Assembly: GCA_001783275.1 (NCBI GenBank)
Contig: MFRH01000090.1
Location: 1-42,219 of the forward strand
DNA length: 42,219 nucleotides
Origin: Candidatus Margulisbacteria bacterium GWF2_35_9
GTDB taxonomy: Bacteria > Margulisbacteria > Riflemargulisbacteria > GWF2-35-9
Direction: 5' to 3'
The notes under the pieces were generated by a model that did no database searches, was not told where the DNA came from, and saw nothing but the letters and a program-made list of their open reading frames with translations. Below, piece after piece: positions 1-42,219 of this stretch (the stretch's first letter is position 1; each line of letters begins with the position of its first letter). Made by a program: the position numbers and the translations under genes.

Positions 1-609
1 AAGACCCATCTTGTCTTCAGGGTGTCCAAAGGAAAGCCCTTGGGCGTCCTTTTCGATGAGCAGCGCGCTCATTCCTTGTGAACCCTTCTCCGGGTCCGTC
101 CGGACAAGCACTAGGTAGACATCCGCTTCACCCGCTGACGTGATGAAGAATTTCGAACCGTTGACGATGTACTCGTCCCTGACGATCCTCGCTGTGGTGG
201 TGATCGCTCCCGCATTGCTGCCGCTGTTGGACTCATGCACGGCGAAAGCCCCCAAGGCCCGGCCTGCCGTCATCTTTGGAAGCCATTTTTCCCTGACAAG
301 GTCTGTTGCAGCCGTCTCGATGGCTTTTTCCGCTATGATGTGGGACACGGCCACCAGTGCCGTCGAGGCGCATGCACGGCCCAATTCGGTTGCAAGCAAT
401 GCAAAGTCTTTCCGCGAAGCGTTCGCGCCACCATGCTTTTCAGAAACGACCATTCCCAGAAGTCCAACGTCTGCGAGGACTTCGATTGCCTCGCGAGGAA
501 ATACTCCGTTTCTGTCACGCTCCCCGGCCGTTGGGGCAATCCGCTCCTTGGCGATCCGCCGGACGAGGTCTCTTTCCTCCTTCTCAATAAAACCCTTGCT
601 CTCTTCCAT
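1..609 (-). CDS. acyl-CoA dehydrogenase, N-terminal part (runs off window)
   Basis: This reading frame is absent from the ORF track because it is open at the window edge. I translated it from ATG at 609, which has a strong upstream GGAAAGGAG. The 203 residues seen begin MEESKGFIEKEERDLV and contain the family's N-terminal helical domain (FPREAIEVLADVGLLGM), then the middle-domain signatures FAVHESNSGSNAGAITTTAR and YIVNGSKFFITSAGEADVY, followed by SALLIEKDAQGLSFG. These are typical of FAD-dependent acyl-CoA dehydrogenases, which oxidise acyl-CoA to enoyl-CoA and pass electrons to ETF. The C-terminal helical domain with the catalytic base lies outside the window, so substrate length cannot be judged. 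Base composition is much GC-richer than the rest of the window, which suggests transfer or a chimeric join. The neighbouring ArsR-type gene probably regulates it. Confidence 0.9.
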   Translation of the reverse strand, partial: MEESKGFIEKEERDLVRRIAKERIAPTAGERDRNGVFPREAIEVLADVGLLGMVVSEKHGGANASRKDFALLATELGRACASTALVAVSHIIAEKAIETAATDLVREKWLPKMTAGRALGAFAVHESNSGSNAGAITTTARIVRDEYIVNGSKFFITSAGEADVYLVLVRTDPEKGSQGMSALLIEKDAQGLSFGHPEDKMGL

Positions 610-654
610 AGCTTTTTCTCCTTTCCATGTGCCATCACCTGGATGACTTATTAA

Positions 655-685
655 GTTATAAAGCAAACACTTAAATATATGTCAA
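655..685 (-). promoter_or_regulatory. promoter of the acyl-CoA dehydrogenase gene with a putative operator box
   Basis: On the minus strand a perfect -35 TTGACA (680-685) precedes TATAAC (655-660) with a long 19-bp spacer. The spacer contains the box GCAAACACTTAAATA (+ strand, 663-677). It matches GTAGATGCTTAAATA upstream of the arsR-like gene with four differences, all transitions. A regulator bound here would sit between the -35 and -10 elements. Promoter and box are seen in sequence; regulation by the neighbouring ArsR protein is inferred. Confidence 0.5.
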
Positions 686-698
686 AAAAAATAGTTTC

Positions 699-1115
699 TT
701 ACTCCGTCGCTATTTCCTTAATCCTCGCACGCACTTCTTCAAGCTCCTTCTTGAGCTCCCGCTCGTATTTTTGCAGCAAAGTAAGCTTGTCCTCCGTTTT
801 TTCCAACTCCGCTTCCCGGACCCGACCGGTGTCCTTGCAGCCGCATGTGCAAACTTCAGTCAGGAGTTCCCGACACTTATCCAAGGCGGACTGATCGATC
901 TCGTAGGGTAGCCAGTATCCTTTCCGCTCGCTGCGGACCAGACCCGCATATCGGAGTATCTTCAGATGCTGCGACACGGCCGAAGCAGTGATTCCCAGCA
1001 CTTCGGACAGTTCGTTGACTCCGAGAGGACCTTTCTTCTTGAGCAGGTCAATAATCCTGATGCGCGACTCGACACCCAATACTTTGAAAAGGTCGGCTTG
1101 TTTGGTCTCGTTCAT
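699..1115 (-). CDS. ArsR/SmtB-family transcriptional regulator with C-terminal coiled coil
   Basis: A 138-residue protein with an N-terminal winged helix (about residues 8-75; LFKVLGVESRIRIIDLLKKK, recognition region ITASAVSQHLKILRYAGLV). It is followed by a cysteine cluster CTCGC (about 88-92) and a charged C-terminal helix (about 98-138) that looks like a coiled coil. ArsR/SmtB dimers usually repress, and release DNA when a metal or small ligand binds. The CxCGC cluster could bind metal but is not at the classic alpha-3 ELCVCDL site. The gene lies directly upstream of the acyl-CoA dehydrogenase gene on the same strand, and the two upstream regions share a 15-bp box, so acyl-CoA metabolism rather than metal resistance may be its target. 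A good AGGAGAG precedes ATG 1115. Composition is GC-rich, as in the dehydrogenase gene. Confidence 0.85.
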   Translation of the reverse strand: MNETKQADLFKVLGVESRIRIIDLLKKKGPLGVNELSEVLGITASAVSQHLKILRYAGLVRSERKGYWLPYEIDQSALDKCRELLTEVCTCGCKDTGRVREAELEKTEDKLTLLQKYERELKKELEEVRARIKEIATE

Positions 1116-1131
1116 AAATCTCTCCTATTCA

Positions 1132-1146
1132 GTAGATGCTTAAATA
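1132..1146 (-). promoter_or_regulatory. putative ArsR operator box upstream of the regulator gene
   Basis: GTAGATGCTTAAATA (+ strand) lies 17 bp upstream of the regulator start codon, next to the Shine-Dalgarno sequence. It matches the box in the acyl-CoA dehydrogenase promoter at 11 of 15 positions, with only transitions differing. The surrounding AGATG and CATCT form a short inverted repeat. Autoregulation is inferred. Confidence 0.4.
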
Positions 1147-1245
1147 CTACATCTGATAGAGAGCTTTGTAAAGCCCCTTTTCATTTTTTTGGGAGATTTT
1201 TTTTAGCATGCACCAGCTGCTTTTGGAGGACATTACGCAAGAAAG

Positions 1246-1341
1246 ATCCTTCATAACAAAATGGAAATGACGAGTAGACGTGCGTATGGTTTTAGAAATT
1301 TTCAAAACTACAGAATGAAAGTGAGGGTTGCTTGTGCTTAA
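1246..1341 (+). pseudogene. 3' remnant of an ISL3-type transposase gene
   Basis: In frame with the stop codon at 1339-1341, the + strand reads ILHNKMEMTSRRAYGFRNF followed by QNYRMKVRVACA. The pattern N-K-I-E-x(4-5)-R-A-Y-G-F-R-N-F-x-N-Y-R-x-R-x-x-x-x-C is how I recall the extreme C terminus of ISL3 (IS204/IS1001/IS1165) DDE transposases. Only about 32 codons are recognisable. There is no start codon and nothing transposase-like upstream, so it is a fossil. It lies at the boundary between the GC-rich patch and the AT-rich remainder. Family assignment is from motif memory. Confidence 0.55.
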
Positions 1342-1526
1342 TTTATATTTTAAAATCTATTTATCAAGAGTTGTTGCCCCCATTAATGTTGTAGAGCCTA
1401 GAGCCCTCATCCCAGTTTCAACAAGATTAATTGTTATCAACTAGGGAATCAGCGAGATATAATCGAGCGTTAAGGGAGGAATACTTGATTCCCCTCTTAA
1501 ATACGTTCAAGTTTTAACTAATCGAT
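1342..1526. other. non-coding stretch with an imperfect hairpin
   Basis: No gene is supported here. The part near 1472-1502 contains TTAAGGGAGGAA followed after a short loop by TTCCCCTCTTAA, an imperfect inverted repeat. GGGAATCA and TGATTCCC form a second 8-bp inverted pair around it. It may be a transcription end or a remnant of the adjacent mobile DNA. No other signal seen. Confidence 0.3.
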
Positions 1527-1556
1527 TGGTCGGCCTTAGTGGACGACGTTCGAACC
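1527..1556. repeat. 30-bp core repeat, copy A
   Basis: This is the first of three copies of a 30-bp sequence built as TGGTCGG, CTTAGTGGACGA and GTTCGAAC; the other copies are at 2830 and 8501, all in the same orientation. Copy A carries GACGTTCG where the others have GATGTTCG. It lies just 3' of the DUF4143 gene. GTTCAAGTTTTAACTAAT before it and ATTATTAAGATTGAAC after it form an imperfect inverted repeat, so the core sits between pairing arms. Confidence 0.8.
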
Positions 1557-1560
1557 ATTA

Positions 1561-2751
1561 TTAAGATTGAACTAACCAATCAAGTGCATAAATTTGTTTG
1601 ATTCCATTATGAGAAGATGCGGGTTCGTTATCCAATGTTAGTAAATATTTGGGATTATGATCTTTTATATTATTTAAGGATTCTAATTCTCTTCGAAGTG
1701 TATCTTCATGTTGAACAGTTTGCGCAACCTGGTAATATTCAACATTTCCATCCTTTAATGCAACAAAGTCTACTTCGAGGATTCCCACTTTTCCTACATA
1801 AACGTCATAACCTCTTCTGATAAGTTCTAAATAAACAATATTTTCTAAAATTCGACCCATATCCGTTTTTTTAGTTCCAAGCAAAAAATATCGCAGACCT
1901 ACGTCTACAGCGTAATATTTTTCATTTGTTTTCAAATATTGTTTGCCTTTGATGTCATAGCGGCTTGCTTTATATAAAATAAAAGAATCTAACAAAGCTG
2001 ATATATAGTTTTCAACAGTATGATTAGACACTTTCCTGCCAGCCGAAGTTAGGCTATCACTAATTTTTTTAATGGAAGTTATATTACCAATATTATCAAA
2101 CATATATTTCACGACACTTTCAAGAACAGCTACATCTGAAATGTTTTTTCTTGCAACCACATCTTTTAAGATGACAGTATTGTATATCCCATCTAAGTAT
2201 ATTCCGATTTGTTTAGAATCAAGTTCTATAGTGTATGGAAACGAGCTGTTAACAAGATAGTTCTTATATCTTGTCGGCAAGTCAGATTGTTCTGAAAATG
2301 CAGATAAATATTCTTGAAAAGATAATGGCAGTATTTTAATTTCAATATATCTTCCAGATAATAGAGTAGCTAGTTCACCTGATAGAAAATAAGCGTTTGA
2401 ACCAGTTATATATATATCTACGTTTTCTTTTATGTATAGTCCGTCAACAGCTTTTTGATAATCGGTAACATTTTGGATTTCATCTAAGAATACATAGTTC
2501 TTTTTATCTTTAGTTAAACGATTCTCAATATACTTATAAAGATTTTTGTAATCTTGTAGCTCTTCAAAATCAGGATTTTCAAAATTTATTGTTATAATTT
2601 GATTTGGATTTACATTATTTTTTAACAAGTAAGTTTGAAAAATATTGAGCAGGGTTGATTTTCCACCCCTGCGAATACCTGTGATGACCTTTATTAATTG
2701 TTTATCCTTAAAGCCAATAAGTTCATTTATGTATCTATCTCTCTTAATCAT
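1561..2751 (-). CDS. AAA-family ATPase with C-terminal DUF4143 domain
   Basis: A 396-residue protein with an N-terminal AAA domain showing Walker A GIRRGGKST (about residues 25-33) and Walker B NYVFLDEIQ (about 83-91), then sensor-like DIYITGSNA. The C-terminal half matches DUF4143, a restriction-endonuclease-like fold (AVDVGLRYFLLG, GRILENIVYLELIRRGYDVY, EVDFVALKDG). Such proteins are widespread in accessory DNA and are often called predicted AAA ATPases; their function is unknown. Length is normal for the family and the frame is intact. The gene stands alone, with core repeats on both sides (copy A 3', copy B 5'), so it may have arrived as a unit. A TATAAT lies only six bases before the start codon, so the mRNA is probably leaderless. 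Confidence 0.85.
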   Translation of the reverse strand: MIKRDRYINELIGFKDKQLIKVITGIRRGGKSTLLNIFQTYLLKNNVNPNQIITINFENPDFEELQDYKNLYKYIENRLTKDKKNYVFLDEIQNVTDYQKAVDGLYIKENVDIYITGSNAYFLSGELATLLSGRYIEIKILPLSFQEYLSAFSEQSDLPTRYKNYLVNSSFPYTIELDSKQIGIYLDGIYNTVILKDVVARKNISDVAVLESVVKYMFDNIGNITSIKKISDSLTSAGRKVSNHTVENYISALLDSFILYKASRYDIKGKQYLKTNEKYYAVDVGLRYFLLGTKKTDMGRILENIVYLELIRRGYDVYVGKVGILEVDFVALKDGNVEYYQVAQTVQHEDTLRRELESLNNIKDHNPKYLLTLDNEPASSHNGIKQIYALDWLVQS

Positions 2752-2757
2752 ATAGTG

Positions 2758-2763
2758 ATTATA
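2758..2763 (-). promoter_or_regulatory. -10 box of the DUF4143 ATPase gene (leaderless)
   Basis: A perfect TATAAT on the minus strand ends six bases before ATG 2751. A poor -35 (TTCCAA) lies 17 bp upstream of it. Transcription would begin at or within one or two bases of the start codon, and no Shine-Dalgarno sequence is present. Confidence 0.5.
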
Positions 2764-2798
2764 ACCTACTTTAAATAGTTTTGGAAGTCAGCTTCCAT

Positions 2799-2877
2799 AA
2801 ATGCTGAATCTTGTACGTTTTTGGAAGCATGGTCGGCCTTAGTGGACGATGTTCGAACCGTACAAGATTCAGCATTT
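2799..2877. repeat. core repeat copy B (2830-2859) inside a 19-bp perfect inverted repeat
   Basis: AAATGCTGAATCTTGTACG (2799-2817) is repeated as its exact reverse complement at 2859-2877. The 41-base interval between them holds the 30-bp core repeat (2830-2859); its last base is the first base of the right arm. The perfect long stem around a conserved core could be an RNA hairpin, a recombination site or a bidirectional terminator, and the right arm is followed by TTTGGTCTTTTTC. No gene overlaps it. Confidence 0.85.
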
Positions 2878-2903
2878 GGTCTTTTTCCCATCATAAATTT
2901 TGC

Positions 2904-2927
2904 CAGTCAAATGACAGTCAAATAAGA
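2904..2927. repeat. tandem 11-mer, copy 1
   Basis: CAGTCAAATGA followed directly by CAGTCAAATAA is a two-unit tandem repeat. The full 24-bp sequence recurs exactly at 8545-8568. In both places it lies shortly after a core repeat (45 bp here, 15 bp there), so core and tandem form a composite repeat. Confidence 0.8.
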
Positions 2928-2943
2928 TGCCTGAAATGTTTTA

Positions 2944-4188
2944 TTATTCCACATGCCAATATCCACCAGTTTTTTTACTTCCACGTCTTTCGATTAAATT
3001 TTTATCCGCCAGTTTTCGTATTTGTTTATCTACCGTATCAATAGGTCTATCCAGAATTTCTGAAAGCTCCTTCGCTTTTAGTCCCGGACTTTTTTTAATT
3101 GCATCAAACAATGAATTTAATCCGCCAATTTCTTCCGCCGGCTCTTTGATTTCTACCAACGCACCTTCGGCTTTAACCTGATTCTCCAAATCAAGTGCTT
3201 CTTGATCTATGGGAAAAGTAAGCCGAATGAATCTGGAAGCAAACGTGTAAGATTCTTTGGGATAAGCTCCCAAGATCCTTGGCATGCCTGAACCAAGATA
3301 TTCAACCATGTCTAAATCCTTAAAAACTCGCATGAGGGTCTTATTTCTTGGATTAGAATAGCCGGCAAAAAAGTCTTCCCGATCTTCTCCGGCAGAAATG
3401 TGCCCAGCAGAAGTAATTTCTATTCGGTCAGTAAATATTTCAAATTTGGGAACCAGCTCTGTTGTATAATCATTGTGAAGAATGGCATTGAGAATTGCCT
3501 CACGAAGAGCTACGGTATTCCAAAGGTTTTTATTAATTCTTTTATTTGAGGTAATTCTATTAATTGTTCTATTCTCAATAGTTTCCATCCTATCTAAAAT
3601 TCTCTTGCAAGTAGTTACTAAACAACCATAGCCGTATTCTTTGCTTTCTAAAAGATGAATACGGTCTGCTCCGGCGTACTTTGCCACTTGAGTAGAGTTT
3701 CCATTTTCATCAGCTAACAAATAGGCAGCATAATTATAAGCACCATCTTCGGTTAACAGTTCAAGGTTTGCTGTAAATTTATCACCAAGAGTAAGCCCAG
3801 CTTCCTGATAATAGATTTTTAACTGTTCAAAACTTAGATCTTGCCGAGGGGATTTGATTCGAGTAATGGAGTTTCGAGTTCGTCTGGCAAAAGCATCTTC
3901 AATCATCCTGACAGGCATTGGTTCAGTTGCACTGCCAATGCGGATAAAACATCCTTTTTCTGACATGCCGTATTTTTTGATATAGTATGGTTTTTCCGAA
4001 CCACTGGCTAAAGCCACTTTAATAATTTGTTTGTTGTCTCTAGTTTCGCAGATGACATCAAACAGTCCCAAACAAGATGGTAGAATATTATTCTTCAAAC
4101 GATCTTTTATTTTTAGTTGAACTGAATCTGCATCCTCGATGCCAAGAACATTTCCAGTTTTATCAAAAAATCCGAGATATATATACGA
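2944..4188 (-). pseudogene. AlbA_2/HATPase_c_4 ATP-binding regulator, 5'-truncated
   Basis: The frame encodes the later part of an AlbA_2 (Schlafen-AlbA-like) domain (YIYLGFFDKTGNVLGIEDAD), a linker with IRIGSATEPMP, a GHKL-like ATPase region (LREAILNAILHNDY, EYLGSGMPRIL) and a C-terminal winged helix (about 355-426; PGLKAKELSEILDRPIDTVD). Complete relatives have roughly 50 more residues at the N terminus, including the ExKE-type start of AlbA_2. Here that part is missing: upstream of SYIYLG the sequence is antisense to a RhuM gene. The ORF-track start at 4224 (MPAQIVCRNLWL) is therefore artificial. The gene probably lost its start, RBS and promoter when the junction near 4173-4188 formed. 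Family members are predicted ATP-binding transcriptional regulators in accessory regions. Confidence 0.75.
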
Positions 4189-4505
4189 CAGCCATAGATT
4201 ACGACAAACAATCTGAGCAGGCACAGCTTTTTTTCAAAAAAGTACAGAACAAGATGCTCTGGGCGACTACCGGAAAAACGGCAGCGGAACTTATTGAATC
4301 ACGAAGCAATCCTGATGTTCCCAACATGGGCCTGACATCCTGGTGCGGCTCTATAGTAAGAAAACAAGATGTTGGTATTGCCAAGAATTATCTTAATGCG
4401 GATGAGATAAAAGACCTTAATGAGATCGTTACCATGTACCTCGATTATGCTGAGCGGCAGGTGATCTTGGTCGCTCAAAAAAACAATCTCTTGTATTTGT
4501 CATAA
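4173..4505 (+). pseudogene. rhuM: RhuM-family protein, C-terminal fragment
   Basis: From RDIYTTAIDYD onward the frame matches the conserved C-terminal core of RhuM (virulence RhuM family): FFKKVQNKMLWATTGKTAAE, NPDVPNMGLTSWCG, VRKQDVGIAKNYLN and TMYLDYAERQ. The upstream residues of the listed ORF (4077-4172) are antisense to the AlbA_2 gene, so about two thirds of a normal RhuM protein is missing. The end (VILVAQKNNLLYLS) also departs from the family after DYAERQ, which suggests a truncation or frameshift there. RhuM function is unknown; it occurs in genomic islands, often beside restriction or toxin genes. It was cut by the same junction that truncated the opposite-strand AlbA_2 gene. Confidence 0.8.
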
Positions 4506-4519
4506 TAAGAATTCCTTGT

Positions 4520-5227
4520 TTAAACTAAACCCACTCCGATTCCTGCTGCGATTAATAGAACACCACATATTTTTTTTATCAAGAAAACTGCCCGATTATT
4601 CCGGTTCCATTTCAGCCATGTTTCAGCTGCTTCTGTCAGAGTCCCTGCAAGGATAATTACGCTGCAATGCCCCAAGGCATACATCAATACTAATCCCAGC
4701 GAAAAGGTTAAATGTGTGCCAGCTGTTTGGAAGGCTACACCTAATACCGGCATCATAAAGGCAAACGTACAGGGCCCCAAGGCCATCCCCATTAAACCTC
4801 CTAATATCAAAGCTGCCAGATACCCTTTACGTTTAAAAAAGGAAAAATCAGTGTTAATAAAGGGCAGCCGGATAATTTCTAATAAATATATTCCAGTTAT
4901 CACTAATAACATGGCCAAAAGATAGTCACTTATAGGACCAATGTCTCCCATTATTCGTCCCATTAAAGAGGTAATAACAGCAATAACCGCAATAGACAGT
5001 AAAATACCTAAAGAAAAAAGCGTTGATAGTAAAAACGCTTTCTTTATAGATGGCTTTTCCTGACTGATTACCATGCCACTGACAAAACCAATAACCAGAG
5101 GAATACTGGATAAATGACAGGGGCTAAGCAATATGCTTAATATTCCCCAGACAAAAGCAGTTATTAATGCCAATACTGGGCTGCCATAAAGTGCTCCCGT
5201 TAGAGAATTAAACAAATCTAAAAGCAC
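4520..5227 (-). CDS. ccdA: CcdA/DsbD-type thiol-disulfide transmembrane transporter
   Basis: A 235-residue membrane protein with about six hydrophobic segments in the DsbD transmembrane-domain pattern: SILLSPCHLSSIPLVIGFVS in the first helix pair and LGGLMGMALGPCTFAFMMPV in the repeat. Each half carries the Pro-Cys cysteine (SPC, GPC) used to carry electrons across the membrane. It would take reducing equivalents from a cytoplasmic thioredoxin and give them to an extracytoplasmic thioredoxin, most likely the product of the gene just upstream. It is the last gene of the arsenic/thiol operon. A GTG start shares its first base with the TAG stop of that gene, so translation is coupled. No clear terminator follows. 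Confidence 0.88.
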   Translation of the reverse strand: MLLDLFNSLTGALYGSPVLALITAFVWGILSILLSPCHLSSIPLVIGFVSGMVISQEKPSIKKAFLLSTLFSLGILLSIAVIAVITSLMGRIMGDIGPISDYLLAMLLVITGIYLLEIIRLPFINTDFSFFKRKGYLAALILGGLMGMALGPCTFAFMMPVLGVAFQTAGTHLTFSLGLVLMYALGHCSVIILAGTLTEAAETWLKWNRNNRAVFLIKKICGVLLIAAGIGVGLV

Positions 5228-5634
5228 TATTTAACACCTTCTTGTTTTAATATTTTTATTAATTCTTCTTTGGGGAAAAACCCTTCATGTCTGAAGTATT
5301 CTTTACCGTCCTTATCGAGAAATATCTGAGTCGGAATGGCTCTTATTTTATAATGTTGACCATAGGGTTGCCCCATTTTAGTCCACACATCGTAAAACAC
5401 AACCTTAACCTGTCCGGCGTATTCCTTTTCAACATCTGCCATAATTGGTTGCATCATCTTGCAAGGGATACATTTAACAGAACCTAATTCTATAAAAGTA
5501 ACGAGAGGCTGGCTGGTTACGATCGTTTCGCTGACATCTTTGGATGGGTCTGATTTAATAGAAACACCTTCTTTATTTAGTGCAAAAACAAGAGGAAATA
5601 AAATAAAAATTAATAGAATGATTTTCTTATTCAA
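5227..5634 (-). CDS. exported thioredoxin-family protein
   Basis: A 135-residue protein with a lysine-starting hydrophobic N terminus (MNKKIILLIFILFPLVFAL), a signal peptide or anchor, then a thioredoxin fold with active site CIPC (about residues 55-58; ELGSVKCIPCKMM), conserved VKVVFYDVWT and the cis-proline region IRAIPTQIFLDKDG. It should act outside the cytoplasmic membrane as a reductase or electron carrier paired with the CcdA-like protein encoded next. The TTG start overlaps the TGA stop of the ArsF-like gene (TTGA), and its own stop overlaps the ccdA start. In this context it probably supplies thiol reducing power to arsenic chemistry or protects exported proteins; that role is inferred. 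Confidence 0.85.
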   Translation of the reverse strand: MNKKIILLIFILFPLVFALNKEGVSIKSDPSKDVSETIVTSQPLVTFIELGSVKCIPCKMMQPIMADVEKEYAGQVKVVFYDVWTKMGQPYGQHYKIRAIPTQIFLDKDGKEYFRHEGFFPKEELIKILKQEGVK

Positions 5635-6146
5635 CTATACACCTCCTTATTTATTTTGGATTTAGCTTCAACATAAAACAGCTTTTCCAGATACAGATTA
5701 ATCTCTTTGATGAAACAAGACTTAAATGCGGGGTAGTCGTAAACAAAATTCCAGATTTCCCATGGCTTTTTGTAATCTTTCTCTTCAGAATCTTTAACTA
5801 AAACCAGAACTAAATCGTTGTGTTCTAGTTTGTACTTATCTTTGTAGGTGTTGCTATCAGGAGATATCGACAGGTTAACAATTATTAATTCAATTTGTTT
5901 TTTATCTATTTCTTTTTGATAGTTTTCTCCCAGAACCTTACAAATATTTTCTTCCATCCTGAGACAAAAATCGCAGCGATAATCCCCATGGAAATAGTAA
6001 ACTTTTATCTGGTTCTTAACCATAGCTGATGGAGAAACAATAATCGGCTCTCCCTTTGCCACAGCGATCGTGTTTTGCATAACTAAAGCGCCAAGACAAA
6101 CTGCAACGTATAATCCTTTAAGCGGTAATACTTTTGCTGATTTCAC
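5631..6146 (-). CDS. ArsF-like family protein, exported, thioredoxin-like
   Basis: A 171-residue protein with a signal-like start (LKGLYVAVCLGALVMQ) and a thioredoxin-like core beginning VYYFHGDYRCDFCLRMEEN, with an RCDFC di-cysteine motif where thioredoxins keep CxxC. The end (FKSCFIKEINLYLEKLFY) is typical of proteins annotated as ArsF family in arsenic operons; the database name 'nitrophenyl compound nitroreductase subunit ArsF family' is a loose label. A redox role at the cell envelope is likely, but the reaction is unknown. GTG start at 6146 follows AAGG. The gene overlaps the 3' end of the DGC-domain gene by 29 bases, an unusually long overlap that indicates strong coupling. Confidence 0.75.
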   Translation of the reverse strand: MKSAKVLPLKGLYVAVCLGALVMQNTIAVAKGEPIIVSPSAMVKNQIKVYYFHGDYRCDFCLRMEENICKVLGENYQKEIDKKQIELIIVNLSISPDSNTYKDKYKLEHNDLVLVLVKDSEEKDYKKPWEIWNFVYDYPAFKSCFIKEINLYLEKLFYVEAKSKINKEVYS

Positions 6147-6486
6147 TTGTTACCTTATAAATAACATCGTTTGTAACGTCTGTTTTATTCTTTTCTACAC
6201 CATAATCGGTAGTAACATAATGCTCAAAAGGCAGGTTCAGATTTTCAAATATTTTTTTACCACATGCGACCGGGCAGCCGTCAATGACAATATTTTTGGC
6301 ACATTTGGCAGATTCGATAAAACCGGATAATCCAGCTCCGACAGCTGCAAGGCACGTCATTTTCCCATTGCCGTCTTTCATCATTTTACGAGCAACAGCA
6401 TCCGCCAGATAACCGGTGTTGGCTGCACCTGAACAGGCATAAATAAGTGTTAAACTATCACTTCCACAACTACAGCAATTAGACAT
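6118..6486 (-). CDS. DGC-domain putative zinc-binding protein
   Basis: I place the start at ATG 6486 (MSNCCSCGSDS) rather than 6501, because TTGGAGGAATTAATT lies directly upstream. The 122-residue protein has an N-terminal cysteine cluster (CCSCG), IYACSGAANTGYLAD, MTCLAAVGAG, and the family-naming DGCPVACGKK. This is the DGC domain (PF08859), annotated as putative zinc-binding, with conserved cysteines arranged around a small-domain fold. It recurs in arsenic and mercury-like operons with thioredoxins and ArsP-type permeases. The biochemical role is not established; binding a thiophilic metalloid before export or transfer would fit the context, as inference. Confidence 0.85.
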   Translation of the reverse strand: MSNCCSCGSDSLTLIYACSGAANTGYLADAVARKMMKDGNGKMTCLAAVGAGLSGFIESAKCAKNIVIDGCPVACGKKIFENLNLPFEHYVTTDYGVEKNKTDVTNDVIYKVTSEISKSITA

Positions 6487-6505
6487 AATTAATTCCTCCA
6501 AACTT

Positions 6506-6808
6506 TTATTTTTGAGCTAAATATTTTTCAAAAACCTCTTTATTCCAGCTTGTCTGGGTGGCCGCGGCCTGCGTGGCAACAATCAGGAGAGTTTCAGTAA
6601 TTTCCTGCCGTGACGCACCGCCAGCCAGCGCTTTTTTCAGATGGCTGTGCGTACAGTGCTGACAGCGGAGAACAGACGCTATAGCAAATTTAATTAACTC
6701 TTTAGTTTTTGTGTCCAAAAAACTTTCTTCGTTACTGGAAGCTTTCAAATTCTCCAGAGCATCACCAATCTTTGATCCTTTCGTGTACCAAGGCTTTTCT
6801 TCTGTCAT
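6506..6808 (-). CDS. carboxymuconolactone decarboxylase / AhpD-like protein
   Basis: A 100-residue single-domain protein carrying the AhpD-like signature LRCQHCTHSHLKKALAGGA, i.e. CxxCxxxH (about residues 49-56), preceded by the FAIASVLR helix. AhpD-type proteins use this CxxC with the nearby histidine as a disulfide reductase; the true decarboxylases lack the cysteines, so the thiol-active type is favoured. It lies between a small thioredoxin and the DGC-domain gene in the ars operon, with spacings of a few bases and a GGAG-containing RBS before ATG 6808. It probably acts in the same cytoplasmic thiol-redox chain; the exact partner is unknown. Confidence 0.85.
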   Translation of the reverse strand: MTEEKPWYTKGSKIGDALENLKASSNEESFLDTKTKELIKFAIASVLRCQHCTHSHLKKALAGGASRQEITETLLIVATQAAATQTSWNKEVFEKYLAQK

Positions 6809-6810
6809 AA

Positions 6811-7050
6811 CTATTCTCCTTTAATGTATTTGCTGATTTCAACCGGTGACGGTACTTTACCCACTGTTTTCACGATTCCGTCAATGACTAATGCCGGAGT
6901 CATCATTACGCCATAAGATTGAATCTTAGCCATTTCTTCAACTTTAACGATATCAGCTTCTATGCCAAGCTCAGCCACTGCCTGCTCGGCATTTTTATAA
7001 AGCACCTTACATTTCGGACACCCCATACCTAAAATTTCTATTTTTTTCAT
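6811..7050 (-). CDS. small thioredoxin-like redox protein (CPKC)
   Basis: A 79-residue thioredoxin-fold protein (MKKIEILGMGCPKCKVL) with active site GCPKC (residues 10-14) and the cis-proline motif MMTPALVIDG. It matches the compact 'redox-active disulfide protein 2' / TM0996-like family, which commonly follows ArsP-type permease genes. Lacking a signal peptide it is cytoplasmic. AAGGAGGAG lies a short distance before ATG 7050. It may pass electrons to ArsP-associated proteins or to the CcdA-like transporter; this is inferred from the operon. Confidence 0.88.
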   Translation of the reverse strand: MKKIEILGMGCPKCKVLYKNAEQAVAELGIEADIVKVEEMAKIQSYGVMMTPALVIDGIVKTVGKVPSPVEISKYIKGE

Positions 7051-7063
7051 TTTTTTCTCCTCC

Positions 7064-8023
7064 TTAAAAAATTATATTTAATACCCATCCATTAATTGTG
7101 AAAAGAACTAGTAGCAATATAAAAAATGTTATTAGCAACCGAGGTTTCATTACCTGTTTTAGCATCATGAATTCTGGAAAACTTGCTGCTGACATACTCA
7201 TCATGAATGCTATCGCTGTTCCTATTGGCAGCCCTTTGTTGATTAAACTTTGAGCGACAGGTATCACTCCATTAACGTTGCTATATAATGGTATTCCTGT
7301 TAGTACAACCAGTGGTACATTCCACCATGCTCTGCCATGAAAATAAGTGCTGATAAATTCTTCGGGAATATATCCGTGGAGCAGTGCTCCTAATCCGACA
7401 CCAATTATAATGTATTTCCAAACCCTGCCTACGATTTCTTGTAACTCATATTTAGCAAATTCATGCCTGTCCTTTAAAGAAAGCTGTTTTTTTTCTGCTA
7501 CACGTTGTTGTATGTCATTTTGTTTGAAAACAAGTAGATGCTTTTCCGCTTTTGTTGCGTCAAAGAACCAGCCACCTACTATTCCAGATATCATGCCGAT
7601 AACTACATAGATAATCATAAATTTTAATCCTAGAATACTGCCTAATAAAAGTACTGCTACCTCATTTATCATTGGTGATGTTATAAGGAACGACATTGTA
7701 ATTCCAATTGGAATATTTGCTTGAGTAAATCCTAAGAATAAAGGAATGCTGGAGCAGGAACAAAACGGCGTTATTGCACCAAAGATCGATGCTAAAAAGT
7801 ATCCGATAAACCTATTCTTGCCAGATAGATAATCTCTTATAGTTTCAATGTTAATGGATGCCCGTATGACAGCAATTCCATAAACCATAATTACAAGTAA
7901 TACAAATATTTTTGATGTATCTTCTATAAAGAAATGGATGCTTTTTGCTAGATGAGAGTTCGCATTCATGTTGAAGAGATCATAAGTTAAATAGTCAGCA
8001 AGCACTGTAAATATTCTTAACAT
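7064..8023 (-). CDS. arsP: ArsP-type permease (DUF318/PF03773)
   Basis: A membrane protein of about 319 residues with two blocks of hydrophobic helices separated by a charged cytoplasmic loop (about 165-195; KQLSLKDRHEFAKYELQE). Diagnostic is GAITPFCSCSSIPLFLGF, the cysteine-containing motif of this permease family, mirrored in the second half by TGIPLYSNVNGVIPVAQSL. ArsP proteins studied elsewhere export trivalent organoarsenicals; other members are uncharacterised, so the substrate here is inferred. I choose ATG 8023 over the track's TTG 8026, because the AAGGAG overlapping the end of arsR is six bases upstream of it. It is second in the operon, after its regulator. Confidence 0.85.
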   Translation of the reverse strand: MLRIFTVLADYLTYDLFNMNANSHLAKSIHFFIEDTSKIFVLLVIMVYGIAVIRASINIETIRDYLSGKNRFIGYFLASIFGAITPFCSCSSIPLFLGFTQANIPIGITMSFLITSPMINEVAVLLLGSILGLKFMIIYVVIGMISGIVGGWFFDATKAEKHLLVFKQNDIQQRVAEKKQLSLKDRHEFAKYELQEIVGRVWKYIIIGVGLGALLHGYIPEEFISTYFHGRAWWNVPLVVLTGIPLYSNVNGVIPVAQSLINKGLPIGTAIAFMMSMSAASFPEFMMLKQVMKPRLLITFFILLLVLFTINGWVLNIIF

Positions 8024-8026
8024 CAA

Positions 8027-8368
8027 TTACTCCTTTGGTATCATTTCTCTATCGACGGACTTAATTTGTTCGATATCTTTTTGGATTATTTCGTCACTGC
8101 CGAGCCATTCCGATAGTACGCTTAATAGAATTTTTTCGTACGGTTGGGACGTAGGTGTTAAGTAGTAGTTTGTCCATAAGCCTTCTTGTTCACTCATAAT
8201 GAGACCGGCATCTTTCATTTTTTTTAAATGTTGCGAAACACTGGGTTGCTTAATTTGTAATACATAGGCTATTTCGCATACACAGCATCGTTTTGCTTCA
8301 AGCATCTTATATATACGAAGTCTGTTTTTATCAGATAATATCTTTAGAATTTGCTCTACTTTATTCAT
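8027..8368 (-). CDS. arsR: ArsR-family metalloregulator of the ars operon
   Basis: A winged-helix repressor of 113 residues from ATG 8368, chosen because GGATGGAGC is correctly spaced there; the track's upstream residues MIVIVLLYRQLPIW translate the promoter and operator. The helix before the recognition helix carries EAKRCCVCEIAYVLQIKQPS, with CCVC at the position where ArsR/SmtB proteins bind As(III)/Sb(III) or metals (ELCVCDL type), and SVSQHLKKMKDAGLI is the DNA-reading helix. A perfect palindrome overlaps its -10 box, so it should repress itself and the downstream operon until a thiophilic metalloid binds. The stop lies in the RBS of the permease gene. Confidence 0.9.
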   Translation of the reverse strand: MNKVEQILKILSDKNRLRIYKMLEAKRCCVCEIAYVLQIKQPSVSQHLKKMKDAGLIMSEQEGLWTNYYLTPTSQPYEKILLSVLSEWLGSDEIIQKDIEQIKSVDREMIPKE

Positions 8369-8382
8369 ATCGTGCTCCATCC

Positions 8383-8429
8383 ATATAGGCAGTTGCCTAT
8401 ATAATAAAACAATTACGATCAATATTCAA
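8383..8429 (-). promoter_or_regulatory. ars operon promoter with overlapping ArsR operator
   Basis: On the minus strand -35 TTGAAT (8424-8429), a 17-bp spacer and -10 TATTAT (8401-8406) form a good sigma-70-type promoter. ATATAGGCA GT TGCCTATAT (8383-8402) is a perfect 9-2-9 palindrome overlapping the end of the -10 box and the start site, ending just before the RBS. This position fits steric repression by ArsR. All elements are seen directly; regulator identity is inferred from adjacency. Confidence 0.8.
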
Positions 8430-8500
8430 TATGATTTTTTAAAAAATTCAACTTTTTTAATTTGTTTGTTGTCTATATGTTTAATTCCTATCTAATCATG

Positions 8501-8530
8501 TGGTCGGGCTTAGTGGACGATGTTCGAATC
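8501..8530. repeat. 30-bp core repeat, copy C
   Basis: It matches copies A and B (TGGTCGG, CTTAGTGGACGA, TGTTCGAA) with C-to-G and C-to-T substitutions. The flanks CCTATCTAATCATG and CATTGTGAGGGATAG pair only partly (CTATC/GATAG and a CATG/CATTG pair), a weaker version of the inverted arms of copy B. It lies in the gap upstream of the ars promoter. Confidence 0.8.
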
Positions 8531-8544
8531 ATTGTGAGGGATAG

Positions 8545-8568
8545 CAGTCAAATGACAGTCAAATAAGA
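8545..8568. repeat. tandem 11-mer, copy 2
   Basis: It is an exact 24-bp copy of 2904-2927 (CAGTCAAATGA + CAGTCAAATAA), in the same orientation and again next to a core repeat. The two composite repeats delimit the AlbA_2/RhuM remnants plus the whole ars operon. Confidence 0.8.
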
Positions 8569-8607
8569 ATTCTAAAATATTTCATTTTTTGCATCTATGT
8601 TTAAAAT

Positions 8608-8689
8608 TTGACATTTGTGGTATAGTATTAATATCTCAACTACCTATGGTAGAAGGAGTAACGAAAACGTCTCTATCGAGGCGTTTTTT
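8608..8689 (+). ncRNA. possible small RNA: promoter, hairpin and terminator
   Basis: The + strand has TTGACA (8608) and an extended -10, TGGTATAGT (8618-8626). These are too close together to act as one promoter; TAATAT 15 bp after TTGACA is an alternative -10. Then comes CTACC TAT GGTAG, an AGAAGGAGTAACG segment, and AACGTCTC-tatc-GAGGCGTT followed by TTTT, a convincing terminator. No sizable ORF fits between promoter and terminator. The terminator overlaps the 3' end of the opposite-strand nuclease-like gene and could equally serve that gene, since A-runs flank both sides. A short structured RNA or a decayed leader are both possible. Confidence 0.4.
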
Positions 8690-9164
8690 GCTTTATATAG
8701 GCAGTATATTCTTTTAATAGTTTATCCCTTGTATGCGAATATGTTACTGGGTATGCTGTCCATGGCAAAATATATCCTTTGCGTTTAGCTAGTACAACAA
8801 CATAATCTTTTTGTTCAAGCCATAAAACAATTCTTGTTTCACTTTTTCGTATATTCTCCCACACTTTAACCTCGGTTTTAGCTTCATTTAGAATGACAGG
8901 CTTTACCCAAGGCAATTTTGAGGCTCTGCTATATTCTATTGTTCTGGTCATTTCATCTTTTCCCTCTGTTATCATATGCCAAAAAGTAGCTTCTTTGTTA
9001 TCTTTTTTAGGGTGTTTCTTTAGAGCAAGTTTTTGCCCTCTGAAATTTGCCGGATCATTAATAAAATCTTCTGTGAATATTCTGTATAAAGCTTGAATAT
9101 AGGTTGCTTCTGTTACATTCTTTTGCTTGATAAACTCATTGGGTAGCCAGTTGAAATCTGCCAT
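8673..9164 (-). CDS. hypothetical protein, possible BECR-fold nuclease, partner of DUF3800
   Basis: I start at ATG 9164 (MADFNWLPNEF), whose first base is the last base of the DUF3800 stop (TAATG); GGAGA lies upstream. The 163 residues have a basic middle and an end TRIVLWLEQKDYVVVLAKRK followed by TAYPVTYSHTRDKLLKEY. This beta-strand pattern with a late TAYPV and His/Arg/Lys residues resembles phage-type barnase-EndoU-colicin-RelE (BECR) nucleases, but I recognise it only by general form, so the assignment is tentative. Its strict coupling to DUF3800 suggests that the two proteins work together. The terminator hairpin overlaps its last codons. Confidence 0.6.
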   Translation of the reverse strand: MADFNWLPNEFIKQKNVTEATYIQALYRIFTEDFINDPANFRGQKLALKKHPKKDNKEATFWHMITEGKDEMTRTIEYSRASKLPWVKPVILNEAKTEVKVWENIRKSETRIVLWLEQKDYVVVLAKRKGYILPWTAYPVTYSHTRDKLLKEYTAYIKQKTPR

Positions 9165-9868
9165 TAGTCTTGAGGTCTCCATTTAAAAATATTAAACTTA
9201 TTTTCCGTTAAATAGGTGCTTTTTAGCAAAGAATACTCTGAACGCTCCCGTATTCTCTCTACAATTTTAAGTTTAGATTCACTACTGGTTAAATTTCTAT
9301 TAGCATAACCAACCGCACCAACCAGTAAATCCGTTAATTGAAGCAACTCTATTTCATGAGATTTAACGATTTGGATTCTATTGATTATCCGTTCTTCATG
9401 GTGATCATAAAAATCATTTCGCAGTACCTCTTTTAGTTTCTTTACTTTGTGTCCACCACAGGTATCTTTTATATCAATATATATATTGTTTTTGGCATGG
9501 GGGTCTAAAATTCCTTTTAACATTCCAAAATACATTTTATAGTAAAAATCATCATGTGACTGCCCAAAACGAGTATGGTTAAGTTTTGTTTTATCCGGGA
9601 CTATCAAAACTCTAAATTGTAAGCTGTCATTATCAAAAAAGTAATCAATCAGATCAAGATAATAATTAATTTTTGATCTTGATGTTTTGATCCATTTTGT
9701 TTCCCAATTAAAATTTAATCTATGTTTTTTCTTAATATCTCTTAGCCTGGAAAATGCTTCCTGTTTCTTGTCTTCCAGACAGGAGATGGCTCCTAACACC
9801 ATAACATTACATTTGTCATTTTCAAGATGGCAGGATTCATCGCAATAAATATTAACTATCTTTGGCAT
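9164..9868 (-). CDS. DUF3800 domain protein
   Basis: A 234-residue protein with the DUF3800 landmarks: N-terminal IYCDESCHLENDKC (acidic residue in the first strand), NIYIDIKDTCGGHK in the middle, and the C-terminal HEIELLQLTDLLVGAVGYAN helix with the conserved aspartate. DUF3800 is predicted to have an RNase H-like fold with acidic catalytic residues and is common in phages and defence or accessory islands; its function is not settled. GGGAGG precedes ATG 9868 and lies inside a 36-aa upstream ORF that ends three bases before this start. Downstream it is coupled by TAATG to a possible nuclease gene. Confidence 0.85.
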   Translation of the reverse strand: MPKIVNIYCDESCHLENDKCNVMVLGAISCLEDKKQEAFSRLRDIKKKHRLNFNWETKWIKTSRSKINYYLDLIDYFFDNDSLQFRVLIVPDKTKLNHTRFGQSHDDFYYKMYFGMLKGILDPHAKNNIYIDIKDTCGGHKVKKLKEVLRNDFYDHHEERIINRIQIVKSHEIELLQLTDLLVGAVGYANRNLTSSESKLKIVERIRERSEYSLLKSTYLTENKFNIFKWRPQD

Positions 9869-9871
9869 TTT

Positions 9872-9982
9872 TTACACCTCCCTGAATTTAGTTAGCATAC
9901 CTCTACCAATTGTCGTGACAGTGTCACGACATTCTGGATTGTTTAACTCTGTTTGATTATCGTTGCTTTTTAATTTATTCAT
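9872..9982 (-). CDS. 36-aa ORF upstream of DUF3800, possible leader or small regulator
   Basis: This frame is too short for the ORF track. ATG 9982 follows AAAGGAAAAAT, and the peptide begins MNKLKSNDNQTELNNP and ends RGMLTKFREV. The stop TAA is three bases before the DUF3800 start, and the DUF3800 RBS (GGGAGG) is inside its last codons, so its translation would open or gate that RBS. A perfect palindrome (9911-9931) lies inside the frame. It could be a real small protein, a leader peptide, or chance; nothing in the sequence identifies a function. Confidence 0.45.
   Translation of the reverse strand: MNKLKSNDNQTELNNPECRDTVTTIGRGMLTKFREV
9911..9931. promoter_or_regulatory. perfect 10-1-10 palindrome upstream of DUF3800
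   Basis: TGTCGTGACA G TGTCACGACA is a perfect inverted repeat, typical of a dimeric helix-turn-helix operator. It lies 43 bp upstream of the DUF3800 start. No regulator gene is next to it, unless the regulator is encoded elsewhere or the cassette products bind it themselves. Confidence 0.7.
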
Positions 9983-10141
9983 ATTTTTCCTTTACTCCGC
10001 TTATACCTTTTTTGTTTTTCCGCATCATATCAAAAATAAACTCCTGATATCTTCGTTGAAAATAAGAATTGATTGCTTATATTGATTATTATAGTTGAAA
10101 TAAGTTTTTAGATAAAGGATTGCCTGCTCGACAAACCTCAT

Positions 10142-10218
10142 TGGTCGGGGTGGCCAGATTTGAACTGACGACCACTTGCCCCCCAGACAAGTGCGCTACC
10201 GGGCTGCGCTACACCCCG
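10142..10218 (-). tRNA. tRNA-Pro (GGG anticodon)
   Basis: The minus strand folds as a complete 77-base cloverleaf. The acceptor CGGGGTG pairs with CACCCCG, the D-arm is GCGC/GCGC, the anticodon stem CTTGT/GCAAG holds loop CTGGGGG (anticodon GGG), and the T-arm is GTCAG-TTCAAAT-CTGGC. The 3' CCA is encoded. It reads proline codon CCC. Its 3' end faces the accessory region, the usual geometry for islands integrated at tRNA genes, though no matching 3'-end duplicate of useful length was found. Confidence 0.97.
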
Positions 10219-10238
10219 ACATTCTGATAACAGAAAAT

Positions 10239-10244
10239 ATTATA
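10239..10244 (-). promoter_or_regulatory. -10 box of tRNA-Pro
   Basis: TATAAT on the minus strand ends 20 bases upstream of the mature tRNA 5' end, giving a precursor leader of about 14 bases. A weak TTTAGT lies 17 bp further upstream as -35. Confidence 0.5.
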
Positions 10245-10268
10245 GCGTTTATATACTTTTTACTAAAG

Positions 10269-10814
10269 TTATTTTTCTGAAGTTTTTGCAGGAGATACTA
10301 ATAAATGAACCAGTTGAAACACGATTAACGTCATCGTTTGATAAATAATCAACATATCATAATTTAGCACCCAGAAAAGCAATAAGGAAAAGCTGAAGAA
10401 CACAGTTTCAATAACCGTATTTGTTTTTCTTCGTTTTATTAATCCAAATCCATGTAATAACCCAAAAACGATTCCGAACCAGATATTCTGATAAAGTATA
10501 AATATAAGTGGGAATATACCCGTCTCTCTTGGGTTATCCTTCTGCCAGAAAGGAAAAACAATTCCTGAAAAAAATGCCAGCAACAGAAAATAATTCTCTG
10601 CTCGCAACACCATAATTAATACTATTATTTTTATTATTTCATAGGAAACTACATACCAAAACTGATAGAACTCCATATATTGGAGTACTTTTACTTTTTC
10701 ATTTAGTTTAAATCGAACAAGGGGTTTGCTTCCTTCTATTTGAGTTAATGCATACTTAATTCCAGGTAAGGTTGCGACAAAATAAACCAGTATCAGTCCA
10801 AGGACTAATATCAT
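10269..10814 (-). CDS. integral membrane protein, unknown (degenerate PlsY-like?)
   Basis: A 181-residue protein with about five hydrophobic segments. Its start overlaps the aspartokinase stop as ATGA, so the two genes are coupled. I do not recognise a family with confidence. The layout (opening ILVYFVATLPGIKYAL, a middle segment AFFSGIVFPFW, ending around FWVLNYDMLIIYQTMTLIVF) recalls acyl-phosphate:glycerol-3-phosphate acyltransferase PlsY (YLLGSIP..., GHxFP..., NYDSL). However, the PlsY glycine-rich catalytic loops (GSGN, GFKGGK) are absent, so it could not be a normal PlsY. It may be a diverged relative or unrelated. No gene follows before tRNA-Pro. Confidence 0.7.
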   Translation of the reverse strand: MILVLGLILVYFVATLPGIKYALTQIEGSKPLVRFKLNEKVKVLQYMEFYQFWYVVSYEIIKIIVLIMVLRAENYFLLLAFFSGIVFPFWQKDNPRETGIFPLIFILYQNIWFGIVFGLLHGFGLIKRRKTNTVIETVFFSFSLLLFWVLNYDMLIIYQTMTLIVFQLVHLLVSPAKTSEK

Positions 10815-12028
10815 TTTTCAAGTTCAAAGCCATCGTGAAGTAGCCTTACCGCTTTTTCCGTGTCCTTTGAATTAATGATACATGATACTTTTATTTCTGA
10901 GGTTGTTATCGAGTCGATATTTATTCCATTACCACCCAACATTGAAAACATTCTGGCAGCCACACCTGGACTTGACATCATTCCAACTCCAATAATGGAT
11001 ATCTTAGATACGTTATTATCATGAACAACATTTGAAGCTTTAATACTTTTCGCGTACTCTTTAGTAATCTCTAAGGCTTTTATTAAATCATCTCGTGAAA
11101 CGGTAAACGCAATGTCGTTATGACTATCTACCTGATTACTTTGGATGATCATATCCACATTAATTTTGGCATCTGCTAATTTAGTAAATAACTGGCCAGC
11201 AATACCTGGAACATCAGGAAGCTCCAGTATCGCAATTTTTGCAACATTTTCGTCATATGCTATTCCTGTCACCGGATTTTTTATTTCCATTTTTGAAACC
11301 TCCTTAACTATTGTTCCTTCGCTAAAATTATAACTGGATCTGACATGTATCTCTAAGCCATAAGCCTTTGCACCTTCAACTGCTCTTGGGTGTAGCACCT
11401 GTGCCCCAAGACTCGCCATTTCTAACATTTCATCATATGAAATTACTTTATGTTTTTTCGCATTTTTTATTAGCGACGGATTCGCAGTATAAACTCCATC
11501 CACGTCAGTATATATTTCACATACAGTTGCTTTTATTGCAGCTGCGATTACTACCGCGGAAGTATCTGACCCTCCCCGTCCTATCGTGGTTGTATCATCT
11601 TGACTATTTACACCTTGAAAACCGGTTACGATTACAACTTTCCCTAAAGTGAGTTCCTCTAGGATTCTCTCTGGCTTAACGTCGAGAATTTTAGCCTTAT
11701 TGTGAACATCTTCAGTATATACTCCTGCTTGTCTTCCGGTTAATGAAATTGCTTCATAACCCTGTTGGTGCAGTGCCATTGCCAAAAGTGACGCTGAAAC
11801 AGTTTCGCCTGTCGATATCAATGCGTCAAATTCTCTACCGGATGGAGCCGGCATAATTTCCATAGCTAATTTTACGAGTTCATCCGTTGTATGCCCCATT
11901 GCAGATACAATGACAACCATGTTATTGCCTTGTTCTTTTGCTTTAATTATACGATCGGCGACTCTTTTTATTTTGTTAGTATCTCCGACACTGGTTCCAC
12001 CATATTTCTGAACAATTATATTATCCAA
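10811..12028 (-). CDS. lysC: aspartate kinase
   Basis: A 405-residue monofunctional aspartokinase that phosphorylates L-aspartate in the first step to lysine, threonine and methionine. The kinase domain starts with VQKYGGTSVGDTNKI, followed by FDALISTGETVSASLLAMAL, TIGRGGSDTSAVVIAAAI and CEIYTDVDGVYTANP. The C terminus holds two ACT domains (about 265-400; AILELPDVPGIAGQLFTKLA and ISIIGVGMMSSPGVAARMFS), the usual feedback-control module. Length is normal for the single-chain alpha/beta type. GAAGGTG lies upstream of ATG 12028. The only close partner is the coupled membrane protein gene downstream; other pathway genes are not in the window. Confidence 0.97.
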   Translation of the reverse strand: MDNIIVQKYGGTSVGDTNKIKRVADRIIKAKEQGNNMVVIVSAMGHTTDELVKLAMEIMPAPSGREFDALISTGETVSASLLAMALHQQGYEAISLTGRQAGVYTEDVHNKAKILDVKPERILEELTLGKVVIVTGFQGVNSQDDTTTIGRGGSDTSAVVIAAAIKATVCEIYTDVDGVYTANPSLIKNAKKHKVISYDEMLEMASLGAQVLHPRAVEGAKAYGLEIHVRSSYNFSEGTIVKEVSKMEIKNPVTGIAYDENVAKIAILELPDVPGIAGQLFTKLADAKINVDMIIQSNQVDSHNDIAFTVSRDDLIKALEITKEYAKSIKASNVVHDNNVSKISIIGVGMMSSPGVAARMFSMLGGNGINIDSITTSEIKVSCIINSKDTEKAVRLLHDGFELEK

Positions 12029-12172
12029 GATGCTACACCTTCTTTCAATTGAATACGTTTCAACCCTCTTATAAACTGACTATGCTTCGCACAGAATTTA
12101 ATTCGGTCTTAGTTTTGCTAATCATACAATAAATATTATTAAAATTCACTAATAATTTTTGGGATTTTTTTG

Positions 12173-13312
12173 TTAATTAAGTATATAGCTCGCCACTGAA
12201 TCAATAATCTCTGTACTTTTTCCATTTGTGAGCTTTTCACTCGCGATTTTTAAGTCCTTTTTAACTTTATTCAAACCTGATTTTTCTTTAAACAACTCGT
12301 TGATATGTACTGCAACATCCTTTTCCCGATAGTTTTGTAAATACTCTTTAGCAATTTCCTTCCCCGCTAAAATATTTGTTAATGAAAAGTACTTGTATTT
12401 AAACTTCTTTAACGCTCTTTTTATTAACGGGAATGACAATCTATTGAATCGATACAGAATAACATGTGGCGTTTCTAAAATAGTTGTTTCAAGGCATATC
12501 GTGCCGGACGTCACTATCGCAAACTCGCTTTCCTCAAGCGTTTCATATGTTTGACTAAATCGTATCGGGATATCGAGCTTCGCTTCAGACAATATTTGTG
12601 TAATCTTATTTAGGAATTGCTTGTTTGGTAAATTGATTACAAATTGATATTTTTTATCGATATCTATTAAATACTTCATAATCTTAATCATCGAAGGGAA
12701 TACATATTTAATTTCCTGTTTTCTTGAACCTGGAAAGATTGAAATCAGCTTTTGCTTCGGACGAATTTTATTAACTTGATTTTCTTTATATTGCTTAATT
12801 ATATCAACAAGTGGGTGCCCATAATACACAACATCATCCGTATATTTTTTATAACTTTTATATTCATCCTTAAAAATTGCAACCATTTTGTCTGCGGTAG
12901 CAACAACTTTATTCATCCCCTTTTCAGAACCCCACACCCATTCCTGTGGCAAAATATAGTAGGCGATCGGAATATTCCGACGTTTAGCTTCCTTAGCCAT
13001 TATCATATTAAATCCTTGGTAATCGACACAAATTACGCGATCGATCTTTATTTTGTTAAATAGTGTGATAATTTTTTTGCGTAATTTTAATAAGGTAGGA
13101 ATCACGGTCAGCGCTTCTAAAAATCCGATGGTAGATTTTTTAGAAATATCGGCTATTATAACCGCGCCTTCCTTCTGAAGTTTCTCACTTCCTACTGCAT
13201 AAATGAGTACATCTGGAATTTGTTTTTTAATCGCCTTTATCAGGAACGATGCATGCAGATCGCCAGAAACTTCTCCAGTTAACACTAGCAATCTTTTTAT
13301 CGGTTCAGACAT
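12173..13312 (-). CDS. lpxB: lipid-A-disaccharide synthase
   Basis: A 379-residue GT19 glycosyltransferase that joins UDP-2,3-diacylglucosamine and lipid X to form the lipid A disaccharide at the inner face of the cytoplasmic membrane. Motifs seen: GEVSGDLHASFLIKAI at the N terminus, VDYQGFNMIMAKEAK, YYILPQEWVWG, YYGHPLVDII, ISIFPGSRKQEIKYVFP, and ATVTSGT-like AIVTSGTICLETTI near the nucleotide site. Length matches the family. It starts eight bases after the stop of the FabZ-LpxA fusion gene without a clear Shine-Dalgarno sequence, so it is probably coupled. With that gene it shows that the cell makes lipid A. Confidence 0.95.
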   Translation of the reverse strand: MSEPIKRLLVLTGEVSGDLHASFLIKAIKKQIPDVLIYAVGSEKLQKEGAVIIADISKKSTIGFLEALTVIPTLLKLRKKIITLFNKIKIDRVICVDYQGFNMIMAKEAKRRNIPIAYYILPQEWVWGSEKGMNKVVATADKMVAIFKDEYKSYKKYTDDVVYYGHPLVDIIKQYKENQVNKIRPKQKLISIFPGSRKQEIKYVFPSMIKIMKYLIDIDKKYQFVINLPNKQFLNKITQILSEAKLDIPIRFSQTYETLEESEFAIVTSGTICLETTILETPHVILYRFNRLSFPLIKRALKKFKYKYFSLTNILAGKEIAKEYLQNYREKDVAVHINELFKEKSGLNKVKKDLKIASEKLTNGKSTEIIDSVASYILN

Positions 13313-13320
13313 AAGTTAGA

Positions 13321-14568
13321 TCAATCCGTATTAGAATCTCCTACTTTATCTGCTGACCCTCTTTTCATTATTCCATTTTTTGATTCTGTCATCACAAATT
13401 CTATAAAACCTTTAACTTCTTCGGTTTCTTTAATCTCTTTTCTAATTTTTTCTATCGCTTGAGTTGTATTTAAACTAGATCGATAAAATATTTTATAGAC
13501 ATCTTTCATTGCTTTCTTCTGTTCATTTGTATAATTATGACGATCCATTCCAATTGAATTTAATGTGCGAATAACGGCTGGATTTCCCTCAACCAACATA
13601 TGCGGTGGAATATCCTGTCGAACTGAAGAGTAACCACCTACCATTGCAAAATCACCAATTCGGGTAAACTGAAGGATACCAGTCATTCCACCGATTATTA
13701 CATTATTACCTATTTGAAGATGCCCCGCTAACTGTGCCGCATTTGAAATGACGACATTGTTACCAATAACACAATCATGGGCGATATGAACGCTGGTTAA
13801 AAAAAGATTGTCATTACCAATCAATGTTTTCCCACCCTTCTCAGTGGCACGATTAATGGTTACATATTCCCTGATATCATTTCTATGTCCTATCTCAACA
13901 TAACTCTTTTCGCCTTTGTACTTCTTGTCTTGTGTTGTATTTCCAATAATGGTTCCATAATGGATATGACAGTCATTTCCGATCGTTACCCATTTTTCAA
14001 TAACGACATTTGCCTCTATTATGACGCCATTTCCGATTTTTACTCCTTCTCCGATGTACACATGGGGGCCGATGGTAACATCTTTACCAATAACTGCATT
14101 CGGATGAATTTTTGCGGTCGGATCAATCCTCTTTTCAATTTGTCCATCAATAATCGATAGGGTAATCTCTGCTTCTGCAACCACTTTTCCTTCAACAAAT
14201 ATCTTCCCTAACGTTTTCCCGACAGGTCCTTTAATTTTTTTTAAATCAACTTCTAACCTTAATTGATCACCAGGAAATACGGGGCGCTTAAATCGAACAT
14301 CCTGAATAGCTGCAAAATAAGCTAATTTACCCTTTGAATTTGGGATTGAAGAAAGAAGAAGTATTCCAGATATTTGCGCTAACGCTTCAATCATTAATAC
14401 TCCCGGCATAACTGGATGACCTGGGAAGTGCCCTTGAAAGAAAGGCTCATTAATCGTTGTATTCTTTATACCCACTATCCGCTTGCCTTCTTCAAGCTCT
14501 AACACTTTATCTACTAATAAGAAGGGATACCGATGAGGCAAACAATCCATTATTTCATTAACGTCCAC
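13321..14568 (-). CDS. FabZ-LpxA fusion: 3-hydroxyacyl-ACP dehydratase / UDP-GlcNAc acyltransferase
   Basis: A 415-residue two-domain protein. Residues 1-140 are a hot-dog fold FabZ (LPHRYPFLLVDKVLELEEGK, NEPFFQGHFPGHPVMPGVLM with the catalytic His, and the later Glu in MIEALAQISG). Residues about 148-410 are LpxA: a left-handed beta-helix of hexapeptide repeats (IHPNAVIGKDVTIGPHVYIG), FLTSVHIAHDCVIGNN containing the catalytic His, GGMTGILQFTRIGDFAMVGG, then a C-terminal helical part (RTLNSIGMDRHNYTNEQ). FabZ dehydrates 3-hydroxyacyl-ACP, while LpxA uses the same thioester pool to acylate UDP-GlcNAc, so the fusion links competing uses of one substrate. GTG start with GGAG upstream, overlapping pilO by 11 bases. 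Confidence 0.95.
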   Translation of the reverse strand: MDVNEIMDCLPHRYPFLLVDKVLELEEGKRIVGIKNTTINEPFFQGHFPGHPVMPGVLMIEALAQISGILLLSSIPNSKGKLAYFAAIQDVRFKRPVFPGDQLRLEVDLKKIKGPVGKTLGKIFVEGKVVAEAEITLSIIDGQIEKRIDPTAKIHPNAVIGKDVTIGPHVYIGEGVKIGNGVIIEANVVIEKWVTIGNDCHIHYGTIIGNTTQDKKYKGEKSYVEIGHRNDIREYVTINRATEKGGKTLIGNDNLFLTSVHIAHDCVIGNNVVISNAAQLAGHLQIGNNVIIGGMTGILQFTRIGDFAMVGGYSSVRQDIPPHMLVEGNPAVIRTLNSIGMDRHNYTNEQKKAMKDVYKIFYRSSLNTTQAIEKIRKEIKETEEVKGFIEFVMTESKNGIMKRGSADKVGDSNTD

Positions 14569-15112
14569 TATTTTCTCCTCTTTTCTCTATAACTAACACC
14601 TGTATTTTAGCAAATATTTCCTGGTGTGATAAGGTATCGATTTCAATGCTGGTCACTTCTACCGGAAATGTAAACGCTGTTAAGTTACTTATAAACCATG
14701 CCAACCCAATCGGATCATCATAAAATTCAAAGTATATTGGGTATTCATTTATATGTTTATTTACGATCTTCTGACCGGTAGAAATATTTTTTAAATGGAA
14801 ACTACCCCGTTGATTTGCTAAAAACCCATTAAATTCCATTACGGGATTCTTTCTACTTTTAAACAATTCATCCAATTCCTGCATTTTTTTCTTCATCTTT
14901 ATTTTTTCCAACATTGCCTGTGTTATTTTGTTTTCATAACTTTTTATTTGAGTTCGGAATGTCGAAGATAAATTCATATTCAGTCGAATACGAACTATTT
15001 TTGGATATAAAAAAAATTGAAACAACATTATCATTAACAAACAAATAAAAACCCAAAGATAGTATTGCTTCTCTTTGGGTAATAATAATTCCTGATGTTT
15101 AAAGACTCTCAT
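14558..15112 (-). CDS. pilO: PilO-like type IV pilus inner-membrane protein
   Basis: A 184-residue bitopic protein: a short cytoplasmic start, one membrane helix (YYLWVFICLLMIMLFQFFLY, about 17-36), a coiled-coil stretch (about 50-90; IKSYENKITQAMLEKIKMKK), and a C-terminal ferredoxin-like domain (YPIYFEFYDDPIGLAWFISN, TSIEIDTL). This is the PilO/GspM plan. The protein would form the alignment complex with the PilM/PilN-like fusion encoded just upstream. AAGGGGAAAG precedes ATG 15112. Similarity is structural rather than by strong motif, so the family call is good but not certain. Confidence 0.75.
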   Translation of the reverse strand: MRVFKHQELLLPKEKQYYLWVFICLLMIMLFQFFLYPKIVRIRLNMNLSSTFRTQIKSYENKITQAMLEKIKMKKKMQELDELFKSRKNPVMEFNGFLANQRGSFHLKNISTGQKIVNKHINEYPIYFEFYDDPIGLAWFISNLTAFTFPVEVTSIEIDTLSHQEIFAKIQVLVIEKRGENSGR

Positions 15113-15121
15113 CTTTCCCCT

Positions 15122-16681
15122 TTAGTTCAGTTTCATTTCTATAAAAAACTGGTAATTCGACTCTGCTACTTTTTCAATTTTATTAACATTTACTTCTGTT
15201 CCGGGAAGATCCTTGCCAATGTTTTCCAGATAATTATTCACTGTTTCCATTTGTGCTGTCTCGCCATATATCTCGAAGCTATTCTGGCGATTATTATAGG
15301 AAACATGGTTGATACTAATTCCCTTCAGTCGTTTTTTATATATTAATTTTAGTAATTTTGCCGATTTTTCTACAGTTTTTTGAGAGTAATCCAGTTTTTT
15401 TATTAATTCCTGATACTGCTCTATTTCTTGAGACGTATCCATTGAGTCTAAATATTTTTGTTTCACTTTGGCGAGTTTATTTTTAACACTATATAGGTTT
15501 TTTGAAGATCGATCATAGGCTTTTGAACAATATGTATTCGCCAGAAAAAATACAATCAGCACTAAAATCAATCCCAATAAAAGCTTCTTCCAAGAGTTAT
15601 CTATTAAAACGTTTAGAGATAGTTTCTGCTTCATCGTATGACGAAATCCTGGCCTCATTGTACGGATCGGCATAAAAAGATCGCCTCTTTTGTGAGCGCT
15701 CACTATTGCCAAAACAACCTCAACTTCTTCATCGGACAAACTTGATATCTGGTCATCTATTTCAACTAATCTTGCTTTTGCTGATGTTTTATCATGATAC
15801 CGACATGTGATTTTGAGCTCTTTCTCAAGAAACTCTGCTAGCTTATTCTTCAAAAAAACATCTGAAACAATAAGCCCACGAGAAATAGTTCGACTAAAGG
15901 TGGTTTGATACACTTGCATGGTCCGACTAATATCCTTTAAAAAATTATCAACTAATATTTTAAAGGATATGCCCCTGTTCAAGTCATTGTAACGAGTAAA
16001 ATCTAGGTCAATATCAATGGCTGTTCTAAGCTGATTTTGAGAAAAATGATCCTTGCTTAAAGCATCTTCAACTTGAGAAAGTGAAAAATTTAGCCTTTTC
16101 ACAAATTGAATCTGGTTGACCCTGCTAACAATTAGATCGGTGTATTTATCTGCTATATTTATTGTTAGCACATCATTGTCGTCTATTGATGATGACAAAT
16201 TGCATTTATTTAAACAGTAATAATAGGGCATCCAATTTATTCGTAAATGTTTTGAAAGGCTTAATTTCTTCTCAATGGTTTTTTGAAAAATAGGATCTAG
16301 CGTAACAATTGCTAATAAATACTCAATGGTATTTTCAGCTCTTTCTGCTTCAATTTTATAATATATTGATTTCTTGCTGTATGAATCTGATAAACTTAAC
16401 TTTATCTTATTTTTCACAGATGCAATAAACTCATCAGGTGGAGTTAACGCTAATGTGACGTATTTTTCAAAAGAATAGGTCGAATCCGGAACAACATAAA
16501 TCTTAATTATGTTATATTTCTCTGTGCTTGCTTTTAAGTATTTTCGAATGGGCATTAGGTCTAGCTTATTAAAAAGCTCGATCCGCTTTATACTCAGAAG
16601 ATTATGGTCATCAAAAAAAACCAAAATACATTCTTTGGATTTTAAATAAACGCCAACCGTGCAGTCTTTAATAATACTCAA
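15122..16681 (-). CDS. PilM-PilN-like fusion protein (GspL-like architecture)
   Basis: A 519-residue protein. Residues 1 to about 350 look like the actin-like ATPase fold of PilM/GspL (MSIIKDCTVGVYLKSKECIL, VLTINIADKYTDLIVSRVNQ, MQVYQTTFSRTISRGLIVSD). One membrane helix follows (about 367-386; WKKLLLGLILVLIVFFLANT), then a coiled coil (KNKLAKVKQKYLD) and a PilN-like periplasmic ferredoxin-fold end (FEIYGETAQMETVNNYLENI). Separate PilM and PilN are the norm in type IV pilus systems, whereas a single chain is the GspL plan of type II secretion. The start is TTG 16681 after a G-rich run. pilO follows nine bases downstream. Weak sequence conservation makes the domain reading structural. Confidence 0.7.
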   Translation of the reverse strand: MSIIKDCTVGVYLKSKECILVFFDDHNLLSIKRIELFNKLDLMPIRKYLKASTEKYNIIKIYVVPDSTYSFEKYVTLALTPPDEFIASVKNKIKLSLSDSYSKKSIYYKIEAERAENTIEYLLAIVTLDPIFQKTIEKKLSLSKHLRINWMPYYYCLNKCNLSSSIDDNDVLTINIADKYTDLIVSRVNQIQFVKRLNFSLSQVEDALSKDHFSQNQLRTAIDIDLDFTRYNDLNRGISFKILVDNFLKDISRTMQVYQTTFSRTISRGLIVSDVFLKNKLAEFLEKELKITCRYHDKTSAKARLVEIDDQISSLSDEEVEVVLAIVSAHKRGDLFMPIRTMRPGFRHTMKQKLSLNVLIDNSWKKLLLGLILVLIVFFLANTYCSKAYDRSSKNLYSVKNKLAKVKQKYLDSMDTSQEIEQYQELIKKLDYSQKTVEKSAKLLKLIYKKRLKGISINHVSYNNRQNSFEIYGETAQMETVNNYLENIGKDLPGTEVNVNKIEKVAESNYQFFIEMKLN

Positions 16682-16717
16682 CCCCCAAAAATTAATGACT
16701 CTCTATGATACTTTAAA

Positions 16718-17059
16718 TTATAACAGCAAAGCCTTTTTTCTGTCTTTATATCTAAATATTATATATACCCCTAATATTGCTGTGACATCTGTAATTAAAT
16801 CAAAAAACGAACAATTTCTGCCTGGAATAAAATACTGGTGTATTTCGTCTGATATTGAAAATATTATGAGGAAGGCCAGAATACGTTTTTTTTTATATGA
16901 CCAAGCAACGTATACTAATAATGCTAATATCCCATATTCTATTAAGTGATATAGTTTATCTATATTCTGCAACGAAATCTGCATCATTGGCACTTTTGAT
17001 TGATGCGACATTGCTATAATGACCCCGCAATACATGATGGCAATCAGTTTTTTAATCAA
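16718..17059 (-). CDS. VanZ-like membrane protein
   Basis: A 113-residue protein with about four hydrophobic segments and the VanZ-family signatures: DKLYHLIEYGILALL early, and ISDEIHQYFIPGRNCSFFDL in the second half. VanZ-like proteins are common small membrane proteins of uncertain function, a few linked to glycopeptide resistance. TTG start at 17059 overlaps the end of the SLH-protein gene by eight bases, so it is translated from the same message. A cell-envelope role fits its neighbours (SLH protein, pilus and lipid A genes). Confidence 0.85.
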   Translation of the reverse strand: MIKKLIAIMYCGVIIAMSHQSKVPMMQISLQNIDKLYHLIEYGILALLVYVAWSYKKKRILAFLIIFSISDEIHQYFIPGRNCSFFDLITDVTAILGVYIIFRYKDRKKALLL

Positions 17060-18281
17060 GGGTAATTAAACCTCTGGCATATTGAAGCTCACCATCCCCT
17101 ACCTGATATATTAAGTTATATTCATCAAATAGCTTATACAAGTAGGAATATGTTCCTTCTTTATAGTTTTGGAAATTTATCAGTCCTGAATAAATATTGT
17201 CATCTTTTAACAAATCAATATTTCGTCCATCATCGACTAAAAGTATTTTTATTACCTCTGCCTCACTTTGTAATTGCAACTCAATAAATAATGTTTGTTT
17301 ATTTCTTTCTGGGTTGCACTCCACAACATAAATATTCTCCGTAATTTCCTTAAAGGACAAAACAAACGTGGTATCTGATTCCGACTGCAACGGATTTTTT
17401 CGAAATCGTTGCTGTTCGAGTAAATAATCATCTTTAATTCTTTTATCCATGTGATCCAATCTCGATAACAAATATGCTAACTCTTCTCTTTTGACAGGCT
17501 TGAGGGGATAAAAGCTATCTTCTTTTATCCAATCTGGAGGCAAATATCCCTGTGCCGCTAAATAAGCAATCGTGCGATGTTCATTATCATCCACCAAAAT
17601 ATCTCGATAATATGCTCGACTTTCCTCCTTAAGATTACCATAGAAATTTTTGAGTATTCGAAGAACTTCTTCTCGCGTTATGATTTTATCCGGAGCAAAC
17701 TCTACCGCATTTAATGGATATATTAAATTATGATTTAAGGCTAACTGAATGTAGTGATATGCCCAATGTGTTTGCAATAAATCTCGATAGAAAAAGTTGG
17801 TTTTATACTTTGTTGTCGGTGCAATTCCTTGTAATAATAACAGGATTCTTGTTAGCTCCGCTTTTCTTACATAATTATCTGGCTTAAAAAAATCGGTTCC
17901 CATGTAGCTTGGCATTAATTGTAGCGTGGAGATAATTTCTATTTCTCTTTTATAGGGACTTTTCTCAATATCAGGATAGGTTTTTAAAACATCCACTTTC
18001 AGCACTTTTTCTGTTTTTCCGTTTTCATTTTCTGCTCTGAAAGCAAATTCACGATAACCCGTTTCTGAGAACTTAAATTTTAATCTGAAAAGACCGTTTT
18101 GAAGATCAACATTGTAATTGTTTACAAACAACTTATCTGAATCAATTAATTCACCATAAATATTTATTTCATCATAGGCTATAATCGGATCCGATTCCAT
18201 TGGTGATATAATTTTTATAACCGGTAACTGAGCAAATATTAGCGAAAAGCTAAGGACAATTAAGATCGCACGAATCAACAT
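17052..18281 (-). CDS. exported protein with S-layer homology (SLH) domains
   Basis: A 409-residue protein with a signal peptide (MLIRAILIVLSFSLIFA), an Ig-like N-terminal domain (about 20-100; AYDEINIYGELIDSDKLFVN), and three SLH-type repeats (about 110-290). These are visible as FFKPDNYVRKAELTRILLLL, FAPDKIITREEVLRILKNFY and FYPLKPVKREELAYLLSRL. The C-terminal part contains DDGRNIDLLKDDNIYSG, a pattern I associate with a beta-sandwich repeat. SLH domains bind pyruvylated cell-wall polymers or peptidoglycan; in diderm lineages they anchor outer-membrane or S-layer structures. It lies between the ATP synthase genes and the pilus/lipid A genes, consistent with an envelope function. Confidence 0.85.
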   Translation of the reverse strand: MLIRAILIVLSFSLIFAQLPVIKIISPMESDPIIAYDEINIYGELIDSDKLFVNNYNVDLQNGLFRLKFKFSETGYREFAFRAENENGKTEKVLKVDVLKTYPDIEKSPYKREIEIISTLQLMPSYMGTDFFKPDNYVRKAELTRILLLLQGIAPTTKYKTNFFYRDLLQTHWAYHYIQLALNHNLIYPLNAVEFAPDKIITREEVLRILKNFYGNLKEESRAYYRDILVDDNEHRTIAYLAAQGYLPPDWIKEDSFYPLKPVKREELAYLLSRLDHMDKRIKDDYLLEQQRFRKNPLQSESDTTFVLSFKEITENIYVVECNPERNKQTLFIELQLQSEAEVIKILLVDDGRNIDLLKDDNIYSGLINFQNYKEGTYSYLYKLFDEYNLIYQVGDGELQYARGLITLD

Positions 18282-18346
18282 GCCATTATTTTATCTGCTA
18301 GTGATTTTAAACACAATAAGAGATTAAGAGATCAACGGATTAACCG

Positions 18347-18589
18347 TTAACTAAAAATTATTGCTCTATTTTTTTCGATAAAAAGAATCGAGTCTTGCCT
18401 TAAAACCACTTTTTCTTTTTGAGCCTTCATATCCTTGTCTAAAATAGAGACTTCACCCTTTTTAAGCACTGTTAAATAATCCACGTGGTTGTCCAAACAG
18501 ATTACCTCTCCATCCATAGCATTCGCTCTGATTCCATAGATGTCACCTTCAAACAATAAATCTTCTACACCCACAACCCTTAAATGCAT
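18347..18589 (-). CDS. atpC: ATP synthase epsilon subunit, short form (beta domain only)
   Basis: An 80-residue epsilon subunit. It keeps the N-terminal ten-stranded beta sandwich (MHLRVVGVEDLLFEGDIYGI, NHVDYLTVLKKGEVSI) that binds gamma and the c ring. It ends at the point where other epsilon subunits (about 130-140 residues) continue into the two-helix C-terminal domain that inhibits ATP hydrolysis. No frameshifted remainder is evident: the next 60 bases contain stops and an unrelated gene. GGAGG precedes ATG 18589, and the beta stop is the neighbouring base. The loss removes the usual epsilon brake. Confidence 0.9.
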   Translation of the reverse strand: MHLRVVGVEDLLFEGDIYGIRANAMDGEVICLDNHVDYLTVLKKGEVSILDKDMKAQKEKVVLRQDSILFIEKNRAIIFS

Positions 18590-20804
<2,215 letters not shown>

Positions 20805-20813
20805 AGCGTTTTT

Positions 20814-22331
20814 TTATGATAAATCCTTTATTACTTGTTTTATAATATGGTTCAATTCCGTTTTATGCTCATCAGAAATCATTTCTTCTTGAACAAAAAT
20901 CTCATAAAGAGCCGAAGCCTGTCTTTTCATAAACTCCGTATAATCCGCTCTCATTGACTCTATTTTTTCAAGAGGAACATCGTCAAAAAACCCGTTCACA
21001 GCCGCATATATAACCAACATTTGATCAATGACCTTCATCGGGCGATGCTGCTTCTGTTTAAGAATTTCAATTAATACTTTTCCTCGTCGTAGCTGATGTG
21101 TGGTTCTTTCATCCAAATCTGCGGCAAATAATGAAAATTTTTCTTTTTCGCGAAATTGTGCCAAGGTAAGACGAAGTAAGCCCGCTACTTTTTTCATACC
21201 CTTAATTTGTGCAGCGCCACCAACACGTGAAACGGATATCCCCGGATTAATAGCGGGTCGGATATTTGCCCTGAAAAGTTCCGTCGTAAGGAATATCTGC
21301 CCATCGGTTATAGAAATAACGTTTGTTGGAATGTACGCAGCGATATCCCCATTTTGTGTTTCAACAATCGGCAACGCGGTTATAGACCCGCCTCCAAGTT
21401 TATCATTTAACTGTGCCGCTCGCTCTAGTAATCGAGAGTGAATGTAGAATATATCCCCCGGATAGGCTTCTCTTCCCGGTGGGCGTTTCAATAATAAGGA
21501 AATATTACGATAAGCATGTGCATGCTTGGTCAAATCATCATAAACAATCAGAACTTGCCGGCCCTGGTTCATAAAATATTCTGCAATTGCGCACCCCGCA
21601 TAAGGAGCATAAAATTGTTTTGAAGAGGGAGATGACGCAGGTGCATTCACAATAACAGTATATTGCAACGCCTCATGCTCTTTTAGAGTTTTCTTTATTT
21701 GTGCGACAGTCGAGTTTTTCTGACCGATTGCAACATACACACAGACAACATCTTTACCCTTTTGGTTGATTATTGCATCAATCGCCAGAGTTGTTTTACC
21801 TGTTTGTCGATCACCGATAATCAACTCTCTCTGTCCATGTCCGATCGGAACTGTCGCATCTATCATCATATAACCCGTTTGAAGCGGCTTATCTACTGGC
21901 TTCCTATCGATTACTCCTGGTGGGGAATTTTCAATTGGGTAATACTCATCACAGACCAAATCATCCAGTCCGTCCATCGGTTTTCCAAGCGGACCGATAA
22001 CTCGCCCTAATAATTGTTCACCAACAGGAACTTCTATAATTCGCCCTGTCTTTTTAACCGCATGACCTTCTTTAACCATAACATGACGGTTTAGTATTAT
22101 GGCAACAACCTCTTCCATTTCAAGATTAAAGACGACTCCTGAAACACCTTCGCCAAAATCCAACATTTCTCCAACCAATGCACCTGGCAAACCACCTATT
22201 CTGGCGATTCCATCCCCGCTATCAAGAACAATCCCAACTTCCTGTGCATTTATTTCTTCTCGATATACTTTTATCTGCTCAAGAATCTTATCTACTAAAT
22301 TAATTTTTTCTTCAGCCTTTTCGTTTACCAT
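20814..22331 (-). CDS. atpA: ATP synthase F1 alpha subunit
   Basis: A 505-residue non-catalytic nucleotide-binding subunit. The P-loop is [17 protein letters not shown] (about 168-184). Other family marks are [40 protein letters not shown], and the alpha signature region [19 protein letters not shown] with the arginine finger. Length is standard. Its ATG overlaps the atpH stop by seven bases. Together with beta it forms the alpha3-beta3 hexamer. Confidence 0.98.
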
Positions 22332-22888
22332 AGCGATCCCTTCCCTTCTACTAGAATCTTTTGAATTCCATTTACCTTGCGTCTAATGGTCATATCTATT
22401 TCACCACTAAACCAACGTAGTTTTAAACCACCTAATATATCGGGTACTTTTTTATAAATATAGGCCACCTTTTTATTATATAAATACTCTAAACTCGATT
22501 TATAGATTTCTAAAACTTCTTTATCAATTTCAAACCTAGATATAACTTCAACGAGCATCAAATTCGCTTCATCAGCAAAATAATACTTCAAAACATTAAC
22601 AAAATAGCCCAGTTTATGGAGGACTCTATTCTCCATAAGGAAATATAGAATCGCCAAGGTATACGGGGAAAGATCAAACTCACACCCATCTAAAAATATT
22701 TGGAGCATTTTTTTTCTATGCTCAGTTGAGATTGTATTATTTTCAATATGGTACTTTATTTCATGCCGCTCACTTAGTCGCCATCTTATTAAATAGATCT
22801 CTTTAAAAACTCTAACAACTTCATCTACCGTCGTTATTTCATCAAATTTTTTAAAGTTAAATTTAGAAAAATGCTTATTCTTGGTCAA
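22325..22888 (-). CDS. atpH: ATP synthase delta subunit
   Basis: A 187-residue protein in the atpH position. Sequence identity to delta subunits is low by eye, as usual. However, the N-terminal helical domain, the central [20 protein letters not shown] region and the C-terminal beta part with [20 protein letters not shown] (the usual P-x-I-x-G-x-x-I motif followed by a D-x-S/T-I) match delta/OSCP. It links the peripheral stalk to the top of F1. TTG start at 22888 overlaps the atpF end by 14 bases. Identification rests on position plus the C-terminal motif. Confidence 0.88.
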
Positions 22889-23375
22889 TTATTCTCACCG
22901 CTTTTTCTGTCTCTTCTAATATCTTTCTATCAAGCTCTTCATCAATCGTATTTCCTAAAATAACTTCAAGTGCTTTAGATACGATTTTTGATGTATTCTT
23001 TCTAACTTCAAGTGTGGCTTTTCTTTTCTCGTTCTGGATTTCAATTTTGGCTTGTTCAACGATTACATTCGACTCCAAATAGGCCTTTTGGATCATTTCA
23101 TCTCTTAATTTTTTGCTTTCTATTTTTGCTTCTGAAAGAAATATATTTCGACGTTTTATCGCCTCTTCATTTTCATTTTTCATTCTCTCTACCAACTTTG
23201 CCACTTCTTCATTCTGTTTGTTATAAATTCGCAAAAGATCACTTATTTTTTTCTGTCGCTTAACTATAAAGATATACAGTTTGGGCCATACCACAAATTT
23301 CATGATAAATAGCATTAAGAAAAATGCTACTAAATTCCAGATTATAAGGTCTGCATGCTGAACTGATTCTGCCAT
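22875..23375 (-). CDS. atpF: ATP synthase Fo b subunit
   Basis: A 166-residue peripheral stalk protein: one N-terminal membrane helix (LIIWNLVAFFLMLFIMKFVV, about 9-28), the WPKLY border, then a long charged helix rich in Lys, Glu and Ala (KRQKKISDLLRIYNKQNEEV to the C terminus) that dimerises as a coiled coil. The end RIIDQE is followed by the overlapping atpH start. Single b gene, no b' copy seen, so a homodimeric stalk is likely. Confidence 0.95.
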   Translation of the reverse strand: MAESVQHADLIIWNLVAFFLMLFIMKFVVWPKLYIFIVKRQKKISDLLRIYNKQNEEVAKLVERMKNENEEAIKRRNIFLSEAKIESKKLRDEMIQKAYLESNVIVEQAKIEIQNEKRKATLEVRKNTSKIVSKALEVILGNTIDEELDRKILEETEKAVRIIDQE

Positions 23376-23389
23376 TTTAACCCCTTCAG

Positions 23390-23611
23390 TTACTTTGTAA
23401 TTACTATAAACGCAATAATAAGTGAATATAGAACCGACGCTTCAACAAAAGCGATTGCAATTATCATTGAACCTCTAATAGCATTCGACTGTTCTGGTTG
23501 TCTTGCCATCGCTTCAAATGCCCCAGCCGCAAGTTTACCAATCCCTAATGCTCCTCCAAGTGATGCAATCCCAATCCCTAAACATGCTAAACCTAAATTT
23601 ATATTTTCCAT
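23390..23611 (-). CDS. atpE: ATP synthase Fo c subunit (proton type predicted)
   Basis: A 73-residue hairpin of two membrane helices joined by the polar loop ARQPEQSNAIRG. The ion-binding carboxylate is the Glu in AIAFVEASVLYSLIIAFIV. Na+-type rings have Gln in helix 1 and E-S-T in helix 2; here the helix-1 position appears to be Ile (GALGIGKLAAG) and helix 2 reads E-A-S, with the Na+-binding serine position occupied by Ala. That favours H+ coupling, judged by hand alignment. AAAGGAG precedes ATG 23611. Confidence 0.95.
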   Translation of the reverse strand: MENINLGLACLGIGIASLGGALGIGKLAAGAFEAMARQPEQSNAIRGSMIIAIAFVEASVLYSLIIAFIVITK

Positions 23612-23634
23612 TTTTTTCTCCTTTCTTTCTTAGT

Positions 23635-24345
23635 TTAATGTGATTCCTGATACAAACTATCGCTAATATATACAGCTGACAAATAAGCGAAAATAAACGC
23701 CTGTATAAAGCAAACAAACACTTCAAACAACATCATAACCGTAACAATCACAATATCAAACGGAAGAATGAGTTTTGTTGTAAATATTTCAGTTAAGGAT
23801 AACAATATTTTAATGACAGTATGACCAGCAAACATATTTGCATATAATCGGAGGGATAACGACAGAGGTTTTGACATAAGTGAAATGATTTCCAATGGGA
23901 ACATCACCACTCTCATTGCTGGGGCGATTCCAGTTGGTGTCAAATTAATCAAATATTTAACGACACCATTTTTATAGATTCCGGCACCTATGCTAACAAG
24001 AATAACCATAACTGCCAAGGTAGCAGTAAAGGATAAGTCTGCTGTAAACGAATGCATTCCTGGAATAAGTCCCATTAGGTTTAAAATCAGTACATAATAA
24101 AATATCGTCAGAAAAAATGGCATCCATCTTTTGTAATCCTTTTTCTTGTGAAACAAGCTAAGGATTTGATCCTCGAGAAACTCATAGATAATCTCAATAA
24201 TTGATTGGGTTCGTGTTGGAACTATTTTAAATGGACTCATAATCGGAACCGCCAATACGATAACGGGTATAAATAAGAGAAAATCATTTAAATGATTTGT
24301 GAAGTTGCTTATAAAATCGACTAGATTTTTTATTAATGCATACAT
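23635..24345 (-). CDS. atpB: ATP synthase Fo a subunit
   Basis: A 236-residue stator membrane protein with about five hydrophobic helices. The key arginine lies in SLSLRLYANMFAGHTVIKIL, and the last helix holds VCFIQAFIFAYLSAVYI. The IIEIIYEFLEDQILSLFHKK loop is typical. It forms the ion half-channels against the c ring. It is the first atp gene; no atpI precedes it. No clear Shine-Dalgarno sequence is seen before ATG 24345. Confidence 0.96.
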   Translation of the reverse strand: MYALIKNLVDFISNFTNHLNDFLLFIPVIVLAVPIMSPFKIVPTRTQSIIEIIYEFLEDQILSLFHKKKDYKRWMPFFLTIFYYVLILNLMGLIPGMHSFTADLSFTATLAVMVILVSIGAGIYKNGVVKYLINLTPTGIAPAMRVVMFPLEIISLMSKPLSLSLRLYANMFAGHTVIKILLSLTEIFTTKLILPFDIVIVTVMMLFEVFVCFIQAFIFAYLSAVYISDSLYQESH

Positions 24346-24376
24346 ATTTATTTCTATTATCCAATAATTCTAATCA

Positions 24377-24382
24377 ATTATA
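24377..24382 (-). promoter_or_regulatory. -10 box of the atp operon
   Basis: TATAAT on the minus strand lies about 31 bases upstream of atpB. The -35 is uncertain: TATCGA at 17 bp is poor. The gap 24346-24577 otherwise holds only AT-rich sequence and the start of the divergent small gene. Confidence 0.4.
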
Positions 24383-24577
24383 GTATAAATACTCAAATTT
24401 CGATATCGCAAACTTAATTTTTTTAGAATTAATGAGCAATCTTTTTTTATACGCAGCTTTTTAAATTTATTTTACTTTCCTTTATATAATTGGTTCATTT
24501 GTTTATCCATTATAAATTTTCCATGTTTAGCAAAATTGCTTCAGGGTATAAGAATATATATCTATAAGGAGAATAAA

Positions 24578-24751
24578 ATGAATAATCATCATCTAGAACA
24601 CAATATTTTTTCTCACGAACACACAATTGAAGACACTATTCATTTGAATTCTCTTGATCATATGAATAACGAACATTATCAATTTCAAGAATCCGTACAA
24701 GAAATAGATAACGACTTTTATCAGAAATTTAATCAGGTTTTAAATAATTAA
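24578..24751 (+). CDS. 57-aa histidine-rich small protein, unknown
   Basis: I start at ATG 24578 (MNNHHLEHNIFSHEH), because AAGGAG lies six bases upstream; the ORF-track start at 24536 adds residues from the leader. The peptide is hydrophilic and rich in His, Asn, Glu and Asp, with HH, HEH and further single His spaced along it (EDTIHLNSLDHMNNEHYQF). It has no signal peptide and no cysteines. Metal chelation is possible from composition alone, but I recognise no family. It stands alone, divergent from the atp operon, and its last four bases overlap the end of the convergent M18 peptidase gene. Confidence 0.6.
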   Translation: MNNHHLEHNIFSHEHTIEDTIHLNSLDHMNNEHYQFQESVQEIDNDFYQKFNQVLNN

Positions 24752-26166
24752 AATTTCTCAAAAAATACTTTGTACGCTTTGTAGGTCATAAATAAATCCA
24801 CCTTTGATGCACATTCCATTGGCGCATGCATAGACAGTAGAGCCGTTCCCATATCGACAACATCCATCCCATAACTGGCGATAAACTTGGCAATCGTACC
24901 ACCACCACCTTCATCTACCTTCCCAAGCTCGCCGATCTGCCAACCCACTTTATTTTTATTTAATACTTTTCTCATTCGAGCTACAAATTCTGCATTTGCA
25001 TCGGATGAGGAATATTTACCGCCTGACCCAGTAAATTTTGTCATACATACGCCGAAACCCATCCTTGCCGCATTCATCGATTCATGAACTTCTTTCCAAT
25101 CTGGATCAATTGCACCATTTACATCCCCAGAGATCGCTTTACTATTAAATAAACAGTCTTCCATTTTGACCATATCTACTTTTCCGTCTTTATTGAGAAA
25201 AATCTGTTTTATTACTTGTTTTAAAAAATAACTCTTTGCACCGGTGTTCCCATCAGAACCAATCTCTTCTTTATCCACTAAGAGTACTACATAGGTGTCA
25301 TTAGTCTCTTCTGCTTTTAGAATAGCTTCCATAGCAGCATAGGAACAAATTCGGTCATCATGACCATAAGCACCAATCAAAGACCGATCAAAACCGATCT
25401 CTCTAGCACCCTCCGCAGGAACTAACTGAAGTTCTGCCGTTAAGAAATCTTCCTCCACAATTCCATACTTCTTATACAGAATATCGAGAATATTGAACTT
25501 TATTTTCTCTTTTAAACTCTCATCTGTTTTGTAGGGGATACTTCCTACTAAAATATTTAATTTTTCTCCGTCAATAACTTCCCCCATTTTCTTATTATTC
25601 TGAGCTTTATGAGACAAATGTGGCAACAAGTCTGCTATATAAAAAACAGGGTCTTTCTTTTTATCACCAATTCGGATTTCCACTTCTTTTCCATTTTTTA
25701 GTACAACAATTCCATGTAAAGACAATGCCCTTGTTACCCACTGGTATTTTTTAATTCCACCATAATAATGGGTTTTCATCATTGCCAGATTCGTGTCTTC
25801 ATACAATGGGTTCTGTTTAAGATCGATGTGGGGAGTGTCCATATGCGATACAATCAGTTTTACTCCTTTACTGAGGTCGTTCTTCCCAACACGTACAATA
25901 GCAATATTTTTTTCTTTATTAAGCATGTAAAAATTCTTGCCTTTATTCTCTTTATATCCTTTGTCCTCTAGTAACTTTTTAACGTAGCGAGTTGTTTCTC
26001 TCTCCGTTTTATTTTTAGTAATAAACGTCATATATTTTTGCGAAAATGTTTCTACTTTCTTTTTATCAAGATTGTCCATTTCCCAATTATTCTGATTATT
26101 ATGCCCTAATTTTATCTGAAGTTTCTTAAACTTTTTAATTTTGGAGTTTTTCTTTTTTTCCTTCAT
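24748..26166 (-). CDS. M18-family aminopeptidase
   Basis: A 472-residue zinc aminopeptidase. Family features: LIVSHMDTPHIDLKQNPLYE (first metal His), KTHYYGGIKKYQWV, IGAYGHDDRICSYAAMEAI (bridging Asp), LLVDKEEIGSDGNTGA (catalytic Glu pair), SGDVNGAIDPDW, and ALLSMHAPMECASKVDLFM (last metal His). These match the 'probable M18 family aminopeptidase 1' group. It would remove N-terminal, often acidic, residues from peptides in the cytoplasm. The first about 30 residues are lysine-rich (KEKKKNSKIKKFKKLQIKLG), an unusual extension. GGAGG precedes ATG 26166. It is monocistronic by orientation. Confidence 0.93.
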   Translation of the reverse strand: MKEKKKNSKIKKFKKLQIKLGHNNQNNWEMDNLDKKKVETFSQKYMTFITKNKTERETTRYVKKLLEDKGYKENKGKNFYMLNKEKNIAIVRVGKNDLSKGVKLIVSHMDTPHIDLKQNPLYEDTNLAMMKTHYYGGIKKYQWVTRALSLHGIVVLKNGKEVEIRIGDKKKDPVFYIADLLPHLSHKAQNNKKMGEVIDGEKLNILVGSIPYKTDESLKEKIKFNILDILYKKYGIVEEDFLTAELQLVPAEGAREIGFDRSLIGAYGHDDRICSYAAMEAILKAEETNDTYVVLLVDKEEIGSDGNTGAKSYFLKQVIKQIFLNKDGKVDMVKMEDCLFNSKAISGDVNGAIDPDWKEVHESMNAARMGFGVCMTKFTGSGGKYSSSDANAEFVARMRKVLNKNKVGWQIGELGKVDEGGGGTIAKFIASYGMDVVDMGTALLSMHAPMECASKVDLFMTYKAYKVFFEKF

Positions 26167-26287
26167 GGGTAATGACCCTCCTATCTTGCATATCTTTAAT
26201 AATCATAACATATAAGGAACTCTTCTCGCCAATTATTCCGAGTAAAATATATTAAATCCATGAGTACTCTTTTTAATCATTCTCAGC

Positions 26288-26293
26288 TATAAT
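26288..26293 (+). promoter_or_regulatory. -10 box of ppx (leaderless)
   Basis: A perfect TATAAT ends nine bases before the ppx ATG, so transcription should start within two to three bases of the start codon. There is no Shine-Dalgarno sequence. The -35 region is weak. Confidence 0.5.
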
Positions 26294-26302
26294 TTCTTCA
26301 TT

Positions 26303-27205
26303 ATGACAGTAAATGCAGCCATCGATCTGGGCACAAATTCACTACGACTAATTATTGCTGAGGTGAGTCATAATAAAATCAACGTTCTCAAAGAAACGTC
26401 TTATATGTGTCGAGTGGGTCAATCTCTTCAAAAAACAGGGTTTATTAAAGAAGACGTTATGGCGCGAATTCACGAACATCTTTTGGAAATTAAAGAGTTA
26501 CTTAATCAATATCAGGTAAAATCTGTTCACTTTGTTGCTACTTCTGCACTACGAGATGCAAAAAATGCCTCAGAGTTTAACGACATGGTAACCTCCACTG
26601 GACTAAAAATGGAAATTATCAGCGGAATAAAAGAAGCTCAAATTATTGCAAAAGCTGTTCATTGCTATGTTCCGAATATATCCAATAACTCCATATTCAT
26701 TGATCAAGGGGGCGGAAGTGTCGAGTTTATTCATTTCATCCCCGGCAACGAAACATATTGTAGCTTAGATCTCGGCATTGTTCGATTAACTGAACAATTC
26801 TTTGCCCAGTCCCCGCCTACAGATAAAGAAGTGTCTAAATTTAAAGAATTTAATCTTCATGCGCTAAACCAAAACCTTAAACCAATTTTAAACTCAAAAC
26901 CAGATCAATTGATCGTTTTGGGTGGCACCGGGTCTACTCTTGCAATGATTTATAATAAACTCACGGTTTATGACAGTCAGATCGTTCACAAAACCGTAAT
27001 CAATTTGTCATTTTTAAAAGGAATGATACAGGATCTTCAATCGCTAACTTCAAGTGAAATACAAACGAAATATAGTCTCGCTGAAAAACGATCGGATATC
27101 TTTTTTTCGGGTGTCTTACAAATTTATTATTGGCTAACTTTTTTTAATGTTGATTCTTTTATTGTCTGTGATAAAGGATTACGTTACGGTTTACTGTTAG
27201 ATTAG
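26303..27205 (+). CDS. ppx: Ppx/GppA-family exopolyphosphatase, short form
   Basis: A 300-residue ASKHA-fold phosphatase. Phosphate-1 loop AIDLGTNSLRLIIAEV, FVATSALRDAKNASEF, IIAKAVHC, phosphate-2 IFIDQGGGSVEFIHF and DLGIVRLTEQF are all present, ending in VCDKGLRYGLLL. This is the two-domain core common to Ppx and GppA; the C-terminal HD-like extension of E. coli Ppx (about 500 residues) is absent. It hydrolyses polyphosphate or the pppGpp 5' phosphate; the sequence does not separate these. A diverged copy of its last 18 codons lies after the mazEF genes. Confidence 0.93.
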   Translation: MTVNAAIDLGTNSLRLIIAEVSHNKINVLKETSYMCRVGQSLQKTGFIKEDVMARIHEHLLEIKELLNQYQVKSVHFVATSALRDAKNASEFNDMVTSTGLKMEIISGIKEAQIIAKAVHCYVPNISNNSIFIDQGGGSVEFIHFIPGNETYCSLDLGIVRLTEQFFAQSPPTDKEVSKFKEFNLHALNQNLKPILNSKPDQLIVLGGTGSTLAMIYNKLTVYDSQIVHKTVINLSFLKGMIQDLQSLTSSEIQTKYSLAEKRSDIFFSGVLQIYYWLTFFNVDSFIVCDKGLRYGLLLD

Positions 27206-27224
27206 AGAAAGATATTTTGTATTA

Positions 27225-27551
27225 CTAATCAATCAGCATTTCTTTTAATACAGCTTTTATTTTACTAATACATGTTCTATTAATAGCACCTAATGTTTTT
27301 GTAATTCTTCTTTTATCGATTGACCCTAACTGGTCTAAGGCAATCCAGCCTATCTTCTTCTGGAACTTAGTTCTTATTCTTGTTGGTATCTCTAAATGAT
27401 CTTTTGTCGTCATTGGTGCGATAATTATTGTGTGAGAAAACTCGTTCATCTCATCAGGCGAAAGTATTAAACAAGGACGCGTCTTCTTTATTTCTTTTCC
27501 AACTGTTGGATCAAGCTGAACAAGACACACGTCATATTGGCTTAATCCCAT
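27225..27551 (-). CDS. mazF: MazF/PemK-type mRNA interferase toxin
   Basis: A 108-residue type II toxin. The N-terminal strand region QYDVCLVQLDPTVGKEIKKT and RPCLILSPDEMN match MazF (usually G-D-x-V-x-x-x-x-x-P-x-x-G-x-E-x-x-x-x-R-P). IIIAPMTTK and IGWIALDQLGSIDKRRI hold the conserved core. It would cleave mRNA at short specific sequences. The start overlaps the end of mazE by ten bases. It lies convergently against the ppx 3' end with a 19-base gap. Confidence 0.93.
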   Translation of the reverse strand: MGLSQYDVCLVQLDPTVGKEIKKTRPCLILSPDEMNEFSHTIIIAPMTTKDHLEIPTRIRTKFQKKIGWIALDQLGSIDKRRITKTLGAINRTCISKIKAVLKEMLID

Positions 27552-27793
27552 TCCCAGTCCTCCATTTCAAGGTCAAGATTATCATCAATCAGCAAGGGAG
27601 CCGGATTTTTTTTGTATGCTTTCCTAAATGACTCCCCCCAACCTTCCCGTGGCTTACTCTGCATTGCCTTTATTCGAATTTCGTTATTCTCAATCTGAAG
27701 ATCAATATCATCTTTGATTCCACATTGTTCCAATAGCGCCTTCGGCAGTCGAATTCCTTTTGAATTTCCAATTGTGATTAAGCGTGATATCAT
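27542..27793 (-). CDS. mazE: MazE/AbrB-type antitoxin
   Basis: An 83-residue antitoxin with a swapped-hairpin AbrB DNA-binding domain (MISRLITIGNSKGIRLPKAL, LEQCGIKDDIDLQIENNEIR) and an acidic disordered tail (LLIDDNLDLEMEDWEWD) that would wrap the toxin. AAGGAGAATATA precedes ATG 27793. It binds the palindrome in its own promoter by analogy with the family. Confidence 0.92.
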   Translation of the reverse strand: MISRLITIGNSKGIRLPKALLEQCGIKDDIDLQIENNEIRIKAMQSKPREGWGESFRKAYKKNPAPLLIDDNLDLEMEDWEWD

Positions 27794-27811
27794 TATATTC
27801 TCCTTAACTTG

Positions 27812-27830
27812 TAATTACATTGTAATTATA
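27812..27830 (-). promoter_or_regulatory. mazEF promoter -10 and operator palindrome
   Basis: TAATTACA T TGTAATTA (27812-27828) is a perfect 8-1-8 inverted repeat. It overlaps an extended -10 box (minus strand TGGTATAAT; TATAAT at 27825-27830) and ends before the mazE RBS. The arrangement fits autoregulation by MazE or the MazEF complex. Confidence 0.75.
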
Positions 27831-27877
27831 CCACAAAAACGAAACACTAAACATTATGAGATTCTAATGTCGCAACC

Positions 27878-27934
27878 TTTCTAAACTTTATTATATGCGA
27901 TAAAGGATTACGATATGGCTTTCTGCTAGGTTAA
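27878..27934 (+). pseudogene. second ppx 3'-end fragment
   Basis: The frame FLNFIICDKGLRYGFLLG-stop repeats the C terminus of the upstream Ppx (SFIVCDKGLRYGLLLD-stop). Nucleotide differences fall mainly at third codon positions, so this is a diverged homologous end and not a recent duplication. It lies directly after the mazEF promoter, so mazEF sits between two ppx 3' ends. Confidence 0.75.
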
Positions 27935-27943
27935 TAGACGAAA

Positions 27944-28354
27944 TTACTCAATATTTTTAATCCAGTTTTCAACTTTTAGTTTATTCACTCTACTGAACTC
28001 TTTTTCGTTGTTTGTCACTACAGTGAATCCTTTTTCTAAGGCTTGAGCGGCTATCATTAAATCCAGTGCTCCAATAATATTCCCCTTTTTTTCTAATGAT
28101 GCTCTTACTTTCCCATACATGATAGCGTCATCATTATCATAGGGGATGATACTAAAAGGCGAAAGGAACTTATTCAGTGCATGAAAGTTTTTAATTCTAT
28201 TTTTACTCTTTTCAATACCGTAATACAACTCAGAAGTAGTGATTGATGAGATATATAAATCACCAATTTCGTATTTAACAAACTCATCGTAAACATGTTT
28301 AGGTTTTTTATTTATGATATATATGCAAATATTGGTATCCAGCAAGTAGCGCAT
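27944..28354 (-). CDS. vapC: VapC-type PIN-domain ribonuclease toxin
   Basis: A 136-residue PIN-domain toxin. Acidic active-site residues are in MRYLLDTNICIYII (Asp6), ISSITTSELYYGIEKSK (Glu), IIGALDLMIAAQALEKGFTV (Asp) and VTNNEKEFSRVNKLKVENW (Asn/Glu). This matches the VapC group that carries LDTNIxIY. It would cleave tRNA or other RNA. It begins one base after vapB ends. Confidence 0.95.
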   Translation of the reverse strand: MRYLLDTNICIYIINKKPKHVYDEFVKYEIGDLYISSITTSELYYGIEKSKNRIKNFHALNKFLSPFSIIPYDNDDAIMYGKVRASLEKKGNIIGALDLMIAAQALEKGFTVVTNNEKEFSRVNKLKVENWIKNIE

Positions 28355-28585
28355 TTAAAGGATATCCTCTCTTGTTTGGATATCTGGTTGAATTCTTTCA
28401 ATTTTTAAATCCTTATCAAATTCATCAAGCCCTTCTTGAAAGCTGCTCCAAGGGTTATTAGTCGGAATCAGTTTTACAATATTCCCAACTTTCTCAACGT
28501 AAACTTCGTTTCCACTAAACCGAAATTCTTTAGGCAATCTAACCGCTTGGCTCCTTCCGTTAGTAAATATTTTGGCTTTTTTCAT
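28355..28585 (-). CDS. vapB: VapB-type antitoxin
   Basis: I start at ATG 28585 ([18 protein letters not shown]), which has AAGGAG nine bases upstream; the listed start at 28636 reads through the promoter. The 76 residues have the AbrB-like swapped hairpin ([20 protein letters not shown]) and an acidic C-terminal tail that would bind VapC ([15 protein letters not shown]). An inverted repeat in front of it probably serves as its operator. Confidence 0.92.
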
Positions 28586-28600
28586 GTCAATCAACTCCTT

Positions 28601-28624
28601 GGTATATACCATATAATATATACC
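28601..28624. promoter_or_regulatory. vapBC operator-like inverted repeat
   Basis: GGTATATA and TATATACC are exact inverted arms separated by eight bases; the left arm is part of the smaller palindrome GGTATATACC. The repeat lies just upstream of the vapB RBS, where VapB-VapC complexes usually bind. No firm -35/-10 pair could be separated from the AT-rich palindrome. Confidence 0.6.
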
Positions 28625-28662
28625 ACTTTTAGTCAATTTTAAAGATGCCTTCTTATTAATCC

Positions 28663-29187
28663 TTAGGTTACGGGCTCTTCTTGGATGAAACCTATTCTTT
28701 TTGTATCCTTTGTTGGCGGTGCAAGTAATTGATCAATTACTTCCCAAACTACTTTAAGCTTATAATCATACTTCTGGTCAAGTTTGTTTATTTTTTCGAA
28801 TAATTCTTTATGACTAGCAATAATCTCTCTTAATTTAGTAAAAGTTCTCATTATTTGAATATTTATACATATGGCTCTTTCGCTGTTAAGTATTCCAGAT
28901 AGCATGGCCAATCCATTTTCAGTAAAGGCATATGGTATTCTTCTTAAACTCATTTTCTCTGAATTGGATATCACAATTTGTGACTTCCATTCATTAAACT
29001 CTGATTTGTTTAATTGGAACATAAAATCATCAGGAAAACGCTTGATGTTTCTTTTAACTGCTTGATTCAACACTCTAGTCTCAACTTGATATAATTCTGC
29101 CAGATCTTTATCTAACATAACCTTCGTATTTCTTATTAAATATATCCGATTAATGATTAATTCATTTGGAATGAGAAGTTCCTTCAT
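28663..29187 (-). CDS. ORF6N-domain protein
   Basis: A protein of about 174 residues from ATG 29187 ([20 protein letters not shown]). The ORF6N (KilA-N-related) domain covers about residues 10-95: [40 protein letters not shown], and [21 protein letters not shown]-terminal helical region ([20 protein letters not shown]) follows. ORF6N proteins are phage- and island-associated, presumed DNA-binding, of unknown role. RBS is weak. It is near toxin-antitoxin genes and could be a solitary phage remnant; length is typical and the frame intact. Confidence 0.88.
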
Positions 29188-29314
29188 CATGAGCACAATA
29201 ATATCATTCTACACAATTTACGTCAATTCTTTTTATTATCTCTTTTTGTACGTTATTTTGTTTTCTAGCGATTCAGAAAAATATTTTTTGTGTTTGGTCA
29301 TCGTAAGATTGCGT

Positions 29315-29458
29315 GTACTTTTTTGTTCCAAAAAGTACCAAAAACCAATTAAGGAATCCTTCCTTAATAATTCTGAACGCTCAAAACTCGCCCTCTCTCA
29401 TTTCATTCGTGAATGACTTAAGCATTGTGCTTCAACGGAATTTTATCATTGGAAAAAA
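29315..29458. repeat. 144-bp direct repeat, left copy
   Basis: It is identical to 30175-30318 except for about three substitutions, in the same orientation. Each copy contains two hairpins: GTACTTTTTT...AAAAAGTAC and TTAAGGA...TCCTTAA. Similarity extends weakly about 35 bp further upstream. The two copies enclose the DUF559 element. The ORF-track frames here (29153-29416, 29313-29621) are not supported as genes. Confidence 0.9.
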
Positions 29459-29523
29459 TATTAATTATGGTGGCAAAGATATCGTGGTTTCTTTGTGGTG
29501 CTTGAAGGTGGAGCAGACAATAG

Positions 29524-30070
29524 TTGCCCTCACCCAACGCTCAATCTGTAAAAAAGATAGTTCCGAACTTAACCTCTCCCTTCTGAAAACGGGAGAGGAG
29601 GAAGAATTTATAATGTTATAATGGATATATGTGCTATCACTCCGACTGACAAGAAATTTTTCTCAAGATTTCTCAGGCAAGAAGCAACTGAAGCAGAGAA
29701 AAAAGTGTGGGAATTGCTTCGAAACAGAAAATACCGTAAGATCAAATTTAGACGACAGCGTGTGGTTGGGGAATATATTATTGATTTCTATAGTTCAGAG
29801 TATAAGCTGGGAATCGAAATTGATGGAAGTATCCACAAAGAACGAAAAGAGTATGATGCTGATCGCCAACAAGAAATAGAATCCAGAGGAATCCAACTTA
29901 TACGAGTCACAAATAAAGAAATCTTCTCAAATATAAATATTCTTTATCAAAGAATTGACCAAGTATTTCAACAACTTAACAAACAAAGCAGCTACTCCTC
30001 TCCTGTTTCCTGAAATGGGAGAGGTCGTCACACAGCATGGAATCAAATATGGTTAATGGGGTGAGGGCAA
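29524..30070. mobile_element. 547-bp inverted-repeat element carrying a DUF559 endonuclease gene
   Basis: TTGCCCTCACCC (29524-29535) and its exact reverse complement GGGTGAGGGCAA (30059-30070) form 12-bp terminal inverted repeats. Just inside each end is a hairpin: CCTCTCCC...GGGAGAGG (29573-29598) and CCTCTCC...GGAGAGG (29997-30024). The DUF559 gene fills the middle. No target-site duplication is visible directly next to the ends. It may be moved by another transposase, or spread by its own endonuclease; both are inferences. Confidence 0.7.
29621..30013 (+). CDS. DUF559 (Vsr-like) endonuclease-domain protein
   Basis: A 130-residue single-domain protein. The PD-(D/E)XK-like core is visible: LRQEATEAEKKVWELLRNRK, KFRRQRVVGEYIIDFYSSEY (catalytic Asp in IIDF), LGIEIDGSIHKERKEYDADR (Glu and Asp-Gly-x-x-H), and GIQLIRVTNKEIFSNI. 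DUF559 is related to Vsr very-short-patch endonucleases; in-cell function is unknown. The start ATG 29621 overlaps a TAA (TAATG), and the nearest purine-rich RBS (GGAGGAAG) is about 20 bases upstream at the edge of a hairpin, so initiation may be unusual. Its last codons lie in the right hairpin of the element. Confidence 0.88.
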   Translation: MDICAITPTDKKFFSRFLRQEATEAEKKVWELLRNRKYRKIKFRRQRVVGEYIIDFYSSEYKLGIEIDGSIHKERKEYDADRQQEIESRGIQLIRVTNKEIFSNINILYQRIDQVFQQLNKQSSYSSPVS

Positions 30071-30174
30071 AAACTCGTCTTTTTAAATTTACTCCTTTAA
30101 GCTTACTTATCTATTTCTAGAATATAAGAAGAAATATTTTTTTGGTATTTTGAGGCGTCATGGAAAGATTACTT

Positions 30175-30318
30175 GTACTTTTTTATTCCAAAAAGTACCA
30201 AAAACCAATTAAGGAATCCTTCCTTAATAATTCTGAACGCACAAAACTCGCCCTCTCTTATTTCATTCGTGAATGACTTAAGCATTGTGCTTCAACGGAA
30301 TTTTATCATTGGAAAAAA
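30175..30318. repeat. 144-bp direct repeat, right copy
   Basis: It matches 29315-29458 with about three substitutions. It ends about 50 bases before the folC stop codon. The stretch 30071-30174 between the DUF559 element and this repeat has no recognisable gene. Confidence 0.9.
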
Positions 30319-30370
30319 ATGATTACTAATTTTTGAGTATAAATACTATTAAAACTTCTCCTTTTTAGGC

Positions 30371-31522
30371 TTATTGTTGGACTATCGGCAGAATTTCTCC
30401 AAGGAAATAAATAGAGCCGGTTATGAGAAGGCTTTCGTTTTTCTTTATTAACTCCTGAATCAAGTTTTCTTTATCTGAGTTCGCAACTAATACAATGTCT
30501 TTATTTATACCCTTGCAAATTTCCTGATACCGACTCATTTTTACTGCTCGGATATGAGTAAATTCGCATATATACATTCTGGTACAAATCTCTGCTAATT
30601 CCTTGATAATATCGGGGAGTTCGTTTCGCTCGGTTGCGGCATATACCAAATTATAAATCTTTATCTTGTTTTTAACGACATACTGAATCAATGTTTGAAT
30701 CCCTTCATAATTATGAGCAGCATCGAGCATTATAAGGGGCTCTTTTCTGACAATCTGAAGCCGTCCTTTAACACGAGTATTCAGAGCAACTTCACCCAGT
30801 TTTTCTTTAGGGAAGAGAAATGATACTACTTTTTCAGCTAACTTCTGATTATTCTCAAGATAGTTCCAGCTCTTTGTTTCCACACACATAACCGGTGCGT
30901 TTTTGGATTTTGCGACAGACTCAATCACTTTGTGTACTTCAAGACTTTGATTAAACATAATGAGTGGGACTTCCGATTTAATAATACCCGCTTTTTCTCT
31001 CGCAATATCCGTTATTTTATCTCCTAAAAAAGTAGCATGATCCATTGATATTGTGGTGATAACCGATACCAACGGAAGGACAACATTGGTTGCGTCCAAT
31101 CGGCCGCCTAATCCGGTTTCGAGGACGAGATAATCCACTTTCTCAGTTGAAAAATATAAAAATGCAATGCACGTCAGTATTTCAAACTCTGTTAGTTCAA
31201 TTTCCGGCAGAGATTCTTTTACAATTATAAAATATTTTTCAAGCTCCTTTATGCTGATAACTTGACCATTTATTGAATATCGTTCCGTGTAAGATATCAA
31301 ATGGGGCGATGTATAAACGCCAACCTTAAACCCTTTTTTTTCTAAAAGCTGGGCAATAAAATCAGTGGTTGTCCCTTTACCATTGGTTCCGGCCACGTGA
31401 ATAACTTTAATGCCTCGGTGGGGATTTCCAAGAATTTCTAAGGCCTTTTCCATATGCTCTAGAGAATAGAAGATACCTCTGTTTGTTGAGATTTCAGATA
31501 GTTCTGTTTCGAGATTCAACAC
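30371..31522 (-). CDS. folC: folylpolyglutamate / dihydrofolate synthase
   Basis: A 383-residue Mur-ligase-type enzyme that adds glutamate to folates, and in many bacteria also makes dihydrofolate from dihydropteroate. The P-loop is HVAGTNGKGTTTDFIAQLL (about 42-60). YTSPHLISYTERYSINGQVI is the family signature, YLVLETGLGGRLDATNVV binds metal, and ISMDHATFLGDKITDIAREK and MLDAAHNYEGIQTLIQYV complete the set. It starts with GTG at 31522, eight bases after the valS stop, so it is cotranscribed with valS. Length is a little short (many are about 420). Confidence 0.95.
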   Translation of the reverse strand: MLNLETELSEISTNRGIFYSLEHMEKALEILGNPHRGIKVIHVAGTNGKGTTTDFIAQLLEKKGFKVGVYTSPHLISYTERYSINGQVISIKELEKYFIIVKESLPEIELTEFEILTCIAFLYFSTEKVDYLVLETGLGGRLDATNVVLPLVSVITTISMDHATFLGDKITDIAREKAGIIKSEVPLIMFNQSLEVHKVIESVAKSKNAPVMCVETKSWNYLENNQKLAEKVVSFLFPKEKLGEVALNTRVKGRLQIVRKEPLIMLDAAHNYEGIQTLIQYVVKNKIKIYNLVYAATERNELPDIIKELAEICTRMYICEFTHIRAVKMSRYQEICKGINKDIVLVANSDKENLIQELIKKNESLLITGSIYFLGEILPIVQQ

Positions 31523-31530
31523 AAGAGTGC

Positions 31531-34125
31531 TTATAAATTCTGCAGCTTTTCAGACACGGCTTTTAGTTGAAATTTTTTCTCTTCGAGGAGAGCAGTCTCT
31601 TTTTCTACTACTGCTGCCGGAGCATTTTTGACAAAACCTTCGTTGCCTAGTTTTTTAGAAAGAATGTCCACATCTTTCACTAACTTATTTTTTTCCTGAT
31701 CGAGTCTTGTTTTCTCTGCATCTAGATCGATTAAACCTGCGAGTGGCAAGAATACTTCCACGTCACCTACAACTGCAAAGGCATACTTAACGGTAGGTGT
31801 TATTTCTGAAAATTCAACATCATTGGCTCTGGCAAGAAACTTGAAATATGGCACATATTCTTGTAATCCTGCATTTTTGCCCTTAATGACAATCAGTCCT
31901 TTTTTTGAAACTGGCACATTTATTTCGGCTCGTGTATTTCGAACTGCTTTTACAATATTTTGAAATAATTTTACGGGTGTATTATCAAACTTAACATCCG
32001 CAACAACCGGCCACTTACTTAGCATAATTGATGGGTATGACTGTTCGTCTTTCGGACATAATGGGTGGGTTTTAACTAGCTGCCATATTTCCTCCGTAAT
32101 AAACGGGATTATGGGGTGTAGTATTTTCAGTATTGCGTTCAATACATAAATCATCGTTGCTTGAGACTCTGCTTTATGAAGTTTCGACATTTCGATATAC
32201 CAATCACAGAACTCACCCCAAACAAACTCATAAATTTTATCGATCATATAGTTATAATCATAATTTTTATAGTAATTCTCAGTCTCTTCAACCACTCTGC
32301 ATAGTTCTCCAAGTATCCATTTATCTGCGATTGTTTGTCCTAATCGGGTATCTGTTTCAGTCTCCTGCATTAGAATATATCTGGACACATTCCACAGTTT
32401 ATTTAAAAAGTTTCGACTGGATACCAGTTTTTCGTCCATTAGTTTAATGTCTTGTCCGCCAGAGGTTACAAGCGATGCAACCGTATAGCGAAGAACATCT
32501 GCACCTTTGTCTTCTATAATCATTAATGGATCTACCACATTACCTAAAGACTTGCTCATTTTTCGTCCCTTGGAATCTCTGACTAATCCATGGATATATA
32601 CATGTGAAAATGGAATCTGTTTCATGTTATATAGTCCCATCGTGATCATTCTTGAGACCCAAAACGTTATAATATCATAACCGGTGATTAGTATTTCTGT
32701 CGGATAAAATGTCTGTAAATCTTGTGTGTTTTCCGGCCAGCCTAAGGTTGAAAACGGCCACAAAGCAGAAGAGAACCATGTGTCTAGAACATCTTCATCC
32801 TGATGAATTTTTGTGCTGCCGCATTTCGAACATTTTGTCACGTCTTCCTTCGACACGATCTCTGCGTTGCAATCGTCACAATACCAAACCGGAATTCGAT
32901 GTCCCCACCAGATTTGTCTGGAAATACACCAAGGTCTAATATTCTTCATCCAATCAAAATATAGCTTTTCCCAACGACTTGGGATAAATTTTATCTCGCC
33001 CGTTTCAACAACCTTGATTGGAGCGTCTGCTAATTTCTCCATATTGATAAACCACTGTTTGGATAAATATGGTTCAATTACTGTGTTACAACGGTAACAA
33101 TGACCCACTGCATGTTCATGCGGCGTCGTCTTGGTCAAAAAATGTTGACTTTCTAAATCCTCGATTACTTGCTTACGGCATACGTAGCGATCCATACCTT
33201 GATACTTTTTGGGGACAAGATCATTCATTTTTGCTTCACCATCCATGATAATGACAGACTCTAAATTATGTCGTTGGCCTATTGCATAGTCATTGGGATC
33301 ATGCGCTGGAGTTACCTTCACCGCTCCGGTTCCAAAACTCATATCAACGTGGTCATCAGCAATAATGGGGATTTCTTTATTCATCAATGGAAGCAACACT
33401 TTTTTGCCGATCCACTTTGTATATCGTTTGTCTTTTTGATTCACAGCAACAGCAGTATCTCCAAACATGGTCTCTGGTCTTGTGGTGGCAACTTCTATAA
33501 ACTCTTTACCAGTTCCGCCAACTAATGGATATTTTATTGTCCACAAATGACCTTCTTTTGTTTCATGTTCTACCTCAATGTCAGAAATAGCGGTATGACA
33601 TCTTGGACACCAATTAACAATATAGACGTCTCGATAGATTAACCCATCGTTATATAATCGATAGAAGTTTTCTTTTACGGCACTACTGCATCCTTCATCC
33701 ATTGTGAAACGCTCTCGACTCCAGTCGACTGACGCACCCAATTTTCGAAGCTGTCCAGTAATTGTGTTGCCATACTTTTCTTTCCATTCCCATACTTTCT
33801 CTAGAAAACTTTCACGGCCCAGTTCTTCTCTGCTAATGCCTTCTTTAGCCAATTGTTTTTCAACAACATTTTGAGTCGCAATACCTGCATGATCCGTCCC
33901 TGGAACCCATAGCACTTTTCGTCCCTGCATACGGTAAAATCTGGCCACGATATCCTGCAAGGTATTATTGAGAGCATGGCCCATGTGAAGTGCGCCTGTT
34001 ACATTCGGAGGAGGAATAACCATCGATAACGGATCGCCGTTACCATAAGGTTTGAAATAACCTTTGCTCTCCCACTCTTTATACCATTTATCTTCTACTT
34101 CTAGGTGATTATATGCTTTTTCCAA
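31531..34125 (-). CDS. valS: valyl-tRNA synthetase
   Basis: An 864-residue class I synthetase. The HIGH-type motif lies in PPNVTGALHMGHALNNT (about 38-54) and the KMSKS motif in GRKMSKSLGNVVDP (about 530). The editing domain lies between them (ATTRPETMFGDTAVAVN, AHDPNDYAIGQRHNL), with GTDHAGIATQNVVEKQL, and a C-terminal coiled coil (LDAEKTRLDQEKNKLVKDVD) is typical of ValRS. A zinc-ribbon-like CxxC pair is visible in the middle (WYCDDCNAEI, CSKCGS). TTG start at 34125 follows GGGGAATCC. Length is normal for the bacterial enzyme. Confidence 0.98.
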   Translation of the reverse strand: MEKAYNHLEVEDKWYKEWESKGYFKPYGNGDPLSMVIPPPNVTGALHMGHALNNTLQDIVARFYRMQGRKVLWVPGTDHAGIATQNVVEKQLAKEGISREELGRESFLEKVWEWKEKYGNTITGQLRKLGASVDWSRERFTMDEGCSSAVKENFYRLYNDGLIYRDVYIVNWCPRCHTAISDIEVEHETKEGHLWTIKYPLVGGTGKEFIEVATTRPETMFGDTAVAVNQKDKRYTKWIGKKVLLPLMNKEIPIIADDHVDMSFGTGAVKVTPAHDPNDYAIGQRHNLESVIIMDGEAKMNDLVPKKYQGMDRYVCRKQVIEDLESQHFLTKTTPHEHAVGHCYRCNTVIEPYLSKQWFINMEKLADAPIKVVETGEIKFIPSRWEKLYFDWMKNIRPWCISRQIWWGHRIPVWYCDDCNAEIVSKEDVTKCSKCGSTKIHQDEDVLDTWFSSALWPFSTLGWPENTQDLQTFYPTEILITGYDIITFWVSRMITMGLYNMKQIPFSHVYIHGLVRDSKGRKMSKSLGNVVDPLMIIEDKGADVLRYTVASLVTSGGQDIKLMDEKLVSSRNFLNKLWNVSRYILMQETETDTRLGQTIADKWILGELCRVVEETENYYKNYDYNYMIDKIYEFVWGEFCDWYIEMSKLHKAESQATMIYVLNAILKILHPIIPFITEEIWQLVKTHPLCPKDEQSYPSIMLSKWPVVADVKFDNTPVKLFQNIVKAVRNTRAEINVPVSKKGLIVIKGKNAGLQEYVPYFKFLARANDVEFSEITPTVKYAFAVVGDVEVFLPLAGLIDLDAEKTRLDQEKNKLVKDVDILSKKLGNEGFVKNAPAAVVEKETALLEEKKFQLKAVSEKLQNL

Positions 34126-34144
34126 CCGGATTCCCCATTCTACA

Positions 34145-34771
34145 TTATTCGCTAATATAGAAGCTTTTCATTATGGATTTTATTCCATCTTTATACTTAA
34201 ACCACTTCTCTTTATTTGCAACAGCCGTAACAATAAAAACTTCCGTTTCATTTTTTATATATAAATTTTCAGCAACATAGATCTCAGTAATTCTTAAATT
34301 CTTATCCATCGTACTCTGACTGTACAAAGCCTGGATACTTTCATCTGTCGCAATCAGGAAATTATCTTTTTCATCTAAGACTTTTTTTCCTAGTAAATGC
34401 CAACGATCCCATTTTGAACCGGATCTTCTTAAATACATGCCATTAGCAGTAACCGGTTCCCTAGAGATATAGGCTATCAATCCTACATAAACTTCATCAC
34501 TCTCTCCTTGGGGCCTAAATAACACCTTATAACTAGCGGATGTCGTATCCATATTCCATGAAACAGGAGCCTCTATAACACAACGAAGTTTTGGATGCAT
34601 GTACCGTTGTTTTACAGGATTTTGACTTTCGGGAAAATGAATTATCTCTTCTGCTGAATTGATTTCGTCATTCATAAGGTCTATATCATTCGGATTATTG
34701 ATACTCACTTCTGCCAGAATAAAAGTACTGATAACCAAGCCCAAACATAATATGAATTTTATGGTTTTCAT
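34145..34771 (-). CDS. exported protein of unknown function
   Basis: A 208-residue protein with a signal peptide (MKTIKFILCLGLVISTFILA). After a low-complexity acidic stretch (NPNDIDLMNDEINSAEEII), the mature part has strands such as MHPKLRCVIEAPVSWNMDTT, VYVGLIAYISREPV, TEVFIVTAVANKEKWFKYKD and a last helix KSIMKSFYI. The general form (a surface around PxxW followed by strands and a terminal helix ending in SF) recalls PsbP/LpqN-like small exported domains, a weak resemblance. It is upstream of valS in the same direction, 19 bases away. A second small exported protein (36055) of similar style lies on the other side of bioF. Function unknown. Confidence 0.75.
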   Translation of the reverse strand: MKTIKFILCLGLVISTFILAEVSINNPNDIDLMNDEINSAEEIIHFPESQNPVKQRYMHPKLRCVIEAPVSWNMDTTSASYKVLFRPQGESDEVYVGLIAYISREPVTANGMYLRRSGSKWDRWHLLGKKVLDEKDNFLIATDESIQALYSQSTMDKNLRITEIYVAENLYIKNETEVFIVTAVANKEKWFKYKDGIKSIMKSFYISE

Positions 34772-34858
34772 TGTGATACGTATTTTACCCCTATCCTACT
34801 CGTCCGTAAAGCATATCTACTCTATCTTTTTCTGCTAACCAAATAATAATCCATATAT

Positions 34859-35995
34859 TTAGATGTGCCTCTTTATTGCCTGAGCAAGAGATTCTAAATG
34901 CGTCTGTTGATGACCGGCTGATAAGGATATTCTTAACATTGCCTTCTTTTTTGGGACGGTTGGATACCTAATTGCTGGAACAAAAAACCCGTCTTCCCAC
35001 AGTTTTTGACTCATTAGCTGAACTTTTTCATTATCCCCGATAACGATGGGAATAATAGGAGATAACTCAATATTATAATGACTATTCATCGTATTAGAGA
35101 AATAGACTATATTTTTCCATAATTTAGTCTGATTTTGTTTAGTACTAAACAATTCCAATGCTTTTAATCCAGAGAAAACATGAACAAGTGGCAAGGCTGT
35201 ATTATATATATATGGCTTTGCTTTATTAACTAAATATTCAATTATTTGACAATCAGCCGCGACAAAACCACCGTAAGATTGCAATGCTTTTGATAGCGTA
35301 CCCGTTACTATTAATTTTTTATAATCTACGACTTCTTTCCGATTAACTAAACCAGAACCATTTTCTCCATATACTCCGGTTGCATGAGCATCATCAACAA
35401 TCATATAGGCATTAAAGCGTTCTGCTATCTCTCTAATTTTTCTTAAATTTGCTTTGTCTCCATCCATGGAAAACAGGGAATCGGTAACAATATATACGTC
35501 TTCATATTCACTTCGATGTGCCTGAAGCATTTTTATTAAGTATTCATAATTCAGATGTGGAAACACTCGGTAATTTATATGACGGTACTTAGTCGCTTCC
35601 ATTATAGAAGCGTGGCTTAATTTATCAATAATAATAAGATCTTTTTCTGTACATAAGGTTGTTATTGTCGCCAAATTTGCTGTAAACCCGCTTGAAAACA
35701 ATAGAGCTGATTCCCGACCTTTCATTCTCGCCAGTTTTTCTTCCAATTCCTTGTGCCACTTAGTATAACCCGATATTAAGGGTGATGCTTGCTGAACAAT
35801 CCCATTTGTTAAAAGATTGCCAAGAACCTCTTCATTTATACTTTCACCCAACGCCAGATAATTATTTGAGGCAAAATTAATTAACTCTCTGTCATTTATG
35901 TTAATCATTGGAAAGTATTTTGTATCCTCAACTATTTTACGACTGCGATACAAGTGCTGTATTTTGAGCTCCGTCAACTCTTTACCTAGATTCAT
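34859..35995 (-). CDS. bioF: 8-amino-7-oxononanoate synthase / KBL-type PLP enzyme
   Basis: A 378-residue alpha-oxoamine synthase. Motifs: FASNNYLALGESI, ASPLISGYTKWHKELEEKLA, VTDSLFSMDGDKANLRKI, MIVDDAHATGVYGENGSGL, the PLP lysine in GTLSKALQSYGGFVAA, and IRYPTVPKKKAMLRISLSAG near the end. BioF condenses pimeloyl-ACP/CoA with alanine; Kbl uses acetyl-CoA with glycine. The IRxPTVPxxxAxLRISLSA end favours BioF, but the reading is by eye and no other biotin gene is in the window. GGAG lies 13 bases before ATG 35995, further than usual. Confidence 0.85.
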   Translation of the reverse strand: MNLGKELTELKIQHLYRSRKIVEDTKYFPMININDRELINFASNNYLALGESINEEVLGNLLTNGIVQQASPLISGYTKWHKELEEKLARMKGRESALLFSSGFTANLATITTLCTEKDLIIIDKLSHASIMEATKYRHINYRVFPHLNYEYLIKMLQAHRSEYEDVYIVTDSLFSMDGDKANLRKIREIAERFNAYMIVDDAHATGVYGENGSGLVNRKEVVDYKKLIVTGTLSKALQSYGGFVAADCQIIEYLVNKAKPYIYNTALPLVHVFSGLKALELFSTKQNQTKLWKNIVYFSNTMNSHYNIELSPIIPIVIGDNEKVQLMSQKLWEDGFFVPAIRYPTVPKKKAMLRISLSAGHQQTHLESLAQAIKRHI

Positions 35996-36018
35996 CTGTG
36001 CTATATTTCTCCTTTATT

Positions 36019-36046
36019 TTGCAACATCGTTACTTTGTATTATACT
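36019..36046 (+). promoter_or_regulatory. promoter of the 36055 exported-protein gene (leaderless)
   Basis: TTGCAA (36019-36024), a 16-bp spacer and TATACT (36041-36046) lead to an ATG only eight bases after the -10 box. There is no Shine-Dalgarno sequence, so the message is probably leaderless. Confidence 0.6.
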
Positions 36047-36054
36047 ATAGCCAT

Positions 36055-36570
36055 ATGAAAAAAATATTAGTAATTCTTTTTACAAGCATCCTGTCTTTTA
36101 GCCAGCCCAATTATCTGTCTCCTGTGTTCTCCAATGTGTTCTCTTTTCCTAACAGCCAATGGGAATTTTCAATGGATAAATTAAAGTATGGAGTTGAAAT
36201 AGCCGGTTTTCTAAAAGGTACGACATGGATAGAATCACCCGTTATTATTTATAGCGAGCTTATTAATACTAATTACTATTTCGATCTTTTTAATACGATT
36301 ACTATTTCAAAGAAGACATCTCAGTTTAAAGACCTTTCTTATATGACACGAGATATTGAACTTCCAACGGATGTCCCCTACACTCTTAATTTTTGGGTGC
36401 TACCAAAAATCGTTTACGAGTACGTAGCCTATTTTAGTATTGATAAAAACCATATTGTTTCCATTGTCATCAGCAGTAAAGAAAAAAAATATATTGAAAA
36501 ATTTTATAACGACTACAAAATGATTCTGATAAACTTCTCGAAAACGATAAGTAGTTTACAAGAAGGTTGA
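36055..36570 (+). CDS. exported protein of unknown function
   Basis: I start at ATG 36055 (MKKILVILFTSILSFSQPN), which begins a good signal peptide and sits right after the promoter; the listed GTG start at 35998 lies upstream of that promoter. The 171-residue protein has alternating aromatic-rich strands (WEFSMDKLKYGVEIAGF, FDLFNTITISKKT, YEYVAYFSIDKNHIVSIVIS) and a final helix (KKYIEKFYNDYKMILINFS). I recognise no family. The strand-then-helix plan with a terminal helix is similar in style to the 34145 protein. It is convergent with rnpB, overlapping its 3' end by a few bases. Confidence 0.7.
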   Translation: MKKILVILFTSILSFSQPNYLSPVFSNVFSFPNSQWEFSMDKLKYGVEIAGFLKGTTWIESPVIIYSELINTNYYFDLFNTITISKKTSQFKDLSYMTRDIELPTDVPYTLNFWVLPKIVYEYVAYFSIDKNHIVSIVISSKEKKYIEKFYNDYKMILINFSKTISSLQEG

Positions 36571-36920
36571 TCCAATAAGCCGGGTTCTGTTATAAAGCAG
36601 TCATTTCTCTAGGCAGTCTGTTGCCAGCCTGCTCAAGCACTCTACCCGCCATTTATGACGGAGCGGACCACACCGTACTTCCTTGCGAAAGTTCACAGCC
36701 TATTTGAGTTTGCACCGCATAGAGTTTAGCCGTTTCAACCGGACTTAACCGGCTCGTCTCTGTTCCACTAGTCCTCACCTCACGATGGGCGGGCGTTACC
36801 CGCTATGCTGTCCTATGGTGCCCGGACTTTCCTCTCCCTCAACATGCTCGGGACAAGTTAAAAACTAATATCTTTAGCTTGTGCAGAGCAAGTCAAAGCA
36901 GCGACTGCTGGATCAACCTC
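36564..36920 (-). ncRNA. rnpB: RNase P RNA, bacterial type
   Basis: The minus strand contains GAGGAAAGTCCGGGCACCAT (the conserved P4-flanking 5' region) and, at the 3' end, ACAGAACCCGGCTTAT. The 5' terminus GAGGTTGATCC pairs with the 3' terminal GGATCAACC, giving helix P1 and fixing both ends to within a few bases. The length of about 357 bases is normal. It is the catalytic RNA that matures tRNA 5' ends. The 3' end meets the convergent gene ending at 36570. Confidence 0.95.
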
Positions 36921-36927
36921 GATTGGT

Positions 36928-36955
36928 ATTATACTGCAATTAAAGCGAATTACAA
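36928..36955 (-). promoter_or_regulatory. rnpB promoter
   Basis: TTGTAA (36950-36955), a 16-bp spacer and TATAAT (36928-36933) place the start site near 36921, agreeing with the end of helix P1. The -35 overlaps the aroC stop codon, so rnpB has its own promoter inside the aroC end. Confidence 0.8.
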
Positions 36956-38077
36956 TAAGCCGATTAGTTCTTCCATGCTATCGCCTCCAAATTTTTCTAA
37001 TAAGGCATTCGCCAGTTCAATGGCAACAACATGCTCACACACAACACTGCAAGCCGGTACTGCACAGACATCAGCACGTTCATAAAAAGTATTCGTTATT
37101 TCATCTGTTGCTAAATTAACCGATGCTAGTGGCTTTTTCATTGTTGGGATTGGCTTCATTGCAGCGGTTACAATAATAGGCTCACCATTGCTCATGCCAC
37201 CTTCAATACCACCGGCATTGTTGCTGTCTCTCACGATATAATTATCTTCCAATAAAAATGGGTCATGAACTTTGTCTCCAGTTTTATTTGCCACCTCAAA
37301 TCCCATTCCAATGGCAACACCCTTAATCGCTTGAATAGACATTACTGCTTTTGCAATATTTGCATCCAATTTACGATCCCACTGCACGTAACTTCCTAAC
37401 CCAATGGGCATTACACTTGTTACAACTCTCACCTCACCACCAAGAGCCAAGCCATCTGCCTTAGCTTTATCGATTGCATTTATCATCTTTTTTTCAATAG
37501 TTGAATCAACTGTCATCACCTGGCTCTTCTTTTTACGCTTATTAATCTCCAGAATATCCTGAAGGTCTTCTACTATCTTAACTCCTCCAATATTTGTTAC
37601 GTAACTGGTAATACCTACTCCGATTTCTTCCAAAATCTTTTTAGCAAATGATCCCACCACAACACGCATAGCCGTCTCTCTCGCACTTGAACGTTCTAGC
37701 ACATTTCGAATATCTTCAAAGCCATATTTCATGACCCCTGCGTAATCAGCATGACCGGGACGAGGAATCGTCATATTCTCATAATCATCTGGGACTTCAG
37801 CCATCGGTTCCATAATCTTTGTCCAGTTTTCAAAATCTTTATTGCGAATAAGAATAGTAATGGGACTTGCGATTGTCTTTCCAAAGCGAATACCAGATAG
37901 AATCTCTATTTCATCCGTTTCTATTTGTTGTCTTCCGCCACGGCCATATCCTTGCTTACGTCTCTTTAACTCTGTTTCAATATATTCTGTTGAAATCTCT
38001 AGTCCGGCTGGAACCCCTTCAATAATTACGGTTAATGCTTTTCCATGAGACTCACCTGCTGTGAGGTATCTGATCAT
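36950..38077 (-). CDS. aroC: chorismate synthase
   Basis: A 375-residue enzyme that converts EPSP to chorismate with reduced FMN, the last step of the shikimate pathway. Motifs: RYLTAGESHGKALTVIIEGV at the N terminus, RRKQGYGRGGRQQIETDEIE, RPGHADYAGVMKYG, RNVLERSSARETAMRVVVG, and GGIEGGMSNGEPIIVTAAMK. Length is normal. AGGAGAA precedes ATG 38077. It is followed by rnpB, whose promoter begins in its stop codon. Confidence 0.97.
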   Translation of the reverse strand: MIRYLTAGESHGKALTVIIEGVPAGLEISTEYIETELKRRKQGYGRGGRQQIETDEIEILSGIRFGKTIASPITILIRNKDFENWTKIMEPMAEVPDDYENMTIPRPGHADYAGVMKYGFEDIRNVLERSSARETAMRVVVGSFAKKILEEIGVGITSYVTNIGGVKIVEDLQDILEINKRKKKSQVMTVDSTIEKKMINAIDKAKADGLALGGEVRVVTSVMPIGLGSYVQWDRKLDANIAKAVMSIQAIKGVAIGMGFEVANKTGDKVHDPFLLEDNYIVRDSNNAGGIEGGMSNGEPIIVTAAMKPIPTMKKPLASVNLATDEITNTFYERADVCAVPACSVVCEHVVAIELANALLEKFGGDSMEELIGLL

Positions 38078-38109
38078 ATTCTTCTCCTATTGCTTGATTA
38101 ATATAGAGT

Positions 38110-38139
38110 ATTATAGGCTCTTTTTACCAAATAATTCAA
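38110..38139 (-). promoter_or_regulatory. aroC promoter
   Basis: TTGAAT (38134-38139), an 18-bp spacer and TATAAT (38110-38115) on the minus strand, with about 26 bases of leader before the aroC ATG. The rest of the 255-base gap to tRNA-Glu shows no gene. Confidence 0.6.
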
Positions 38140-38279
38140 TCCTGATGCGTTTTGTTAATACCCCTCTGCTATTCTTTTCGTGTAGCGCCAATTTTTTCAT
38201 AAGAGGTTGTTGTGTTGAAATTTGGTTTCAGTATAATAAAGATGCTGATCCAATTTTGTTATAATATTTACTATCCTTA

Positions 38280-38308
38280 TTGAGAGGGAATCAGCTATCT
38301 GATATTAT
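38280..38308 (+). promoter_or_regulatory. tRNA-Glu promoter
   Basis: TTGAGA (38280-38285), a 17-bp spacer and TATTAT (38303-38308), about 18 bases of precursor before the tRNA. Confidence 0.6.
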
Positions 38309-38332
38309 ATTTTTAGGTTTGAATTTTGTTTT

Positions 38333-38407
38333 GGCCCCATCGTCTAGTGGTTAGGACGCTAGCCTCTCACGTTGGCAACACGGGTTCGACTCCCGTTGGG
38401 GCTACCA
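38333..38407 (+). tRNA. tRNA-Glu (CTC anticodon)
   Basis: A complete 75-base cloverleaf: acceptor GGCCCCA pairs with TGGGGCT (one G-T at the end), the anticodon loop CTCTCAC gives CTC, and the T-arm is CGGG-TTCGACT-CCCG in form. CCA is encoded. It reads GAG codons. The downstream 38408-38492 stretch holds a short repeated TCGATGTAAAC and no gene. Confidence 0.95.
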
Positions 38408-38492
38408 GCTCGACAAGCTCGATGTAAACGACAATCTTATTTCGACAGCTTCAATACGTTTAGATTTAAAGAATCGATGTAAACAAATCTAG

Positions 38493-40805
38493 TTAGTTTT
38501 TACCGTTGGGGACTAAGGGTGCATTTGCATAGAGTTGCCAAATACCGCAAGGGCAAACGCCATCACAGATGCCACAACCGATACATTTAGTTTCATCTAC
38601 TACATACTCAAACGAGTTATCTTCTTTTTGTATTCTTGAAATCGCTTTTTCTGGACAAGAGTCCTTACAAATACGACAATCACGGCAAGTCCCACAGCTG
38701 ATACATCGATTTACATCGGCATCTCTACCGATAATTTTTTCATCGTGTACACTATCAAAGTATTCAACCACTAATTTATTTTTATCTATAATCTGTTTCG
38801 CACATGGGGCATATTCTCTACCCATAAACTTCGCATCTAACATCATGGCCAATTCTCTTCCATGACCAATTGCATCTGCCAATAAACCCAGATTTGTAAT
38901 ATCTCCGATTGTATAAACATTATCAACTAGATGGAAATCATCTCCGACATTTATGTAACCTTTTGTTTCAACATATTTGTCGCTGATGTAGCTTAAATTC
39001 GGCACTTCACCAATTGCAAGAATAACGGTATCCGCTTCAATGAGTTCTCCAGTCGATAAAACAACTCCTTTGTCGGTAATTTCTTTTGTAAACACTGGCC
39101 ACTTAATTTTTGCACCCATGCTTTCTGCATGTTCAATTTCTTTGTGAAATGCACTTGGCTTTTGTACATCAATGGCGGTTACTTCTGTTGCTCCGCATCG
39201 ATAGGCTCCAAACACCACATCCATACCGGTATTACCTGCACCAATAACGACCACTTTTTTACCAATTTTCGGTTTCTTGCCGGTATTAACGTCTGCAAGA
39301 AAATCCAAGGCATATTTAAGTCTTTCTTTGCCAGACCACGGGGGAACTTTTGGCGTATATGCTCCTGTTGCAAGGACCACTGCGGCATACTCTTTTTTTA
39401 ATTTTTTATATAATTTTTCATCCACTTCTGTTTCAAGTTGATAGTTAATTCCTATCTTTTTAAAATTACTTAAATCATTTTCTAATGAGTCTGCGGTTAA
39501 TCGATCTCTCGATACGGCATAAACCAGTTTACCGCCAATTTGCTTATCACGTTCATATACTGTCACATCATAACCCATTCGCTTTAAGTGCCATGCAGTC
39601 GTTAATCCACCCACTCCAGCACCAACAACAGCAATTTTTTGTTCCTTTGTGACGTTTGTCTCGGTTGCTTTTGTCTGAGATACGGAACCTAAGCCTTTAA
39701 TATCGACAGCTTTATCAAGAGCCTTTCTTGAACAGTCCTCCATACACATGTTCGGACACACCTGTCCGCATACAGTTCGTGGGAAAGGACTATAATAATA
39801 AATTAAATCTAACGCTTCCTTGTATCGGCCTTCTCTTAACAGGTTATACCGTTTCTGACTCGGGATTGATACCGGACAATGATACTCACATGGAGCACAG
39901 GACTTAATATTCTCCCATTTTGGATAACGAATTCGATTATCTCCGGTACTCACAAGGCCAATCACTTGACCTTGATCCGGAAATACATCTGAAAAAATAC
40001 CTTCTTCTACCCAATTTTCATTCCTAAATTTATTAATACTCGTTTTTTCAGAAGAATGGGTTTGTTCATAGGACTTAGGCACTATTTTTTGCCATTCATT
40101 CCATTTTGTTAACTCTTTTTCAATATTTGGTTTATCTATCGCTTTTAAAAATGGCTTCATTCCATTTAATAGGAACTCTTTATCCTCTTTCTCTAACGGA
40201 TACATGCCGACATCTGCTGTATATAAGCCCTTCACTTTTCCTCTCACATAAACAGTTCCACCAACCATTCCGACGCACGCACGATCACCCATTACAGAAT
40301 CAAGATCTTCACAGCCATAACCACAAACAATCCCAATACCGCCACCCATAAACTCAAACGAGAAACTTCCTGTACTTTTTAGTATCCAAAATTCTGGAGA
40401 TTCAAACTTTGGGTCTCGTTTCATGAGCGAACCGGATCTGGTACCAACACGTCCACCAATGTAGATTTTGCCTGCTGCTGCACAATGAGCAGTGGTGTCT
40501 CCGCCATCACCTTTTACAATTATTGTTCCGCCAGCATTTAACCAACCCACATCTGCCGGAGCGGAACCATTTACAATAATGGTTGTATTTTCCATACACA
40601 TAGAACCAACACGCTGGCCTGGGTCTGTAATCGTAAATGTTAACGGTTTTCCATTGCTTGTCCATAATGGACCACCAATATCATGTTGACCACAGGCAGT
40701 AATATCAAACTCTGTTTCGCCTTCTGCCATTGCAGCATAAATCTGCTGAAGCAATTCTTGGCTTGATAATCGATTATGACCTTTTATAGATTCAATTTTT
40801 AACAT
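38493..40805 (-). CDS. glutamate synthase GXGXG domain fused to GltD-like oxidoreductase and ferredoxin
   Basis: A 770-residue multidomain protein. Residues 1 to about 215 are a GXGXG beta-helix like the C-terminal part of GltB (GGTIIVKGDGGDTTAHCAAA, GGGIGIVCGYGCEDLDSVMG, VGMVGGTVYVRG). About 300-365 is the Fe-S helical domain of GltD (CAPCEYHCPVSIP, TVCGQVCPNMCMEDCSRK). About 390-690 is an FAD/NAD(P)-binding oxidoreductase (KIAVVGAGVGGLTTAWHLK, VVVIGAGNTGMDVVFGAY). The end carries a 2[4Fe-4S] ferredoxin (CISCGTCRDCRICKDSCP, CIGCGICDGVCPCG). It would pass electrons from NAD(P)H or ferredoxin to the FMN protein encoded upstream. The RBS-like GAGGGGCGTT before ATG 40805 belongs to a hairpin element. 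Confidence 0.93.
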   Translation of the reverse strand: MLKIESIKGHNRLSSQELLQQIYAAMAEGETEFDITACGQHDIGGPLWTSNGKPLTFTITDPGQRVGSMCMENTTIIVNGSAPADVGWLNAGGTIIVKGDGGDTTAHCAAAGKIYIGGRVGTRSGSLMKRDPKFESPEFWILKSTGSFSFEFMGGGIGIVCGYGCEDLDSVMGDRACVGMVGGTVYVRGKVKGLYTADVGMYPLEKEDKEFLLNGMKPFLKAIDKPNIEKELTKWNEWQKIVPKSYEQTHSSEKTSINKFRNENWVEEGIFSDVFPDQGQVIGLVSTGDNRIRYPKWENIKSCAPCEYHCPVSIPSQKRYNLLREGRYKEALDLIYYYSPFPRTVCGQVCPNMCMEDCSRKALDKAVDIKGLGSVSQTKATETNVTKEQKIAVVGAGVGGLTTAWHLKRMGYDVTVYERDKQIGGKLVYAVSRDRLTADSLENDLSNFKKIGINYQLETEVDEKLYKKLKKEYAAVVLATGAYTPKVPPWSGKERLKYALDFLADVNTGKKPKIGKKVVVIGAGNTGMDVVFGAYRCGATEVTAIDVQKPSAFHKEIEHAESMGAKIKWPVFTKEITDKGVVLSTGELIEADTVILAIGEVPNLSYISDKYVETKGYINVGDDFHLVDNVYTIGDITNLGLLADAIGHGRELAMMLDAKFMGREYAPCAKQIIDKNKLVVEYFDSVHDEKIIGRDADVNRCISCGTCRDCRICKDSCPEKAISRIQKEDNSFEYVVDETKCIGCGICDGVCPCGIWQLYANAPLVPNGKN

Positions 40806-40957
40806 AACGCCCCTCTGCCCTACTGGGCATCTCCCCTTGGCAAGGGGAGAAAAATCTTATTTTTTTACTATTTTTTATTAATACTTGCTTCACTTACAAA
40901 CTCCTTTATTTTACTCCCCTTTTCAAGGGGAGGTGTCCGCCAAAGCGGACGGAGGGG
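40806..40957. repeat. 152-bp element of four perfect hairpins between the glutamate synthase genes
   Basis: The two ends are inverted relative to each other. The left end has CCCCTC, TGCCC-tact-GGGCA (40816-40829) and CTCCCCTT-ggc-AAGGGGAG (40831-40849). The right end has CTCCCCTT-ttc-AAGGGGAG (40914-40932), GTCCGC-caaa-GCGGAC (40935-40950) and GAGGGG. The core between is AT-rich and codes for nothing. It fills the whole intergenic gap from one stop codon to the next start codon. It resembles dispersed palindromic (MITE/REP-like) elements. Its edge supplies the G-rich sequence before the downstream start codon. Confidence 0.85.
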
Positions 40958-42219
40958 TTAACACACATATGGAATTCTAAGCTTTGTTGCAATGGCTTCA
41001 TCAACTGAAACCAACGCATCGCTTCGACCAACGGGTAATGAACTATTTCCGATCGGAGCCATTAATTTTTTTAATTCCATGTCGACCGACAACATATAAT
41101 TGACAATTGATTCTGCTGCTTTATCTACATCCAAACGTTTCACTAGTCTATAATTTTGTGTACAAATACCCGTTGGGCATAATCCAGTATTGCATTGATT
41201 GCAACGACCATTATCATTTCCGATACAACCCAGTAATTGAATAAGAATTTTGCCGACGAATACACCATTAGCTCCTAGACAAATCATTTTAAATGCATCT
41301 GCTGCTAAATCTCCTGTCTGCCCAATTCCGCCACCACCCCATAATGGGATTCGTCCTTGTTTTCCTTGTACTACTGCAGCCATATACGCATCTCGAACTT
41401 TAGATACCACCGGATGTCCAGTATGATCTAAGGATACCTGTTGTGCAGCACCTGTTCCACCTTGAATACCGTCCATAAAAAAACCACCAACAATATGATA
41501 AGGATCTCTAAGTAAATTATTAAATACAGATACAGAAGAAGATGATGCCGCCACTTTAATTGCAACTGGAACTCTAAACTTAAATGCCGCATTAAAGGAT
41601 AAAAACATCTTCTGTACAGATTCTTCAATGCAATATAAGCCTTGATGATTGGGTGGCGACAATAAATCCGACTTTGGTACGCCACGAATTTCCTGAATAT
41701 GACGAGCCACTTTTGCCGCCATTAATAGACCACCATCACCGGGTTTTGCACCCTGACCAATTTTGATTAATATTCCAGCTGGATCTTCTATCATTTCCGG
41801 CATACTTTTAATAATTCGATTCCAGCCAAAATGTCCTGATGCAATTTGTAGAATCATATATTTTAAATATTTTGACTTCATCAGTTTTATGGGCATTCCA
41901 CCTTCACCGGAACACATTCTTATCGGCATATTATGTTTTTCATTCAAATAAGCGGTGGCAATTGCAATCGCTTCCCATGCTCGTGTTGAAAGAGCACCAA
42001 TACTCATGTCTCCAAAAATAATCGGATAAATCCACCGCACTGGGGGAATGGTTCCGCTGATTTTAAGTTCCCCATCTTCAACTTTTAACGGCAACTCATC
42101 TGGGCCTAAAACTCTGCCAAATGGGCTCTGCATATCAAAGGTATGTCTACTTGCATCTAAAGAAGGGTCTGTCATTTGTGAAATACGGCCGACTTTAATT
42201 TTATCTAATGTACGATTTT
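40958..42219 (-). CDS. glutamate synthase FMN/[3Fe-4S] catalytic domain protein (5' end off window)
   Basis: The frame is open past the listed ATG 42175: codons upstream read NRTLDKIKVGRISQ, so the gene extends beyond the window and at least 420 codons are seen. It is the central GltB-type domain that makes two glutamates from 2-oxoglutarate and ammonia at FMN. Motifs: MCSGEGGMPIKLMKSKYLK, IKIGQGAKPGDGGLL, MDGIQGGTGAAQQVSLDHTG, GGGGIGQTGDLAADAFKMI, and the cluster ligands CNQCNTGLCPTGICTQ. The N-terminal glutaminase and the GXGXG domains of full-length GltB are not in this chain; GXGXG is on the next gene. This is the split, archaeal-like arrangement. Confidence 0.93.
   Translation of the reverse strand, partial: NRTLDKIKVGRISQMTDPSLDASRHTFDMQSPFGRVLGPDELPLKVEDGELKISGTIPPVRWIYPIIFGDMSIGALSTRAWEAIAIATAYLNEKHNMPIRMCSGEGGMPIKLMKSKYLKYMILQIASGHFGWNRIIKSMPEMIEDPAGILIKIGQGAKPGDGGLLMAAKVARHIQEIRGVPKSDLLSPPNHQGLYCIEESVQKMFLSFNAAFKFRVPVAIKVAASSSSVSVFNNLLRDPYHIVGGFFMDGIQGGTGAAQQVSLDHTGHPVVSKVRDAYMAAVVQGKQGRIPLWGGGGIGQTGDLAADAFKMICLGANGVFVGKILIQLLGCIGNDNGRCNQCNTGLCPTGICTQNYRLVKRLDVDKAAESIVNYMLSVDMELKKLMAPIGNSSLPVGRSDALVSVDEAIATKLRIPYVC

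Follow-up and report, generated by a model that had tools for sequence, protein, structure and literature searches.

Palindromic repeats that survive in frame within protein-coding genes are known from Rickettsia, where they are called Rickettsia palindromic elements (RPEs), and to our knowledge these carry no gene. Another palindromic family, the BoxC/PIT/triplex motif (TM, TMECO), has been described as gene-less and of unknown origin, and no transposase or integrase lies near its E. coli copies (PMC4666352). The origin of the BoxC-type repeat has stood unexplained since the 1990s, and the literature offers no account of how it spreads. The DUF559 domain is contained in Caulobacter VsrA, for which a repair-type endonuclease role without genetic linkage to a methyltransferase has been described (PMC12907096). 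Within the open-licence literature, no paper linking DUF559 with palindromes was found.

We sought to characterize a DUF559 gene that lies between inverted BoxC-like palindromes. The window, meaning the whole stretch of DNA that was analysed (42,219 nt), is contig MFRH01000090.1 of Candidatus Margulisbacteria bacterium GWF2_35_9 (assembly GCA_001783275.1). A sequence-only reading had described a 547-bp unit with perfect 12-bp terminal inverted repeats (TIRs), CCTCTCC hairpins and one complete nuclease gene, and every one of these parts was confirmed at the following positions.

29524-30070: DUF559 unit, 547 bp, in the order TIR, hairpin, nuclease gene, hairpin, TIR
29524-29535, + strand: TTGCCCTCACCC, the left TIR, serving as outer block of a BoxC/triplex-type unit
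29573-29598, + strand: left hairpin CCTCTCCC-TTCTGAAAAC-GGGAGAGG, separated from the left TIR by 37 bp (CCTCTCCC at 29573-29580, 10 nt between, GGGAGAGG at 29591-29598)
29621-30013, + strand: DUF559 (PF04480) endonuclease gene, intact, 130 aa
29997-30024, + strand: right hairpin CCTCTCC...GGAGAGG (arms 29997-30003 and 30018-30024)
30059-30070, + strand: right terminal inverted repeat GGGTGAGGGCAA

The two TIRs, TTGCCCTCACCC and GGGTGAGGGCAA, are perfect inverted repeats of 12 bp, and the final codons of the DUF559 reading frame enter the right hairpin. Neither hairpin is followed by a T-run, and they are therefore unlike terminators; the unit had no Rfam match. An inverted repeat of 12 bp was reached in 22 of 5000 shuffles, which is moderately unlikely by chance, so that the single window locus is insufficient to decide. 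The decisive evidence that these repeats are not chance is the recurrence of palindromes at other DUF559 loci.

It was noted that the unit stands between two copies of a 189-bp direct repeat, which share 91% identity and contain a GTACTTTTTTGTTCCAAAAAGTAC palindrome, at 29275-29458 and 30130-30318, and that partial copies are present on contigs C88 and C75 of the same genome (G000). Its interpretation as a long target-site duplication was rejected, as there is a gap between it and the TIRs and it belongs to a dispersed repeat family distinct from the unit. Further upstream, two adjacent toxin-antitoxin-like pairs occupy 27225-28636, one consisting of PemK/MazF and a MazE-like partner and the other of a PIN-domain (VapC-like) toxin and a MazE-type antitoxin, and they are adjoined by an ORF6N gene (28663-29196). 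The window also contains a bacterial class A RNase P RNA (36560-36919, minus strand).

The three BoxC blocks are found in order at the left end of the window unit (CCCTCACCC, CCTCTCCC, GGGAGAGG) and in mirror order at the right. As a gene-less unit, CCCTCACC-N-CCTCTCC-loop-GGAGAGG matches the BoxC/PIT/triplex motif of PMC4666352, of which E. coli has 23 copies. The window unit is not compact, as a short-loop unit of about 37 nt fit for an intrastrand triplex would be: the spacers between outer block and hairpin are 37 and 34 bp, compared with at most 30 bp among relatives in its phylum by the search pattern used. Because such spacers exceed what the compact triplex fold allows, the window unit is described as a BoxC-like pair and not as a strict BoxC. 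The unit was detected in 12 of the 38 genomes of the phylum, with up to 21 copies, while a reversed control pattern gave no match. One gene-less locus (L214, genome G019) has a TIR and a hairpin at each end of a central spacer, reproducing the arrangement of the window unit except for the gene. Among 96 cyanobacterial genomes, up to 289 gene-less copies were counted in a single genome, and gene-less palindromes far outnumber DUF559 genes. At least three units were found in 31/48 cyanobacterial genomes with a strong DUF559 match compared to 14/48 without (p = 0.001), an association that is weaker among large genomes only (p = 0.06). Seven of the 96 genomes carry 10-59 triplex units and no strong DUF559 match, which counts against a spread by the nuclease.

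The window protein matches PF04480/DUF559 over nearly the full domain (profile positions 4-107 of 109; E = 3e-30; 104.6 bits, above the curated cut-off of 20.6), and the family-invariant residues D55, E66, D68, G69, H72 and D79 are all present. Its AlphaFold2 model (pLDDT 85, pTM 0.76) was compared with known structures by Foldseek, and the better matches were a Neisseria gonorrhoeae DUF559 protein (PDB 3hrl; TMt 0.88) and the catalytic domain of I-Bth0305I (PDB 3r3p; TMt 0.77, E = 5e-5), the match to Vsr being weak (E = 0.03). Sequence profiles recovered the same two proteins (hmmsearch; 3hrl, E = 3e-26; 3r3p, E = 1.3e-6). In the alignment to the EDxHD active site of 3r3p, E66 falls on the E, and D68 and H72 do not fall on the D and H. 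Profile and modelled fold both relate the window DUF559 protein to the homing endonuclease I-Bth0305I. PADLOC made no defence-system assignment, and its match to methyl-directed restriction enzymes was weak.

We next turn to DUF559 genes elsewhere, which were gathered by protein sequence only from 38 Margulisbacteria-like genomes of the window's phylum and at 80 loci from many phyla. A hairpin of one of three fixed types lay within 250 bp of the gene at 51/107 DUF559 loci (48%) compared to 4/338 control genes (1.2%; p = 5e-32), the controls being the other genes of the same loci and the DUF559 sample being tilted to the window's clade because the query alignment included several members with its hairpin type. 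The triplex-type unit alone was recorded at 49/107 DUF559 loci and 4/338 control genes, and hairpins upstream of DUF559 genes were stronger than those upstream of the controls drawn from these loci (p = 7e-18). The linkage is observed directly; the sequence-only reading had associated DUF559 genes in many genomes with such palindromes and called for conserved repeats around other members, and both were borne out. The absence of a recognised hairpin at about half of the DUF559 loci counts against a spread by the nuclease, as does its absence from most distant phage DUF559 proteins.

The hairpin class follows the DUF559 tree, within phyla as well. It changes 36 times on the tree, compared to 50.1 ± 2.3 changes when shuffled and 43.7 ± 2.2 when shuffled within phylum (0/300 shuffles reach 36 in either case), an agreement inflated because some tree neighbours are one inherited locus. 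Direct repeats 40 bp or longer with copies across the gene were found at 15/76 DUF559 genes compared to 0/220 controls, and would fit a repair-associated duplication.

Several loci were noted for their individual context. At one (L011), the DUF559 element adjoins trpG and a 91-bp exact trpG duplication stands on either side, and at another (L015) DUF559 is fused in frame behind trpG. Two loci (L063, L087) carry DUF559 just downstream of the end of an FtsX/MacB-like permease gene, with that end duplicated beyond DUF559, and a similar permease gene end lies upstream of DUF559 at L116. A methylase-like reading frame of 2024 codons (L052) contains many in-frame tandem palindrome-encoded peptides (PHPPAPSPKALGEGE...) together with DUF559.

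The DUF559 domain formed part of a long reading frame at 26 of the 80 loci. In-frame inserts were observed in MetH, RecG, LeuRS, HsdM, HsdS, riboflavin synthase (RibE) and a GT4 glycosyltransferase. Pfam showed DUF559 with host domains on both sides in MetH and the GT4 glycosyltransferase, and located it within riboflavin synthase and HsdM; the RecG and LeuRS hosts were identified by reading the sequences. The palindromic ends are translated as linkers, for example PSPLAPLPKGEG. Insertion sites recur: the MetH linker site in Flavobacterium, Polaribacter and Ignavibacterium, the RecG site in Polaribacter and Flavobacterium, the HsdM site across three phyla, and the riboflavin synthase site in two lineages.

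The joined flanks of a Polaribacter metH insert were used as a query against 60 genomes of the genus. The gene was contiguous in approximately 52 of the 60 and occupied by DUF559 in two, with an interval of 61 nt when empty and of 487 and 466 nt when occupied. The inserts are accordingly 426 and 405 bp, each a multiple of three, and they start and end with palindromic repeats that the empty sites do not have. Empty sites with clear boundaries, which had been named earlier as a check, therefore exist for these metH inserts. Two other loci were rejected as clean empty-site cases, namely a Planktothrix methylase locus, where the gene was too patchy, and E. coli ycjD, considered below.

DUF559 domains were also found inside two inteins, at the position usually held by a homing endonuclease. 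One lies in a salicylyl-CoA-hydroxylase-like gene (L096, 3525-5597) and the other in a Planktothrix DNA methylase (L148, 1012-2331, minus strand), and both inteins contain palindromic repeats. In these inteins the DUF559 domain is probably the homing endonuclease.

The E. coli DUF559 gene, ycjD, is situated between sapF and fabI and was present in 3363/5426 complete E. coli genomes. Its 3' end enters a BoxC-like CCCTCTCCC, and a full unit then precedes fabI. It was unsuitable as an empty-site case since in examined strains without ycjD the eef efflux cluster takes its place (PMC12817139).

From these examinations, we lean towards reading the window unit as a homing-type mobile element, with a DUF559 nuclease gene between inverted BoxC/PIT/triplex palindromes and with the gene-less copies as its derivatives. 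A small EDxHD/Vsr-like (DUF559) endonuclease would nick or break DNA at a target, where a hairpin or triplex may serve as its substrate. Host repair or replication would then copy the element, palindromic ends included, into that break. The gene-less BoxC/TM repeats, which can number in the hundreds in one genome, would be non-autonomous derivatives mobilised in trans by the nuclease, a spread that would parallel that of REPINs moved by RAYTs, with the nuclease replacing the HUH transposase. Copies may survive in frame and unspliced in conserved genes because their ends are read through as linkers. The earlier suggestion of a Vsr-like nuclease that spreads its own palindromic flanks in homing fashion gains from the I-Bth0305I homology and the two inteins, whereas for the 547-bp unit itself neither an empty site nor a second copy in its own genome was found.

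We weighed three other explanations for the association. DUF559 might be a homing endonuclease that targets BoxC/TM palindromes already spread by other means, which would agree with the great excess of gene-less palindromes and with the genomes that have palindromes and no strong DUF559 match. Against this, palindromes are absent from the empty metH alleles and present at the insert ends of the occupied ones, and the hairpin class tracks the nuclease tree even within phyla; we regard a prior spread of the palindromes as unlikely. Stand-alone Vsr-like repair or restriction genes, with hairpins accumulating alongside as unrelated repeats or regulatory signals, would be in keeping with the unlinked, repair-type VsrA (PMC12907096) and the weak PADLOC match. 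Such genes are hard to reconcile with a 40-fold hairpin enrichment over neighbouring genes, with in-frame inserts bearing palindromic ends in unrelated genes, and with inteins and an occurrence at one site in only some genomes of a genus, and regulatory hairpins are opposed by the missing T-run in the window. This explanation is already disfavoured, and we judge it very unlikely.

A transposase acting in trans, of the RAYT/Y1 family or from an insertion sequence, could also move the palindromes with DUF559 as a passenger. The layout is like that of a REPtron or MITE, and in the window's phylum Y1/RAYT genes co-occur with triplex units (9/12 vs 7/26, p = 0.01) at least as strongly as DUF559, whose genome-level co-occurrence there was not significant (11/12 vs 16/26, p = 0.12). 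At the level of the locus, however, 0/40 Y1/RAYT genes had a triplex unit within 350 bp, and in unit-rich cyanobacterial genomes the motif was found at 13/20 DUF559 genes compared to 0/20 Y1/RAYT genes (p = 1e-5). The two gene families are told apart by local linkage, and RAYT was rejected as the palindrome partner on this linkage despite its genome-level co-occurrence. Y1 (RAYT-type) genes at five loci (L237, L241, L242, L244, L248) were seen to be flanked by REPs of their own (CCCCACA..TGTGGGG; GGAACCTGCGAAT..ATTCGCGGTTCC), palindromes different from the motif. The E. coli copies have no transposase or integrase nearby (PMC4666352), and no Y1 gene was found in the window's genome, where the unit is present. 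We consider mobilisation by a transposase quite unlikely.

Because genes of the family recur within BoxC-type repeats and in frame inside other genes, the DUF559 enzyme is the best candidate for the spreader of this repeat. A wider proposal, in which a Vsr-like nuclease without a transposase spreads palindromes genome-wide as gene-carrying, gene-less and in-frame unspliced copies, essential genes included, with YcjD as the BoxC agent in E. coli, is offered tentatively and falls a little short of probable. As laboratory strains of E. coli have ycjD, tying BoxC to DUF559 makes the spread of the repeat directly testable. If the proposal holds, a 'domain of unknown function' would become a homing-type nuclease family, and PSPLAPLPKGEG-like in-frame inserts of bacterial proteins would be explained.

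Compared with described systems, the element resembles REPIN-RAYT in that inverted palindromes enclose a chromosomal gene, that gene-less palindromes are numerous in the genome, and that gene and palindrome co-vary. It differs in that the gene between the window palindromes is DUF559, a PD-(D/E)XK-type nuclease, and not a Y1/HUH transposase (PF01797), and in that the RAYTs examined have other palindromes. An insertion sequence or MITE would call for a transposase and a short target duplication of constant length. The window unit has no transposase, the repeats that flank some DUF559 genes vary in length, and those in the window do not abut the unit. With RPEs it shares in-frame palindromes in coding genes, whereas DUF559 inserts carry a nuclease domain along. 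E. coli Vsr and Caulobacter VsrA belong to the same nuclease superfamily as DUF559, but Vsr is a mismatch-repair nickase and the window model is only weakly Vsr-like in fold. The EDxHD homing endonucleases (I-Bth0305I, 3r3p; review PMC3943268) match in sequence and fold, and like them DUF559 occurs in inteins and recurs at identical host-gene sites. Most DUF559 copies, however, have no surrounding intron or intein, the elements have palindromic ends and many gene-less derivatives, and the 130-aa window protein is without the extra DNA-binding regions of I-Bth0305I. The BoxC/TM repeats (PMC4666352) have the identical three blocks (CCCTCACC, CCTCTCC, GGAGAGG and complements), the same wide range (Enterobacteria, Cyanobacteria) and inverted pairs as in the window; their blocks lie a few bp apart compared to 34-37 bp here, and while they are without a nearby mobility gene, the window pair encloses a nuclease gene.
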